NCBI RefSeq assembly: GCF_027460265.1
Contig: NZ_JAPZBC010000001.1
Location: 5,126,001 to 5,190,000, forward strand
DNA: 64,000 nt
Origin: Streptomyces sp. WMMC940
GTDB taxonomy: Bacteria > Actinomycetota > Actinomycetes > Streptomycetales > Streptomycetaceae
Reading direction: 5' to 3'
Shown: in pieces, positions 1 to 64,000 of the stretch
Layout: each line of letters starts with the position of its first letter
How positions within the stretch are numbered: position 1 is the stretch's first letter
Position numbers and translations under genes: made by a program
The notes under the pieces: model-generated
What the model saw: the letters and a program-made list of their open reading frames with translations, nothing else
What the model was told of the DNA's origin: nothing
Databases searched by the model: none

Positions 1-136
1 CAAGCGGAAGCTGCTGGAGAAGCAGAAGGAGGGCAAGAAGCGGATGAAGATGGTCGGCTCGGTGGAGGTGCCGCAGGAGGCGTTCATCGCCGTGCTGTCC
101 AGTGACGATTCCGCGGGCGGCAAGGCGAAGAAGTAG
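1..136 (+). CDS. lepA: Elongation factor 4 (LepA), C-terminal end only
   Basis: The window opens inside this gene; the last 45 codons are visible (frame from base 2, TAG at 134-136). The peptide is Lys/Arg-rich ([16 protein letters not shown]), followed by [12 protein letters not shown]. This matches the conserved C-terminal tail of LepA/EF4, the ribosome back-translocation GTPase. The GTPase domains lie off the left edge. A strong hairpin terminator follows. The identification rests on this short but distinctive tail. Confidence 0.85.
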
Positions 137-187
137 TCCGCGGGTCACGCGAACGCACCAGTCGTCCCCGTTCGCCTGCCGCGCCCC

Positions 188-220
188 ACAGGCCCGTGCG
201 CTCCCGGCGCACGGGCCTGT
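188..220 (+). terminator. lepA terminator hairpin
   Basis: Perfect 14-bp inverted repeat, ACAGGCCCGTGCGC (188-201) and its complement (207-220), with a 5-nt loop. It sits 50 bp after the lepA stop. No long U tract follows, as is usual for GC-rich actinobacterial terminators. Confidence 0.8.
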
Positions 221-374
221 TCGTTATCAAGCGGCAGCCCGCAGCCCCTTACGTGGCGCAGCGTGGCGCTCTACCCTGATCAGGCCCCGATGGTTACTCG
301 CGAGTTAAACAACTGTGACCAGTCGGGCAATCAGCCAGTCATGCAGCAATGCCGCAGCAGGCCCGGAGGATGTC

Positions 375-2264
375 GTGAGCGACACACAGAACCCGATCGA
401 GAACCGACCGCCCTCCGTGGCGACGCTCTTCGTCCAGCGCGTGGCGGCCACTCCCGACGCGGAGGCCTACCGCTACCCCGTCCCCGCCGCCTCCGGGCAG
501 GGGCCCGACGACTGGAAGTCGCTGAGCTGGCAGGAGGCCGCCGAGCGGGTCTACGCCATCGCGGCCGGACTGGTCGAACTGGGTGTGCGCGCCGAGGAGC
601 GGGTGGCTCTCGCCTCCTCCACCCGGGTCGAGTGGATCCTCGCGGACCTCGGCATCCTCTGCGCGGGCGCCGCCACGACGACGGTGTACCCGCAGACCAA
701 CGCGGAGGAGTCCGCGTACATCCTGGCCGACTCCGAGAGCAGGGTGCTGATCGCCGAGGACGCCGCGCAGGTGGCCAAGGCCCGTGAGCGGCGCTCCGAG
801 CTGCCCCATCTGAAGCATGTGATCGTGATCGACGAGGCGGGCGCCCAGCCGGCCGAGGGCGACCCCGACGGCTGGGTCCTGTCGCTCTCCGCCCTCGAGG
901 CGCGCGGTGCCGACTACCTCACCAAGAACCCCGCCGCGGTCAAGGAGCGGGTGGAGGCGATCACCTCCGACCAGCTCGCCACCCTCATCTACACCTCGGG
1001 CACCACGGGCCGCCCCAAGGGCGTCCGGCTGCCGCACGACAACTGGTCCTACATGGCCAAGGCGATCGCCTCGACCGGTCTCGTCACCCAGGAGGACGTG
1101 CAGTACCTGTGGCTGCCGCTCGCGCACGTCTTCGGCAAGGTGCTGACCTCCGGCCAGATCGAGGTCGGGCACGTCACCGCCGTCGACGGCCGGGTCGACA
1201 AGATCATCGAGAACCTCCCGGTGGTCCAGCCGACGTACATGGCGGCCGTGCCCCGCATCTTCGAGAAGGTCTACAACGGCGTGGCCGCCAAGGCACGGGC
1301 CGGGGGCGCGGCCAAGTACAAGATCTTCCAGTGGGCCGCCGGCGTCGCGCGCGCCTACGCCAAGGAGTCCCAGGACAACTACCGCCGCACCGGCACCGCC
1401 TCCGCCTCCTTCGGCCTCACCGCGAAGCACAAGGTCGCCGACGCGCTCGTCTACTCCAAGCTCCGCGAGGCCTTCGGCGGGCGGCTGCGCGCCGCCGTCT
1501 CCGGCTCCGCCGCCCTCTCGCCCGAGATCGGCTTCTTCTTCGCCGGTGCCGGCATCCACATCCTGGAGGGCTACGGCCTCACCGAGTCCAGCGCCGCCTC
1601 CTTCGTGAACCCCGGCGAGGCGTACCGCACCGGCACCGTCGGCAAGCCGCTGCCCGGCTGCGAGGTGCGCATCGCGGACGACGGCGAGATCCTGCTGCGC
1701 GGTCCCGGCATCATGGAGGGCTACCACGGACTGCCTGACAAGACCGCCGAGGTCCTGGAGTCCGACGGCTGGTTCCACACCGGCGACATCGGCGAGCTCT
1801 CCCCCGACGGCTACCTCAAGATCACGGACCGCAAGAAGGACCTGATCAAGACCTCCGGCGGCAAGTACATCGCGCCGGCCGAGGTCGAGGGTCAGTTCAA
1901 GGCGGTGTGCCCGTTCGTCTCGAACATCCTGGTGCACGGCGCCGACCGCAACTACTGCACGGCGCTCATCGCGCTCGACGAGGCCGCCATCCTCGGCTGG
2001 GCCGAGGAGAACGGCCTCGAGGGCAAGTCGTACGCTGAGGTCGTCGCCGCACCGCAGACCGAGCGGCTCGTCGACGGCTACGTGCAGCGGCTCAACGAAA
2101 CGCTCCAGCGCTGGCAGACCATCAAGAAGTTCCGCCTGCTGCCGCGCGACCTCGACATCGAGCACGGCGAGCTGACGCCGAGCCTGAAGCTGAAGCGCCC
2201 GGTGGTCGAGCGCGAGTACAAGGACCTCATCGAGGGCATGTACGAGGGCGCCCGCGAGGCGTGA
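375..2264 (+). CDS. Long-chain fatty acid-CoA ligase (AMP-forming)
   Basis: 629-aa ANL-superfamily enzyme that activates fatty acids to acyl-CoA via an acyl-adenylate. The AMP-binding P-loop (YTSGTTGRPKG) lies near residues 207-218, the EGYGLTESS motif near 400, and the C-terminal DRKKDLIKTSGGKYIAP hinge and catalytic-lysine region near 490. Length fits the FadD15/FACL-type subfamily. The GTG at 375 is chosen because GGAGGA (365-370) lies just upstream; an in-frame ATG at 315 would add 20 residues without a clear ribosome site. It is monocistronic, between two hairpin terminators. The chain-length preference cannot be read from the sequence. Confidence 0.92.
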   Translation: MSDTQNPIENRPPSVATLFVQRVAATPDAEAYRYPVPAASGQGPDDWKSLSWQEAAERVYAIAAGLVELGVRAEERVALASSTRVEWILADLGILCAGAATTTVYPQTNAEESAYILADSESRVLIAEDAAQVAKARERRSELPHLKHVIVIDEAGAQPAEGDPDGWVLSLSALEARGADYLTKNPAAVKERVEAITSDQLATLIYTSGTTGRPKGVRLPHDNWSYMAKAIASTGLVTQEDVQYLWLPLAHVFGKVLTSGQIEVGHVTAVDGRVDKIIENLPVVQPTYMAAVPRIFEKVYNGVAAKARAGGAAKYKIFQWAAGVARAYAKESQDNYRRTGTASASFGLTAKHKVADALVYSKLREAFGGRLRAAVSGSAALSPEIGFFFAGAGIHILEGYGLTESSAASFVNPGEAYRTGTVGKPLPGCEVRIADDGEILLRGPGIMEGYHGLPDKTAEVLESDGWFHTGDIGELSPDGYLKITDRKKDLIKTSGGKYIAPAEVEGQFKAVCPFVSNILVHGADRNYCTALIALDEAAILGWAEENGLEGKSYAEVVAAPQTERLVDGYVQRLNETLQRWQTIKKFRLLPRDLDIEHGELTPSLKLKRPVVEREYKDLIEGMYEGAREA

Positions 2265-2271
2265 CACCACC

Positions 2272-2316
2272 GCTCGGCGGCCCGTCGCCCGGCTGCGCCG
2301 CGACGGGCCGCCGAGC
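2272..2316 (+). terminator. Terminator of the acyl-CoA ligase gene
   Basis: Perfect 17-bp stem, GCTCGGCGGCCCGTCGC (2272-2288) pairing with 2300-2316, with an 11-nt loop. It begins 8 bp after the stop codon. Confidence 0.85.
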
Positions 2317-2609
2317 CGTTCCCGGACTTCACGGCGGCCCCGCGATCCGTCCACCGCCTGCTCACGATCCCGCCCGGCCTCCTTCCGTCCACCGCTCGTT
2401 GGTGGCTCCGCCCGGCCCTTCCGCACACCGCCTGCTCGCGACCGCTCCCAGCCCCCCGCTCCCCCGAACGGTCCCACTTCGGTGACTCCGCGCTTATGGG
2501 TGCGCCCGGTCTGTCACGCTGTCCCTGTCGTCCCTGCCCGGTGGGCGGTACGGCAGGGAAACAGAGCGCACAGACCGGGCAGCCAGACAGACCGGACAGG
2601 AGTCGCCGC

Positions 2610-4520
2610 GTGGGGTCCGTTCCGATGCAGCAGGAGACCACTCACCGTTCGGTGCAGCTGCTCCCGCGGCGTGGCGACGTACGCCCGGTGGCTCGCACCA
2701 GCCTGCCCGGGAACCCCCTCGCCGCGTCCGCCGCCCGCCGCTTCATCCGGGCCGCGCTGGCCGACTGGACCCGGCACGGGACGGTCACCACGCGCGGTAC
2801 GGACCGGCTCTCCGACGACGCCGTACTGGTCGTCAGCGAGCTCGCCACCAACGCCGTCGTCCACGCGGGAACCGGGGTCGAGGTGCTCGCCCGGCTCGAC
2901 CCGGCCACCGACGACGACCCGGCGGCCCTGGTGATCGAGGTCTCCGACCACCATCCGGCGCGGGCGGTGCGCGGCGACGGCCACGAGCAGGAGGGCGCGG
3001 ACCCGGGAGAACCGGATCACGGGCGCGGGCTCCACCTCGTCGCCACGCTCGCCGTGTCCTGGGGGATCACCTACCGGCCGGGCCGCAAGACGGTCTGGGC
3101 GCGCCTGCCGCTCGACGGCTTCGACGGCGCGGCCCTCGCCGCCCAGGGCGGCGAGGCCCCCCGGAAGCGCGGGGTCCGGGCGGCCGAGATCCTCGCCCCC
3201 TCCCCGCGCAGAAGCGTCCGCGACGACCGCGAGTGGGTCGGCCGCGGCGCGCTCTCCTTCCTCGCCGAGGCGTCCGACCTGCTCGCCGGGCAGCTCGACG
3301 AGGACATGGTCGCCGCCCTCGCCGGACAGCTGCTGGTGCCCAGGCTCGCCGACTGGTGCGCGGTCTGGCTGGACGGCGAGACGGGCCCGGCGCCCCGCCC
3401 CGCCCGGGTCTGGCACGCCGACGAGTCCGCCATCGAGGGCCTGCGCGAGGCACTGGCCGGGGGCCCGCCCCGGTTACCGGGAGAGCCGCGAGGGACCGCC
3501 GTACCGGTCCCGGCCGCCTGGCCGCCCGCCGGCGCGGGCAGTGCGGTCGCGTTCCGGCTGACCGTCGGCGCACGGCCGCTCGGCACCCTGCTGCTCGGCC
3601 GCGAGGCACCACCGGGCGTCCCCGACGAGGCCATCGCGCTGCTGGAGGACTTCGCCCGCCGCGTCGGCCTCGCGATCGGCGCGGCCCGCCAGTACACCCG
3701 GCAGGCCACGATCAGCCGGGTCCTGCAGCGCGGCCTCCTGCCCGCCCAGGTCGCCCGCATCCCCGGCGTCGACAGTTCCCTGGTGTACGAGCCGAGCGAC
3801 GAGGGTCTGGCCGGGGGCGACTTCTACGACATCTTCCCGGCGGGCAGCGGCGGGCGCTGGTGCTTCATGCTCGGCGACGTCCAGGGCAGCGGGCCGGAGG
3901 CCGCCGTCGTGACCGGCCTCGCCCGGCCCTGGCTGCGGCTGCTCGCCCGCGAGGGCTACCAGGTCGCAGGCGTCCTCGACCGGCTGAACGGCCTGCTCCT
4001 CGACGACGCGCTGGAGGCGGCCGAGGCGGCGGCGCTGATGGCGGCCCGGCCCGCGTTGGCCGGTACGGCGGATGCCGGCTCCGCGACCGGCCACGAGGGC
4101 CCCCAGTCCCGGTTCCTGTCGCTGCTCTACGGCGAGCTGACACCGCTGCCGGGGGGCGGAGTCCGCTGCGCCCTCGCCTGCGCCGGCCACCCCCTTCCCC
4201 TGCTGCTGCGCCCCGACGGCACCGTCCGCCCCGCCGCCGCGTCGCAGCTCCTCCTCGGCGTGGTCGAGGACGTCGCGTACGAGAGCCAGACCTTCGAGCT
4301 GATGCCCGGCGACACTCTGCTGTGCGTCACCGACGGGGTCACGGAACGACGGTCCGGGCAGCGGATGTTCGACGACGCGGACGGGCTCGCCCAGGCGCTC
4401 GCCGGCTGCACCGGTCTCACCGCCGAGGGAGTGGCGGACCGGATACGCCGGGCGGTGCACACGTTCGCGGAGGCCCCGCCCGACGACGACCTCGCGCTGC
4501 TGGTGCTCCAGGCCCGCTGA
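2610..4520 (+). CDS. SpoIIE-family PP2C phosphatase with N-terminal HATPase (anti-sigma kinase-like) domain
   Basis: About 636 aa. Residues ~30-170 form an RsbW/SpoIIAB-like HATPase domain (N box SELATNAVVHAG; G box GRGLHLVATLAVSW). Residues ~205-365 look like a GAF-type sensory region. Residues ~370-636 are a SpoIIE phosphatase with the metal-binding pieces GGDFYD, GDVQGSG, VTDGVTE and DDDLALLVL. This architecture is common in Streptomyces and is expected to control anti-anti-sigma factor phosphorylation by stress-signalled kinase/phosphatase switching. The GTG at 2610 follows AGGAG (2598-2602) by 7 nt; an ATG at 2625 is the alternative. The signal and cognate sigma factor are unknown. Confidence 0.88.
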   Translation: MGSVPMQQETTHRSVQLLPRRGDVRPVARTSLPGNPLAASAARRFIRAALADWTRHGTVTTRGTDRLSDDAVLVVSELATNAVVHAGTGVEVLARLDPATDDDPAALVIEVSDHHPARAVRGDGHEQEGADPGEPDHGRGLHLVATLAVSWGITYRPGRKTVWARLPLDGFDGAALAAQGGEAPRKRGVRAAEILAPSPRRSVRDDREWVGRGALSFLAEASDLLAGQLDEDMVAALAGQLLVPRLADWCAVWLDGETGPAPRPARVWHADESAIEGLREALAGGPPRLPGEPRGTAVPVPAAWPPAGAGSAVAFRLTVGARPLGTLLLGREAPPGVPDEAIALLEDFARRVGLAIGAARQYTRQATISRVLQRGLLPAQVARIPGVDSSLVYEPSDEGLAGGDFYDIFPAGSGGRWCFMLGDVQGSGPEAAVVTGLARPWLRLLAREGYQVAGVLDRLNGLLLDDALEAAEAAALMAARPALAGTADAGSATGHEGPQSRFLSLLYGELTPLPGGGVRCALACAGHPLPLLLRPDGTVRPAAASQLLLGVVEDVAYESQTFELMPGDTLLCVTDGVTERRSGQRMFDDADGLAQALAGCTGLTAEGVADRIRRAVHTFAEAPPDDDLALLVLQAR

Positions 4521-4626
4521 CCCCCCGGCCCGCTGATCCCCCGGCCCGTCGATCCTCGGGCCGCGGGCCGGACGGGCGTCGCCCGCCGTCGTCGGGGCAC
4601 CGCGCGCGTACCGGACAATGGGATGC

Positions 4627-5859
4627 ATGCCTTCCGCACTGCCTGATGGTGAGCCCATGCCCGTCGACGGGGCGCTGCCCCCGCACGCCCTCGCGGGCGC
4701 GGCCGGCCGGCCCCTCGGGTTCTATCTGCACGTTCCGTACTGCGCCACGCGCTGCGGCTACTGCGACTTCAACACGTACACGGCGAGCGAGCTGCGCGGC
4801 ACCGGCGGTGTCCTGGCCTCCCGCGACAACTACGCGGACACCCTCGTCGAGGAGATCCGGCTCGCCCGCAAGGTCCTCGGCGACGACCCGAGGCAGGTCA
4901 GGACCGTGTTCGTGGGCGGCGGGACCCCCACGCTGCTGCCCGCCGACGATCTCGTCCGGATGCTGGGCGCCGTCCGCGAGGAGTTCGGCCTCGCCGACGA
5001 CGCGGAGATCACCACGGAGGCCAACCCGGAGTCCGTCGACCCGGCCTACCTGGCGGAGCTGCGTGCCGGCGGCTTCAACCGGGTGTCCTTCGGCATGCAG
5101 AGCGCCCGGCGGCACGTGCTGAAGGTGCTCGACCGCACCCACACGCCCGGTCGGCCCGAGGCCTGTGTCGCGGAGGCCCGGGCGGCGGGTTTCGAGCACG
5201 TGAACCTCGACCTCATCTACGGCACGCCCGGCGAGAGCGACGACGACTGGCGCGCCTCTCTCGACGCGGCCATCGGCGCAGGCCCCGACCATGTGAGCGC
5301 GTACGCCCTGATCGTGGAGGAGGGCACCCAGCTGGCCCGCCGGATCCGGCGGGGCGAGGTGCCGATGACGGACGACGACGTCCACGCCGACCGCTATCTG
5401 ATCGCCGACGAGGTCCTGGCCGGCGCCGGGTACGAGTGGTACGAGGTCTCCAACTGGGCCGGCTCGGAGTCCGGGCGCTGTCTGCACAACGAGCTGTACT
5501 GGCGCGGCGCCGACTGGTGGGGCGCGGGGCCGGGTGCCCACAGCCACGTCGGCGGGGTGCGGTGGTGGAACGTCAAGCACCCCGGCGCGTACGCGGCGGC
5601 GCTGGCGGAGGGCCGTTCGCCCGGCGCCGGGCGCGAGGTCCTGCCGGGCGAGGACCGGCGGGTGGAGCGGGTGCTCCTCGAACTGCGGCTGCGCGAGGGC
5701 TGCCCGCTGGACCTGCTCCGGCCGCAGGGCCTGGCGGCCTCTCGCCGGGCCCTGGAGGACGGCCTGCTGGAGCCGGGGCCGTACGAGGCGGGCCGGGCGG
5801 TGCTCACGCTGCGCGGCCGGCTCCTGGCGGACGCGGTGGTCCGGGACCTGGTGGACTGA
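4627..5859 (+). CDS. hemW: HemW, radical-SAM heme chaperone (coproporphyrinogen oxidase-like)
   Basis: About 410-aa radical-SAM protein. The 4Fe-4S/SAM motif CATRCGYC places cysteines at residues 39, 43 and 46 right after the FYLHVPY strand. VFVGGGTPTLL and NPESV follow, with the HemN-type C-terminal domain at the end. HemW proteins bind heme and have often been annotated as oxygen-independent coproporphyrinogen III oxidase. The extra N-terminal residues and missing fourth cysteine of HemN favour HemW. ATGs at 4618 and 4627 are both possible. The position between core genes, upstream of hrcA, matches the usual actinobacterial order. Confidence 0.9.
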   Translation: MPSALPDGEPMPVDGALPPHALAGAAGRPLGFYLHVPYCATRCGYCDFNTYTASELRGTGGVLASRDNYADTLVEEIRLARKVLGDDPRQVRTVFVGGGTPTLLPADDLVRMLGAVREEFGLADDAEITTEANPESVDPAYLAELRAGGFNRVSFGMQSARRHVLKVLDRTHTPGRPEACVAEARAAGFEHVNLDLIYGTPGESDDDWRASLDAAIGAGPDHVSAYALIVEEGTQLARRIRRGEVPMTDDDVHADRYLIADEVLAGAGYEWYEVSNWAGSESGRCLHNELYWRGADWWGAGPGAHSHVGGVRWWNVKHPGAYAAALAEGRSPGAGREVLPGEDRRVERVLLELRLREGCPLDLLRPQGLAASRRALEDGLLEPGPYEAGRAVLTLRGRLLADAVVRDLVD

Positions 5860-6182
5860 CCGGCCCGCCCCGCTACCGGCCACGGCCCCGCACGGTCCCG
5901 ACCCGGGGCACGCCCCGGTCCCGCCCAAGGCCCCGCCCTGGTCCCGCCCCGCCTCGGCCTGCGTCCCGGCCCCGGCCGGTTCCCGCCGCGTTCCCGGCCC
6001 GGCATGGCCTCGGCCCGCACCGGCGTACGTCCCGACCATGGCCCCGGTACCGGCCTGCGTCCCGGGCCCGCCCCCCACGGCCCGATCCCGCCGCGGTCCC
6101 GGCCCGCCTCGGCCTGCGTCCCCGCCTGCGTCCCCGCCCGGCCCCGGTACCGTGTCCGGCCCCGGTACCGTGTCCGGGCTCC
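5860..6182. repeat. GC-rich intergenic spacer built from imperfect short direct repeats
   Basis: A 320-bp spacer between convergent hemW and the DUF3097 gene. It is almost entirely C/G and is made of recurring phrases such as CCTCGGCCTGCGTCCC (about 5955 and 6109), GCCTGCGTCCC and, at its right end, two adjacent copies of an 18-bp unit GGCCCCGGTACCGTGTCC (about 6142-6178). It lacks convincing coding potential on either strand. It may act as a convergent transcription-end zone, but that is inference. Confidence 0.6.
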
Positions 6183-6983
6183 TCAGGCCGTGACGAAGTC
6201 GATCAGTTCCTCGACCCGCCCCAGCAGCGCCGGTTCCAGGTCCTTGTAGCTGTTCACCCGCGACAGGACGTGCTGCCAGGCCGCTCCCGTGTTCGGCGGC
6301 CAGCCGAGCGCCCGGCAGACACCCGTCTTCCAGTCCTGCCCCCGCGGCACCGACGGCCAGGCGGGGATGCCCAGCGACGACGGTTTCACCGCCTCCCACA
6401 CGTCGATGTACGGGTGGCCGACCACCAGGACGTGCGGGTCCGTCACCGACTCCGCGATGCGGGACTCCTTGGAACCCGGCACCAGATGGTCCACGAGCAC
6501 GCCCAGCCTGGCGTCTGCGGCCGGGGCGAACTCGGCGACGACGGCGGGCAGATCGTCGACGCCCTCCAGGTACTCGACGACCACGCCCTCGATGCGCAGG
6601 TCGTCGCCCCAGACCTTCTCCACCAGCTCCGCGTCGTGGCGGCCCTCCACGTAGATGCGGCCCGCGCGGGCGACCCGGGCGCGGGCGCCGGGCACCGCGA
6701 CCGATCCGGAGGCCGTGCGGGTGGGCCGCGCGGGCGCTCCGGACGAGGGCCGCACGAGGGTGACCGCCCTGCCCTCCAGCAGGAAGCCCCGCGGCTCCAT
6801 CGGGAACACCCGGTGCTTGCCGAAGCGGTCCTCCAGCGTCACCGTCGCCGCCTCGCACCGGATCACCGCACCGCAGAAGCCCGTGGAGACCTCCTCGACC
6901 ACCAGGTCGGGTTCGGCGGGGACCTCCGGAACGGGAGCGGACCGCTTCCACGGGGGTGTCAGACCGGGACTGTAGCTGCGCAT
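6183..6983 (-). CDS. DUF3097 family protein
   Basis: About 266 aa starting MRSYSPGLTPPW. This actinobacteria-restricted family has no assigned biochemical function. The central part contains RIYVEGRHDAELVEKVWGDD followed by VVEYLEGVDDL. This resembles a TOPRIM-like fold (acidic E...DxD arrangement) and the VVGHPYIDVW segment later, so a nucleic-acid role is possible but unproven. The start at 6983 is preferred because the 20 codons upstream overlap a tandem repeat and the neighbouring gene end. It runs in the same direction as the downstream-coded MBL protein gene (7012-7734), which probably shares its transcript. Confidence 0.85.
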   Translation of the reverse strand: MRSYSPGLTPPWKRSAPVPEVPAEPDLVVEEVSTGFCGAVIRCEAATVTLEDRFGKHRVFPMEPRGFLLEGRAVTLVRPSSGAPARPTRTASGSVAVPGARARVARAGRIYVEGRHDAELVEKVWGDDLRIEGVVVEYLEGVDDLPAVVAEFAPAADARLGVLVDHLVPGSKESRIAESVTDPHVLVVGHPYIDVWEAVKPSSLGIPAWPSVPRGQDWKTGVCRALGWPPNTGAAWQHVLSRVNSYKDLEPALLGRVEELIDFVTA

Positions 6984-6991
6984 CCGCCAGA

Positions 6992-7027
6992 CGCTACGAC
7001 ACCCCGAACCGCTACGACACCCCGAAC
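6992..7027. repeat. Exact 18-bp tandem duplication at a gene 3' end
   Basis: CGCTACGACACCCCGAAC occurs twice head to tail (6992-7009 and 7010-7027). The second copy contains the end of the MBL-fold gene, including its stop codon (7012-7014). Its duplicate lies between that stop and the next start. Confidence 0.9.
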
Positions 7028-7734
7028 CGCCGCGCCAGTTCATCGCGTTGGGCGCGTACGAACGCGGCGTCCACCGCCGCCCCGTGCCCCGGCACGTACA
7101 ACGCGTCCTCCCCGCCCAGCGCGAGCAGCCGGTCCAGCGCCGCCGGCCAGCGGGACGGGATGGCGTCCGGCCCGGCCTGCGGGTCGCCGGACTCCTCCAC
7201 CAGGTCGCCGCAGAAGACGACCTCGCGGTCGCCGGGCACCAGCAGCACCAGGTCGTGACGGCTGTGGCCCGGCCCGACGTTCGCCAGCATCACCTGGCGG
7301 CCGCCGAGGTCGAGCGTCCACTCTCCGGAGACGACGTGCCGCGGGACGACCAGGGCCTCGGTGGCCCGGGCCGCGTCCTCCGGCGGCATGCCGTGACGGA
7401 TCGCGTCGTCGCGCAGCACGGCCCGGTCCCGGACCAGGAGGCTGTCGACGCCGACCGCGCCGTACACCTCGGCCCCGGGGAAGGCGGCCGTGCCGAGCAC
7501 ATGGTCGAAATGGGGATGGCTGAGCGCGATATGCGTCACACGCCGGCCGCCGAGGAGGGACTCGGCCTGGGTCCGGAGCTCCGCCCCCTCGCGGAGCGTC
7601 GAGCCCGTGTCGTACAGGAGCACCGCACTCTCGCCGGCCACCAGGCCCACCGTCGCGTCCCAGCCGGGCAGGCGCCGCCGCCCGACGCCGCCGGCGAGCC
7701 GTTCCCAGCCGAAGTCTTCCCAACGGACGTCCAT
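7012..7734 (-). CDS. MBL-fold metallo-hydrolase
   Basis: 240-aa single-domain metallo-beta-lactamase-fold enzyme. The dinuclear metal motif HPHFDH is at residues 73-78, a further ligand region GPGHSRHDLVL is near 170, GDLVEES provides the bridging aspartate and YVPGHG the C-terminal histidine. It resembles the cytoplasmic hydrolases of the glyoxalase II/quorum-lactonase type, but the substrate cannot be inferred. No signal peptide is visible. It is the first gene of a likely two-gene unit with the DUF3097 gene and is divergent from hrcA. Confidence 0.85.
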   Translation of the reverse strand: MDVRWEDFGWERLAGGVGRRRLPGWDATVGLVAGESAVLLYDTGSTLREGAELRTQAESLLGGRRVTHIALSHPHFDHVLGTAAFPGAEVYGAVGVDSLLVRDRAVLRDDAIRHGMPPEDAARATEALVVPRHVVSGEWTLDLGGRQVMLANVGPGHSRHDLVLLVPGDREVVFCGDLVEESGDPQAGPDAIPSRWPAALDRLLALGGEDALYVPGHGAAVDAAFVRAQRDELARRFGVS

Positions 7735-7849
7735 ACGGCGACGCTATCCCGGAGCGACCAGCGGCGTCATGGCTCGTCGTGACGGGGTAGGGTGCCCGGC
7801 CGCCCTTGCTAGGGACGTACCTCCCGGCCGTACACTGGGCCCGGGAAAA

Positions 7850-7876
7850 CTGGCACTCAGCGAGGCCGAGTGCCAG
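7850..7876. promoter_or_regulatory. CIRCE operator of the hrcA-dnaJ operon
   Basis: Inverted repeat CTGGCACTC - 9 nt - GAGTGCCAG, matching the CIRCE core (GCACTC-N9-GAGTGC) recognised by HrcA. It lies 46 bp upstream of the hrcA start, as expected for autoregulated heat-shock control. A possible promoter (TTGCTA near 7806, TACACT near 7831) is immediately upstream with a long spacer, so the -35/-10 call is weak. Confidence 0.9.
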
Positions 7877-7922
7877 ACCAGGGCCGAAGGACGCCGAGGA
7901 ACCACAGCTGGAGGTGTGCGCC

Positions 7923-8939
7923 ATGCTCAGCGAACGCAGACTCGAGGTGCTGCGCGCCATCGTCCAGGACTACGTGGGCACCGAGGAGCCCGTGGGCTCC
8001 AAGGCCCTCACCGAGCGGCACAGGCTCGGGGTCTCGCCGGCGACCGTGCGCAACGACATGGCGGTGCTGGAGGAGGAGGGCTTCATCGCCCAGCCCCACA
8101 CCAGCGCCGGCCGCATTCCCACGGACAAGGGCTACCGCCTGTTCGTGGACAGGCTCGCGGGCGTCAAGCCGCTGTCGTCCCCGGAGCGCCGGGCGATCCA
8201 GAACTTCCTCGAGGGCGCGGTCGACCTCGACGACGTCGTCGCCCGCACGGTGCGGCTGCTGGCGCAGCTGACCCGGCAGGTCGCCGTCGTCCAGTACCCG
8301 TCGCTCACCCGCTCCACCGTGCGGCACGTGGAGCTTCTGGCGCTCGCCCCGGCCCGGCTGATGCTGGTGCTGATCACGGACACCGGACGGGTCGAGCAGC
8401 GGCACGTCGACTGCCCCGCGCCGTTCTCCGACACGTCGCTCGCCGACCTGCGGGCCCGGCTCAACAGCCGCGTGGTCGGACGGCGGTTCACCGATGTGCC
8501 GCAACTGGTGCAGGACCTTCCGGAGTCCTTCGACCTGGAGGACCGCGCCACGGTCTCCACCGTGCTCTCGACCCTCCTCGAGACACTGGTCGAGGACACC
8601 GAGGAACGGCTGATGATCGGCGGCACCGCCAATCTGACGCGCTTCGCGCACGACTTCCCCCTCACCATCCGGCCCGTGCTGGAGGCGCTGGAGGAGCAGG
8701 TCGTGCTGCTGAAGCTGCTCGGTGAGGCCAAGGACTCGGGCATGACCGTACGGATCGGGCACGAGAACCTCCATGAGGGACTCACTTCCACATCCGTCGT
8801 CGCGGTCGGCTACGGTTCGGGCGACGAGGCAGTCGCCAAACTCGGCGTGGTCGGACCGACCCGCATGGACTACCCCGGAACGATGGGAGCGGTACGCGCA
8901 GTGGCACGTTACGTCGGACAGATCCTGGCGGAGTCGTAA
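7923..8939 (+). CDS. hrcA: Heat-inducible transcription repressor HrcA
   Basis: 338 aa. The N-terminal winged helix ([17 protein letters not shown]...GSKAL...[14 protein letters not shown]) is followed by the conserved [20 protein letters not shown] block and a GAF-like dimerisation domain. HrcA represses class I heat-shock genes by binding CIRCE, and a CIRCE site is present just upstream. The ATG at 7923 follows a GGAGGT ribosome site. It directly abuts dnaJ with no spacer. Confidence 0.96.
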
Positions 8940-10076
8940 GTGGCCACGGACTACTACGCCGTACTGGGCGTACGCCGCGACGCATCGCAGGACGAGATCA
9001 AGAAGGCCTTCCGGCGGCTCGCACGGGAACTCCACCCGGACGTGAATCCGGATCCGAAGACGCAGGAGCGCTTCAAGGAGATCAACGCCGCCTACGAGGT
9101 GCTCTCGGACCCGCAGAAGAAGCAGGTCTACGACCTCGGCGGCGACCCGCTGTCCGGCGCCGGAGGCGGCGGCGCGGGCGGCTTCGGCGCCGGTGGCTTC
9201 GGCAACTTCTCCGACATCATGGACGCGTTCTTCGGGACCGCCTCCCAGCGCGGGCCGCGGTCGCGGACGCGGCGCGGCCAGGACGCCATGATCCGGCTGG
9301 AGGTCGAACTCAACGAGGCGGCGTTCGGCACCACGAAGGACATCCAGGTCGACACCGCCGTCGTCTGCACGACCTGCTCGGGCGAGGGCGCCGCACCCGG
9401 TACGTCGGCGCAGACGTGCGACATGTGCCGCGGCCGTGGTGAGGTGTCGCAGGTCACCCGGTCCTTCCTCGGTCAGGTCATGACCTCGCGGCCGTGCCCC
9501 CAGTGCCAGGGCTTCGGGACAGTCGTCCCGACCCCGTGCCCGGAGTGCGCGGGCGACGGCCGGGTCCGGTCGCGCCGCACCCTGACCGTGAAGATCCCGG
9601 CAGGCGTCGACAACGGCACCCGCATCCAGCTCGCCGGTGAGGGCGAGGTCGGCCCGGGCGGCGGCCCCGCCGGCGATCTGTACGTCGAGATCCACGAACT
9701 GCCGCACCCGGTCTTCCAGCGCCGCGGCGACGATCTGCACTGCACGGTGACCATTCCCATGACGGCGGGCGCGCTCGGCACGAAGGTGCCGCTGGAGACG
9801 CTCGACGGCATGGAGGAGGTCGACATCCGCCCGGGCACCCAGTCCGGCCAGTCGATTCCGCTGCACGGCCGCGGTGTCACCCATCTGCGCGGCGGAGGAC
9901 GCGGCGACCTGATCGTCCACGTCGAGGTGCAGACCCCCTCGAAGCTCGACCCGGAGCAGGAGCACCTGCTGCGGGAGCTGGCGAAGCTGCGCGGCGAGGA
10001 GCGGCCGACGGGCCAGTTCCAGCCGGGGCAGCAGGGGCTGTTCTCCCGTCTCAAGGACGCGTTCAACGGCAGGTGA
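8940..10076 (+). CDS. dnaJ: Chaperone DnaJ (DnaJ2 type)
   Basis: 378-aa full type I J-protein: J domain with the HPD motif at residues 32-34, a Gly/Phe-rich linker (~70-100), four CxxCxGxG zinc repeats (CTTCSGEG, CDMCRGRG, CPQCQGFG, CPECAGDG) and a C-terminal substrate-binding domain. It stimulates DnaK ATPase and delivers unfolded clients. The GTG start at 8940 follows the hrcA stop immediately, so the two are translationally coupled and share CIRCE control. This hrcA-linked paralogue is separate from the dnaK-operon DnaJ of streptomycetes. Confidence 0.95.
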   Translation: MATDYYAVLGVRRDASQDEIKKAFRRLARELHPDVNPDPKTQERFKEINAAYEVLSDPQKKQVYDLGGDPLSGAGGGGAGGFGAGGFGNFSDIMDAFFGTASQRGPRSRTRRGQDAMIRLEVELNEAAFGTTKDIQVDTAVVCTTCSGEGAAPGTSAQTCDMCRGRGEVSQVTRSFLGQVMTSRPCPQCQGFGTVVPTPCPECAGDGRVRSRRTLTVKIPAGVDNGTRIQLAGEGEVGPGGGPAGDLYVEIHELPHPVFQRRGDDLHCTVTIPMTAGALGTKVPLETLDGMEEVDIRPGTQSGQSIPLHGRGVTHLRGGGRGDLIVHVEVQTPSKLDPEQEHLLRELAKLRGEERPTGQFQPGQQGLFSRLKDAFNGR

Positions 10077-10096
10077 GCCGGGCGCGCGCCGCGCAC

Positions 10097-10131
10097 CGGC
10101 CCCCGGCGGGGCGGTGTCCCGCCGGGGGCCG
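10097..10131 (+). terminator. hrcA-dnaJ operon terminator
   Basis: Perfect 14-bp stem CGGCCCCCGGCGGG (10097-10110) with its complement at 10118-10131 and a 7-nt loop, 20 bp after the dnaJ stop. Confidence 0.85.
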
Positions 10132-10289
10132 GGCGGCGCGGGGCCGTCCGCATCCGGAGCGGGGCCGGCCCGTCGGGCCGACCCCGCTCGCCCGTTCCCG
10201 TGGTCCGTCGCGGGCGCTCGTGGGAGAGCCCCCGGAAGGGGCGGAGGCCGGGATTCGGACGTGGCGGCCGGACGTGGCACCATGCGGGC

Positions 10290-11363
10290 ATGTCCTCCGC
10301 GCTGACCGATCTCTGCCGTTACCCGATCGTGCAGGCCCCCATGGCGGGTGGCGCCTCCTGTCCGGAACTGGCCGCCGCCGTGTCCGAGGCCGGAGGGCTC
10401 GGGTTCCTGGCCGCCGGGTACAAGACCGCGGACGGGATGTACCAGGAGATCAAACAACTCCGCGGTCTCACCGGGCGGCCGTTCGGCGTGAACCTCTTCA
10501 TGCCGCAGCCCGCCTACGCCGACGCGGCGGCCGTCGACGTCTACCGGCACCAGCTCGCCGGAGAGGCCGACTGGTACGACACACCGCTCGGGGACCCCGA
10601 CTCGGGCCGGGACGACGGCTACGAGGCCAAGCTGGCCATCCTGCGGGACGACCCCGTACCGCTGGTGTCGTTCACGTTCGGCTGTCCCACCCCTGCCGCC
10701 GTCGCCCGGCTGAAGCGGGCCGGGACGCTCACGGTCGTCACCGTCACCACGCCCGAGGAGGCGCTGGCGGCCCAGAACGCGGGCGCCGACGCCATCTGCG
10801 TCCAGGGCGTCGAGGCCGGCGGCCACCAGGGCACGCATCGCGACGATCCCAACAACGACGGCGCCGGTATCGGGCTGCTCGCTCTGATCGGGCAGCTCCG
10901 CGAAGCCGTACCGCTGCCCGTCGTCGCGGCCGGCGGCATCATGCGCGGCAGCCAGATCGCCGCCGTCCTGGCCGCCGGGGCCGCGGCCGCACAGCTGGGC
11001 ACCGCCTTCCTCGTCTGCCCCGAGTCCGGCGCGAACGTGCTGCACAAGCAGGCCATGACCAGTCCGCTGTTCAACAGGACCGAGCTGACGAGGGCGTTCT
11101 CGGGCCGCCCCGCCCGCGGCCTGGTGAACCGGTTCATGAGCGAGCACGGGCCGTACGCGCCCGCCGCCTACCCCGAGGTGCACCACCTCACCTCCGGCCT
11201 CCGCAAGGCCGCCGCCAAGGCCGGTGATCCGCAGGCCATGGCCCTCTGGGCCGGCCAGGGCCACCGCCTGGCCCGTGACCTCCCCGCCGGCCGGCTCGTC
11301 GAGGTCCTCGCCGCCGAGACGGCCGCGGCCGGCTCCGCCCTCGCACTCCGGAACCCCGCATGA
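10290..11363 (+). CDS. Nitronate monooxygenase-family flavoprotein
   Basis: 357-aa TIM-barrel FMN enzyme of the nitronate monooxygenase (2-nitropropane dioxygenase) family. It begins with YPIVQAPMAGG, contains FGCP and TVTTPEEAL, the active-site histidine region GVEAGGHQGTH, and the FMN-phosphate loop VVAAGGIM. The family oxidises alkyl nitronates such as propionate-3-nitronate with oxygen. Actual substrate in streptomycetes is usually unknown. It overlaps the rsmE start by 4 bp (ATGA), so both are co-translated. Confidence 0.88.
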   Translation: MSSALTDLCRYPIVQAPMAGGASCPELAAAVSEAGGLGFLAAGYKTADGMYQEIKQLRGLTGRPFGVNLFMPQPAYADAAAVDVYRHQLAGEADWYDTPLGDPDSGRDDGYEAKLAILRDDPVPLVSFTFGCPTPAAVARLKRAGTLTVVTVTTPEEALAAQNAGADAICVQGVEAGGHQGTHRDDPNNDGAGIGLLALIGQLREAVPLPVVAAGGIMRGSQIAAVLAAGAAAAQLGTAFLVCPESGANVLHKQAMTSPLFNRTELTRAFSGRPARGLVNRFMSEHGPYAPAAYPEVHHLTSGLRKAAAKAGDPQAMALWAGQGHRLARDLPAGRLVEVLAAETAAAGSALALRNPA

Positions 11364-12091
11364 CCGCCCCCGTCTTCCTGGTCGAGGACGTCCGTACCGG
11401 TACCGTCACCCTGGACGGGCCCGAAGGCCGGCACGCCGTCTCCGTGCGCCGACTGCGCGTCGGCGAGGAGGTCGTCCTCACCGACGGCCGAGGCACGGGA
11501 GGCTACGGCACCGTCGCCGCCGTCGAGGGCAAGGACCGCCTTCACGTCTCGGTCACCGCAGTGCGCGAGGAGCCGGAGCCCGCGCCCCGGATCACGGTCG
11601 TACAGGCCCTGCCCAAGGGCGACCGCGGCGAACTCGCCGTCGAGACGATGACCGAGACCGGCGTCGACGCGATCGTGCCGTGGGGGGCCGCCCGCTGCAT
11701 CACGCAGTGGAGGGGTGAGCGCGGCGCCAAGTCGCTCGCCAAGTGGCGCTCCACGGCCCGTGAGGCGGGCAAGCAGTCGCGCCGGCTCCGCTTTCCCGAG
11801 GTCGCCGGGGTCGCCACGACCCAGCAGGTCGCACGGCTGCTCGGCGAAGCGGACCTCGCGGTCGTGCTGCACGAGGAGGGCGCGGAACCACTCGCCACCG
11901 CGCAACTGCCGTCCGCCGGGGACATCGTGCTGGTCGTGGGGCCCGAAGGGGGAGTCTCCCCGGAGGAGTTGGCCACCTTCGCCGAGGCGGGCGCCAAGCC
12001 CTGCCGTCTGGGCCCGAGCGTCCTGCGGACCTCCACCGCGGGCACGGCGGCGTCCGCCCTGCTGCTCGGCCGCACCGGCCGCTGGTCCTGA
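11360..12091 (+). CDS. rsmE: 16S rRNA (uracil-1498-N3)-methyltransferase RsmE
   Basis: 243-aa SPOUT-class methyltransferase. An N-terminal PUA-like region (HAVSVRRLRVGEEVVLTDG) precedes the trefoil-knot SAM domain with the GPEGGVSPEE and LGPSVLRTSTAG motifs. It methylates U1498 of 16S rRNA. Start overlaps the preceding stop (ATGA). No terminator is obvious in the next 336 bp, which hold only GC-rich sequence without a convincing gene. Confidence 0.93.
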   Translation: MTAPVFLVEDVRTGTVTLDGPEGRHAVSVRRLRVGEEVVLTDGRGTGGYGTVAAVEGKDRLHVSVTAVREEPEPAPRITVVQALPKGDRGELAVETMTETGVDAIVPWGAARCITQWRGERGAKSLAKWRSTAREAGKQSRRLRFPEVAGVATTQQVARLLGEADLAVVLHEEGAEPLATAQLPSAGDIVLVVGPEGGVSPEELATFAEAGAKPCRLGPSVLRTSTAGTAASALLLGRTGRWS

Positions 12092-12427
12092 GCCGCAACG
12101 CCCACCACCGGCCTCCGGATCCGCGGGCCCGAAGCCGGGTTCCCGTCTCGCCGGCCCGAACCGGGTTACCGCCATCGGCGTGTCGCGAAAGTGGCGTCAC
12201 CCGCCGGGAAGACGGTCCGCGGCCGGGTGCAGGTGCCCTCGCGGGTGAGGGACAAGGATCGCGGCACGTGCCGTCCCGGAGCGGATGCCGCGGCGACCGG
12301 AACCGGACGGTGCCGTCGACGACCGGCCCGCGTACGCGCCCGGGCGTCACCCACACGGCCCACGGTACGGGGCCGTTGGCCGCAAACGGACTACCGCGCC
12401 CCTCCCGCCCCTGGCACGCTGCCGCCC

Positions 12428-12955
12428 ATGACGGCCCCTTTCCGCGCCCCCCTCCGCCTGCTCGCCACCGCCGTCTGCGCGGCCGGGACCGCGTCCGGCC
12501 TCGTGGCGTGCGAACCCGGGACGTCCGGCGGCCTGAGCGCCATGGCGGTGTCGTACACCACCGACATCGCGGGAACGCGGGCCCTGGAGAACGAGGGCGT
12601 ACGCGTCCGCTGGCTCAGCTGCGCGGCCCGGCTCGACAGCGGCGCGAGCGCCTCGCCATCGGCCCGTGCGGCGGCCGGTGTCGACTGCGAGGGCGAGACC
12701 GACGACGGCGGGAAGATCACCATCGGCGGCACGGTCACCCAGGAGATCGGCGGCCGGTGCGTGCACGGCGACCTCACGGCGAAGTCCGACGGCCGCCGGG
12801 TGTTCCGCGCCTACGTCCTCGGCGACTGCAACGCCCCCGTGCCCACTCCCGCCAGGACACCGGCGCCGCCTCCCGCCCCTGGGGACGGCGGTGCACCGCG
12901 CCCCACGGTCACCGTGACCGTCACCGTCACCGAGACCCGCACCCCCCTCGCATAG
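12428..12955 (+). CDS. Secreted lipoprotein of unknown function
   Basis: 175 aa with a lipoprotein signal: charged N terminus, hydrophobic LLATAVCAAGTASG and lipobox LVAC with the lipidated Cys at about residue 28. The mature part contains four further cysteines (LSC, DC, RC, DC) that could form two disulfides. It ends in a Pro-rich stretch and a TVTVTVTVTE repeat likely to be extended linker. I do not recognise a named family; the beta-rich pattern (TVTQEIGG, LTAKSDGRRVF) suggests an Ig-like or small beta domain. Confidence 0.75.
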   Translation: MTAPFRAPLRLLATAVCAAGTASGLVACEPGTSGGLSAMAVSYTTDIAGTRALENEGVRVRWLSCAARLDSGASASPSARAAAGVDCEGETDDGGKITIGGTVTQEIGGRCVHGDLTAKSDGRRVFRAYVLGDCNAPVPTPARTPAPPPAPGDGGAPRPTVTVTVTVTETRTPLA

Positions 12956-13110
12956 GGGTCCGTACCACCCCGGGTGCCGCATCGGGCAAGGTGCGCCCCG
13001 TCGCGACGCCCGGCACGGCGACTCGCGGCGTCGCCGAATCGACGAACAGGCCCACTACGAGGTCGATCCGGCGCCTTGCGGCCCTTCCCCTCGGCCCGGA
13101 GGGTCGGGGG

Positions 13111-13186
13111 AGACCCCGTGCACCGGACCCCGCGCCTCGACGGGCAGACCCCGTGCACCGGACCCCGCGCCTCGACGGGCAGACCC
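13111..13186. repeat. Exact 35-bp tandem duplication in a gene-free spacer
   Basis: A 35-bp unit beginning AGACCCCGTGCACCGG occurs at 13111-13145 and 13146-13180, with the first 6 bp of a third copy after it. It lies in the 458-bp spacer 12956-13413, in which no gene is convincing. The unit contains GTGCAC, and the whole stretch is GC-rich. Confidence 0.9.
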
Positions 13187-13413
13187 TGCCTGACGCGGCA
13201 CCCGAACGGGCGGGACCCGGCCGCACCTCTCGCCGGTGAGGCCGCGCCTTCGCCCGGTCGGGCCCCGCACCTCCGCCGCTCGCGGGCCGTGCCCCCGGCG
13301 CGCCGGGCAACGGCGGCGGCCCGGTCCGCACGGCGGTACCCCCCCGGAGGCGTACCCCGGCACCGATACGATGCAGTTCCACTGATCGTCGGAAGTGTGA
13401 AGGGGCCCGGACC

Positions 13414-13773
13414 ATGGCGGGAGAACCGCAAGCCGACTGCCTGTTCTGCAAGATCGTGGCGGGGGAGGTACCGGCCACCGTCGTCCGCGAGACGGAGACG
13501 ACCGTCGCCTTCCGGGACATCAACCCGCAGGCGCCGACGCACGTGCTGGTGATCCCCAAGGTCCACTACCCGGACGCCGCCACGCTCGCCACGGCCGAGC
13601 CGGGCGTCGCCGCCGACATACTGCGCGAGGCCGCCGAGGTCGCCGCGATGGACAAGGTCGACGCCTCCGGCTTCCGCATCGTCTTCAACACCGGCGCCGG
13701 TGCCGGCCAGACCGTCTTCCACACCCACGCCCACGTCCTCGGCGGCCGCGGGCTCGAATGGCCGCCCGGGTAG
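13414..13773 (+). CDS. HIT-family purine nucleotide hydrolase/phosphoramidase (HinT-like)
   Basis: 119 aa, full length for the HINT branch. It shows the zinc pair CLFC (Cys9, Cys12), [19 protein letters not shown], and the histidine triad HTHAHV (His103, 105, 107), where the middle histidine is the nucleophile. HINT enzymes hydrolyse AMP-lysine-like phosphoramidates. The next gene begins 28 bp later on the same strand, suggesting cotranscription. Confidence 0.92.
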
Positions 13774-13801
13774 AGCGCCACCGACAGGCACGGAGCCCAC
13801 C

Positions 13802-14710
13802 TTGTCCGTACGCGAACTGGTCGTGCTCGGCACGGCCAGCCAGGTCCCCACCCGGCACCGCAACCACAACGGCTATCTGCTGCGCTGGGACGGCGAGGGC
13901 ATCCTCTTCGACCCGGGCGAGGGCACCCAGCGGCAGATGCTGAGGGCCGGGGTCGCCGCGCACGACATCGACCGGATCTGCGTCACCCACTTCCACGGCG
14001 ACCACTCCCTCGGCCTCGCGGGGGTGATCCAGCGCATCAACCTGGACCAGGTGCCGCACCCGGTCACGGCCCACTACCCGGCGAGCGGGCAGCGGTTCTT
14101 CGAACGGCTCCGCCACGCGACGGCCTACCGCGAGACGGTCCGGCTCACGGAGGCCCCGGTCGGCGACGGCGGAGTGCTCGCCGTCACGCCTTCGTACACG
14201 CTGGAGGCGCGCCGCCTCGACCATCCCGTCGAGTCCTTCGGCTACCGGCTGACCGAGCCCGACGGCCGCCGCATGCTGCCGGGGCGCCTTGCCGCCCACG
14301 GCATCAAGGGGCCCGACGTGGGCCGCATCCAGCGGGAGGGCGCCCTCGGCGGGGTCGCGCTGGAGGACGTCAGCGAGGTGCGGCGCGGACAGCGGTTCGC
14401 CTTCGTCATGGACACCCGGCTCTGCGACGGCGCGCACGAGCTGGCCGAGGGCTGCGACATGCTGGTGATCGAGTCCACGTTCCTCGACGAGGACGTCGCG
14501 CTGGCCGTCGACCACGGTCATCTCACGGCGGGACAGGCGGCCCGCGTGGCGCGCGATGCGGGCGTAAGGCACCTGGTGCTGACACACTTCTCGCAGCGCT
14601 ACAGCGAACCCGACGAGTTCGAGCGGCAGGCCCGTGCCGCCGGCTTCGAGGGCGAACTGTCCGTGGCCCGGGACCTCGTACGGGTCCCGGTCCCCAAACG
14701 CGCGGCCTGA
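13802..14710 (+). CDS. rnz: Ribonuclease Z (tRNase Z)-like MBL nuclease
   Basis: About 302 aa. The metal motif HFHGDH spans residues 63-68. [12 protein letters not shown] precedes it, and the RNase Z-typical MDTR...THFSQRY regions follow. RNase Z removes 3' trailers from tRNA precursors. The TTG at 13802 is chosen because GGAG (13792-13795) lies 6 nt upstream and no ATG/GTG fits the conserved N terminus. It is probably cotranscribed with the HIT gene and the downstream deaminase. Confidence 0.88.
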
Positions 14711-14739
14711 TCCACCCGCCGACGTCCGAGCGAGCACCG

Positions 14740-15741
14740 ATGTCACTCATCCCCAAGGCCGAACTGCATCTGCACATCGAGGGCACCCTCGAACCCGAGC
14801 TGGCCTTCGCGCTGGCCGAACGCAACGGCGTCGACCTGCCGTACGCCGGCACCGACGCGCTGCGCAGGGCCTATCTCTTCAGCGACCTGCAGTCCTTCCT
14901 GGACCTGTACTACGGGCTGATGGCCGTCCTGCACACCGCGGACGACTTCACGGAACTCGCCGACGCGTATCTGGCGCGAGCCGCGGCCCAGGGGGTGCGG
15001 CACGCCGAGGTCTTCTTCGACCCGCAGGCCCACACGGAACGCGGCATCCCGATCGGCACGGTCATCGAGGGCCTCGCACACGCGCTGGACCGCGCCGAGG
15101 AGCGGTACGGCGTCTCGACCCGGCTGATCATGTGTTTCCTGCGCGACCGGTCGGCGCAGTCCGCGATGCAGACCCTCGACGCGGCGAAGCCCTATCTGCA
15201 CCACATCACCGGTGTGGGTCTCGACTCGGCCGAAATGGGGCACCCGCCGTCGAAGTTCCGCGAGGTGTACGCGGCGGCCGAGTCCCTCGGCCTGCGGAAG
15301 GTCGCCCACGCCGGGGAGGAGGGGCCGCCCGCGTACGTGCGCGAGGCGCTCGACGTGCTGGGCGTCGAACGGATCGACCACGGCCTGCGGTCCGTGGAGG
15401 ACCCCGAACTGGTCGAGCGGCTGGCCCGCGAGCAGATCCCGCTCACCCTCTGCCCGCTGTCGAACGTCCGCCTGCGCGCCGTCGACACCCTGGAGGACCA
15501 TCCGCTGCGGGCCATGATGGACGCCGGTCTGCTCGTCACCGTGAACTCCGACGACCCCTCCTACTTCGGCGGCTACGTCGGCGACACCTTCCACGCGGTG
15601 CGCGAGGCGCTCGGGCTGACGCAGGAGCAACTGCGGGAGCTGGCACGCAACTCCTTCCGCGCTGCCTTCCTGGACCACGACGAGGCGCGCCGTGAGCGCT
15701 GCCTCGCCGAGGTCGCCGGCTACGACTTCGATCGGGAGTGA
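14740..15741 (+). CDS. Adenosine/adenine deaminase family hydrolase (adenine deaminase type 2 signature)
   Basis: 333-aa zinc amidohydrolase. HLH (His10, His12) binds the metal, with KVAHAGEEG and NSDDP supplying the other ligands and catalytic acid. It is likely to be annotated as adenosine deaminase. However, the motif VGLDSAEMGHPP resembles the SEVGNPP signature of adenine deaminases (yeast Aah1 type) rather than the adenosine-deaminase motif. It therefore more likely converts adenine to hypoxanthine; this is inference from the motif. A strong terminator follows, and then the accessory island begins. Confidence 0.85.
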   Translation: MSLIPKAELHLHIEGTLEPELAFALAERNGVDLPYAGTDALRRAYLFSDLQSFLDLYYGLMAVLHTADDFTELADAYLARAAAQGVRHAEVFFDPQAHTERGIPIGTVIEGLAHALDRAEERYGVSTRLIMCFLRDRSAQSAMQTLDAAKPYLHHITGVGLDSAEMGHPPSKFREVYAAAESLGLRKVAHAGEEGPPAYVREALDVLGVERIDHGLRSVEDPELVERLAREQIPLTLCPLSNVRLRAVDTLEDHPLRAMMDAGLLVTVNSDDPSYFGGYVGDTFHAVREALGLTQEQLRELARNSFRAAFLDHDEARRERCLAEVAGYDFDRE

Positions 15742-15756
15742 CGCGGGGCCCCGGCG

Positions 15757-15792
15757 GGTGAGCCCGCGCACCGGCGGCTGTGCGGGCTCACC
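15757..15792 (+). terminator. Terminator after the deaminase gene; left boundary of core DNA
   Basis: 14-bp stem GGTGAGCCCGCGCA (15757-15770) with 15779-15792 (one G-U pair), 8-nt loop, 15 bp after the stop. The remaining bases to 15994 show no gene. Confidence 0.85.
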
Positions 15793-15994
15793 GGTCGCCG
15801 GGCCGGGCCGGGTGCGACCGTGGTCGGCCGGGCGGCGGTGGACGGCTCGGCCGAGTGGTCGTCCCACCGGGCTCCGGTGCCCGGCCTGCCACGGGGCCGG
15901 ACCGAGTCGGCGCCGCCCTGCCGGGCGGGTGCCGATCCCGCCGCACCCGCGCGTGCGCCGCGCCCAGCGGTGCCCTTCGGCCGAAGACCGTGTC

Positions 15995-16120
15995 CTATGT
16001 GGTGAGTCGGATGAGTCGTTTGTAGCAGCAGAGGGCGGCGGCGAGGCCGAGGAAGGCCAGGTAGTTGCGGGGATGGCACTCGTAGCGGTGGTTGAGTCTG
16101 CGGTAGCCGGTGAGCCAGGA
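15995..16120 (-). pseudogene. IS5-family transposase, C-terminal remnant
   Basis: The last 41 codons and a TAG stop (15995-15997) of an IS5-type transposase. They read SWLTGYRRLNHRYECHPRNY, then LAFLGLAAALCCYKRLIRLTT, the conserved C terminus after the catalytic glutamate. Everything upstream is missing: at about 16121 the reading frame runs into an IS3-type fragment on the opposite strand. It is a decayed mobile-element scar at the left edge of the accessory island. Confidence 0.85.
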
Positions 16121-16128
16121 AGGCCCCG

Positions 16129-16703
16129 GACCTGATCGGCCGCGACTTCACAGCGCGTGAGCCGAACACGAAGTACGTCGGCGACATCACCTATCTCCCG
16201 CTGGAGGGCGGGAAGTTCCTGTACTTGGCCACCGTCATCGACCTCGCCTCACGCCGCCTGGCCGGATGGGCGATCGCGGACCACATGCGCACCGACCTCG
16301 TCACCGACGCCCTGTCCGCCGCCGAACGCACCCGCGGCAGCACTCAATGAGCAGTTACTGTTGATCCAACAGGCCGGTGTTGCGACGACCGATTGAGTCC
16401 GGGCAGTACACCAGCCGGGTCTTCGCAGACGCCTGCCGCCGGGCCGGCGTCCGCCAGTCCATGAGCGCGATCGGCAGCTCGGCGGACAACGCGCTCGCCG
16501 AGTCCTTCAACGCGACGTTCAAACGCGAGACGCCCCAGGGCCGAAAGCACTGGTCCACCGAACGCGAGGCCCGTCTCGACGCGTTCCACTGGCTCAACCG
16601 CTACAACACCCGACGCCGTCATTCCCACCTCGGACAACGCAGTCCCATCGCCCACGAGACAGCCCTCGGCGCAACATCAACTACCCTGACCCAAGCCGCA
16701 TAG
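16129..16703 (+). pseudogene. IS3-family transposase (OrfB), truncated and interrupted
   Basis: The first part (16129-16350) reads DLIGRDFTAREPNTKYVGDI and continues through the first catalytic Asp region to RGSTQ and a TGA. The second part (open to 16703) resumes at QYTSRVFADACRRAGVRQSM and includes the catalytic Glu in NALAESFNATFK. The expected HTDHG segment with the second catalytic Asp is missing, replaced by about 60 unrelated bases (16342-16402) with two in-frame stops. The N terminus and OrfA are also absent. It cannot encode an active transposase. Confidence 0.9.
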
Positions 16704-16891
16704 CCCGTGCCCAGGATTCCGGGTCAAGGCCCGATCTTCACAGTCCGAGGGGATTGGCACCGGGCCACGTCCCCCACCAACGGCGATCACGACTCCGTGA
16801 ACGATCCCGTGATCGACCTCACCTGTCCCGAACTTCTACGGCTATTGCGGGCCTTCGTCCTGCCGAAGCCCGCGACCGACCCCGCCATTCC

Positions 16892-17209
16892 CTATTCGTC
16901 GCGCTGTCCGTGCCGCGCCGTCGGCACACCGTGCGCCAGGTGCGAGAGCACCAGTACGGCCCGGCCGATGTCGGCCCCCTGCCGCCCGAGCTCCACGGCG
17001 TATCGGGTCAGGACCCAGTTCTCCCGGGCCAGTTCCGAGGCCGGCAGCCCAGACCTCCGCCGCGCCGACTGCTCGTACCGGGCGAGCTCCGCCCGGCGCA
17101 GCAGCATGGAGATGATCTGGCCGTCGAGGTCGTCGAGCAGCATCCGGATCTCCCGTCCGTCGGTGTGCGTCGGGGCGGCCGCCCGCCATCGTGCCACGGG
17201 TGCGGTCAC
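16892..17209 (-). CDS. Chorismate-mutase-fold (CM type II) small protein, end of the PAPA operon
   Basis: 105 aa. The GTG start at 17209 overlaps the preceding ATP-grasp stop as GTGA, which fixes the start. The helix pattern aligns with E. coli chorismate mutase (AroQ). Arg22, Arg39 and Arg62-Glu63 match Arg11, Arg28 and Arg51-Glu52, while Lys39 and Asp48 are replaced by Arg50 and Glu59, and the Gln88 equivalent is not visible. It is distinct from the PapB-like mutase in the same operon. It may be a second aminodeoxychorismate-processing enzyme (mutase or pyruvate-lyase-like) or an inactive partner. The role is inferred only from fold and position. The 188 bp between it and the IS3 relic hold no gene. 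Confidence 0.75.
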   Translation of the reverse strand: MTAPVARWRAAAPTHTDGREIRMLLDDLDGQIISMLLRRAELARYEQSARRRSGLPASELARENWVLTRYAVELGRQGADIGRAVLVLSHLAHGVPTARHGQRDE

Positions 17210-18462
17210 AGCAGGTCCAGGGGATCGGCGCAGACCTTGGTGACGAACGCGAGCCGGCCGATCGCCTCCCGGGCAAGGGCCAGCGCCCGCTCCGCGGTGT
17301 CGGCGTGGGCCCGGGCATGCGCCAGTCGGGAGTCGGAGCTCTGCAGGCCACCCAGCGTGCGCCCTGCCGTCCCCAACAGCTCCAGCTGAACGCCCTCGGC
17401 CTGCGGCCCCTCGGCGCCGGTGATCTCGACGAGCGTGCCGGTCGCGGGCGCGCCCGCGAACCAGATCGCCTCGGCGCGCGGGACACGCGCCGGGTCGGAG
17501 AGCGTCTCCCGTACGTCCGGCAGCACCTTCTCGCCGACGCACTGGCGCAGTTGGTACTCGACCAGGTCCACGCCCGTCGCGTCGGTGACCATGCTCCAGA
17601 TCTCGTCGCCGCCGACCCGCAGGTGGGTCTCGATGATCCGAGGCCCGGCCTCGGTGAGCACAATCTCGGTATGCGTCGGCCCGGACCCCACGCCGAGTGC
17701 GTCCAACGCTACGGTGACGTAGGCCTGGATCTCCACCCGCTGCTCCGGCGCGAGCGGGGCGGGCATGACGTGGCCGAGTTCCACCAGGCTCACGGGGTCG
17801 GAGTACTTGCGGGTGACTGCGACAACCACGTGCTCGCCCAGCTCGGAGAACGCCTCCACGCTGTACTGGTCGCCGGTGAGAAACTGCTCCGCCACGACCT
17901 CGACGGGCTCGTCCGTGCCACGCGCCCGGGCGAAGGCCGCCTCCGCCTCCTGGGCGGTGCCAATCACCGAGACACCCGTGCTGGCCGTGCCCCGGCGGGG
18001 CTTGACGACACACGGGTAGCCGTGGGTCGCAGCGAAGGCGCGCAGCTCTTCCGGAGTCTGCACCTCGGCGGACGGCACGGTCTCCACGCCGGCCGCGGCC
18101 AGCCGCTCGCGCATGGCGTACTTGTCGAAGACCACCCGGACGGTCTCCCGATCGTGAGTGGGCACGCCCAGTGCCCGGCCCACCTCGGCGGCGATCTCCT
18201 GGCACTGGTCGCCGAAGGTTCCGATCCGCGTGACCGGTTCGAGGGCGTGAACAATGCGGGCGAGTTCGATCCAATGCGCGACGGGCGCGTCCACGCCGAC
18301 CGCGAGGATCCGGGCGTGCCCGAGGGGCTCCTCCAGCTTGGCCAGATGTTCAGGTCGGCACAGGACACTGGTGGTGACGGTGTGGCCGAGCGCGTCGCCG
18401 CGGGCGCGCATCCGGCCGGGGATGTCGTATCCGTTGCCAAAAACCAAGACGTGTTCTGTCAT
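17206..18462 (-). CDS. ATP-grasp carboxylate-amine ligase (1)
   Basis: 418 aa. A pre-ATP-grasp domain (residues ~1-110, beginning MTEHVLVFGNGYDI) is followed by the ATP-grasp fold. It contains YPCVVKPRRGTASTGVSVIG (nucleotide-binding strand and loop), VVAEQFLTGDQYSVEAF, and THTEIVLTEAGPRIIETHLR with RVGGDEI (metal-binding Glu and Arg). Such enzymes form an acyl-phosphate and join it to an amine, as in L-amino-acid ligases. The ATG at 18462 has GAGAG upstream and follows the paralogous ligase gene by 38 nt. It likely forms an amide in the island's natural product; acid and amine are unknown. Confidence 0.85.
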   Translation of the reverse strand: MTEHVLVFGNGYDIPGRMRARGDALGHTVTTSVLCRPEHLAKLEEPLGHARILAVGVDAPVAHWIELARIVHALEPVTRIGTFGDQCQEIAAEVGRALGVPTHDRETVRVVFDKYAMRERLAAAGVETVPSAEVQTPEELRAFAATHGYPCVVKPRRGTASTGVSVIGTAQEAEAAFARARGTDEPVEVVAEQFLTGDQYSVEAFSELGEHVVVAVTRKYSDPVSLVELGHVMPAPLAPEQRVEIQAYVTVALDALGVGSGPTHTEIVLTEAGPRIIETHLRVGGDEIWSMVTDATGVDLVEYQLRQCVGEKVLPDVRETLSDPARVPRAEAIWFAGAPATGTLVEITGAEGPQAEGVQLELLGTAGRTLGGLQSSDSRLAHARAHADTAERALALAREAIGRLAFVTKVCADPLDLL

Positions 18463-18500
18463 GGTGACGCTCTCTGTTCGTGGGATGGGCGGACCCGCTG

Positions 18501-19733
18501 TCACGTCGGATCCGTGGTCACGGCGATCTTCCCGGCAAGTCGTTCGGCGAGGACGACGGCGGCCTCGGTGTCGGCGGCGGTGACCAGGATCTGGCCGGTG
18601 CGGTCCCAACTGGCCTCCAACGGGCCGACGGTGTCGCCCACGGACACGGCCACGTCCACCCCGAAGACCCCCTCGTGCGCCCGGACCTCCTCGACGCCCT
18701 GGACACCGGTGACCCGCCCCGGCGCGGCGGTGAGGAAGCGAGTCGCGGCGGCGGCGCGGGGCTCCGGCGGTGCTTCCAGGGCGGGCAGCACGCCCGTGGC
18801 CCAGCCGACCGTGTACGCCTCGATGTCGACGCCGTACGCGGCCTCGACGAGCTCCATGATCCGGTCTCCGCCGGGCCGGGCGTGGGACTCGATCACCCGT
18901 GGCCCGCGAGTGGTCAGTTTCACCTCGGTGTGCGCGGGACCGTGCCGCAGGTCCACCGCGTCCAGGAACTCCGTCACACAGGCGAGGAGGGCCGCCCTCT
19001 CCGGCTCGGCGAGCCGGGCGGGCAACGCGTGCCCGGACTCGACGAAGTTGCCGTGGGTGGCCTTCTCCGTTACCGCGAGCGGCACATGCCGGCCGTCGAA
19101 GCTCAGCGACTCCACACTGAACTCCCGGCCGTCCAGGTACTCCTCCATGAGGAACCGCCCCATGGGGAAGTAGTTCGCGAACTTGTGGTCCGTACAGCCG
19201 CGCAGCCGGACGACGTCCCGCCAGGCGTCGTTGATCTCGTCCGGCCCGCGCACCAGCCGCACGCCCAAGCTGGCCGCCGCGTCGACCGGCTTCACGACGA
19301 ACGGGTACCCGTGCCGCTCCCCGAACTCATCCAGGCTGTCCAGCCCTTCGAGCGGCGTGGCCGCCACGGCCCCCGGCCGTCCGGTGAGATGCGCGCGCAT
19401 CGACTCCTTGTCCCGCATCAGCCGGGCGCAGTGGTGACTGACACCCCGCATTCCGAGCGTCTCAGCGATGAGTCCGACCGGTTCGACGCCGGGTTCGGTG
19501 ATGGTGGCGACACCGTCGAATCCGTACACCTCGTGGGCAGCCGTCACCAGCGGGCGCAGCACGGACCAGTCGGTGTAGTCGACCAGCAGGGCGGCCTCGA
19601 CCAGGGCTGCGTGCTCGGGCCGGTACTCCTCGGGGCGCTGCACGTTGACCACGCGCAGGCCCAGGTCACGGGCCTTGCGCACGGTCTCCACCCGGCCGCC
19701 GATCACCAGCAACGTGCGGCTGTCCGCAGTCAT
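18501..19733 (-). CDS. ATP-grasp carboxylate-amine ligase (2)
   Basis: 410 aa, clearly paralogous to the neighbouring ligase. The N-terminal Rossmann-like domain (RTLLVIGGRVETVRKARDLG) precedes the ATP-grasp fold with YPFVVKPVDAAASLGVRLV, FLMEEYLDGREFSVESLSF and AHTEVKLTTRGPRVIESHAR, then PGGDRI. The E-x-H-x-R arrangement, seen in both copies, is usual for actinobacterial biosynthetic ATP-grasp ligases. Having two in tandem suggests two successive amide bonds or two different acyl substrates. It starts 10 nt after the MFS gene stop, so it is translationally close. No carrier-protein domains are nearby. Confidence 0.85.
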   Translation of the reverse strand: MTADSRTLLVIGGRVETVRKARDLGLRVVNVQRPEEYRPEHAALVEAALLVDYTDWSVLRPLVTAAHEVYGFDGVATITEPGVEPVGLIAETLGMRGVSHHCARLMRDKESMRAHLTGRPGAVAATPLEGLDSLDEFGERHGYPFVVKPVDAAASLGVRLVRGPDEINDAWRDVVRLRGCTDHKFANYFPMGRFLMEEYLDGREFSVESLSFDGRHVPLAVTEKATHGNFVESGHALPARLAEPERAALLACVTEFLDAVDLRHGPAHTEVKLTTRGPRVIESHARPGGDRIMELVEAAYGVDIEAYTVGWATGVLPALEAPPEPRAAAATRFLTAAPGRVTGVQGVEEVRAHEGVFGVDVAVSVGDTVGPLEASWDRTGQILVTAADTEAAVVLAERLAGKIAVTTDPT

Positions 19734-19743
19734 CGGCTCCTCC

Positions 19744-21012
19744 TCAGTCCTTCACCAGTGCGTTGTCGGACATGCCGAGCGACCCGGTCCCGGCCGCGGC
19801 GTTCCTCGCGGCGAGGGCGCGCTCGCCCCAGCGCACCACCGGCACGGTCGCGAGGCCCGCGGCGACGAACAGCGCGCCGAGCAGGATCCAGCCGGGTGCA
19901 CCCCAGTAGACGAGCAGCCCGGTCAGCGCGAGCGGTCCGACGATCTCGGCGATGGTGAGACCGGACCCGAAGAAGGCCTGGTACTGGCCGTGCTTGCCGT
20001 CTGGCGCGAGGCCGAAACTGATCTCCCAGGTGCCGGCCATCTGCACCATCTCGCCCATCGTCTGCACCGCCGCGGCGGCGACCAGCAGCAGTACTGCCGT
20101 CCAGGCGGAACCGCCGCTGCCGGAGAAGGCGAAGACGACGCAGCTCGCGCCGAGCAGCAGGGCGCCGCGCACTACGTACCGTGCGGCGCTCGTAAGGCCG
20201 GTGACGCCGCGTGCCACCCGTACCTGGAAGAACACCACGGCGAGGGTGTTGATGATGAACATCACCGACAGGACCCACGGCGGGGCCTCGGTGTGTCCGA
20301 CGATCCACAGCGGCAGCGCCACGTCGATGAGCGGCACGTGCAGCACGAGAACGAGGTTGAGCAGGCTGATGGCGACGTACGGACGGTCCTTGTAGACCGG
20401 CTGCGGTTTCTCGCCCTTGGCGGGCGCGGGCGATGGCGGAACCGACGGCACGCGCGACAGGACGAGGGCCGCCATCGCGAAGGCGGCCGAGTTCAGCGCG
20501 AAGGCCGCGAGATAGGCCCCGCGTGAGTCGAACAGAAGCACGATGCCGCCGAGGGCGGCGCCCACCGACAGGCCGGCGTTGTAGCTGGCCTGCAGGACGG
20601 CACGAACCTTGGTGAGCTGCTCCTTCGGCACCACTCCCGCGAGCAGGGCCTGCTGGGCGGCGGAGCCGCTGCGCTGGGCGACCGCGTACAGACTCGCCGA
20701 CAGCACGAACAGCGGGAAGGATCGGACGAACAGATACGAGCCGACGGCGAGGGCGGCACAGGCGAAGAAGATGACAGCGCTCCGGCGTACTCCCGTCCGG
20801 TCCGCGAGGTGCCCGAGCGGCACGCCGACCACCAGCGCCACCGTCCAGGCGATGGTCAGCCCCAGGCCGAGCTGGGCCGGGGAGAGTCCGGCGACCGTGG
20901 TGAAGAACAGGGCGGCGGTGACGTAGTACGCGCCGTCGCCGGTCCTGCTGATCAGCTGGGCGACGGCCAGGGTGCGGGGTGGTCCGGGCGGGGGGACAAA
21001 GCTCTTCTTCAT
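19744..21012 (-). CDS. MFS transporter, probable product exporter
   Basis: 422 aa with about 12 hydrophobic segments typical of the major facilitator superfamily. The loop 2-3 motif is present (GHLADRTGVRRSAV), and a cytoplasmic central loop rich in Pro/Lys (SVPPSPAPAKGEKPQ) separates the halves. Its place inside the biosynthetic operon, between the oxoamine synthase and the ligases, points to export of, and self-protection from, the pathway product. The substrate is not deducible. ATG at 21012 lies 69 nt after the preceding stop, the largest gap in the operon. Confidence 0.88.
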   Translation of the reverse strand: MKKSFVPPPGPPRTLAVAQLISRTGDGAYYVTAALFFTTVAGLSPAQLGLGLTIAWTVALVVGVPLGHLADRTGVRRSAVIFFACAALAVGSYLFVRSFPLFVLSASLYAVAQRSGSAAQQALLAGVVPKEQLTKVRAVLQASYNAGLSVGAALGGIVLLFDSRGAYLAAFALNSAAFAMAALVLSRVPSVPPSPAPAKGEKPQPVYKDRPYVAISLLNLVLVLHVPLIDVALPLWIVGHTEAPPWVLSVMFIINTLAVVFFQVRVARGVTGLTSAARYVVRGALLLGASCVVFAFSGSGGSAWTAVLLLVAAAAVQTMGEMVQMAGTWEISFGLAPDGKHGQYQAFFGSGLTIAEIVGPLALTGLLVYWGAPGWILLGALFVAAGLATVPVVRWGERALAARNAAAGTGSLGMSDNALVKD

Positions 21013-21081
21013 GTAGCTCCTCCGGTGGCCCGCCGGGTAGCGGTCGGGCGGTCGTGCGGGTACGAGTGTGTCGTGACGCCC

Positions 21082-22331
21082 CTAAGGGGTGTGCTCGATC
21101 GGGCCGAGCGCTTCCACCGCGGTCTCCAGGTGGGCCACCTCGTGCGTCGCGGAGAGCGCGAAACGGATGAGTCCGGTGCCCTTGGCGACGGTTGGGAAGA
21201 AGGCGGGCAGGACGAGGATCCCGGCGGTCCGCAGCCGGCGCGCGGCCTCGAACGCGGCGGCCTCGGTGCCGAAGTGGGCGCCGCGGATCGGCGAGCGTTG
21301 GCCGGCGCTGACGAGCCGCCCCTCCGTCAGCTTGTCGAAGTGCGCTGCGTTGGCCCACAGCCGCTCCTGGAGCCGCGCCACCTCGCCGTTCAGGTGCAGT
21401 TCGGCGGCGGCGGCATCGGCGGCGAGCAGCGGCAGCATGATCGAGTGCCCGAAGACCAGCGGGTTGGCGAACTTGCGCAGGACCCGTACGTCGTCCTGCG
21501 AGGGCAGGACGACGAAGCCGCCCGCGCCACCGAACGCCTTGGACAGCGAACCGACCAGCATCACGTTGTCGGGCAGTCCGCCCTCGAACGCCTCGTACGC
21601 GTATCCCGCGCCCCGCGCCCCGTCGATGGAGATACCGTGCGCGTCGTCTACGTACAGCAGTCCGCCCGCGCGGCGCAGCGCGTCGGCGAACCGGACCACG
21701 TCGACGAGCCCGCCCATGGAGCCGACGCCGTCGACGAGCGCGATGGGCGTGCGGCCGTCTGCGACCGCCTCGGCCAAGCGCCCAGCGAGGCTGTCCGGGT
21801 CCGACAGGTCGAACCGGCGGACGGGGCCGATCTGCTCCATGACCCCGCGCAGCACCTGCATCGAGGCGTGGGCGGTCTTCTCGACGAGGAAGAGCGGACC
21901 CCGCTCGGCAACGGGATATCCGGGCAGCGCGCCGTTGCCCAGCAGAGGCAGCACGCCGAGGTGGACATTGCTGACGGAGGTGAAGGGGACGACGGGCTGG
22001 CCGCCGTAGATCTCGCCGAGAAGTTCCTCGAGCTGCCCGAGGTACATCGGGCGCATCCGGTTGCGCGAGGACGAGAAGTGCGCGCCGAACCGGAGGAGGG
22101 CGTCCTGCGCCGCCGCGACGAGCGCCGGGTGCTGCTCCAGGCCCAGGTACGAGCAGGAGACGAACTCGACGGCCTCGCTACCGTCCACCAGTTCCACCGA
22201 CTTGCCCTCGCGACCGGTGATGACGTGGCCGGTCAGACCTTCGTCGAAAGCCCGGTCCAGGGAGTCGGTAGTCTTGTCGATACGGGCTGAGACCCAGTTG
22301 GCGTGCTGATCGGCGCGCTGTCCTCGGCTGG

Positions 22332-22335
<4 letters not shown>
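21082..22335 (-). CDS. Alpha-oxoamine synthase (AONS/KBL/ALAS-like PLP enzyme)
   Basis: 417-aa fold-type I PLP enzyme. CSYLGLEQHP (residues 61-70) matches the NNYLGL motif of the family. His156 in KTAHAS would stack on the cofactor, DDAHG (230-234) binds the pyridine nitrogen, and Lys266 in GSLSKAFGG is the Schiff-base lysine. Alpha-oxoamine synthases condense an amino acid with an acyl thioester, losing CO2, to give an alpha-aminoketone. The start overlaps the dehydrogenase stop (ATGA). No biotin, heme or lipid genes are adjacent, so it probably acts on the pathway's amino acid or a simple one such as glycine or alanine. This is inference. Confidence 0.85.
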
Positions 22336-26522
<4,187 letters not shown>

Positions 26523-26540
26523 CTTCGTCGTCCTTTCGGG

Positions 26541-28007
26541 TCAGCCCTGAGCGGCGGCGTGGCTCGCCGCGTAGTAGTCCCGCAGCGCCTTGGCGATGGA
26601 CGGGTGGATACGGGAGGAGGCGAGCAGCTCCGGCGGCGGCGTGAAGGTCGGGTCGAACTCGTTCGCGATCCGGGTGTAGGCCGTGCGCAGGTAGTGCTCG
26701 ATGGTGAACGGCCACTCGACGGGGACGTTCCAGTTCGACTCGTAACCGGTCGCGAGCATGTGGGTGACCGTGGTCTCCACGACCTCCTCGCGGCTGACCG
26801 GCTGGATCGGGGCCCGTACCGGGCGGAACATCCCGAGGTCGATCGTGGGCTCCTCGCCGAGCAGCAGCGCGGTCATCTCCCTGGCAAGCAGCGGGGAGAG
26901 GGTGAGGCCGTCCCGGTAGGTGCCGGTCATCATCCACAGGCCGCCGAGCTCCGTCTCCCCGAGCAGCGGCATGCCGTCGAGGGCGACGGGCCGGTTGCCG
27001 ACCTGAAGGGTGCGCAGCCCGCTCTCGCCGAGGTCGCGGCGGACCTGCCGGTCGGCGCAGTTGAGCAGGAACAGCACGTCGGAGATGAGCGGTGTCTCGC
27101 GCGGCTCGGGCGAGATGATGTTGGTCGCGCCTACGTAGACCTGGCCGTTGCCGCGCGGGACAACGTGCAGGCCGCAGGCGAAGGCCCGGTTGGGCGTCCG
27201 GATGACGCTGGACGGACCGGTGCCGTCCTGGGTGTCGACGAGGGCGGAGACGCCGTAGCCGCTGATCAGGCGCGGGATACGGGCGGCCTGTTCAGGGACC
27301 GTGTCGAGGACGGTCTGGGAGGCGGAGCCAGCGGCCAGCACGAGCTGCTCCGTGACGAGCAGGGTGCCGGACTCCAGCGCAACGCCGGTGACGCTGCCCC
27401 CGTTGTGCTCGACGCGGGTGGCCTGCTCGGGAACGAGCGTGCCGCCGGCGGCGACGAACGCCTTCTCCAGGCGGGTCAGGAGCTCGTGGGCGTTCACCGC
27501 GTGCTCGTTGGGCAGGAACATCGCCTGCAGTGGCCGGCCGGTGGGCTCGGCGTCGAGCCACTCGATGGCCTCGGCGTCGATGTCCTCGAACTTCTCGCCG
27601 TACTCGATGAGGGTGCTGCGGATCGCCTTGTAGTTGTGGGTGTCGATCTCGGGCAGACCGACGGCGTTCAGCATGACGACCGTGCCGTCCGCGGTCAGCA
27701 GGTCGGTGCCGTCGGAGTCGGGCGCCAGTTGGGCCAGCCACTCCGGCCACAGCTTGCTCGCCTGGTAGGCCCAGTCGAGCTTCGTGCGGCCGTAGTCGCT
27801 CTTGAGGAGGGTGGTCGTGACCTCGCCGAACGTGCCGATCATCGCGCCGGCTGCGGAGGACGCGGCCCATGGGCGGTGTGGCTGGCCGAGCACCGCCACG
27901 CGTATTCCGCGCCGAGCCAGCGTGAGGCCGAGTGACAGGCCGAGGGAACCGTTTCCGACTACGACGATGTCGTGGACTCGGTTGTCCTCGAATGTGGTTG
28001 CGGGCAC
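26541..28007 (-). CDS. FAD-dependent amine/amino-acid oxidase (DAO family)
   Basis: 488 aa. The dinucleotide-binding motif VVVGNGSLGLSLGLTLARRG (residues ~15-34) is followed by DAO-family features: PWAASSAAGAMIG, LLTADGTVVM, and the C-terminal FAD region GNRPVALDGMP...MMTGTYRDGLTLSP. These place it near glycine oxidase/ThiO and sarcosine-oxidase-like enzymes. It is about 100 residues longer than ThiO at the C terminus, a helical tail. It is first in the operon; the GTG at 28007 has GGAAGGGA upstream. It may oxidise an amine, an amino acid or the oxoamine product; the substrate is unknown. Confidence 0.82.
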   Translation of the reverse strand: MPATTFEDNRVHDIVVVGNGSLGLSLGLTLARRGIRVAVLGQPHRPWAASSAAGAMIGTFGEVTTTLLKSDYGRTKLDWAYQASKLWPEWLAQLAPDSDGTDLLTADGTVVMLNAVGLPEIDTHNYKAIRSTLIEYGEKFEDIDAEAIEWLDAEPTGRPLQAMFLPNEHAVNAHELLTRLEKAFVAAGGTLVPEQATRVEHNGGSVTGVALESGTLLVTEQLVLAAGSASQTVLDTVPEQAARIPRLISGYGVSALVDTQDGTGPSSVIRTPNRAFACGLHVVPRGNGQVYVGATNIISPEPRETPLISDVLFLLNCADRQVRRDLGESGLRTLQVGNRPVALDGMPLLGETELGGLWMMTGTYRDGLTLSPLLAREMTALLLGEEPTIDLGMFRPVRAPIQPVSREEVVETTVTHMLATGYESNWNVPVEWPFTIEHYLRTAYTRIANEFDPTFTPPPELLASSRIHPSIAKALRDYYAASHAAAQG

Positions 28008-28133
28008 CAGAATGTTTCCCTTCCGGGGGTGAAGTCGTAGGACCGCTGCGATGCGTACAGCGGGGCGTCGGGCCCGCGCTCTGTCACCGTGGCCTGGTCA
28101 GGCAAACACACAGGTGGGGGCCGCCCCAAGGCT

Positions 28134-28149
28134 TTTAGCTGGGTCTAAA
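28134..28149. promoter_or_regulatory. Candidate operator in front of the PAPA operon
   Basis: Inverted repeat TTTAG-CTGGGT-CTAAA, the only AT-rich palindrome in the 162-bp spacer between the regulator stop (28170) and the first biosynthetic gene (28007). An ArsR-type regulator is encoded immediately upstream on the same strand. It is a plausible regulator site, inferred from position. Confidence 0.45.
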
Positions 28150-28169
28150 TCAGCGCCGTGGCGGAAGCG

Positions 28170-29195
28170 TCACGCGGCCCGGCCCAGGGAGTGCTCGGCT
28201 CCGCGGACGAGCTCTTCGCCCGTCTCGGTGAGCGAGTGGATGACCCGGCGGCCGGCCCGGTGGCTCGTGACGAGGCTGCAGCCGCGCAGCACGGCGAGGT
28301 GCTGGCTGATGGCTCCCGGCGTCACGTCGATCTCGGCGGCCAGTTCGCTGGTGGAGGCGGGCACGGCGAGGGCCACGACGACCGCCGCACGGACGCTTCC
28401 GAGGAGGGCGGCGAGGGGGCTGGTGAGGTTCTGACCGTGGTTCTGCCACAGGTCTGCGACGCCGGGCCTCGGATACACGATCATCGACTGGAGCGGCGGC
28501 AGCATGGTCAGCACTTCCGGCCCGCAGAAGATGCTGGGCACCAGGACGATGCCCTGGCCACCGAGTGTCTCGTGGAAGGTGTAGGCGCTACGGACGGTGA
28601 GCTGGTTGTCCTGCCATGCGATGCGCTCGTGCAGAGAGGAGACTACGGACGCCGACCCGGCGGACTCCATCACCCGCATCCGGGCCCGGATGTCGGACTG
28701 GAGACCGCCGTGCATCCTGCGCCAGTGCGGCTCGAGGGCTAGCGTCCAGTAGGTGCGCAGCAGTTCTGTGAGCTGCGCGATGGCCTTCTCCGGCTCGGCC
28801 AGCATTCGCCGGTGCAAGGGCTCCGCCTCCTGGCGCCACGTGGCCGGGGTGCCCTGGTCCCCGGCCATCCAGGCCACTTCGTCGACGAAGTGCTCGGGTG
28901 AGGTGGCACGCACCGCCTCGAGCTCGCCGTCGATGCCGGAGTGTGTGGCGGTGGGCGCCGGGGTGAGGAAGTCCGGGACATATCCGGTGGGGGGTATCAC
29001 GGACCGCAAGGGGCGGAGGTCGACGCCCCTGAGCTTGAGACGGACGTCGTCGACCCACGGCTGGTGCTGTCTTCTGCGCTCGGGCGTGGCCAGCATCCGG
29101 AAGCTGTAGACGGTCTCTCCGAGTGGAGAGACCGAGAAGCGGACTCTCGCGACATCGCGGACGGTCACGCCGTAGCTGATCAACACTGCCCCCAT
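28170..29195 (-). CDS. ArsR-type winged-helix regulator (DUF5937-like N-terminal domain)
   Basis: 341 aa. The N-terminal ~240 residues resemble the DUF5937 domain found on actinobacterial ArsR-like regulators (RVRFSVSPLGETVYSFRML near the start). The C-terminal ~90 residues are a winged helix: LAALLGSVRAAVVVALAVPASTSELAAEIDVTPGAISQHLAVLR then AGRRVIHSLTETG. No metal-site cysteines of classical ArsR proteins are evident. It lies directly upstream of and codirectional with the biosynthetic operon and is the likely pathway-specific regulator. ATG at 29195 is accepted, though the family often starts nearer VTVRDVARVRF (about 29165). Confidence 0.82.
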   Translation of the reverse strand: MGAVLISYGVTVRDVARVRFSVSPLGETVYSFRMLATPERRRQHQPWVDDVRLKLRGVDLRPLRSVIPPTGYVPDFLTPAPTATHSGIDGELEAVRATSPEHFVDEVAWMAGDQGTPATWRQEAEPLHRRMLAEPEKAIAQLTELLRTYWTLALEPHWRRMHGGLQSDIRARMRVMESAGSASVVSSLHERIAWQDNQLTVRSAYTFHETLGGQGIVLVPSIFCGPEVLTMLPPLQSMIVYPRPGVADLWQNHGQNLTSPLAALLGSVRAAVVVALAVPASTSELAAEIDVTPGAISQHLAVLRGCSLVTSHRAGRRVIHSLTETGEELVRGAEHSLGRAA

Positions 29196-29307
29196 TGCCT
29201 CGACGCACTGGTCAGGAGCGCCGTCTTGGGGCCATGTGCCCCGTTGCCCGCCCCCCGTATGAAGGGGGCCGACAGCACGTTAGACGACGACCATCCGCCT
29301 GACCAGC

Positions 29308-30491
29308 GTGGGGAGCCTCACGGAGACCGAGTGCGGTGACGACCGTGCGGCCGCGCACAGCGCGGCCGGCAGGCGAGCGGCTCTGCTCATCGCCGCGGGC
29401 TGGCACGCCAAGGGCGGCACCGGAGAGAAGACCTTCCGCTACAGCGCCACCCTGGCCATCGCCGCCCACCACCGCGACACCGACGACGCCCCGCCCAAGG
29501 CGTACCCGCAGCTGTGCCTGGGCTTCGAGCTCGACACCCCCACCGTCCGCACCGGCCCCAACGCGGTCAACGTCCTCACCCAGCTGACCGGACTCGGCCT
29601 GCCCGTCGGCATCCTGGCCCCCGACCGCGCCTACATCAACTGCATCCCCGCCACCTTCCAGACCCCTGTCCGACGGCTCGGCTACCGGCTCGCCCTGGAC
29701 CACAAGGTCAAAGAACGCGGACGGCAGTGCAGCTTGCAGGGAGCCCCGCTCGTCGACGGCTCGCTCATGTGCCCGCTCACCCCCGCCCCGCTCAGCCACG
29801 CCACGACCGGCGCCGCCGACGACACCATCCGCGCCCGCGGCGCCGAACTCGCCGAGAAGATCGAGGCCCGCGAGCCGTACCAATTCAAACTCAAGTAGGG
29901 ACCCGACGCCCGCCGCGATCCGCCTCCAGTGCCCGGCCACCGGCCCGTCCCCCTCGGTCAACTGCGCCCGCCGCGACCGGCTGCGGTCCCGGACCCCCGC
30001 CACGATGCCCAACCGAGTCGTCGACCTCAGTGCACCCCGGGTCCGAACCACCCACACGGCGGCCCGCCCCACCATCCAGATCCCCGACGCCGAACACTTC
30101 GTACCGCCGCCGAAGTGGACGCCCCAAGGTGTGCTGTGCGGGCTCCATCACCGTGCCCGCCGACGCTGAAGCGGCCGACTGGTGCCTGGCCAAGTACCGC
30201 CAAGACGTCCACTACCTGCACACGTCCTGGATCAACACCAATCGGCCCATCCGCAGCCACAATGAAGGCGCCAACGGGCGCTTCAAGAGCGGGAAACTCG
30301 ACATCGGCAACCCCAAACGCCGCCCCGCCCCAGGGCAAGTCACCCAGGCGCTTCTCCTCGCCGTCATGCTCACGGTCGCCAACCTGACCGTCCTGGAAAC
30401 CTGGCTCACCGAACGCCACGGCCCCGACGAACTCACCACCGCCGACTTCGACGCCAGCGGCCCCTGCCACCACTCGCCGATCCCGATGTGA
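29308..30491 (+). pseudogene. Decayed transposase-like gene with two frameshifts
   Basis: Three successive reading frames form one gene. Frame 1 (to the TAG at 29896) contains GEKTFRYSATLAIAAHHRDT and APDRAYINCIPATFQTPVRR. Frame 2 (about 29900-30171) reads LQCPATGPSPSVNCARRDRL, then RVVDLSAPRVRTTHTAA. Frame 3 (to 30491) reads SITVPADAEAADWCLAKYRQ, then RSHNEGANGRFKSGKLD. The joins lie near 29895 and 30127. The general plan (a conserved Asp region, Cys pairs, and an HNEGANGRFK-like block near the end) suggests a transposase-related protein of a streptomycete family I cannot name. The 5' end may also be truncated. Confidence 0.65.
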
Positions 30492-30509
30492 CGCATGCCC
30501 TGCCGACCG

Positions 30510-30777
30510 GACGTCCGCCACCGTCGCACGCCCGCTGACCAGCCTGTCGCGTCGTGCTTGCGTAGCAGACGTGATCGGTGATCTCGCCCTCCAGGGCGGA
30601 CTCCAGCACCCGCTTGGTCAGCTGCTGCAGCAGCCCGCCCTCCCCGGTCAGATGCAGCCCGTCGGATCGGGCACGGTCGACCAGCATCGCGATCAACTGC
30701 TCGTCCGACACCGCCCCCGCAGCCGACTCGACGGCTGGCTCCTCCACGGCCGAGTGCTCGGTGATGGTCTCGCTCAT
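30510..30777 (-). pseudogene. IS256-family (mutator) transposase, N-terminal remnant
   Basis: Begins MSETITEHSAVEEP and contains the IS256-type N-terminal block DGLHLTGEGGLLQQLTKRVL followed by ESALEGEITDH. After HVCYA the frame shifts: the expected KHDATG continues one frame over. The sequence then stops resembling a transposase near 30510, where it abuts the end of the frameshifted transposase-like gene. All catalytic residues are missing. It marks the right edge of the accessory island. Confidence 0.85.
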
Positions 30778-30853
30778 CAGGCGTCTCCTTGATCATCGGA
30801 TCCGCCGTTGATTAGACACTCCCTAAGCACGGGGCACCTGGAGCCGGGGTACC

Positions 30854-32140
30854 TCAGGAGGCCAGGACCTTCGCCGTTCCGGCGGGGGCGATCTCGGGCC
30901 CCGGGACCGGGATCTCCGCCAGCACCGCGGGCGCCGCCGCGGTGCGGCGCCGGACCGCGGCGGGCACCGGCAGCGGCACCGGCACCAGGCGCCGGCCCGA
31001 GGTGTGCAGGGCGACCGCGGTCATCGGTACCGCCGCGACCAGCAGGGCCGCGCAGAGCACGAGTCCCATGCCCGGGTAGCCGGCGTGTGCCGACAGCAGG
31101 CTGCCGGCCGTCGGGCCGCACGCCACGCCCAGCGACGACGCGGAGCCGACGAGGACGGCCCACCGCCCGCGGGTGTCGAGCGAGGCGGCGAGGCCGATCA
31201 GGTACGAGAGAACCACCGGGTAGACGGTGTTCCACAGGATCTCGCCCACGGCGAAGGCCACCAGGCCGCGCGCGGACGAACTGACCACGACGCAGCAGGC
31301 GATGAGCGCGGTGCCCGCGCCGATCGGGACCGCCCGCCCGAACCGCGCGCCCACGGCCCCGGCGACGAGGACCCCGGTGAGACCCGCGCCCAGCGCCACG
31401 GCGAAGACCGCGCCGACGGTGACCTCGCTCAGGCCGGCCTGGGTGGTGCCTATCCGGCCGCTCACGCCCCACAGCGCGTTCTGCGCCATCGCCCAGCAGA
31501 GCACGGCCGCCGCGAGGACCGCCCCTGAGCGGCGGTGGGGGAGCGGGTTCCGGGAGGGGCGAGGGTCCGGCAGGCCCTGGACGCCCGGCACGCTCACCCG
31601 GGCGCCGGGGCTGTCCAGCCGGCGCGTCGCCGGCCATGCCGCGAGCGCCGCCAGCGCGAGCGCTGCGAACGGCAGGGCGTGGCCGCCGCCGAGCCGCGGG
31701 ATCGTCAGGTACAGCGCGCCGGCGGCCGCCGACACCGAGAGCAGACCGAGCGCGGTCACCCGGTGGGGGTCGCGCTGGGCGGCGATGCCCGCCGCCGCGA
31801 CCGCGGTCGCCGTGCCGGAACCGAGGCCGCCGACCGCGACGCCGGTGACGGCCACGGGCACCGCGGACGTCAGCGCGACCGCGCCGTAGCCCGTGAAGGC
31901 GAGGAGCAGTCCGGCGCGGGCGAGGCGGCGCGGCCCGAACCGCTCGACCCGCGACGCGAGCGCGAAGCCGGCGGCGGAGGACGCCAACAGCAGGACGGAG
32001 CCGACGAGTCCGGCCTGGGTGGGGGCGAGGCCGAGTCCGGCGGAGAGCCGGCCGACCACGGTGGGAAGGAGGTAGGAGGCGAGGTAGCCGACCGCGAAGA
32101 CGGCGACGATCGGCCACACGGCGCGCAGGCGCGAGGACAT
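30854..32140 (-). CDS. MFS transporter, drug-efflux-like
   Basis: 428 aa with about 12 hydrophobic segments. It starts MSSRLRAVWPIVAVFAVGYL and carries LASRVERFGPRRLARAG at the loop 2-3 position and VGARFGRAVPIGAG at the equivalent of the second half. The C-terminal tail (~45 residues, RRLVPVPLPVPAAVRRRTAA) is cytoplasmic and Pro/Ala-rich. The substrate is unknown. It is the first intact gene to the right of the island and is divergent from the PfkB kinase gene across a 346-bp spacer (32141-32486) in which no gene is seen. Confidence 0.85.
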   Translation of the reverse strand: MSSRLRAVWPIVAVFAVGYLASYLLPTVVGRLSAGLGLAPTQAGLVGSVLLLASSAAGFALASRVERFGPRRLARAGLLLAFTGYGAVALTSAVPVAVTGVAVGGLGSGTATAVAAAGIAAQRDPHRVTALGLLSVSAAAGALYLTIPRLGGGHALPFAALALAALAAWPATRRLDSPGARVSVPGVQGLPDPRPSRNPLPHRRSGAVLAAAVLCWAMAQNALWGVSGRIGTTQAGLSEVTVGAVFAVALGAGLTGVLVAGAVGARFGRAVPIGAGTALIACCVVVSSSARGLVAFAVGEILWNTVYPVVLSYLIGLAASLDTRGRWAVLVGSASSLGVACGPTAGSLLSAHAGYPGMGLVLCAALLVAAVPMTAVALHTSGRRLVPVPLPVPAAVRRRTAAAPAVLAEIPVPGPEIAPAGTAKVLAS

Positions 32141-32486
32141 GGGCGTTCCCGGGAACAAGGGGGTGAAGGCATGGGGATCCACCGCGCCCCTGGGGCGAGG
32201 AGGAGGGAGGAGCGCCCGGTGTCTTCCGCACGGGAACGCGCGCCAATTTGTATCAAGCGCTCCCGGCGGCGGAGAAGCCGAGAAGATGTGATGCGGGACA
32301 CATTTGGTTTGCCTCGTGACCGGTCGGGTAGCAGAGCGCCTTTTCCTTGGTCGGGTTCGGTCCTGAGCCGGGCCCGACCCGGTCCCGGACCCGGTCCGCC
32401 GGCCCTGCGCCGCGGTCCGGATCAGGCACACTGGCCTGATTCGCACAGCTCTTTGCACCACACCGCACGGCAATCCGGGAGCCACC

Positions 32487-33593
32487 GTGATCACGACCGA
32501 CGGAGAGCAGCAACACAGTGCGCACGTCGACCCGTTGGGTGCCCTGCGCTCCGGAGGGGACCCGGCGTGCGACGTGTTCCTCACCGGTACGGTCTTCCTC
32601 GACATCGTCTTCACCGGACTGGACACCGCGCCGGTGCGCGGCACCGAGACCTGGGCGCGCGGGATGGGCCAGAGCCCGGGAGGCGTCGCCAACATGGCGA
32701 CGGCGCTGGCGCGGCTCGGCCTGCGCACCTCCCTCGCCGCGGCGTTCGGCGACGACTTCTACGGCGACTACTGCTGGGACGCCCTGGAGCAGGGAGAGGG
32801 CATCGACCTGTCCCTGTCGCGGACCGTGCCCGGCTGGCACTCCCCGGTGACGGTCTCCATGGCGTACGAGGGCGAGCGCACGATGGTCTCCCACGGGCAC
32901 GAGGCCCCGCTGTCCGAGACCGCCCCCGCGGCGGCGCCCCGGGCGCGGGCCGCGGTGGCCTCCCTCGTCCCCGGCCGTGCCGAGCCCTGGATCGCGGAGG
33001 CGGCCGGGCAGGGCGCCCGGATCTTCGCCGACGTCGGCTGGGACGAGACCGGGCGCTGGGACCTGCGCGGCCTGCACGACCTGGGACTGTGCGAGGCGTT
33101 CCTGCCCAACGCCGAGGAGGCGATGCGCTACACGCGCACCGACTGCCCGCGCGCGGCCGCCCGGGTGCTGGCGGAGAAGGTGCCGCTCGCCGTCGTCACG
33201 CTCGGCGCGGACGGCGCGTACGCCGTGGACGGTGCCACGGGCGAGACGGCCGAGGTCCCGGCGATCGGCGTCGAGGCGCTGGACCCCACGGGGGCCGGTG
33301 ACGTCTTCGTGGCGGGCTTCGTCACCGGAACCCTCGCCGGCTGGCCCCTCGCGGACCGTCTCGCCTTCGCCGGACTGACGGCCGCGCTGTCCGTCCAGGA
33401 GTTCGGCGGCTCGCTGTCCGCGCCCGGCTGGTCCGAGGTGGCGGCCTGGTGGCAGTACGTCCAGGGCTGCGAGGACCAGGACCCCGAGGCGCTCGGCCGC
33501 TACGCCTTCCTGGCCCGGCTCCTCCCCGCCCCCGACCGCCCCTGGCCGCTGCGCCGCGCGGTGCCCACGATCGGCTTCCGGCGTCCGGTCTGA
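32487..33593 (+). CDS. PfkB-family carbohydrate kinase
   Basis: 368-aa ribokinase-fold kinase. It shows the N-terminal GG-containing signature ([16 protein letters not shown], residues ~62-77) and the C-terminal signature [13 protein letters not shown], whose Asp in GAGD is the catalytic base. It phosphorylates a sugar or nucleoside; the exact substrate is not predictable. The ~50 C-terminal residues beyond the fold ([19 protein letters not shown]) form an extra helical tail typical of the streptomycete version. The GTG at 32487 has GGGA upstream. Confidence 0.88.
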
Positions 33594-33756
33594 CACCCTG
33601 CCGCGCTCCCGGCCCGTGGCCCTCCCGGCCACCTCCCGAGCCCCACGCGAACAGCTCCCGCGCCGGCCCCGTGCGTCCCCCCGCCGTCGGCCCGCGCCCG
33701 CGGCCTTGCGGCCCCTCCCGTCACCCGTGCCGGGTGGCGTTCCCCGCCCCATCCGT

Positions 33757-33791
33757 CACGGTCCCGCCCCGAGATCCCGGGCGGGACCGTG
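33757..33791 (+). terminator. Terminator between the PfkB kinase gene and phoH
   Basis: Perfect 13-bp stem CACGGTCCCGCCC (33757-33769) with 33779-33791, 9-nt loop. It separates the kinase from the phoH operon; its distance from the kinase stop (163 bp) is long, so it may belong to a leader of phoH instead. Confidence 0.7.
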
Positions 33792-33920
33792 CGGGGGTCT
33801 GCCGCGGTGCGGAAAAGCGCTTCGGGACCGTCCGCGCGGGGTCGTACGCTGGTAACCCAGAGGTTGTCGAGCAGCGAGAACCCTGCAACGGGAGGTATGC
33901 GCAGGCCAGAGTGCCGGCCC

Positions 33921-34943
33921 ATGACTCAGACACCCACAGACCAGACCCTCGCGCCGGGGCAGGCACGAGCCCACTTCACCGTCCCCGCGAAGCACCCGAT
34001 GGTGACCGTGCTCGGTTCTGGCGATTCCCTGCTGCGCGTGATCGAGCAGGCGTTCCCGACCGTGGACATCCATGTCCGCGGCAATGTGATCAGTGCCGTC
34101 GGCGAAGAGCGGCAAGTCGCACTGGTCCAGCGCCTTTTCGACGAGATGATGCTGGTGCTCCGCACCGGACAGCCGATGACGGAGGACGCCGTGGAACGCT
34201 CGATCGCCATGCTTCGCGAGGAAGGCGGGGGAGCGGCGGCCGAGACCCCTTCCGAGGTCCTCACCCAGAACATCCTGTCCAGCCGCGGCCGCACCATCCG
34301 CCCCAAGACGCTCAACCAGAAGCGCTACGTCGACGCCATCGACAAGCACACGGTCGTCTTCGGCATCGGCCCCGCCGGTACCGGCAAGACGTATCTGGCG
34401 ATGGCCAAGGCGGTGCAGGCCCTGCAGTCCAAGCAGGTCAACCGGATCATCCTCACCCGGCCCGCGGTCGAGGCGGGCGAGCGCCTGGGCTTCCTGCCCG
34501 GCACGCTCTACGAGAAGATCGACCCCTACCTGCGGCCGCTGTACGACGCCCTGCACGACATGATCGACCCGGACTCGATCCCGCGCCTGATGGCCGCGGG
34601 CACGATCGAGGTGGCGCCGCTGGCGTACATGCGCGGCCGTACGCTCAACGACGCGTTCATCATCCTCGACGAGGCGCAGAACACGAATCCGGAACAGATG
34701 AAGATGTTCCTGACGCGTCTCGGCTTCGACTCGAAGATCGTGATCACCGGCGACGTCACCCAGGTCGACCTGCCCGGCGGGACCAAGAGCGGTCTGCGCC
34801 AGGTCCGGGAGATCCTGGACGGCGTCCCGGACGTGCACTTCTCCCTGCTGACATCGCAGGATGTCGTCCGGCACAAGCTCGTGGGCCGTATCGTCGACGC
34901 CTACGAGGAGTACGACAGCCGCAACGGCAGCAACGGGAAGTGA
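33921..34943 (+). CDS. phoH: PhoH-like NTPase
   Basis: 340 aa. An N-terminal KH-like segment ([28 protein letters not shown]) precedes the P-loop ATPase with [13 protein letters not shown] (Walker A), FIILDEAQN (Walker B) and [12 protein letters not shown]. PhoH proteins are RNA-associated ATPases that occur beside ybeY in most bacteria, consistent with a role in rRNA maturation or RNA decay. It heads the operon phoH-ybeY-CBS protein-MmcQ gene with short or overlapping junctions. Confidence 0.95.
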
Positions 34944-34957
34944 AACCGGTCAGCACC

Positions 34958-35455
34958 ATGTCGATCGACGTCAACAACGAGTCCGGCACCGAGGTCGACG
35001 AGCAGGCGATCCTCGACGTCGCCCGCTACGCACTCGCGCGGATGCGCATCCACCCGCTCTCCGAGCTCTCGGTGATCGTCGTGGACGCCGAGGCCATGGA
35101 GCAGCTGCACATCCAGTGGATGGACCTGCCGGGCCCCACGGATGTCATGTCCTTTCCCATGGACGAGCTGCGTCCGCCCGTCAAGGACGACGAGGAGCCC
35201 CCGCAGGGGCTCCTCGGCGACATCGTGCTCTGCCCCGAGGTGGCGAAGAAGCAGGGCGAGGAAGCACCGACCCGGCACTCCATGGACGAGGAGCTCCAAC
35301 TGCTCACCGTCCACGGGGTGCTGCACCTGCTCGGGTACGACCACGAGGAGGCCGACGAGCGCGCGGAGATGTTCGGTCTGCAGGCGGCGATCGTCGACGG
35401 CTGGAGGGCGGAGAAGGGTCTGACCGGTCCTTCCCCGGCGCCGACCGTCTCATGA
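34958..35455 (+). CDS. ybeY: Endoribonuclease YbeY (rRNA maturation factor)
   Basis: 165 aa. The zinc-binding signature [13 protein letters not shown] sits near residues 110-122, preceded by [11 protein letters not shown] and LGDIVLCPE. YbeY processes 16S rRNA and supports ribosome quality control. The ATG at 34958 matches the usual N terminus ([10 protein letters not shown]); a GTG at 34940 overlapping the phoH stop is possible. The stop overlaps the next start (ATGA). Confidence 0.95.
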
Positions 35456-36720
35456 GCGCCCAGCTCGTCATCGGCGCCGTCGCCCTCGTCGTCGTCGCCT
35501 GGCTCGCCGCCTGCGCCGAGGCCGGCATCGCCCGGGTCTCCGGCTTCCGCGCAGCCGAGGCGCTGCGCTCCGGGCGGCGCGGAGCCGACCGGCTGGTCCA
35601 GGTCGCGTCCGACCCGACGCGCTATCTCAACGTCGCCCTGCTCGTGCGGGTCGCCTGCGAGATGGCGGCCGGGGCGCTCGTCACCTACGCGTGTCTGCGG
35701 GAGTTCGCGGAGACCTGGCAGGCGCTGGCCGTCGCCATCGGCGTGATGGTCCTCGTCTCGTACGTCGCCGTCGGCGTCTCGCCGCGCACCATCGGCCGCC
35801 AGCACCCGCTCAACACGGCGACCGCCGCCGCGTACGTCCTGCTGCCGCTCGCCCGGATCATGGGCCCGATCCCGCAGCTGCTGATCCTCATCGGCAACGC
35901 GCTGACGCCGGGCAAGGGCTTCCGCAAGGGCCCGTTCGCCAGCGAGGCCGAGCTGCGGGCGATGGTCGACCTCGCCGAGCAGGAGTCGCTGATCGAGGCC
36001 GAGGAGCGCAGGATGGTGCACTCCGTCTTCGAGCTCGGCGACACCCTGGTGCGCGAGGTGATGGTCCCGCGGACGGATCTCGTCGCCATCGAGCGCTACA
36101 AGACCATCCGCCAGTCGCTCACCCTCGCGCTGCGCTCCGGCTTCTCCCGCATCCCCGTCACCGGGGAGAACGAGGACGACATCGTCGGGATCGTGTATCT
36201 GAAGGACCTGGTCCGCAAGACGCACATCAACCGGGAGGCGGAGGCCGAGCTGGTCTCCACCGCGATGCGCCCGGCCGCCTTCGTGCCCGACACCAAGAAC
36301 GCGGGCGATCTGCTGCGCGAGATGCAGCAGGAGCGCAACCACGTCGCCGTCGTCATCGACGAGTACGGCGGCACGGCCGGGATCGTCACGATCGAGGACA
36401 TCCTGGAGGAGATCGTCGGCGAGATCACCGACGAGTACGACCGGGAGCTGCCGCCCGTGCAGGAGCTCGGCGACTCGCGCTTCCGGGTAACCGCCCGGCT
36501 CGACATCGGCGACCTCGGTGAGCTGTTCGGCCTCGACGCCTACGACGACGAGGACGTGGAGACGGTCGGCGGGCTGCTGGCCAAGTCCCTCGGGCGGGTC
36601 CCGATCGCCGGCGCCAGCGCCCAGGTCGAGCTCCCGGACGGCCGCGCCCTGCGGCTGACCGCCGAGTCCCCCGCCGGCCGGCGGAACAAGATCGTCACCG
36701 TGCTCGTGGAGCCGGCGTGA
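35452..36720 (+). CDS. CNNM/CorC-type transmembrane CBS-pair protein (hemolysin-like)
   Basis: 422 aa. The N-terminal CNNM (DUF21) membrane domain (~residues 1-170, four hydrophobic segments) is followed by [31 protein letters not shown] leading into two CBS domains (~200-330). A C-terminal CorC/HlyC transporter-associated domain (residues ~340-422) ends the protein. The family is linked to Mg2+/Co2+ efflux or homeostasis. The start overlaps ybeY by 4 bp, and the stop overlaps the next gene (GTGA). Confidence 0.9.
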
Positions 36721-37082
36721 GCGGCCCGCTGACGCCCCGCCGGTTGAAGGAGCTCTGCCTGGAGCAGAACGCCGCGGTGGAGGACTTCCCCTTCGGCCCC
36801 GAGGTCTCGGTCTTCAAGGTCGCCGGGAAGATGTTCGCCCTCTCCGACCTGGCGGCCACCCCGCTGAAGGTGTCGTTGAAGTGCGACCCGGACGAGGCCG
36901 TCCGGCTGCGCGCCGAGTTCCCGGCGATCGTCCCCGGCTACCACCTCAACAAGCGGCACTGGAACACCGTCACGGTGGGGGAGCTCCCGGCCCGTACGGT
37001 CCGGGAGCTCGTCGAGGACTCCTACGACCTCGTCGTCGGGGGCCTGCCGAAGGCGGAGCGGCTGCGCCTGGACCGGCCGTGA
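36717..37082 (+). CDS. MmcQ/YjbR family DNA-binding-like protein
   Basis: 121 aa, full length for the family. It has the typical order RLKELCLEQNAAVEDFPFGPEVSVFKVAGKMFAL, the SLKCDPDEAVRLRAEFPAIVPGYHLNKRHWNTV core and the C-terminal LVEDSYDLVVGGLPK. The CyaY-like fold resembles DNA-binding proteins, but function is unresolved. It is co-translated with the CBS protein (GTGA overlap). Confidence 0.9.
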   Translation: MSGPLTPRRLKELCLEQNAAVEDFPFGPEVSVFKVAGKMFALSDLAATPLKVSLKCDPDEAVRLRAEFPAIVPGYHLNKRHWNTVTVGELPARTVRELVEDSYDLVVGGLPKAERLRLDRP

Positions 37083-37177
37083 GCCCGTGCGCCCGCGCCG
37101 GGAACGGCGCCCCGCAGCCCGACAGTCCGCAGCCGGTGCCTGCCGGGCGGGCCCGTGCATCGAACTATGCTCGTCCC

Positions 37178-37531
37178 ATGACCGACAGCTCCGGACTCGA
37201 TCCCGAAGACCGCAAGATCATCACGCTGGCGCGCAGTGCCCGTGCGCGCAACGGGGTGCCCGAGGGCGCTGCGGTGCGGGACGAGACCGGACGGACGTAC
37301 GTCGCGGGCACGGTGGCGCTCGAGTCGCTGCGGCTGAGCGCCCTTCGGACGGCCGTCGCCATGGCCGTGGCCAGCGGCGCCACCTCCCTGGAAGCCGCTG
37401 CGGTCGTCGCCGACACCGACACGGTCGCCGACGCCGACCGCGCCGCGGTCCGGGACCTGGGCGGGCCGGGCACACCGGTGCTGCTCGCCGGTCCCGACGG
37501 CATGCTCCGAGCGACCGTGACGGCGGGCTGA
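37178..37531 (+). CDS. Cytidine-deaminase-fold protein lacking the zinc site
   Basis: 117 aa. The arrangement RKIITLARSARARNGVPEGAAVRDETGRTYVAGTVALESLRLSALRTAVAMAVASGA follows the cytidine deaminase core. However, the expected H/C-A-E triad and the PCxxC pair are both absent: only Glu remains near ALESL, and there is no cysteine in the protein. It is therefore probably not a deaminase; it may be a scaffold or have lost activity. The start (ATG 37178) matches the N-terminal MTDSSGLDPEDRK. It is followed 1 bp later by a small membrane protein gene. Confidence 0.78.
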   Translation: MTDSSGLDPEDRKIITLARSARARNGVPEGAAVRDETGRTYVAGTVALESLRLSALRTAVAMAVASGATSLEAAAVVADTDTVADADRAAVRDLGGPGTPVLLAGPDGMLRATVTAG

Positions 37532-37532
37532 C

Positions 37533-37895
37533 GTGTCCCGCACCTGGGGCCGGGTCGTCCTGGCGGTCGGTCTCGTCGGCGTCGTCATCAGCGGTGTCGA
37601 CTGGGCCGTGTCGGGCCGAGTGGCCTGGTCCGACGCGTTCCCGCTGTTCCTCGCCGCGGCGGCGGGCGCCGAGTTGAGCACCGGGGCGCGCCGCCGCGCC
37701 CTGCGCACGGCCGCTGCGGTCGTCCTGCTGACCGTCGGCTTCGCCGTCGGCGTCCCCGCGGCGGCCGATCTGGTCTCGGGCGCACCGGTCGACTGGCTGG
37801 ACCTGACCCTCGGCGTCCTCACCGTGCTCTACGCCGTGGTCGGCACGGTCGCCCTGCTCGCCCGGCGCCGCGCGAACGGCTCGGCGCCGGCCTGA
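37533..37895 (+). CDS. Small integral membrane protein of unknown function
   Basis: 120 aa with three to four hydrophobic segments (VVLAVGLVGVVISGVDWAV; FPLFLAAAAGAEL; AAAVVLLTVGFAVGVPAAADLV; LTLGVLTVLYAVVGTVALL). The termini carry positive charge. The GTG start at 37533 directly follows the deaminase-like gene stop, so translational coupling is likely. No family is recognised. The spacer 37896-38218 holds a palindrome (38107-38121) and the next gene's promoter region. Confidence 0.7.
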   Translation: MSRTWGRVVLAVGLVGVVISGVDWAVSGRVAWSDAFPLFLAAAAGAELSTGARRRALRTAAAVVLLTVGFAVGVPAAADLVSGAPVDWLDLTLGVLTVLYAVVGTVALLARRRANGSAPA

Positions 37896-38096
37896 CGGCG
37901 GGCGGTCCGCGGCGGACCGTCCCCGAGCCGACATCCGCCCGCGCGCCGTCCCTGTTCGACCGCCTCCGGCCGCGCACCCGTCGGGCGGGCCGGGCGCCGT
38001 ACCGGCCGGCCGCCCGGTGGGCCCGGGACCGACCCTGCGCGGCGAACGGGCCTACCTGCGAAAACGCCGATCTTGAGTGGGGAAACGCCCTCGATC

Positions 38097-38121
38097 TTGA
38101 CACGATCTGATGGGTCATCAG
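38097..38121 (+). promoter_or_regulatory. TTGACA box fused to a CTGATG-GGT-CATCAG palindrome
   Basis: A consensus-like -35 hexamer TTGACA (38097-38102) is followed 4 bp later by the perfect inverted repeat CTGATG (38107-38112), GGT, CATCAG (38116-38121). This lies 98 bp upstream of the secreted WxL-like protein gene. It looks like a promoter with an overlapping operator; the regulator is unknown. Confidence 0.5.
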
Positions 38122-38218
38122 TCGGCGCATTTCGATTCCATTGACTTCTCCTTCCCCCACCCCGTCAATGTCGGCCACCGAGTGAAGGCCGAGTGAAGCC
38201 GACTGAAGGGGGAAGCGC

Positions 38219-39556
38219 ATGGCGTCCCTGCCATCCACACCACGAAGACGCCGCTGGGCGGCGCTACTGGGGGTGAGCGCGCTCGTGGCCACCGGCGGCG
38301 GGTTCCTCGCGCCCTCCGCCGCGGCCCGGGTCGAGGCGGCCCAGGCGGTCGACTTCCCGACCCACTGCGTACCACCGCCGATCTCCGGCATCCCGCCCAT
38401 CGACGGCACGACCAGCGCCGAGATCACCGTCGACAACGCCGCACCCAAGGTGGGCGACACGGTCACCGTCACCTACACCGTCACCAAGCCCGCCGCCGGC
38501 AACCCCGTCGACCTGGCGCTGCCCGCCGACATCATGACCCCGACCGGCAAGGTGACGCTCGGGGGAGGACAGCCCGGCAGCGTCACCGTCGCCGGGCCGA
38601 AGAAGAACCCGCCCGTCCCCGGCAAGGCACCGTTCCCGGCGTTCTCCATGACCGGCACCTTCACGGTCACCGCGCCCGGCTCGATCACCCTCTCCCCGGG
38701 CGACTACAACATCCACACCAGCTACATCATGGAACTGGACACCCCCTGCACGGTGACGAACCCGCCCGCGCCCGTCTCGCGGACGATCGTCGCCACCGAA
38801 CAGCCCGGCGCCAACGAACGGTCCGTCCAACTCGGCACGGCCTCCGGCAAGCCGGGGGACCAGGTGACCCTCACCGGTGCGAAGTTCACCCCCCTCGCGG
38901 ACGTCACCGTCGCCGGCCGCGCCGGCGCGGCCGAGACCGCGGACAAGGTGACCGTGAAGGCGAGCGCGGCGGGCACGTTCACCGCCCGGCTCACGGTCGC
39001 CGACAAGGCCACCACCGGAATCGTCGCCTACGAGGGCACCGCCTGGAGCGACGACAAGGGCGCGGGCCCCGCGGCGTACACCGTCCTCGACGACACCCCC
39101 GTACCCGCGAACAGCCAGCAGCTCACCACGGCCGTCGCGGCCGGCACCCTGTCCATGACCCAGGCCGGTGACACCGTCCGGCTGACCTCCGTCGACTTCG
39201 GCAGGGGCGGCGCCGCCACCGGCGACCTCCACGCGGTGACCGTCAAGGACTTCCGCGGCGGCCCCGCGGGCTGGTCCCTGACCGGCAAGGTCACCGACTT
39301 CACCGGTCCCGGCGGGAAGATCGACGCCGGCCGGCTGAGCTGGATCCCGGTCTGCGCCACCAAGGCCGGCAGCCCCAGCACCTGCGCGGCGGGCTCCGCG
39401 GGCGCCGTCGGCACCGCCGGCGCCACCCTGGCGTCCGCCCCCGACGGGGCGCTCACCGGCGGCGAGTTCACCGCGGGCGCGAAGATGACGCTGGACGTAC
39501 CGGCGTTCACCGCACCCGGCGCCTACTCCGGCGTGCTGACCCTCACCCTCACCTGA
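38219..39556 (+). CDS. Secreted WxL-like cell-surface protein
   Basis: 445 aa. A Sec-type signal (basic PSTPRRRRWAALLG, hydrophobic VSALVATGGGFLAPSAAA) is followed by Thr/Val-rich beta domains. The first two have an Ig-like alternation (VGDTVTVTYTVTKP; PGDQVTLTGAKFTPLADVTV). The last ~150 residues end with the WxL-type C terminus (LDVPAFTAPGAYSGVLTLTLT). No LPXTG or membrane anchor is visible. It is directly followed by a DUF916 protein, the partner of WxL proteins in Firmicutes, which supports a peptidoglycan-associated surface role. Confidence 0.78.
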   Translation: MASLPSTPRRRRWAALLGVSALVATGGGFLAPSAAARVEAAQAVDFPTHCVPPPISGIPPIDGTTSAEITVDNAAPKVGDTVTVTYTVTKPAAGNPVDLALPADIMTPTGKVTLGGGQPGSVTVAGPKKNPPVPGKAPFPAFSMTGTFTVTAPGSITLSPGDYNIHTSYIMELDTPCTVTNPPAPVSRTIVATEQPGANERSVQLGTASGKPGDQVTLTGAKFTPLADVTVAGRAGAAETADKVTVKASAAGTFTARLTVADKATTGIVAYEGTAWSDDKGAGPAAYTVLDDTPVPANSQQLTTAVAAGTLSMTQAGDTVRLTSVDFGRGGAATGDLHAVTVKDFRGGPAGWSLTGKVTDFTGPGGKIDAGRLSWIPVCATKAGSPSTCAAGSAGAVGTAGATLASAPDGALTGGEFTAGAKMTLDVPAFTAPGAYSGVLTLTLT

Positions 39557-39617
39557 CACCCACGGCGGGCCGGGCGCGCACCCGGTCGGCCCGCCCCGAC
39601 CCGGGGGATCCGCGCCC

Positions 39618-40601
39618 GTGCGAAGACTGCCCGCACTCCTCCCGCCGCTGCCCGCGCCTCTCGCGACGCTCCTCGTTCCCCTCCTCGCGCTGGCGGCACT
39701 GCTGTGCGCCGTCCCGCCCGCGCACGCCGCCGACAACGGCGAGTGGTCCGTCGAGCCCACGGCCTCCGGCCCGGGCCGCCGACCGTACTTCTACCTCTCC
39801 GCCGACCCCGGCACGACGCTCACCGACAGCGTCACCGTGACCAACAAGACCGCCGCCCCGCTGACGTTCCTGCTGTACGGGGCGGACGCCTACAACACCG
39901 AACGAGACGGCGGCTTCGCCGTGCGCGCCCGCCAGGAGAGGCAGCGCGGCGTCGGTGCCTGGACGAGGCCGGACCGGACCCGGGTGACCGTCCCCGCCCG
40001 CACCGCCGTCACCGTCCCGTACACCCTCACGGTTCCCGAGGACGCGGAGCCCGGCGACCACCCCGGCGCGCTGGTCGCCCTCGACGAACGCGTCGCCGCC
40101 GGGACGGGGGAAGCGATGGCCGTCGGCATCCAGCGGGCGGTCGGCGCCCGCGTGTACCTGCGGGTGAACGGACCGGCCATGCCCGCGCTCTCCGTCGAGG
40201 ACGTCCGCTATACGCCGGACAAACCCCTTGTGCCGGGCACCGGCGGCAGCAGCGCCCTGGTCTCGTACACCCTGCACAACCGCGGCAACGTCACCCTCGA
40301 CCCGAAGGTCTCCCTCCGCGCCGAGGGTCTCTTCGGCCGCACCCTCCTCGCCCGGGACCTGGACGGCGTCCCCGGCGAACTGCTGCCACGGCAGCGGATC
40401 CGGCTCACCGCGAGCTGGGCCGGGGCCCCGCAGCTCGAGTGGGGCGAGGTGACCCTCACCGCGAGCGCACGCGACGCCCGCGGATCCGGAGCGGTGTCCT
40501 TCCTCGCCGTCCCCTGGCTGGTCGCGGCCGTCCTGTTCGCGGCCGGTGCCGGGGCGCTGGTGTGGCTCCGGGCACGACGCCGGACGGTACGCGGAGGCTG
40601 A
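39618..40601 (+). CDS. DUF916/WxL-binding membrane-anchored protein
   Basis: 327 aa. Signal peptide (RLPALLPPLPAPLATLLVPL, cleaved near AHA-AD) precedes a beta-rich extracellular region matching the WxL-protein peptidoglycan-binding/host-binding (DUF916) type: WSVEPTASGPGRRPYFYLSADPGTTLTDSVTVTNKT and VTVPYTLTVPEDAEPGDHPGALVA. A transmembrane helix (VPWLVAAVLFAAGAGALVWL) and basic tail RARRRTVRGG end it. It probably displays or retains the preceding WxL-like protein on the envelope. The GTG at 39618 lies 61 bp after that gene, so they form an operon. Confidence 0.82.
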   Translation: MRRLPALLPPLPAPLATLLVPLLALAALLCAVPPAHAADNGEWSVEPTASGPGRRPYFYLSADPGTTLTDSVTVTNKTAAPLTFLLYGADAYNTERDGGFAVRARQERQRGVGAWTRPDRTRVTVPARTAVTVPYTLTVPEDAEPGDHPGALVALDERVAAGTGEAMAVGIQRAVGARVYLRVNGPAMPALSVEDVRYTPDKPLVPGTGGSSALVSYTLHNRGNVTLDPKVSLRAEGLFGRTLLARDLDGVPGELLPRQRIRLTASWAGAPQLEWGEVTLTASARDARGSGAVSFLAVPWLVAAVLFAAGAGALVWLRARRRTVRGG

Positions 40602-40831
40602 GGCGCCGCCCGGCCGCCTACCGCCGGCCCCGGCCCCGGCACGTTCGTCCTGCCGGGGGCCCGGCGACGCCCCTCACGCGCGAGACGTTCTCACCGGCGG
40701 CGGCCGGCCCGGGCGGGTCCGCCACGGGGCCGCCACGCCGGGTCCCGGACGCGACGCGGCGCCGGGCGTCCGTGCCCGTCCCGGCGGCACGTGGTACGTG
40801 ACCGCCCCGAGGATCGGGGAGAATGGCCCGC

Positions 40832-41779
40832 ATGAGCGTTCACACCCCCCGGTCCGAGGCCCCGCACCGCGCCGGCTTCGCCTGCTTCGTCGGCCGCCCC
40901 AACGCGGGCAAGTCCACCCTCACGAACGCTCTGGTGGGCCAGAAGGTGGCCATCACCTCCAACCGGCCGCAGACCACCCGCCACACCGTCCGCGGCATCG
41001 TCCACCGCCCCGACCTGAACGCCCAGCTCGTGCTCGTGGACACCCCCGGCCTGCACAAGCCGCGCACCCTGCTCGGCGAGCGGCTCAACGACGTCGTACG
41101 CACCACCTGGGCCGAGGTCGACGTGATCGGCTTCTGCATCCCGGCCGACCAGAAGCTCGGCCCCGGCGACCGCTTCATCGCCAAGGAACTGGCCGGGATC
41201 AAGAAGACCCCCAAGGTCGCGATCGTGACCAAGACCGACCTGGTCGACTCCAAGACCCTGGCCGAGCAGCTCCTCGCCGTCGACCGCCTCGGCAGCGAGC
41301 TCGGCATCGAGTGGGCGGAGATCGTCCCGGTGTCGGCCGTCGGCGACAAGCAGGTCACCCTCCTCGGAGACCTCCTCGTCCCGCTGCTCCCGGAGAGCCC
41401 CCCGCTCTACCCGGAGGGCGACCTCACGGACGAGCCGGAGCAGGTCATGGTCGCCGAGCTGATCCGCGAGGCGGCGCTGGAAGGGGTACGGGACGAGCTG
41501 CCCCACTCGATCGCCGTCGTGGTCGAGGAGATGCTGCCGCGCGAGGGACGCCCGGCGGACCGACCGCTGCTCGACATCCACGCCAACGTCTACATCGAGC
41601 GCCCCAGCCAGAAGGGCATCATCATCGGCCCCAAGGGCAGCCGCCTGAAGGAGGTCGGCACCAAGTCCCGCAAGCACATCGAGGCGCTGCTCGGCACCCC
41701 CGTCTTCCTCGATCTGCACGTGAAGGTGGCCAAGGACTGGCAGCGGGACCCGAAGCAGCTGCGCAGGCTGGGTTTCTGA
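40832..41779 (+). CDS. era: GTPase Era
   Basis: 315 aa. The G domain has GRPNAGKSTL (G1), the TT switch (QTTRHTVRG), DTPGLHKP (G3) and TKTD (G4). The C-terminal KH domain has the signature IIIGPKGSRLKEVGTKSR. Era binds 16S rRNA near its 3' end and monitors 30S assembly. ATG 40832 gives the usual N terminus; ATG 40823 is also possible (GGGGAGA upstream). The 230-bp spacer before it (40602-40831) and the 186-bp spacer after it hold no gene; a 15-bp direct repeat, CGGCGCCGGCCGTCG, occurs twice after the stop. Confidence 0.96.
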   Translation: MSVHTPRSEAPHRAGFACFVGRPNAGKSTLTNALVGQKVAITSNRPQTTRHTVRGIVHRPDLNAQLVLVDTPGLHKPRTLLGERLNDVVRTTWAEVDVIGFCIPADQKLGPGDRFIAKELAGIKKTPKVAIVTKTDLVDSKTLAEQLLAVDRLGSELGIEWAEIVPVSAVGDKQVTLLGDLLVPLLPESPPLYPEGDLTDEPEQVMVAELIREAALEGVRDELPHSIAVVVEEMLPREGRPADRPLLDIHANVYIERPSQKGIIIGPKGSRLKEVGTKSRKHIEALLGTPVFLDLHVKVAKDWQRDPKQLRRLGF

Positions 41780-41965
41780 CGGCTCCGGCCGACTCCGCCC
41801 CGCTTCCGGTCCCGGCGCCGGCCGTCGGCCCCGGCCGCCCACCGGCGCCGGCCGTCGTCCCGGTCGCACGGCGGCCCGAGCTCCGGCCGCCGGGAGCACG
41901 CGGGAACGGCCCGGCACCTGCCCCCGGGGTGCGGCGGGGCTCCTTCCCGGGCGCGGCCCGGGGCC

Positions 41966-42232
41966 TCAGGAGCCTTCCTTCAGCACCCGGGTGATCAGCT
42001 TCCGCTGGGCCTCGGTCAGCCTGGGGTCGGCGCAGTACACCGTGGTCCCGTCCACCGTGAGCTGGTACTGGAAGCCGTCCGGCACCCCCACCGGCGGGGT
42101 GTCCCGGCCGTCGCCCATCGCCTGCTCGGCCAGGGCCCGCCACTCCTGGGCGTCGGGCCGCCCGGCGGTGTCGACCTCGGAGACCCGCTCGATGCCGGCG
42201 AACCCGCCTGTGCGTCGTACGTGGATGCGCAT
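41966..42232 (-). CDS. Emfourin-like protealysin inhibitor
   Basis: 88 aa, no signal peptide. MRIHVRRTGGFAGIERVSEVDTAGR and the C-terminal DPRLTEAQRKLITRVL match the emfourin family, small cytosolic inhibitors encoded next to protealysin-like M4 proteases. It lies 25 bp downstream of the protease gene on the same strand, which is the expected cotranscribed arrangement. It probably keeps the protease inactive inside the cell. Confidence 0.82.
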   Translation of the reverse strand: MRIHVRRTGGFAGIERVSEVDTAGRPDAQEWRALAEQAMGDGRDTPPVGVPDGFQYQLTVDGTTVYCADPRLTEAQRKLITRVLKEGS

Positions 42233-42257
42233 GGTTCCTGTCTAGTACGGATCCCGG

Positions 42258-43310
42258 TCAGTTGGCAGGCACACCGACCCGGGACCACGCCTTCACCACG
42301 GCCTCGCGCTCCTCACCCCTGCCGTAGCGCGCGGTGGCGGCCTCGACCGTCTCCCGGGCGAACTCGGCGAACGACGCGTCGACCCGCAGCTTCCCCGAGG
42401 TCATCGCGTCGTACCAGATCTGCCCGGCCCGCTCCCACGCCTTGCCGCCCAGCTGGGTCGCGAGCAGGTAGAAGGCGTGGTTGGGGATGCCCGAGTTGAT
42501 GTGGACGCCACCGTTGTCCCGGCCCGTGCGGACGTAGTCGGCCATCGTCGCAGGCTGGGGGTCCTTGCCGAGCACGTCGTCGTCGTACGCCGTGCCCGGC
42601 GCCTTCATCGACCGCAGCGCCACCCCGCTGACCCGCGGCGCGAGCAGCCCGGCACCGATGAGCCAGTCGGCCCGGTCCGCGCTCTGGTCGAGCGTGCGCT
42701 GCTTCACCAGGGAGCCGAAGACGTCCGAGACCGACTCGTTCAGCGCGCCGGGCTGGCCGAAGTAGGTGAAGTTCGCCGAGTACTGGGTGAAGCCGTGCGC
42801 CAGTTCGTGGGCGATGACGTCGACCGGACCGGTGAAGTCGAGGAAGATCTCGCCGTCGCCGTCGCCGAACACCATCTGCTCGCCGTTCCAGAAGGCGTTG
42901 CCGTACTTCTCGTCGTAGTGGACGGTCGCGTCGAGGGGCAGGCCCGCGCCGTCGATCGAGTCGTGCCCGTAGGCGTCAAGAAGCAGGTCGAACGTCGCTC
43001 CGAGGCCGGCGTAGGCGCGGTTGACGGTGGCGTCCTGGACGGGCTCGTCGCCCTCGGAGCGCACCTCCGTGCCGGGCAGCGCGGTCCCGTTCCCGGCGTC
43101 GTACAGGGTGCGCTGCGGGCCGGGGACGACCTCCCGGGACGGCGCCGGGGCGCCGGTGAGGGTGGTCAGCCGGCGACCCGTGCGGTGCGCGGCGTCCGCG
43201 ACGAGGGTGCGGCGCGCCGCGGCGGCGACGGCCGGATCACCGGCACGCGCCAGCTTGTCGAGCAGATGCGGCGGCACGATGCCGCAGAAGACAGGCGTGA
43301 AGGAGTCCAT
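42258..43310 (-). CDS. Protealysin-type M4 metallopeptidase
   Basis: 350 aa. It begins MDSFTPVFCGIVPPHLLDKL: the short protealysin-type propeptide with CGIVPPHLL (residues 9-17) and no signal peptide. The thermolysin catalytic site is complete: HELAH (168-172), zinc ligand in GALNESVSD (Glu192) and the later VHINSGIPNHAF with the transition-state histidine. Protealysin-like proteases mature autocatalytically and reach the outside without Sec signals. The adjacent inhibitor gene reinforces this assignment. Upstream of the start a 159-bp region precedes the leu leader. Confidence 0.92.
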   Translation of the reverse strand: MDSFTPVFCGIVPPHLLDKLARAGDPAVAAAARRTLVADAAHRTGRRLTTLTGAPAPSREVVPGPQRTLYDAGNGTALPGTEVRSEGDEPVQDATVNRAYAGLGATFDLLLDAYGHDSIDGAGLPLDATVHYDEKYGNAFWNGEQMVFGDGDGEIFLDFTGPVDVIAHELAHGFTQYSANFTYFGQPGALNESVSDVFGSLVKQRTLDQSADRADWLIGAGLLAPRVSGVALRSMKAPGTAYDDDVLGKDPQPATMADYVRTGRDNGGVHINSGIPNHAFYLLATQLGGKAWERAGQIWYDAMTSGKLRVDASFAEFARETVEAATARYGRGEEREAVVKAWSRVGVPAN

Positions 43311-43469
43311 GTCCGGCAATGTGGCACTGCGCCATCCGGCTGTCACTGGATGCGACGACGATTAGTGAAATGGAGTGATCTAACACATTTGCCCGTTACT
43401 GATCGGTCGTCCCGCATAATGAAACGGGACCGGCGCCCGCGCCGAAGCTCGGCTAGGCTCGTCCGCATC

Positions 43470-43517
43470 ATGCGTTTCGGGCTGCTTCTTCTTAGCCGCC
43501 GCGGCGAGGGCCTGTAG
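43470..43517 (+). CDS. leuL: leuA leader peptide (LeuL), attenuation control
   Basis: A 15-codon ORF encoding MRFGLLLLSRRGEGL with four consecutive Leu codons, 115 bp before leuA. Ribosome stalling at these codons when charged Leu-tRNA is scarce would prevent terminator formation downstream (43568-43596). It matches the leucine-rich leaders found in front of streptomycete leuA. Confidence 0.9.
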   Translation: MRFGLLLLSRRGEGL

Positions 43518-43560
43518 TCGTAGGCCGACCCCCTCCCCGCGGAGTCTGGTGCTGCGTTGA

Positions 43561-45396
<1,836 letters not shown>

Positions 45397-45421
45397 CGCC
45401 CGCCGCCACCCGCGGCCACGG

Positions 45422-45447
45422 ACCCCGCCCCGGCACAGGGGCGGGGT
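45422..45447 (+). terminator. leuA terminator
   Basis: Perfect 10-bp stem ACCCCGCCCC (45422-45431) with 45438-45447, 6-nt loop, 25 bp after the leuA stop. Confidence 0.8.
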
Positions 45448-45554
45448 TCGGCCATGTCCGGGCGATGTGACGCCCGGGTACTGACGCGGCATCCGCGATG
45501 TGGCTAACATCACGTCAACGCGGCAATGTTGCCGAAGGGTCACGGAGGTGCGAC

Positions 45555-46274
45555 GTGCTGCCAGCCCGCGGACAGAGCGGCCGAAAACCGCACATCCACG
45601 GTCATCGTGGTCTTGGTGTCTTCGGGGTGCGCACATCGTGGAGCACCGTCGGTGACGGCGAGTTCTTCTGCCCCGAATGCGGAGGCGACCGCAACTACCG
45701 CCGCCGTACCGGCCGCCGCCGCCTCACCGTCCTCGGCCTCCCCGTGCTCCCGCGCGGCCAGGCCGGACCGGTCGTCGAATGCGCCGCCTGCCACGGCCAC
45801 TTCGGCACCGAGGCGCTGGACCACCCCACCACCGGCCGCTTCTCCGCGATGCTCCGCGACGGCGTGCACACCGTCGCACTCGCCGTCCTCGCCGCCGGCG
45901 GCACCTCCTCCCGCACGGTCCGCCGGACCGCGGTCGCCACCGTCCGCGCCGCCGGGATCAGCGACTGCACCGAGGACCAGCTGACGGCCATGGTGGAGGC
46001 ACTCGCCGCCGACACCGGACGCTTCCTCACCGACGCCGGACCCTGCGGAGCCGCCCTCGCCATCGAACTCCACGAGGCGCTGGAACCGCTCACCCCGCAT
46101 CTCGCCCCGGCCGGGCGTGAATCGATCCTGCTTCAGGGCGCCGGTATCGCCCTCGCCGACGGGCCCTACATCCCTGCGGAACGCGATGTGCTGACCACGG
46201 TCGGGAACGCGCTGCAACTGTGCGCCGACGACACGGCGCGCCTGCTCGCCGCGGCACGCACCCCGTCCCCGTAG
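45555..46274 (+). CDS. TerB-family protein with N-terminal zinc ribbon
   Basis: About 239 aa. Two cysteine pairs, CPEC and CAAC (residues ~38-80), form a zinc ribbon. The following ~150 residues are helical and match a TerB (tellurite resistance B-like) domain (LRDGVHTVALAVLAAGG...; TEDQLTAMVEALAAD). The GTG at 45555 follows GGAGGTG (45544-45550). The family is linked to stress or tellurite response proteins, but the true role in Streptomyces is unknown. No ter genes are adjacent, so a tellurite role is not implied. Confidence 0.8.
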   Translation: MLPARGQSGRKPHIHGHRGLGVFGVRTSWSTVGDGEFFCPECGGDRNYRRRTGRRRLTVLGLPVLPRGQAGPVVECAACHGHFGTEALDHPTTGRFSAMLRDGVHTVALAVLAAGGTSSRTVRRTAVATVRAAGISDCTEDQLTAMVEALAADTGRFLTDAGPCGAALAIELHEALEPLTPHLAPAGRESILLQGAGIALADGPYIPAERDVLTTVGNALQLCADDTARLLAAARTPSP

Positions 46275-46458
46275 GGGGAGCGGCAGGTCGGCCTCGCGCG
46301 GACGGCGCCGCGAGCCGCGGCCGCCCGGTGCGTGTCGCTCCCCGGGACGCCGCGCGACGCCGGAGCGCGGCCGGTGTGGGCGTCACACGCCGCGGCCCCG
46401 TGCCGCCACGCGCGGGCCCGCCGCAGTCCCCGTGCCCCTTCCGGCGGCGGGCGCGGAC

Positions 46459-46709
46459 GGTCCTTCCGAGCGTGAGCGGCAGGTTCTCGCCCTCGCCGCA
46501 CGTGGTCACGACAACACTGGGATCGCCGAGGCCCCGGGCCTCCGCTCACGGCGAAGACGCACGTCAGCCGGATCATGGGGAGGCTCCGCGCCCGGGACCG
46601 GGCCCAACTCGTCAGCGTCGCCCACGAGTCGGGCCCGTGGTGCCCTGCGGTTGACCCGCGCCGCCGGGCCCCGGAACCGATCGGGCCGTTCCGTCATCCT
46701 GAACAGTGA
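46459..46709 (+). pseudogene. LuxR/NarL response-regulator C-terminal relic, frameshifted
   Basis: The first frame reads PSERERQVLALAARGHDNTGIAEAPG, the start of a LuxR-type HTH. The recognition helix and tail continue one frame back as PLTAKTHVSRIMGRLRARDR AQLVSVAHE, running to a TGA at 46707. The join is near 46540. No receiver domain is recognisable upstream (46275-46458). It is a decayed transcription-factor gene. Confidence 0.8.
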
Positions 46710-47204
46710 TCGCCGTGGGCGGGAGGACCACCGGCGCGGCAGGCGGGACACCGCGGAGCGAGGGCGGACGGAGACGCCCGGGGCAGAGCCGGGGGACTCG
46801 ACTCCGGAGGCACGGCGGCGACGGGCGGCGTGGGCCGGCAGGTCCGGCGGAGATCCGCGGGCACGGCGGACCCGGCAGCCGCGAACCACGGGCGGCGCAC
46901 GCTCCCGCAGCCACGGACACGCACGCTCCCGCAGCCACGAGCAGCGCGGGTGCACGCGCGTGCAGCCACGGACGGCGCGGCGGCCCACTCCCGCGCCACG
47001 GACAGCCCCGGCACACACTCGTCCAAGCACGGACGGCGCGGGCACACGCTCGCGGAGACGGACAGCGCGGGCCCCGGCGCAGGCGGAGGCGTCGGACCCG
47101 CACGGACGCCGCGGACCGACGAACGCGCCGCGGCCGCACACGTACCGCGAAGGAGCCGCGGCCGCCAGAGGGCCGGGGCACCGCAGAGGAAGGGAAGCAC
47201 GGCC
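46710..47204. repeat. Degenerate GC-rich stretch with imperfect direct repeats, no convincing gene
   Basis: About 495 bp between the LuxR relic and the beta-lactamase. It contains repeated phrases such as CGCACGCTCCCGCAGCCACG (46906-46950 region, about two copies) and ACGGACGGCGCGG (about 46969 and 47028). Reading frames are open only because of base composition. It may be decayed coding sequence. A promoter for the beta-lactamase gene is expected near its right end. Confidence 0.55.
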
Positions 47205-48167
47205 TTGGAACCGTCACGAGCACACCGGACCCGTCGCACACTGCTGGCCGCCGCCACGGGGGCCGCACTGGCCGCGGGACTGCCGTCGAGCGCGGCGGCG
47301 ACCCCGGCGCGGCACGGCGGCGAGCCGCCCGCCGGCGACGGCCCGCGCGGCGGCACACCCCGGCCGGACGGCGTCTCCCGCAGCCTGAGCGAGCTCGAGC
47401 GGACGCACACCGCCCGGCTCGGCGTCTTCGCCCGGAACATGAGGACGGGCCGGACCGTATCCCACCGCGCCGGCGAACTCTTCCCCATGTGCTCGGTGTT
47501 CAAGACCCTCGCCGTCGCGGCCGTCCTCAGGGACCTCGACCGCAAGGGCGAGTTCCTCGCCGAGCGCATCCGCTACACCCAGAAGGACACCGAGGAGTCG
47601 GGCTACGCCGTCGTCACCGGCCGGGAGGAGAACCTCGCCCACGGCATGACCGTGGCCGAGCTCTGCGACGCCGCCATCCGCCACAGCGACAACGCCGCGG
47701 CCAACCTCCTGCTGCGCGAACTCGGCGGCCCCACCGCCGTCACCCGCTTCTGCCGCTCCGTCGGCGACGGCGTCACCCGGCTCGACCGCTGGGAGCCCCA
47801 CCTGAACTCGGCCGAGCCCTGGCGCGTCGAGGACACCACCGACCCGCGCCACATCGCACGGACCTACACCCGGCTCGTCCTCGGCGACGCGCTCTCCCGC
47901 CCGGACCGGCAGCGGCTCACCGGCTGGCTGTTGAACAACACCACCAGCACGGAACGCTTCCGCGCCGGACTTCCCCACGACTGGACCCTCGCGGACAAGA
48001 CCGGCGGCGGTGCGTACGGCACCAACAACGACGTCGGCGTCGCCTGGACCCCCGACGGCACCCCCGTCGTCCTGGCCGTCCTGACGACCCGGCAGCACCC
48101 CGACGACGCCGTGGACAACCGGCTCGTCGCCCGGACCGCCGAACTGCTCGCCGACGCGCTCGGCTGA
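47205..48167 (+). CDS. Class A beta-lactamase, Tat-type signal
   Basis: About 320 aa. The N terminus has twin arginines (TRRTLLAAATGAALAAGL, Arg10-Arg11) suggesting Tat export. Catalytic motifs are intact: SVFK (Ser97-Lys100), SDN (161-163), EPHLN (Glu197, the Glu166 equivalent) and KTG (265-267). It should hydrolyse beta-lactams outside the cell. The TTG at 47205 follows AGGAAGGGA; no closer ATG or GTG in frame fits the signal peptide. No LysR-type bla regulator is adjacent; the STAND protein gene follows on the same strand after 83 bp. Confidence 0.92.
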   Translation: MEPSRAHRTRRTLLAAATGAALAAGLPSSAAATPARHGGEPPAGDGPRGGTPRPDGVSRSLSELERTHTARLGVFARNMRTGRTVSHRAGELFPMCSVFKTLAVAAVLRDLDRKGEFLAERIRYTQKDTEESGYAVVTGREENLAHGMTVAELCDAAIRHSDNAAANLLLRELGGPTAVTRFCRSVGDGVTRLDRWEPHLNSAEPWRVEDTTDPRHIARTYTRLVLGDALSRPDRQRLTGWLLNNTTSTERFRAGLPHDWTLADKTGGGAYGTNNDVGVAWTPDGTPVVLAVLTTRQHPDDAVDNRLVARTAELLADALG

Positions 48168-48250
48168 GCCCCCCGGGGCGGCGTACCCTCGCAGCCCCTC
48201 CCGAAATCCCCTTCCCGATCGGGCGCATCGGCGGCGGAGAGGGCCAGAAT

Positions 48251-50590
48251 GTGACGAACGCGTACGGCGCGGGCACGGACCAGGGCGCCGGACAGGACGG
48301 GACGGGAAACCGGGACCGGGACGGGGGGACCGTGCTGCGCACTCATGCGACGGCCGTGCTGGTCACGGGCTCGGCACTGCTGGCTGTGCCGCTCGCCCTC
48401 GCCCTGCACACCGCGGCCTGCGGCACCCTCCCCCCGGTCCTCGCCCCACTCGTCCCGTACGCCCCGCTCCTCTGGCCGCTCGCCGCCGCCGTGGCGGCGG
48501 GCGCCGCGTACACCGCCGTCCGCTGCGCGCGCACCGGGCGAAGCCCCGCCGTAGCGCCGCCCGCGGCCCCCGCCCCCGTCCCGCCGGACCCGGCGGAACT
48601 GCCCGCCGCGGCCGACCACTTCACCGGACGTGCCGTCGAGACGGACACGGTGCTGCGCATGGTCCGCGTCGGCCACCGGGCCATCGCCGTGACCGGCGCG
48701 CCCGGCTCCGGCAAGTCCGCGCTCGCCGTCCGGCTCGCCCACGAACTGCGGCCGCTCTTCCCCGACGGACGGCTGTACGCCGACCTCGGAGGCGGCCGCG
48801 GCGAACCGCCCGCCCCCTCCGCGGTACTGGCCGGGCTGCTCGCCGCCCTCGGTGCCCCGGCCGAGGAACGGTCGGGCACGGGCGCCGCCCTGGCCGCCCG
48901 CTTCCGCGGCCGCACCGCGGGCCGGCGGATCCTGCTGCTCCTCGACGACGCGGCGGACGCCGCGCAGGCCCGCGCGCTGCTGCCGGCCGGCGCGCACTGC
49001 CTGACCCTGATCACCAGCCGCGACACGCTCCGGGACCTGCCCGAGGCCGCGCCCGTCGCGCTCGGCCCGCTCACCGAACCCGACGCCCTCGCCCTCCTCT
49101 CAGCCGTCGCCGGGCCCGGGCGCACCACGGCCGAGACCGACCACGCGCGGTCCGCCGTCCACGCCTGCGGACTGCTGCCGCTCGCCGTCCGTATCGCGGC
49201 CGGCGGGCAGCGCTCCCGTCCCACCGGGCAGATACCGGTCCTCGCGGGCCGTCTCGCCGCCGAGCGCGACCGTCTCCACCATCTGCGCATGGACGACCTC
49301 GCGGTCCGCGCGGCCTTCGAAGCCGCGTACGCCGCACTCGGCGCCGACGACCGTGCGCTGCTGCGCGTCCTCGGCGCCTGCCCCGCGGCCCGGGTGACCG
49401 TACGGATCGCCGCCGCGGCGGCGGCCGACGACCCCGCAGGTGCCCGAAGCGGCCTCGACCGGCTCGCCGACGCCCAACTCGCCCGGCCCGCAGGTCCCGA
49501 CGCCTACGGGCTGCACGACCTGGTCCGTCTGCTCGCCGCCGAACGCCTCGACCACGAGACGGCACCCGCCGACCGCCGCGCGGTCCTCGAACGGATCCTC
49601 ACCGCCTACACCGAGGACGCCTCCGCCCACGGCGGCGGGGCGTGGGGTGCCCCGGAACAGCACGCCGTCCCCCATCTCGTCCGCACCGCCGTACGCGAGG
49701 GACTGCACGCCCACGCCCACGCTCTCGCCCTCGCCGCCGATCCCTGGCTGGCGGGGCGGCCCGGGCAGTCCCCGCGCGTCGCCATGTGGGCCGCCGTCCT
49801 CGACGCGGCACGCCGCTCCGGCGAACAGGGCTGGACGGCGCACGCCATGCGGGGCCTCGGCTCCGCGTACGCGCACGAAGGGCAGCTCGACCGGGCCGTG
49901 GACCATCTGGGCATGGCGGCCACCCTCCAGCGGCATGCCGCCGTCCGCGCCGAACACATCACCACCCGAAGGCTGCTGGGCACCGTCCTGCGGGGCGCCG
50001 GCCGGTACGAGGAGGCCCTGCGGGAGCTGAGCACCGCCCTGGAGGGCTGCCGGGCGGCGAACGACACCGTGGGCGAGGCGGAGGTCCTGCACGGCCTCGG
50101 CGTCCTCCACCTGGACCGGCGCCGTCCCGACGAGGCGATCGACTGCCTGGAGCGCGCGCTGCCCGTGCTCGCCCGGCACACCGGTGACACGGCCGGCCCC
50201 GCCGACGTCCGGCGCCATCTCGGCACGGCCTACGCCCAGGCCGGCGGTTTCGTGCCCGCCGAGCGCCATCTGCGCGCCGCCCTCGCCCTCTACCGCCGCT
50301 ACGGCCTCCCGGCGGGGGAGGGCTGGACCCTGTGCGAGCTGGGGCGTCTGGAGGAGCGGCGCGGCTCCTACGGCGAGGGCGCGGAGCTGCACCGCGCAGC
50401 GCTGGCCGCCTTCGAAGCCGCGGGCCTCGGCGCGGGGGTGGCGGCGGCCGCGGAGGCGGTGGGCGACAACCTTCTGGTGCAGGGCGACCAGTTGGGCGCG
50501 GACGAGCAGTACCGCAGGGCCGCGGCCGTCCACCGGCTGCTGGGTGACCACGTCCGCGAGGCCGAGGTCCGCCGCAAACTCGGCAGCTGA
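48251..50590 (+). CDS. Membrane-anchored NB-ARC/TPR (STAND) signalling ATPase
   Basis: About 779 aa. Two hydrophobic segments (residues ~40-60 and ~70-95) precede a Pro/Ala linker and an NB-ARC-type NTPase: P-loop GAPGSGKS near 149 and Walker B RRILLLLDDAAD. A winged-helix-like region then leads into at least five TPR repeats over residues ~480-779 (AMRGLGSAYAHEGQLDRAVDHL; GLGVLHLDRRRPDEAIDCLERAL; HLGTAYAQAGGF). It resembles SARP/AfsR regulators without the DNA-binding domain. An effector is absent, so it may sense and bind a partner at the membrane. GTG 48251 is chosen from the GGAGAGGG upstream. Confidence 0.8.
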   Translation: MTNAYGAGTDQGAGQDGTGNRDRDGGTVLRTHATAVLVTGSALLAVPLALALHTAACGTLPPVLAPLVPYAPLLWPLAAAVAAGAAYTAVRCARTGRSPAVAPPAAPAPVPPDPAELPAAADHFTGRAVETDTVLRMVRVGHRAIAVTGAPGSGKSALAVRLAHELRPLFPDGRLYADLGGGRGEPPAPSAVLAGLLAALGAPAEERSGTGAALAARFRGRTAGRRILLLLDDAADAAQARALLPAGAHCLTLITSRDTLRDLPEAAPVALGPLTEPDALALLSAVAGPGRTTAETDHARSAVHACGLLPLAVRIAAGGQRSRPTGQIPVLAGRLAAERDRLHHLRMDDLAVRAAFEAAYAALGADDRALLRVLGACPAARVTVRIAAAAAADDPAGARSGLDRLADAQLARPAGPDAYGLHDLVRLLAAERLDHETAPADRRAVLERILTAYTEDASAHGGGAWGAPEQHAVPHLVRTAVREGLHAHAHALALAADPWLAGRPGQSPRVAMWAAVLDAARRSGEQGWTAHAMRGLGSAYAHEGQLDRAVDHLGMAATLQRHAAVRAEHITTRRLLGTVLRGAGRYEEALRELSTALEGCRAANDTVGEAEVLHGLGVLHLDRRRPDEAIDCLERALPVLARHTGDTAGPADVRRHLGTAYAQAGGFVPAERHLRAALALYRRYGLPAGEGWTLCELGRLEERRGSYGEGAELHRAALAAFEAAGLGAGVAAAAEAVGDNLLVQGDQLGADEQYRRAAAVHRLLGDHVREAEVRRKLGS

Positions 50591-50638
50591 GCACGGTTGT
50601 CGAGGCCCTGCGCGGAGACCGCATCGGCAGCGACGGGG

Positions 50639-50682
50639 ACGCGGGCCCGGTGGGCGAGGCGCCTCGCCCACCGGGCCCGCGT
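50639..50682. terminator. 44-bp perfect palindrome (terminator-like) after the STAND gene
   Basis: ACGCGGGCCCGGTGGGCGAG then GC at 50639-50660 is followed with no spacer by its exact reverse complement (50661-50682). It begins 48 bp after the STAND gene stop. As RNA it would fold into an unusually long 20-bp hairpin with a minimal loop. It most likely terminates transcription in either direction. Confidence 0.85.
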
Positions 50683-50776
50683 GCCTTGTCCAAGGTCAAA
50701 GGCCCTTCACCGTAAGGGTGTTGGGTGCACCGGGATTGTGCGGGCGGCATGTGTGCATGCCATGATTCCTCCGCTG

Positions 50777-50790
50777 TTACTCGCCGGTAA
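50777..50790. promoter_or_regulatory. TTAC-N6-GTAA operator-like site
   Basis: TTACTCGCCGGTAA lies 53 bp upstream of the lipoprotein gene start, next to AT-rich CATGAT (50761-50766) that could be a -10 element. The TTAC...GTAA half-sites resemble TetR-type operators; the binding protein is not identified. Confidence 0.35.
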
Positions 50791-50843
50791 GTGCGGGTCG
50801 CGGCAACCACCCCCCTCACGTTCCCCCGCCGGAGGACACCCCC

Positions 50844-52277
50844 GTGCGCCACTCCACCAGGAGACTCCTGGTCCCCACGCTGACCGCCCTCGCGCTCGCC
50901 GCGAGCGGATGCTCGGCCGCCCCCGACAGCTCCGACCTGCCCGGGACCGGGCCCACCCCCGCCGCGACCGCCGCGGCGGCGGACGGAACCGAACAACTCG
51001 ACGTCGAAGCCGCCCCCCGCGGCGAGGCCGCCCCGACCGCCGTCGCCCGCCGCACCACCAAGGGCACCACCGCCGCCGCCGAGAGCGCGCTCAAGGTCGC
51101 CGCCTACGACAAACGCACCCGGCGCGCCGTCATAGCCGCCCCGCCCGCCGAACCGAACCCGCCCGGCTCCGGCAGCACGACGGCCCCGACCACCGGCCCC
51201 ACCGCGGACACCCCCGTCAAGACCGGCGACGTCATCGCCAGCGCCCCCGCCCCCGGCGCCCCCGACGGCCTCCTCGCCGAGGTCACCGAGGTCCTCGGCA
51301 CCACCGACCGGGGCACCGAGGTCCGCACCGCACCCACCACCCTCAGCACCCTCCTCGCCGACGACAAGGCCGACGGGCAGGTCCCCGTCGACCCCTCCAC
51401 CGTCGACGTCGAACCCCTCGTCGAGGGCGTCAAGGTCTCCTGGGCCCGCACCGGAGGCGCCACCTTCGGCCCCAGCGGCAGCAAGCTGCCCCTCGGCAGC
51501 CTGCGCCTCGACGTCGGCGCGGCCCTGGCCACCGCGGACGACTCCCCCGTCTCCGCCGCCGCCTCCCTCTCCGGCTTCGTGCAGCTCTCCCCGCAGGTCG
51601 AGTTCTCCTACGACGGCAGCGCCAACGGCCAGGCCGGACGCCCCGCGCCCGGCTCCGCGTTCCTCGGCATGACCGGCGACTGGACCGCCCAGTGGGCCCT
51701 CAAGGGCCGCGCCTCGGCCAAGGCCACCCAGCGGATCCCGTTCGCCAAGCTCCACGCCGACCCCGTGATCCAGGTCGGCCCCGTCCCCGTCGTCGTCAAC
51801 CTCGACCTCACCTGCTACCTCCAGGTCGAGGCCGACGGCCGCATCACCCTCGACGTGCAGCAGGACGTACGCGGCGACTTCCGCGTCGGGGGCGCCTACG
51901 CCCCCGGGGACGGCTGGACCCCGGTCAGCGCCTCCGACGTCAAGAGCACCCCGGTCCGCACCACCGTCACCGCCGCCGGCCAGGCCAGGGCGACCCTCGG
52001 CGCCGAGGCGTCCGTCGGTCTGTACGGCATGGTCGGCCTCACCGCCGACTTCGCCCCCTATCTGCGCGCCGAGGCCCGGGCCCGTGCCGACGCCTCGACG
52101 GACGGCACCGCGTCGGTCGCCGGCACATGGGCGCTCCACGGCGGTTTCGGCCTGAGCGGGCACCTCCAGCTCCAGCTGGCGGTCTTCGGCACGCCGATCC
52201 TCCGGCACCGGATCCCGCTGGGCAGCCTCCACCGCGAATGGCCCCTCGCGAGCGGCAAGGGCGCCCTCGCGGCCTGA
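50844..52277 (+). CDS. Large secreted lipoprotein, function unknown
   Basis: 477 aa. The lipoprotein signal (RHSTRRLLVPTLTALALAAS) ends in the lipobox LAASGC, lipidated Cys23. A low-complexity Ala/Pro/Thr region to ~140 is followed by a long beta-rich domain. That domain contains repeated hydrophobic/charged alternation (FVQLSPQVEFSYDG; GLYGMVGLTADFAPYLRAEARA; LSGHLQLQLAVFGTPIL). The pattern suggests a beta-sandwich or lipid-binding surface domain, but no family is recognised. GTG at 50844 follows CCGGAGGA. It stands alone after the 44-bp palindrome. Confidence 0.75.
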   Translation: MRHSTRRLLVPTLTALALAASGCSAAPDSSDLPGTGPTPAATAAAADGTEQLDVEAAPRGEAAPTAVARRTTKGTTAAAESALKVAAYDKRTRRAVIAAPPAEPNPPGSGSTTAPTTGPTADTPVKTGDVIASAPAPGAPDGLLAEVTEVLGTTDRGTEVRTAPTTLSTLLADDKADGQVPVDPSTVDVEPLVEGVKVSWARTGGATFGPSGSKLPLGSLRLDVGAALATADDSPVSAAASLSGFVQLSPQVEFSYDGSANGQAGRPAPGSAFLGMTGDWTAQWALKGRASAKATQRIPFAKLHADPVIQVGPVPVVVNLDLTCYLQVEADGRITLDVQQDVRGDFRVGGAYAPGDGWTPVSASDVKSTPVRTTVTAAGQARATLGAEASVGLYGMVGLTADFAPYLRAEARARADASTDGTASVAGTWALHGGFGLSGHLQLQLAVFGTPILRHRIPLGSLHREWPLASGKGALAA

Positions 52278-52382
52278 TCCGCGCCGGATCCACGGTCCCG
52301 GGCCGTCGGGCCCGGGACCGAACCGCCCTCCGCCCCGAACGCCTCCGAGTGCGGCGGTCCGCCTGGCGGAGGAGGCCGGTCG

Positions 52383-52604
52383 ATGACGTCACCGCCGCCC
52401 GTGGGGGCGTACGTCGTCGACACGAGCACCGGCCGCGTCGGGCGAATCCCCGGCCCCACGGGACCGCTCGTCCGCCTCGGGCCGGTCGGCGGCGGACGAG
52501 AACGGGCCTGCGCCCCCGACGACCTGCGCATCGCCACCGCCGCGGAACGCCTCAGCGCCGCGACCGCCTCCGCGAACGCCCGCAGCCGCGGCGAGGTGCC
52601 GTAG
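52383..52604 (+). CDS. Small conserved KOW-like protein, unknown function
   Basis: 73 aa. The N-terminal VGAYVVDTSTGRVGRIPGPTGPLVRLGPVGGGRERACAPDDLR has the pattern of a short beta-barrel (KOW/SH3-like) found in a small actinobacterial family. The C-terminal ~25 residues are Ala-rich and helical. ATG at 52383. It may be a nucleic-acid or ribosome accessory domain; this is only pattern-based. Confidence 0.65.
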   Translation: MTSPPPVGAYVVDTSTGRVGRIPGPTGPLVRLGPVGGGRERACAPDDLRIATAAERLSAATASANARSRGEVP

Positions 52605-52807
52605 CCCGCGCGCCCGGACGCCCGCAGGCCGTGCGCATCTCACGGACAAGGGTCCGTTTCCGGCCTGCTGTTGGCATATTCCGCCGTTCATCCTCCACGC
52701 CCACTTCACGGTGGGTAGCCTCCTCGTCACATGTCGGCCGTGCGATCAGTCCGTTCGCACCGGGGCCGGCACCCGACAGCACGCACTGATGAGGAGTGAG
52801 CGCAGCG

Positions 52808-53182
52808 ATGGCCAATGTGGAGACCTCCCTGAAAGAGTCCATGACGTCGATAGAGGGGGCGCTGGGGGTGGCGCTCGTGGACTACACCAGCGGGATGGCT
52901 CTGGGCACCCTGGGCGGCGGCAAGGACCTCGACCTGGCGGTGGCGGCGGCCGGCAACACGGACGTGATCCGCGCCAAGACCCGCACCATGGAGCACCTCG
53001 GGCTCACCGACGACATCGACGACATCCTGATCACCCTCGGCACCCAGTACCACCTGATCCGGCTGCTCAAGGGCCGCGGAGGCAACGGCCTCTTCCTCTA
53101 CCTCGTCCTCGACAAGGGCAACGCCAACCTGGCCATGGCCCGCCACCAGCTGCGGCGCATCGAGGTGGATCTCGAGCTGTAG
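52808..53182 (+). CDS. Roadblock/LC7-like small protein
   Basis: 124 aa, a fully conserved-looking protein in streptomycetes. MTSIEGALGVALVDYTSGMALGTLGGGKDLDLAVAAAGNTDVIRA and the C-terminal HLIRLLKGRGGNGLFLYLVLDKGNANLAMARHQLR match the roadblock/LC7 fold, which usually pairs with small GTPases or acts in gliding and conservon systems. No GTPase gene is next to it. ATG 52808 is preferred over 52796. Role unknown. Confidence 0.7.
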   Translation: MANVETSLKESMTSIEGALGVALVDYTSGMALGTLGGGKDLDLAVAAAGNTDVIRAKTRTMEHLGLTDDIDDILITLGTQYHLIRLLKGRGGNGLFLYLVLDKGNANLAMARHQLRRIEVDLEL

Positions 53183-53215
53183 TGCCGTGACGGTCCCCTC
53201 GTCCCCGGCTGCCCA

Positions 53216-53239
53216 CGAATTGAAAATTTCTTCAATTCG
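53216..53239. promoter_or_regulatory. Inverted repeat CGAATTGAA-N6-TTCAATTCG, probable ArsR operator
   Basis: Perfect 9-bp inverted repeat around AATTTC, strikingly AT-rich in this genome, 91 bp upstream of the ArsR-type gene at 53330. Such AT-rich dyads in front of arsR-type genes are usual autoregulatory sites. The partner regulator is inferred from position. Confidence 0.65.
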
Positions 53240-53329
53240 CCAGATCCCGATGGGATCAACCCTCTGGGAGGCGGGCAGCCGGAGACGGGAGGATCGGCCC
53301 GTAGTCGTCGAGTCACCGGGAGCGATCTC

Positions 53330-53662
53330 ATGCAGGTACCGCTGTACCAGGCCAAGGCGGAGTTCTTCCGCATGCTCGGGCACCCCGTCCGCATCCGGGT
53401 GCTGGAGCTCCTGCAGACCGGTCCGGTACCGGTGCGCGACCTGCTCACCGCGATCGAGATCGAACCGTCCAACCTCTCCCAGCAACTGGCCGTGCTGCGC
53501 CGCTCCGGCATCGTCGTGTCGATACGCGACGGCTCCACCGTCAGCTACGCCCTCGCCGGCGGCGACGTCGCGGAACTGCTCCGCGCCGCCCGCCGCATCC
53601 TCACCGAACTCCTCGTCGGACAGAACGAACTCCTCGAGGAACTCCGCCAGGCCGACGTGTGA
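53330..53662 (+). CDS. ArsR-family transcriptional regulator
   Basis: 110-aa winged-helix protein: AEFFRMLGHPVRIRVLELLQTGPVPVRDLLTAIEIEPSNLSQQLAVLRRSGIVVSIRDGSTVSYAL. The recognition helix is SNLSQQLAVLRRSG. It lacks a cysteine pair in the helix typical of As/Cd/Zn sensors, so it may sense a metal-independent or redox signal. The inverted repeat at 53216-53239 is likely its operator. A weak GC hairpin (53667-53684) follows the stop. Confidence 0.88.
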   Translation: MQVPLYQAKAEFFRMLGHPVRIRVLELLQTGPVPVRDLLTAIEIEPSNLSQQLAVLRRSGIVVSIRDGSTVSYALAGGDVAELLRAARRILTELLVGQNELLEELRQADV

Positions 53663-53764
53663 GCGGCCCGGGGCGGCCCCCGGGACCGGCCCCCGACACA
53701 GCCCCCGGGGCGGACCCACCGAACCCGACCCGGAGCCGCCCGGCCGGTACGAGAGAATGGCCCC

Positions 53765-54526
53765 ATGACCCTGTTCCGCGACGACGGCATCGTGCTGCGC
53801 ACCCAGAAGCTGGGTGAAGCGGACCGCATCATCACGATCCTCACCCGCGGACACGGGCGGGTCCGGGCCGTCGCCCGCGGAGTGCGCCGCACCAAATCGA
53901 AGTTCGGCGCCCGCCTCGAACCGTTCTCGCACGTCGACGTGCAGTTCTTCGCCCGCGGCGGCGACCTCGTCGGCCGCGGCCTTCCGCTGTGCACCCAGAG
54001 CGAGACGATCGCCCCCTACGGCAGCGGCATCGTCACCGACTACGCCCGCTACACCTCCGGCACCGCCATGCTGGAGACCGCGGAACGGTTCACCGACCAC
54101 GAGGGCGAACCGTCCGTCCAGCAGTACCTGCTGCTCGTCGGCGGACTCCGCACCCTCGCCCGCGGCGAGCACCCGCCGCACCTCGTCCTCGACGCGTTCC
54201 TGCTGCGCTCCCTCGCCGTCAACGGCTACGCGCCGTCGTTCTCCGACTGCGCCAAATGCGGCCTGCCCGGGCCGAACCGGTTCTTCTCCGTCGCCGCCGG
54301 CGGGGTCATCTGCGCCGACTGCCGTGTCCCCGGCAGCGTCGTACCCTCTGCTGAGGCGATCGGCCTGCTCAGCGCGCTGCTGACCGGAGACTGGGACACG
54401 GCACGGGCGTGCGAGGAACGCCACGTCAGGGAGGGCAGCGGACTGGTGTCCGCCTATCTGCACTGGCACCTGGAGCGCGGCCTGCGCTCGCTGCGGTACG
54501 TAGAGAAGCACGTCGAGAAGAAGTGA
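53765..54526 (+). CDS. recO: DNA repair protein RecO
   Basis: 253 aa. An N-terminal OB-like fold ([37 protein letters not shown]) is followed by a helical domain and a zinc finger with CAKC and CADC pairs (residues ~160-185). RecO anneals single strands with RecR and loads RecA at gaps. Its stop lies 11 bp before the uppS ATG, with the in-frame GTG overlap possible, so both are co-transcribed. Confidence 0.93.
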
Positions 54527-54537
54527 GTGTGACCCCC

Positions 54538-55377
54538 ATGGCACGACGCGGAATCCTGGGACGTTCCCGCCGCGAGTACAAGGTCCCCGAGCCGCACCCG
54601 TCCGGAGCCCAACCGCCGAGGATCCCCGGCGAGCTCGTGCCGAACCACGTCGCTGTCGTCATGGACGGCAACGGGCGCTGGGCCAAGGAACGCGGACTGC
54701 CCCGCACCGAGGGACACAAGGTCGGCGAGGGCGTCGTCCTCGACGTGCTCAAGGGCTGCCTGGAGATGGGCGTCAAGAACCTCTCCCTGTACGCCTTCTC
54801 CACCGAGAACTGGAAGCGCTCCCCGGAGGAGGTGCGCTTCCTGATGAACTTCAACCGGGACGTGATCCGCCGCCGCCGCGACGAAATGGACGAACTCGGC
54901 ATCCGCATCCGCTGGGTCGGCCGGATGCCCAAGATGTGGAAGTCCGTCGTCCAGGAACTCCAGGTCGCCCAGGAACAGACCAAGGGCAACGACGCCATGA
55001 CGCTGTACTTCTGCGTCAACTACGGCGGGCGCGCCGAGATCGCCGACGCCGCGAAGCAGATCGCCGAGGACGTCGCCGCCGGCCGGCTCGACCCCGCCAA
55101 GGTCAACGAAAAGACGTTCCAGAAGTACCTGTACTACCCGGACATGCCGGACGTCGACCTCTTCCTGCGCCCCAGCGGCGAGCAGCGCACCTCCAACTAC
55201 CTCATCTGGCAGAGCAGTTACGCCGAGATGGTCTTCCAGGACGTGCTCTGGCCCGACTTCGACCGCCGCGACCTGTGGCGAGCCTGCCTGGAGTACGCCC
55301 AGCGCGACCGCCGCTTCGGCGGCGCCGTCCCGAACGAGGAACTCGCCCGCATCGAGAAGGAACTCGACAAGACGTAG
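54538..55377 (+). CDS. uppS: Isoprenyl (undecaprenyl/polyprenyl) diphosphate synthase, UppS family
   Basis: 279-aa cis-prenyltransferase. [22 protein letters not shown] near residues ~41-62 provides the catalytic Asp and Mg2+ site; [15 protein letters not shown] and the C-terminal [26 protein letters not shown] with DPxW-like motifs define the UppS fold. It makes polyprenyl diphosphate (C50-C55) for cell-wall lipid II. The ATG at 54538 matches the usual streptomycete start; a GTG at 54523 is possible. A bidirectional terminator follows. Confidence 0.93.
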
Positions 55378-55497
55378 CCCGCCCACACCGCACGCGGAAA
55401 CACGACCACAGCCGCACGAGAGCGGCCGTACCGCTGTGCTCGTACGGCGCCTCGGCAACCACGACGAGGAAGAGCCGCACGCGGCGGCCACGGCAGA

Positions 55498-55529
55498 AGG
55501 GCCCGCACCGGCAGCAGCCGGTGCGAGCC
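55498..55529. terminator. Bidirectional terminator between uppS and zur
   Basis: Stem GGGCCCGCACCGGC (55498-55511) with 55516-55529, one mismatch, 4-nt loop, in the 207-bp spacer between convergent uppS and zur. The spacer otherwise holds no gene. Confidence 0.75.
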
Positions 55530-55584
55530 CTCCACCCACCCCGCCGCGCCCCGCGGTCACGGGTGCGCGAACGGGATCACGGGA

Positions 55585-55995
55585 TCACTTCTTCGCGCAC
55601 TCCACGCACGTACCGAAGATCTCCACCGTGTGCGCCACGTTCACATAGCCGTGCTGCGCCGCGATCGTCTCCGCCCACTGCTCCACAGCCGGGCCCTCGA
55701 CCTCGACCGCCTTGCCGCACACCCGGCACACCAGATGATGGTGGTGCTCACCCGACTCACAACGCCGGTACACCGCCTCGCCGTCGCTCGTGCGCAGCAC
55801 ATCGACCTCGCCGGCATCGGCGAGCGACTGCAGCGTCCGGTAGACCGTCGTCAGGCCGACCGAATCGCCGCGGTGCTTGAGCATGTCGTGCAGCTCCTGC
55901 GCACTGCGGAACTCGTCCACCTCGTCCAGCGCCGCCGCCACCGCGGCCCGCTGGCGGGTCGACCGGCCGCGCACGGGGGGTCCAGCCGTCGCCAC
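55585..55995 (-). CDS. zur: Zinc uptake regulator Zur (Fur family)
   Basis: 136 aa. The winged helix is followed by metal sites: the His-rich SGEHHHHLVCRVCGKAVEVEG and the C-terminal CVEC form the zinc-binding C-pair, and HG...VAHTVEIFG fits the regulatory site. Zur represses zinc uptake when zinc is plentiful. GTG start at 55995 is preceded by GGAGGT. It is last in the znuA-znuC-znuB-zur operon, so it autoregulates. Zur-box-like sites lie upstream of znuA. Confidence 0.92.
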   Translation of the reverse strand: MATAGPPVRGRSTRQRAAVAAALDEVDEFRSAQELHDMLKHRGDSVGLTTVYRTLQSLADAGEVDVLRTSDGEAVYRRCESGEHHHHLVCRVCGKAVEVEGPAVEQWAETIAAQHGYVNVAHTVEIFGTCVECAKK

Positions 55996-56059
55996 AGGTA
56001 CCTCCTTACGTTCCGCCGCTCCTCGACGGCCATTCTGCCAGGCCCGCCACGGGCACCGG

Positions 56060-56965
56060 TCAGACCGCGGCGTCACCCGCCGGACGGCGGGTCGCCGGAA
56101 CGTCCACGTCGCACTCCGTCCCCGCAGCCCCGGCCAACGCCTCGACCACCCGCGACCGCCGCCGCGCCAGCGGCGTCGCCAGCGCCGTGAACAGCAAGAA
56201 CACCGCGATCGCCAGCAGCACGATCGTCGCACCCGGCGGCACGTCCCGGTAGTACGTGGTGACCGTACCGGCCAGCGTCACCGCCACACCGATCGCCACC
56301 GCCACCACGAACGTCACCGCGAACGAACGCGTGACCTGCTGCGCCGCCGCCACCGGCACCACCATCAGCGCGCTCACCAGCAGCAGCCCGACCACACGCA
56401 TCGCGACCGTCACCGTCAACGCGGCCGTCACCGCCACCAGCAGATTCAGCGCCCGCACCGGCAGCCCCGTGACCCGCGCGAACTCCTCGTCCTGGCTGAT
56501 CGCGAACAGCTGCCGCCGCAGCCCCACCGTCACCAGCAGCACGAAGCCCGCCAGCAGACAGATCGCCACGACGTCCTCGTCCGAGACCGTGGACAGCGAA
56601 CCGAACAGATACGACGTGAGATTGGCGTTCGACCCGGTGCCGCTGAGATTCATCAGCATCACACCGCCCGCCATACCGCCGTAGAACAGCATCGCCAGCG
56701 CGATGTCACCGCGCGTGCGCCCGTAGGCCCGGATCAGCTCCATCGCCACCGAACCGACCACCGCGACCAGAGCCGCCATCCACACCGGGTTCGTGGACAG
56801 CAGGAAACCGAGACCGACACCGGTCAACGCGACATGTCCGATGCCGTCGCCCATCAGCGCCTGCCTGCGCTGCACCAGATGAATGCCCACGGCCGGAGCC
56901 GTGACGCCCACCAGCACGGCGGCCAGCAGCGCCCGCTGCATGAAGGGGTCCTGGAGGAATTCCAT
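56060..56965 (-). CDS. znuB: Zinc ABC transporter permease ZnuB
   Basis: 301 aa, ABC-3 family permease with about eight hydrophobic segments (for example QRALLAAVLVGVTAPAVGIH; VVAICLLAGFVLLVTVGL; LLVAVTAALTVTVAMRVVGLLLVSALMVVPVAAAQQ). The EAA-like loop EFARVTGLPVRALN is visible. It forms the Zn2+ channel with ZnuC and ZnuA. Starts 2 bp after the znuC stop. Confidence 0.93.
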   Translation of the reverse strand: MEFLQDPFMQRALLAAVLVGVTAPAVGIHLVQRRQALMGDGIGHVALTGVGLGFLLSTNPVWMAALVAVVGSVAMELIRAYGRTRGDIALAMLFYGGMAGGVMLMNLSGTGSNANLTSYLFGSLSTVSDEDVVAICLLAGFVLLVTVGLRRQLFAISQDEEFARVTGLPVRALNLLVAVTAALTVTVAMRVVGLLLVSALMVVPVAAAQQVTRSFAVTFVVAVAIGVAVTLAGTVTTYYRDVPPGATIVLLAIAVFLLFTALATPLARRRSRVVEALAGAAGTECDVDVPATRRPAGDAAV

Positions 56966-56967
56966 GA

Positions 56968-57792
56968 TCAGCTCAGCAGTCCCGTGCGGAGCGGCTCGTC
57001 GGCCGCATGCGGATGAACGTGGTCGTGGCCGGGCAGCGCATGCTGGCCCACGGCACGCGGAGGCGGCCCGTCATGGACGACACAGCCGTCCCGCAGCACC
57101 ACCGCCCGGTCGATCAACGGCTCCAGCGGGCCCAGCTCGTGCAGCACCAGCAGCACCGTCGTCCCGGCCGCCACCTGCTCCCGCAGCGTCCCGGCGAGGA
57201 TCTCCTGACTGGCCAGGTCCACACCCGCCATCGGCTCGTCCATGATGAGCAGCTCCGGCTCCGCGGCCAGCGCACGGGCGATCAGCACCCGCTGGTGCTG
57301 CCCGCCCGACAGGGCGCTCACCGAGTCCCTCGCCCGGTCGGCGAGTCCGACGAGACCGATCGCCCGTCGCACCGCCGCACGGTCGCCCTTCGACGGCCAA
57401 CCCAGCCTCGTCCGCGACAACCGACCGGACGCCACCACCTCCCGGACCGTCGCCGGCACCCCGCTCACCGCGGTCGTGCGCTGCGGTACGTAACCCACCC
57501 GCGACCACGCACGGAAACGGCGCAGCTCCGTACCGAACAACGACACCGAACCACCGGTGAGCGGCACCTGGCCGATCACCGACCGCACGGCCGTCGACTT
57601 CCCCGAGCCGTTCGCGCCGAGCAGCGCCACGACCTCACCGCGCTCCACGGTGAGGTCGACGCCGCGCAGCACGGGACGCGAACCCAGCGTGGCCCGGGCC
57701 CCGCGGACGGATATGACGGGCTCTGCGACGGGCTCCATGGGCTTCGCCTCCGATGCTGCTCCTGCCGAAACGGCCGGTGAAACGACTGTCAC
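56968..57792 (-). CDS. znuC: Zinc ABC transporter ATP-binding protein ZnuC
   Basis: 274 aa. Walker A GANGSGKST, Q-loop VGYVPQ, signature LSGGQHQR, Walker B LLIMDEP and the H-loop LHELG are all present. It energises zinc import. The C-terminal tail is His-rich (AVGQHALPGHDHVHPHAADE), which may bind or sense Zn2+. The start overlaps the znuA stop by 4 bp (ATGA). Confidence 0.94.
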   Translation of the reverse strand: MTVVSPAVSAGAASEAKPMEPVAEPVISVRGARATLGSRPVLRGVDLTVERGEVVALLGANGSGKSTAVRSVIGQVPLTGGSVSLFGTELRRFRAWSRVGYVPQRTTAVSGVPATVREVVASGRLSRTRLGWPSKGDRAAVRRAIGLVGLADRARDSVSALSGGQHQRVLIARALAAEPELLIMDEPMAGVDLASQEILAGTLREQVAAGTTVLLVLHELGPLEPLIDRAVVLRDGCVVHDGPPPRAVGQHALPGHDHVHPHAADEPLRTGLLS

Positions 57793-58757
57793 TTCGCGCC
57801 GAGCGCCTTCTGCAGCGCGGCGAGGTTGGACTCCATCACCGACAGGTAGTCGTCACCCTCGGACCTGTCCGTGATGCCCTCCAGCGGGTCCAGGACGTCC
57901 GTCCGAAGCCCCGTGTCCTTCGCCAGTGTCTTCGCCGTGCGGTCACTGGCCAGCGTCTCGAAGAAGATCGTGGACACCTTCTCCTGCTTCGCGACCGACT
58001 GGAGCTCCTTGATCCGGGCCGGGCTCGGCTCGGACTCCGGGTCGAGCCCGGCTATGCCGTGCTGGTCCAGCCCGTACCGCTCGGCGAGATAGCCGAAGGC
58101 GGAATGGGTGGTGATGAAGGTCCTGGTGGTGCTGTTCTTCAGACCGTCGGTGAACTTCGCGTCCAGCGCCTTCAGCTTGCCGACCAGCATCCGGGTGTTC
58201 TTCCGGTAGTCAGCGGCATGCGCCGGGTCGGCCTTCGCCAGAGAGTCCCCGACGCCCTCGGCGACCTCGGCGTACTTCACCGGGTCCAGCCAGACATGGG
58301 GATCGGCACCGGCGCCGTGCTCCTCGCCCTCGTGCTCCTCACCCTCGTGACCGTGGTCGTGGCCGACCTCGGTGCCGTGGTTCTCCAGCTCGGTCAGGGT
58401 CGCGGCGTCCACCGTGTGCTCGACGCCGGACTGCGCGATCGCCTCGTCGACGGCGGGCTGCACGCCCTTCAGATAGAGGACGTAGTCGGCCTGGCGGAGC
58501 TCCGACACCTGCCTGGGCTTCAGCTCCAGATCATGCGGCTCCACACCCGGCTTCGTCAGCGTCGTGACCTCGACATGGTCACCGCCGATCTCCTCGGCCA
58601 GGTACTGCATCGGGTAGAACGACGTCACCACGTCCAGCCTGCCGTCGGCCTTGTCGCCTCCGGCCGAGGACGCACCCGAGCAGGCCGAGAGCGTGACGAG
58701 GCCCAGCGCGGTCGCTCCCGCGAGGGCGGTGGTCGGTATGAGGCGGCGTACGTTCAT
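57789..58757 (-). CDS. znuA: Zinc ABC transporter substrate-binding lipoprotein ZnuA
   Basis: 322 aa. The lipobox LSAC (Cys26 or so) anchors it. The cluster 9 metal-binding fold shows the YPMQYLAEEIGGDHVEV and EPHDLELKPRQV starts and metal-ligand His residues (HDLE; the loop at HVWLDPVKY; THSAFGYL). A His/Glu-rich loop HGTEVGHDHGHEGEEH lies near residues 125-150, typical of ZnuA. The Zur boxes at 58757-58793 cover its start. ATG 58757 or 58766 are both possible. Confidence 0.93.
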   Translation of the reverse strand: MNVRRLIPTTALAGATALGLVTLSACSGASSAGGDKADGRLDVVTSFYPMQYLAEEIGGDHVEVTTLTKPGVEPHDLELKPRQVSELRQADYVLYLKGVQPAVDEAIAQSGVEHTVDAATLTELENHGTEVGHDHGHEGEEHEGEEHGAGADPHVWLDPVKYAEVAEGVGDSLAKADPAHAADYRKNTRMLVGKLKALDAKFTDGLKNSTTRTFITTHSAFGYLAERYGLDQHGIAGLDPESEPSPARIKELQSVAKQEKVSTIFFETLASDRTAKTLAKDTGLRTDVLDPLEGITDRSEGDDYLSVMESNLAALQKALGAK

Positions 58758-58793
58758 GACAGTCATTTTCAACAAAAGTGGAAACGATTGTCA
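58757..58793 (-). promoter_or_regulatory. Two Zur-box-like sites over the znuA start
   Basis: TGACAGTCATTTTCA (58757-58771) and TGGAAACGATTGTCA (58779-58793) are each 7-1-7 imperfect palindromes like the streptomycete Zur box TGAAAATNATTTTCA. They overlap or lie just upstream of the znuA start and end of the promoter. Zinc-loaded Zur is expected to block the operon here. Confidence 0.8.
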
Positions 58794-59073
58794 ATTGAAT
58801 CATCGCTTCCGATCATCCCACGACCACCACCCCCGCCCCCACCTGCGCCGGCCCCCACGGACGAAACCGGCACCCGAATCCTCCACCGAGAGAACGGAAC
58901 GTGCATCACCCATCACCCGGACTGGTACAGGTCCGGCGACGACATCGGATCCGATGGCACGCCCCCCACGCATCCGATTCCGCGAACGAGGAGGCGAACC
59001 GATTTGATACAGGGGGTACGAGCGCCGGTAATCTGAAGCATTCGCACTTCGTCGTCGTAATGAAGAGAGCACC

Positions 59074-60456
59074 GTGGCCGCCGACAAGATCGACACGATC
59101 GTCAACCTGAGCAAGCGCCGTGGGTTCGTCTACCCCAGCAGCGAGATCTACGGCGGCCAGCGCGCCGCCTGGGACTACGGACCGCTGGGTACCGAGCTCA
59201 AGGAGAACATCAAGCGCCAGTGGTGGCGCTACATGGTCACCTCGCGCGAGGACGTCGTCGGTATCGACTCGTCGGTGATCCTGGCGACCGAGGTCTGGGA
59301 AGCCTCCGGCCACGTCGCCACCTTCACCGACCCGCTCACCGAGTGCACCTCCTGCCACAAGCGCTTCCGCGCCGACCACCTCGAAGAGGCCTACGAGGAG
59401 AAGCACGGTCACGCCCCGTCGGGCGGCCTGACCGACATCAACTGCCCCCACTGCGGCACCAAGGGCCAGTTCACCGAGCCCAAGCAGTTCTCCGGCCTCC
59501 TCTCCACCCACCTCGGCCCCACCCAGGACTCCGGCTCCGTCGCCTACCTGCGCCCCGAGACCGCCCAGGGCATCTTCACCAACTTCGCCCAGGTCCAGCA
59601 GACCTCCCGCCGCAAGCCGCCCTTCGGCATCGCCCAGGTCGGCAAGTCCTTCCGCAACGAGATCACCCCCGGCAACTTCATCTTCCGCACCCGCGAGTTC
59701 GAGCAGATGGAGATGGAGTTCTTCGTCAAGCCCGGCGAGGACGAGAAGTGGCACGAGTACTGGATGGAGCAGCGCTGGAACTGGTACACCGGCCTGGGTC
59801 TCCGTGAGGAGAACATGCGCTGGTACGAGCACCCCAAGGAGAAGCTCTCCCACTACTCCAAGCGCACCGCCGACATCGAGTACCGCTTCCAGTTCGGCGG
59901 CAGCGAATGGGGCGAGCTCGAAGGCGTCGCCAACCGCACCGACTACGACCTCGGCGCCCACTCCAAGGCCTCCGGCACCGACCTGTCGTACTTCGACCAG
60001 GAAGCCGGCGAGCGCTGGACCCCCTACGTCATCGAGCCCGCCGCCGGCGTCGGCCGCACCATGCTCGCCTTCCTTCTCGACGGCTACAACGAGGACGAAG
60101 CCCCCAACGCCAAGGGCGTCATGGAGAAGCGCACCGTCCTGCGCCTCGACCACCGCCTCGCCCCGGTGAAGGTCGCCGTCCTGCCGCTGTCCCGCAACCC
60201 CCAGCTCTCCCCGAAGGCCAAGGGCCTCGCCGCCGACCTCCGGCAGAACTGGAACATCGAGTTCGACGACGCCGGTGCCATCGGCCGCCGCTACCGCCGC
60301 CAGGACGAGATCGGCACCCCCTACTGCGTCACCGTCGACTTCGACACCCTCGACGACAACGCGGTCACCGTCCGCGAACGCGACACCATGAAGCAGGAAC
60401 GCGTCTCCCTCGACCAGATCCAGGGCTACCTCGCCACCCGCCTCCTCGGCTGCTGA
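59074..60456 (+). CDS. glyS: Glycyl-tRNA synthetase (class II, homodimeric)
   Basis: 460 aa. It opens with the class II fold: [42 protein letters not shown]. Zinc-binding cysteines CTSC and CPHC (residues ~90-135) lie in the insertion; [25 protein letters not shown] (motif 2 region) and motif 3 GVGRTMLAF follow. It charges glycine to its tRNA. GTG start at 59074 follows GAAGAGAG. Its terminator hairpin has been split by a mobile element (60481-61239). The 280-bp spacer before it (58794-59073) shows no gene. Confidence 0.95.
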
Positions 60457-60532
60457 CGTTCACCCCCGCGACGGCAACAAGGCCCCCGGTTCCGGGTACG
60501 GGACGCTGTTGGCGAATTCGGGGGCTCGCGTG

Positions 60533-60575
60533 ACGTCGGCCTTCAAGACCCGGTTGTGGTCTTGAAGGCCGACGT
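60533..60575 (+). repeat. Left subterminal hairpin of the IS1182-type element
   Basis: Perfect 18-bp stem ACGTCGGCCTTCAAGACC (60533-60550) with 60558-60575, 7-nt loop CGGTTGT, between the left end and the transposase start. It would fold in transcripts entering from glyS and sequester the upstream region. Confidence 0.8.
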
Positions 60576-60581
60576 TGTCGT

Positions 60582-61190
60582 ATGGGGTGGGTGCGGATGT
60601 CGATGCAGCCGGGCGGGCCGAGTGAGGTCCCGGCGGAGACGGTGCGGGTGGCGCGGGCTGCGTTCCCCAGAGGCAGCTTGGCGATCCGGGTCCGAGACGA
60701 GTTGGGGCCGCTGTTCACGGATGAGGAGTTCGCGGACCTGTTCCCGGCGCGGGGCAAGCCTGCCTGGTCGCCGGGGCGGTTGGCGCTTGTGCTGGTGTTG
60801 CAGTTTGTGGAGGGGCTGACCGACCGGCAGGCCGCGGAGGCGGTGCGGGCAAGGATCGACTTCAAGTACGCCCTCGGGCTGGAACTGAGTGATCCGGGGT
60901 TCGACTTCTCGGTGCTGTCGGAGTTCCGGGACCGTCTGGTGGAGGAAGAGCGCTACAAGACCCGCGCCGGTGTCGAAGGCACCATCTCCCAAGCCACCCA
61001 GCGGTGCGGCCTGCGCAGATCCCGCTACCTCGGCCTCGCGAAGACCGCCCTGCAACACCAACTCACCGGGGCCGCGATCAACCTCGCCCGCATCGACGCC
61101 CATCTCACCCAAACACCCCGAGCCCGCACCCGCACCAGCCACTTCGCAGCACTTCGCCCCGTCGAGCTCACGCTCGACGGGGCGAAGTGA
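60582..61190 (+). pseudogene. IS1182-family transposase with central catalytic region deleted (in-frame)
   Basis: 202-aa ORF. Residues ~1-125 are the N-terminal DUF772-like domain: AFPRGSLAIRVRDELGPLFT, the DLFPARGKPAWSPGRLALVL block and QFVEGLTDRQAAEAVRARID. At about residue 126 (near 60955) it jumps to the C-terminal KTRAGVEGTISQATQRCGLR, then RSRYLGLAKTALQHQLTGAA. The central DDE catalytic domain (expected ~250-300 aa) is missing, but the reading frame survived. It cannot be catalytic, though the N-terminal domain might bind the ends and interfere with relatives. Confidence 0.88.
61150..61189 (+). repeat. Right subterminal hairpin of the IS1182-type element
   Basis: Perfect 17-bp stem CACTTCGCCCCGTCGAG (61150-61166) with 61173-61189, 6-nt loop, overlapping the transposase stop codon. 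It is a likely terminator for the element's own transcript. Confidence 0.8.
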
Positions 61191-61288
61191 CCGAGCCCCC
61201 GAATTCGCCAACAGCGTCCCGGGTACGGAACCGGGGGCCTTCATGCACACTGGGCCCACTCGTCGACCGCCGGCAGAGGAGGCACACC

Positions 61289-61507
61289 ATGCCGTCCACC
61301 ACCAGCAGCAAAGTCAGCAGATGGGACCAGCACGGACGCGAACACACCGTCCGCGTCCGGAAAGCAGGCGTACAGAAGGCACTCACCTGCGACACCTGCG
61401 GCTGGCGCAAAGGCGCCCAATTCCTCCCCTGGCTCAAGGCCGAGGAACACCTCGCCGAGGCCCACCAGGCCACCGTCGACCCGGGCAACCGCACCCGCAA
61501 CGACTGA
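61289..61507 (+). CDS. Small zinc-knuckle-like protein, unknown function
   Basis: 72 aa. CDTCGW (Cys34, Cys37) and two histidines in EEHLAEAHQ (about residues 53-58) could form a CCHH zinc site. MPSTTSSKVSRWDQHGREHTVRVRK gives a basic N-terminal half. The start follows AGAGGAGG. It appears to be a conserved actinobacterial small protein, likely nucleic-acid or protein binding. Its original neighbour is glyS; the inserted element now separates them. Two 15-bp repeats, CCCCGAGCCGGACAC, follow its stop. Confidence 0.72.
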   Translation: MPSTTSSKVSRWDQHGREHTVRVRKAGVQKALTCDTCGWRKGAQFLPWLKAEEHLAEAHQATVDPGNRTRND

Positions 61508-61608
61508 CCCCGAGCCGGACACGACGACCCCGAGCCGGACACCACAGCCCGGACCACACTCCCCGTGCCGGCCCGGCCCCTGCGAGGGACCTTGAACGGC
61601 GGCGACCG

Positions 61609-62196
61609 TCAGACCCGCAGACCACGCAACAACAACTCGCACACCGCACGGAACTCGTCGTCGATCGACGGCCTCCGCCACTCCGGCGCAAACACCGGAT
61701 CATGGAAACGCGCCGTCGCGTCGAACACCGCCTGCGCCACCGACACCGGATCCACGGCCTCGAACTCCCCGCCGCGCACCCCCTCTTCGACGATCCGCGT
61801 CACCTGGCTGACCAGCACCACCAGATGCTCGTCCACCACATCACTGGCCTCCGTGATCAGCACCGCGTATGTGGCGAACAACTCCGGATCGTCACCCGCC
61901 TTGTGACGCTTCGCCTCGAACAGACGCGACAACCACGCCCGCAACTTCTCCTCCGCCGAACCGGCAGGCCCCTCCGTGATCTCCGACAGCAACTCCTCGG
62001 TACGGCCCAGCCAGCGAGCCGTCACCGCCTCACGCAGCGCCGCCTTCGTACGGAAATGCCGGTACACACTGCCGTGACTCACCCCGAGGACGCGCGCCAC
62101 ATCGACGACCGTCGCCTTGGACGGACCGAAACGACGCAGCACCTCCTCGGTCGCCTCGAGGATGCGGTCGGCGGTCAGGGTCTCCGTGGTGGACAT
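61609..62196 (-). CDS. TetR-family transcriptional regulator
   Basis: 195 aa. The HTH is ADRILEATEEVLRRFGPSKATVVDVARVLGVSHGSVYRHFRTKAALREAV, with the TetR recognition helix GVSHGSVYRHF. The ligand-binding domain is helical (LFEAKRHKAGDDPELFATYAVLITEA). It lies downstream of the aldo/keto reductase on the same strand, separated by a long hairpin, and might regulate it; the inverted repeat at 63500-63527 is a candidate site. Confidence 0.9.
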   Translation of the reverse strand: MSTTETLTADRILEATEEVLRRFGPSKATVVDVARVLGVSHGSVYRHFRTKAALREAVTARWLGRTEELLSEITEGPAGSAEEKLRAWLSRLFEAKRHKAGDDPELFATYAVLITEASDVVDEHLVVLVSQVTRIVEEGVRGGEFEAVDPVSVAQAVFDATARFHDPVFAPEWRRPSIDDEFRAVCELLLRGLRV

Positions 62197-62320
62197 GGCA
62201 CCGACGTTACCCTTCCCCACCGACACGACCCGGACCAGCCGGACGCCCGGCACGACATGCGCAGCAAGCACGACGGGCACCGCAGGCACGGAGCGGACGG
62301 CCCCCAGGCACAGCACGGCC

Positions 62321-62373
62321 GGCACGACCGGGGCCGGCCGACGGGGACCCCGCCGACCGGCCCCGGTCGTGCC
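62321..62373 (-). terminator. Large terminator hairpin after the aldo/keto reductase
   Basis: Perfect 17-bp stem GGCACGACCGGGGCCGG (62321-62337) with 62357-62373 around a 19-nt loop, between the reductase stop (62446) and the TetR start (62196). It would end reductase transcription. Confidence 0.8.
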
Positions 62374-62445
62374 CGATCACGGCCGCGCGCCGCGACACGT
62401 CAGTGCTCGCTGTCGAGATGCGCCATCTGCGCCGCCGGGTAACGC

Positions 62446-63447
62446 TCACCCGCCGCGGCCCCCCCGCGGAACGGCCCGCTCGATCGCCGCGAGCTCGTCC
62501 TCCCCGAACGTCACGCCCAGCGCCCCCAGCGCCTCCGCCAACCGGTCCCGGCGCCGCGCACCCACCAGCGGAACGATGTCCTCGCCACGTGACAGCACCC
62601 ACGCGATCGCCAGCTGGGCGACCGAAACGCCCTTCTGCTCCGCGATCTTGCGCAACTGCTCCACGAGATCGAGGTTGTGCAGCAGATTGACGCCCTGAAA
62701 GCGCGGGCTCATGCCACGGAAGTCATTGGCCGCCAGCTTCCGGTCCCCGCTGAAGTGCCCGGAGATCAAACCGCGGGACAGCACGCCGTACGCCGTGACA
62801 CCGATACCCAACTCCCGCGCCGTGGGCAGGATCGCGTCCTCGATGCCGCGGGAGATCAGCGAGTACTCGATCTGCAGATCGGTGATCGGGGCGACGGAAG
62901 CCGCACGGCGCAGCGTGTCGGCACCGACCTCGGACAGGCCGATGTGCCGGACGTGCCCCGCCTCGACCAGCTCGGCGATCGCCCCGACCGTCTCCTCCAC
63001 CGGCACGCCCGGGTCGACACGGGCGATGCGGTAGACGTCGATGTGGTCGGTGCCCAGCCGCTGCAGCGAGTAGGCGGCGAAGTTCTTCACCGCCGCGGGG
63101 CGGCCGTCATAGCCGGACCAGCCGCCGTCCGGGTCGCGGAGCGCCCCGAACTTCACGCTGATCAGCGCCTTCTCGCGGGCCGCCGCCGGAGCGGCACGCA
63201 GTGCCTCGCCGATCAGCATCTCGTTGTGGCCCATGCCGTAGAAGTCGCCCGTGTCGATCAGCGTCACGCCGGCGTCCAGGGCGGCGTGGATCGTCGCGAT
63301 GGACTCCGAGCGATCAGCGTCGCCGTAGAGCGCCGACATGCCCATGGCGCCCAGGCCGATCGCTGAGACCCGGGGGCCGGTGGCGCCGAGCGGACGGGTC
63401 GGGAGGGGGTGGTGCACGGGGGAGGCCGGGGTGTTGGGGGAGGTCAT
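62446..63447 (-). CDS. Aldo/keto reductase
   Basis: 333-aa TIM-barrel NADPH reductase (YajO/IolS-like). The catalytic tetrad region shows DTGDFYGMGHNEMLIG (Asp, Tyr), ISVKFGAL (Lys) and the His equivalent is replaced by YRIARVDP, common in this bacterial branch. NADPH-binding residues are in LSRGLISGHF and the C-terminal VGARRRDRLAEAL. Substrate unknown. An inverted repeat lies in its promoter. ATG at 63447. Confidence 0.88.
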   Translation of the reverse strand: MTSPNTPASPVHHPLPTRPLGATGPRVSAIGLGAMGMSALYGDADRSESIATIHAALDAGVTLIDTGDFYGMGHNEMLIGEALRAAPAAAREKALISVKFGALRDPDGGWSGYDGRPAAVKNFAAYSLQRLGTDHIDVYRIARVDPGVPVEETVGAIAELVEAGHVRHIGLSEVGADTLRRAASVAPITDLQIEYSLISRGIEDAILPTARELGIGVTAYGVLSRGLISGHFSGDRKLAANDFRGMSPRFQGVNLLHNLDLVEQLRKIAEQKGVSVAQLAIAWVLSRGEDIVPLVGARRRDRLAEALGALGVTFGEDELAAIERAVPRGGRGG

Positions 63448-63499
63448 GGCACGGCTCCTCGGGGGAGGGGATCGCTAACGCTGACAACTATGGCATGAT

Positions 63500-63527
63500 G
63501 ACTGACAGATGTCAATATTTGTCAGTC
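63500..63527. promoter_or_regulatory. Operator-like inverted repeat GACTGACA-N12-TGTCAGTC
   Basis: Perfect 8-bp inverted repeat upstream of the aldo/keto reductase (start 63447), with additional TGACA half-sites at 63481 and a TGACAGATGTCA palindrome at 63503-63514. It is unusually AT-rich for this genome and is a strong candidate operator; the TetR regulator at 61609 is one possible binder. Confidence 0.6.
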
Positions 63528-63713
63528 GTCATCGATTAGTGGAGCGCGCGACGCATGCCACCAGGCCGAAAAATCGGGTGTCCGCCCCGCCCTCGACCGG
63601 TACCGTCGCCGCATGTCCTCCTTCTTCCAGATCTACGAGTGAGAGTGCGGCGGCCACCTCCCGCCCCCACCAGCTGACATCCGGATCACTTCTCACCACG
63701 ATGGGAGAACCCC

Positions 63714-63929
63714 GTGGCCAAGGGTCGTAACAACCTCCTCGGCGTGGGCGGACAGCGCCGAAAGCTGTCCCGCGCCGACCAGCAGGGCAACGGTCCGGCG
63801 AGCCAGGCAGACCGCCGGACGGCCGCCGACCAGAAGCAGGAGCTCCTGCGCAAGATGCGCGAGCGCACCCAGGGCGCCGAGGTCGCTCTCAACGAGGCGT
63901 CCCAGGACGCGAGCGACACACAGCGCTGA
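63714..63929 (+). CDS. DUF6243-type small protein
   Basis: 71 aa. It begins VAKGRNNLLGVGGQRRKLSRAD and has the ADQKQELLRKMRER block typical of the family. It is highly charged and probably disordered, with no known function. GTG 63714 follows GGGAG. It is followed by a terminator hairpin. Confidence 0.75.
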   Translation: MAKGRNNLLGVGGQRRKLSRADQQGNGPASQADRRTAADQKQELLRKMRERTQGAEVALNEASQDASDTQR

Positions 63930-63945
63930 CGCCATCTCACGTCGA

Positions 63946-63981
63946 AGGGCCCGGATCACCCACCCTGGTGGTCCGGGCCCT
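63946..63981 (+). terminator. Terminator of the DUF6243 gene
   Basis: Stem AGGGCCCGGATCACC (63946-63960) with 63967-63981, one G-U pair, 6-nt loop, followed by CTTCGTCTTC. Confidence 0.75.
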
Positions 63982-64000
63982 CTTCGTCTTCGGATGCGGT

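Follow-up and report, generated by a model that had tools for sequence, protein, structure and literature searches.

Gene content and genomic site of the operon

We analyzed a 64,000-nucleotide stretch of the Streptomyces sp. WMMC940 genome (the window). As an earlier, preliminary description of this DNA had proposed, ten genes on the minus strand, from position 28007 to 16892, form one operon (Table 1). Neighboring genes overlap by 4 bp at five junctions (25650-25653, 25336-25339, 23267-23270, 22332-22335, and 17206-17209), and the remaining intergenic gaps are 18, 69, 10, and 38 bp. The 38 bp gap, between genes 8 and 9, would become a 4 bp overlap if gene 9 started at the GTG at 18504. The ArsR-type regulator gene previously placed before the operon is indeed upstream, 162 bp from gene 1, and its product also contains a DUF5937 domain. 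Homologues with 67-70% identity occupy the same position at loci L001 and L002, and the regulator likely controls the operon.

Table 1: Features of the operon and its upstream regulator. Positions are those of the window.
Feature	Position	Strand	Evidence
Regulator, DUF5937 + ArsR-type HTH	28170..29195	-	Pfam DUF5937 53.2 bits, HTH_5 31.2 bits
Gene 1, FAD enzyme, predicted glycine-dependent N-formimidoyl/iminoacetyl synthase (Orf1/Fms14 family)	26541..28007	-	446 bits to PDB 8gri
Gene 2, HemK/PrmC-family methyltransferase (PrmC_N/HemK), predicted small-molecule N-methyltransferase	25650..26522	-	TIGR03534 198.2 bits, just under cutoff 199.1
Gene 3, chorismate-mutase fold, predicted aminodeoxychorismate mutase (PapB)	25336..25653	-	CM_2 63.8 bits; TIGR01803 100.9 bits, cutoff 73.35
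Gene 4, fused GATase-ADC synthase (PapA)	23267..25339	-	907 bits to 8hx6
Gene 5, predicted aminodeoxyprephenate dehydrogenase (PapC)	22332..23270	-	PDH_C 35.2 bits, cutoff 22
Gene 6, PLP alpha-oxoamine synthase (BioF/KBL type)	21082..22335	-	PRK07505 397.4 bits, cutoff 342
Gene 7, predicted MFS exporter	19744..21012	-	MFS_1 87 bits
Gene 8, ATP-grasp L-amino-acid ligase	18501..19733	-	ATP-grasp_4 and LAL_C2 over cutoff; 95.5 bits to 3vot
Gene 9, second ATP-grasp L-amino-acid ligase	17206..18462	-	ATP-grasp_4 and LAL_C2 over cutoff; 69.9 bits to 30vh
Gene 10, second chorismate-mutase-like protein	16892..17209	-	CM_2 22.7 bits, Pfam cutoff 27; NCBIfam 47.6, cutoff 73

The operon is an insertion at a core-genome site: it sits in a 16.7 kb interval, and the equivalent interval measures 0.3-4.8 kb in ten genomes of the same genus. 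No NRPS or PKS domain was found among the Pfam matches of the ten operon proteins, in agreement with the preliminary description, and the operon contains no aminotransferase or acyl-CoA ligase gene.

Genes for p-aminophenylalanine supply

The family matches of genes 3, 4, and 5 make a convincing case that p-aminophenylalanine (PAPA) genes are present, with a predicted 4-amino-4-deoxychorismate (ADC) synthase, ADC mutase, and aminodeoxyprephenate (ADP) dehydrogenase; the papA/B/C set and PAPA supply proposed earlier for this NRPS-free operon are thereby retained. The best evidence for gene 4 is its match to 8hx6, the solved structure of an ADC synthase. Gene 4 also exceeded the TIGR00553 cutoff (370.4 against 328.4 bits) and carries the motifs PIKGT (residue 497) and GVCLG, upholding its assignment as an ADC rather than an anthranilate synthase. 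Gene 5, which overlaps gene 4 through GTGA, matched PDH_N just below the cutoff and the T-protein 2pv7 with 57 bits. For gene 10, the suggested chorismate-mutase (CM) fold was matched by CM_2, but with scores below both the Pfam and the NCBIfam cutoffs, and the protein gave 30 bits to an intracellular CM of the M. tuberculosis type. DAHP synthase genes were found at L003, L013, L016, and L052, which is consistent with a higher supply of chorismate.

Chorismate-derived amino-cyclohexadiene chemistry is also used by the sta clusters, according to the accessible parts of their descriptions (PMC13336041, PMC13111796), and on this ground the operon could be taken for a stravidin/amiclenomycin-type biotin antimetabolite cluster. 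This is extremely unlikely, because the PapC-type dehydrogenase would aromatize the ring. A search for avidin (PF01382) gave no match in the genome, and the control likewise matched 0 of 14 genomes.

Gene 2 belongs to the HemK family, as first described. The strain encodes its own PrmC elsewhere in the genome, and gene 2 is a paralogue of it with 45% identity. In a HemK tree, the cluster sequences fell outside the clade of the strain's own PrmC (bootstrap unsettled) and did not form one clade. PapM of the pristinamycin pathway performs N-methylation on the ring amine.

Gene 1 is a homologue of Orf1

Gene 1 had been described as an FAD oxidase. Its Pfam family is DAO, and on this fold it could simply oxidize glycine or D-amino acids and add no formimidoyl group; a weak match to ThiO (127 bits against a cutoff of 251) and the replacement of Glu312 of Orf1 by Ser point the same way. 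Against PDB chains, however, gene 1 scored 446 bits to Orf1, a rare type of N-formimidoyl/iminoacetyl synthase that depends on glycine, and only 63 bits to the best non-Orf1 chain, the glycine oxidase 4ysh. It shares 213 of 456 aligned residues (47%) with BD-12 Orf1, and the alignment spans residues 12-467 of 488 and includes the C-terminal four-helix extension, which glycine oxidases are described as lacking in the available text of PMC10156733. All eight residues of the glycine site are kept (A54, G55, A56, M57, H284, Y294, R342, and R368), together with T298, F316, E426, and the cysteine of the N-O-S adduct, C281, which is conserved in 53 of 54 aligned relatives. An ordinary oxidase is thus very unlikely, and gene 1 is best regarded as an Orf1 homologue, so that the predicted product would gain a glycine-derived amidine.

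The acceptor site was less conserved. Five of the 11 Orf1 acceptor-site residues are identical in gene 1, five are changed (S310L, E312S, M438T, T466A, and F470I), and one, E313, is Asp. Mutation of E312 to Ala abolished one of the activities of Orf1, as stated in the accessible part of PMC10156733. Since the acceptor-site residues match only in part, gene 1 is not classed by sequence as a BD-12 or fortimicin enzyme; as an Orf1-family homologue it would be expected to use a different acceptor, possibly with the same chemistry. In the FAD-enzyme tree, the branch leading to Orf1 has a length of 1.41. Sequences from loci with PAPA and HemK genes did not form a single clade there (6 changes; as low in 32 of 500 shuffles). 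Among 21 FAD-bearing genomes of the same genus, 16 had neither PAPA genes nor a HemK gene in the stretch examined, suggesting that the FAD enzyme also serves other pathways.

Oxoamine synthase, ligases, and recurrence of the gene set

Gene 6 is assigned by sequence to the BioF/KBL subfamily of fold-type I PLP enzymes: it exceeded the PRK07505 cutoff, which agrees with the oxoamine synthase proposed earlier for C-C bond formation, and gave up to 144 bits to AON synthases in the PDB. It retains the PLP lysine and the DDAH and SLSK motifs, whose residues have a catalytic role. Both ATP-grasp ligases named in the preliminary description were confirmed, and their LAL_C2 domains place them in the L-amino-acid-ligase type; a homologue of gene 9 is absent from L002.

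Streptomyces phaeofaciens carries all ten genes and the regulator, and S. adustus carries the same set without the second ATP-grasp gene. Protein identities to these two sets are 57-86%, indicating that the recurrence is more than chance, and part of the gene set also occurs in other families. The PAPA trio adjoins the oxoamine synthase gene in 13 of 15 loci from at least five actinomycete families, the two non-PAPA loci being L022 and L023. The FAD gene is present in 8 of these 13 loci and missing from L005, L006, L013, L014, and L021; a HemK gene accompanies it in 8/8 cases and also occurs at L021. Conversely, the oxoamine synthase is missing from L052, which has PAPA genes, FAD, HemK, and MFS genes and a single ATP-grasp gene. 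These five loci and L052 indicate that the modules are separable.

Natural fusions were also observed. The matches listed included at least six FAD-HemK proteins of 769-779 aa (a single frame of this kind also occurs at L016 and L017), at least six HemK-CM (mutase) proteins, with a further one at L002, and at least four fusions of a PapC-type dehydrogenase to an oxoamine synthase. The last of these, with the position of the PAPA trio beside the oxoamine synthase gene, suggest that PAPA is the substrate of the oxoamine synthase.

Both observations also bear on the reading that the operon makes a ketomemicin-like pseudopeptide, in which PAPA would be only one of the residues joined by the ATP-grasp ligases and the oxoamine synthase would use another amino acid. 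The ktm clusters, as far as described in the accessible text of PMC11943689, likewise lack an NRPS and pair a PLP-dependent amino acid C-acyltransferase with an ATP-grasp ligase and an enzyme that forms an amidine. In addition to the gene order and the fusions, the ten operon proteins gave no Pfam match to an aldolase, dehydratase, or amidinotransferase, and we regard this reading as quite unlikely.

Proposed pathway and product

What follows is deduced from homology: the product, each chemical step toward it and the sequence of these steps, the acyl donor, and the amine that serves as acceptor. Genes 4, 3, and 5 would convert chorismate to 4-aminophenylpyruvate, from which a host aminotransferase would form PAPA. 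Gene 2 may then N-methylate PAPA or an intermediate further along the pathway, with the ring amine as the most likely site by analogy with PapM, and gene 6 would condense the amino acid with an acyl-CoA of primary metabolism to give an alpha-aminoketone and CO2. Gene 1 is predicted to oxidize glycine at its FAD, to form a cysteine N-O-S adduct, and to transfer an N-formimidoyl (or N-iminoacetyl) group from it to an acceptor amine. Genes 8 and 9 would attach one or two amino acids via acyl phosphates, and gene 7 would export the product. Our confidence that the operon is a non-NRPS biosynthetic gene cluster combining PAPA, N-methylation, alpha-aminoketone, formimidoyl, amino acid coupling, and export functions is evenly balanced. 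The operon probably builds a small nitrogen-rich compound out of an unusual amino acid and does so with no assembly-line enzymes; the earlier suggestion of an aminoketone or short peptide derived from PAPA is plausible.

Formamidines and alpha-aminoketones give imidazoles by textbook chemistry. Gene 1 could accordingly act on the oxoamine synthase product: the formimidoyl group on the alpha-amine would cyclize onto the ketone, releasing water and forming a 4(5)-(4-aminobenzyl)imidazole. C2 and one ring nitrogen would come from glycine, the fused or neighboring HemK enzyme would N-methylate, and the ATP-grasp ligases would decorate the product. L016 and L017 agree with such a route. Both have PAPA genes, an oxoamine synthase, and FAD and HemK fused in frame; nothing there matched the ATP-grasp ligases of the operon, and the flanking genes that were scanned contain neither an AMP-ligase nor an ATP-grasp domain, which makes PAPA-derived amines the likely acceptors. 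Residue 89 of the oxoamine synthase, in a stretch that presumably corresponds to the amino-acid pocket of ALAS (aligned by eye), is Ser in all 8 FAD-bearing PAPA loci and Thr or Ile in all 5 without FAD. Six alignment columns separated the two groups, as many as in 10 of 1287 splits, but this association is weak, being post hoc, without regard to kinship, and confined to the 13-locus subset; no column separated FAD-bearing from FAD-free loci among all 15. Ser at residue 89 occurs in the non-PAPA loci L022 and L023 as well, the acceptor in BD-12 is a glycyl amine, and L052 has the FAD gene without an oxoamine synthase. Because of L052, the idea was dropped as a general one, and for the operon itself we consider it unlikely. 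If true, it would be a new enzymatic route to imidazole, independent of histidine and purine metabolism, and the imidazole could be distinguished by mass from an open amidine (+9 Da, from 27 minus 18, against +27 Da).

According to the available text of PMC10156733, N-formimidoyl/N-O-S chemistry has so far been described for streptothricin- and fortimicin-type antibiotics. If our proposed pathway is true, this chemistry extends into an aromatic, NRPS-free pathway, and the operon defines a widespread actinomycete cluster family built on PAPA and an oxoamine synthase. Relatives without single modules (the oxoamine synthase at L052, FAD at L021, one ATP-grasp gene at L002) would allow enzyme roles to be probed by strain comparison.

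Comparison with known systems

As in the preliminary description, no characterized cluster with this combination was found in the open-access literature. The likeness to pristinamycin and chloramphenicol that it drew holds for PAPA supply but not beyond: PapABC chemistry is published, and its ADC synthase, ADC mutase, and ADP dehydrogenase are matched by genes 4, 3, and 5 of the operon (PMC4863162, accessible part). In contrast to those systems, which have an NRPS, the operon has none, and PAPA is proposed to enter the oxoamine synthase and ATP-grasp ligases. The stravidin sta cluster shares a chorismate-derived amino compound in Streptomyces. Compared by description, it contains genes for branched-chain amino acids and is flanked by streptavidin genes; stravidin, the first candidate, was set aside since the accessible sta descriptions do not fit the operon (PMC13336041, PMC13111796).

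With ketomemicin ktmA-F, the operon shares the PLP C-acyltransferase, the ATP-grasp ligase, the lack of an NRPS, and an amidine group that is only predicted here. The accessible text assigns to ktmA-F its own aldolase, dehydratase, amidinotransferase, and dehydrogenase, whereas the PAPA genes, the HemK-type methyltransferase, and the predicted glycine-oxidizing flavoenzyme are particular to the operon (PMC11943689). The closest counterpart of gene 1 is BD-12 Orf1/N-formimidoyl fortimicin A synthase, which has in common with it the 47% identity, the glycine site, C281, and the C-terminal extension. Unlike the BD-12 and fortimicin systems, as covered in the available text, the operon has no streptothricin or aminoglycoside genes, and the gene 1-type enzyme, in contrast to BD-12 Orf1, often adjoins or is fused to a HemK-type enzyme (PMC10156733).

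Operon and Genomic Site

The genome of Streptomyces sp. WMMC940 comprised 7.67 Mb in three contigs. The ten-gene operon of the preliminary description was borne out, with the genes as stated and five 4-bp overlaps, as was the ArsR-type regulator ahead of it, which carried DUF5937 and ArsR HTH domains. Both flanking genes (Table) were searched in 21 genomes, including our own; the deaminase was present in 12 and the kinase in 15. Ten further same-genus genomes had the two as neighbours on one contig, with a spacing of 335-4839 bp, whereas the interval here was 16748 bp, indicating that the operon is extra DNA inserted at a conserved site. The genes lay on separate contigs in G672, and the flank-gene search found the kinase, not the deaminase, in G303, G307, and G665.

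Features at the operon site and beside related clusters
Feature	Sequence	Position	Remark
Adenosine deaminase gene	window	14740-15741	site marker, before operon
PfkB-type kinase gene	window	32487-33593	site marker, after operon
Second PAPA set	L015	14037-18908	gene 4 homologue 82%, regulator 72%, gene 10 homologue 66% identical
DAHP synthase gene	L003	3638-5167	
DAHP synthase gene	L013	15698-16723	
DAHP synthase gene	L016	14326-15501	
DAHP synthase gene	L052	1418-2449	
AMP-forming enzyme gene	L005	11277-13001	
AMP-forming enzyme gene	L006	11218-12897	
AMP-forming enzyme gene	L013	10766-12463	
Beta-propeller + amidohydrolase	L003	13554-16652	Pfam
Beta-propeller + amidohydrolase	L016	3857-6859	Pfam
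GNAT acetyltransferase	L016	3290-3856	domain
GNAT acetyltransferase	L015	13130-13720	NCBIfam

Predicted PAPA Supply and Related Loci

Gene 4 matched 4-amino-4-deoxychorismate synthase (8hx6) over its whole length with 907 bits, and profile matches assigned genes 3 and 5 to the chorismate mutase and prephenate dehydrogenase families, respectively. Other relatives of gene 4 in the same genome were partial matches elsewhere with only 37-48% identity. According to PMC4863162, papABC gives 4-aminophenylpyruvate, which is aminated by host enzymes. Conversion of chorismate to p-aminophenylalanine (PAPA) by the predicted enzymes of the operon is strongly supported by homology.

Related loci were collected with the oxoamine synthase (gene 6) as query, yielding 15 in all. 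Six came from the contig collection; at E <= 1e-130, hits occurred in 6/296 class genomes and 5/392 genus genomes (nine distinct genomes, own included). Homologues of genes 3, 4, and 5 (the PAPA trio) lay within ~10 kb in 13 of the 15 loci (tblastn E <= 1e-5), the exceptions being L022 and L023. The 13 loci belonged to Streptomyces (own, L001, L002, L015, and L021), Lentzea (L003 and L004), Micromonospora and Actinoplanes (L005 and L006), and one further family (L016 and L017), and included L013 and L014, whose oxoamine synthase was 91% identical to a Mycolicibacterium rhodesiae protein. Eight contained the FAD gene (gene 1), and the same eight plus L021 contained the HemK gene (gene 2). The best matches of L015 to gene 4, the regulator, and gene 10 fell in a second PAPA set; the FAD/HemK/oxoamine cluster next to it is separate and has a more distant gene 4 of its own.

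The FAD gene was detected in 21/392 same-genus genomes (E <= 1e-100). The trio was nearby in three (G000, our own; G112; G378), a gene 4 homologue only in G493, HemK only in G412, and neither in 16. Four of the stretches compared stopped at contig ends. L052, from G378, carried the trio and the FAD, HemK, MFS, and ATP-grasp genes and lacked the oxoamine synthase. Same-family FAD enzymes (46-61% identical) at L053-L056 and L058-L070 were not accompanied by PAPA genes and stood in different contexts, some adjoining NRPS-like genes as judged from sequence starts. Further relatives (P0050, P0117) came from Bacillus cereus group and Paenibacillus records.

Natural fusions were found among the best 120 matches of each protein search: FAD-HemK in at least six proteins of 769-779 aa (P0019, P0022-P0026), HemK-CM in at least six (P0246, P0248, P0249, P0252, P0253, P0256), and PapC-oxoamine synthase in at least four (P0133, P0134, P0147, P0153). 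FAD-HemK was also a single open frame in L016 and in L017, and HemK-CM was fused in L002, from the same species as P0252. Through these fusions, enzymes of the proposed path are connected in pairs.

FAD Enzyme

Among solved structures, the best match of gene 1 was BD-12 Orf1 (446 bits; 8gri, under the deposited name N-formimidoyl fortimicin A synthase), followed by a glycine oxidase at 63 bits; 213 of 456 aligned residues were identical to Orf1. The residues compared were those of the glycine site, the acceptor site, and C281, which forms an N-O-S adduct, as given in PMC10156733. Gene 1 kept 8/8 glycine-site residues and C281, whereas 5/11 acceptor-site residues were identical, E313 was Asp, and S310, E312, M438, T466, and F470 were all changed. 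In an alignment of Orf1 with 53 relatives (54 sequences), H284, Y294, R342, and E426 were conserved in all, C281 and R368 in 53 each, and positions 310, 312, 438, and 466 were variable. We infer that gene 1 would perform Orf1-type glycine chemistry on a different acceptor. Counting against this are the long branch of Orf1 in the FAD tree, the failure of PAPA-linked FAD enzymes to form one clade, and the abolition of one Orf1 activity by E312A (PMC10156733). Position 312 is Ala in the 8gri row itself, and this chain therefore appears to be a mutant.

Kibdelosporangium banguiense encoded two FAD paralogues, P0031 and P0015, whose contigs were equally long; P0031 alone among the 54 had Ser replacing the N-O-S cysteine.

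Proposed Pathway

Chorismate would be converted to PAPA by the trio. Gene 2 would N-methylate, with moderate confidence, as a PrmC paralogue whose homologues elsewhere are fused to mutase or FAD enzyme; we presume a likeness to PapM. Gene 6 would make an alpha-aminoketone with an acyl donor, also with moderate confidence, given its PAPA linkage and fusions. Confidence is good in the predicted formimidoylation chemistry by which gene 1 would modify an acceptor and, for enzyme type, in genes 8 and 9 as putative makers of peptide bonds. Gene 7 would export the product. We infer the step order and product. No acyl-CoA ligase was found among the ten genes; AMP-binding genes were present in L003, L005, L006, L013, and L021.

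Were gene 1 to act on the alpha-amine of the aminoketone, ring closure of the resulting amidine would be expected to give an imidazole. This option is favoured by L016 and L017, where the oxoamine synthase and FAD-HemK fusion were present and the operon's ATP-grasp ligases had no match; the flanking genes scanned there carried neither an AMP-ligase nor an ATP-grasp domain. Residue 89 of the synthase was Ser in 8/8 PAPA loci with the FAD gene and Thr or Ile in 5/5 without it. Six alignment columns separated the two groups, equalled by 10/1287 splits (post hoc, tree ignored), and the FAD label needed three changes on the tree, with 14/500 shuffles as low. The separation broke down once L022 and L023 were included.

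Accessory Genes

The DAHP synthase genes beside PAPA clusters fell into two unrelated classes; their presence there would be expected for extra shikimate flux. In FAD-less clusters, an AMP-forming enzyme gene adjoined the oxoamine synthase. The L005 enzyme scored 364 bits against the model of AvaA6 (3-aminoavenalumate diazotase), under the model's cutoff of 975, hinting at possible diazotisation of the PAPA ring amine; the L006 and L013 copies were identified through sequence likeness and AMP-binding only. A large beta-propeller and amidohydrolase protein followed the HemK gene in L003 and L016 and, by likeness, L004 and L017; it matched imidazolonepropionase and formimidoylglutamate deiminase models weakly and could serve activation or resistance. 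The recurrent GNAT acetyltransferase, found by likeness also in L003, L004, L017, and L021, is a candidate for self-resistance via acetylation of an amine.

Comparison with Known Systems

The enzyme families are known; no description of their combination was found in open-access text, within which the earlier statement that no characterised cluster has it agrees with the literature. The nearest known system in logic is ketomemicin, which brings together a PLP C-acyltransferase, an ATP-grasp ligase, and an amidino group (PMC11943689), and the nearest for gene 1 is BD-12.
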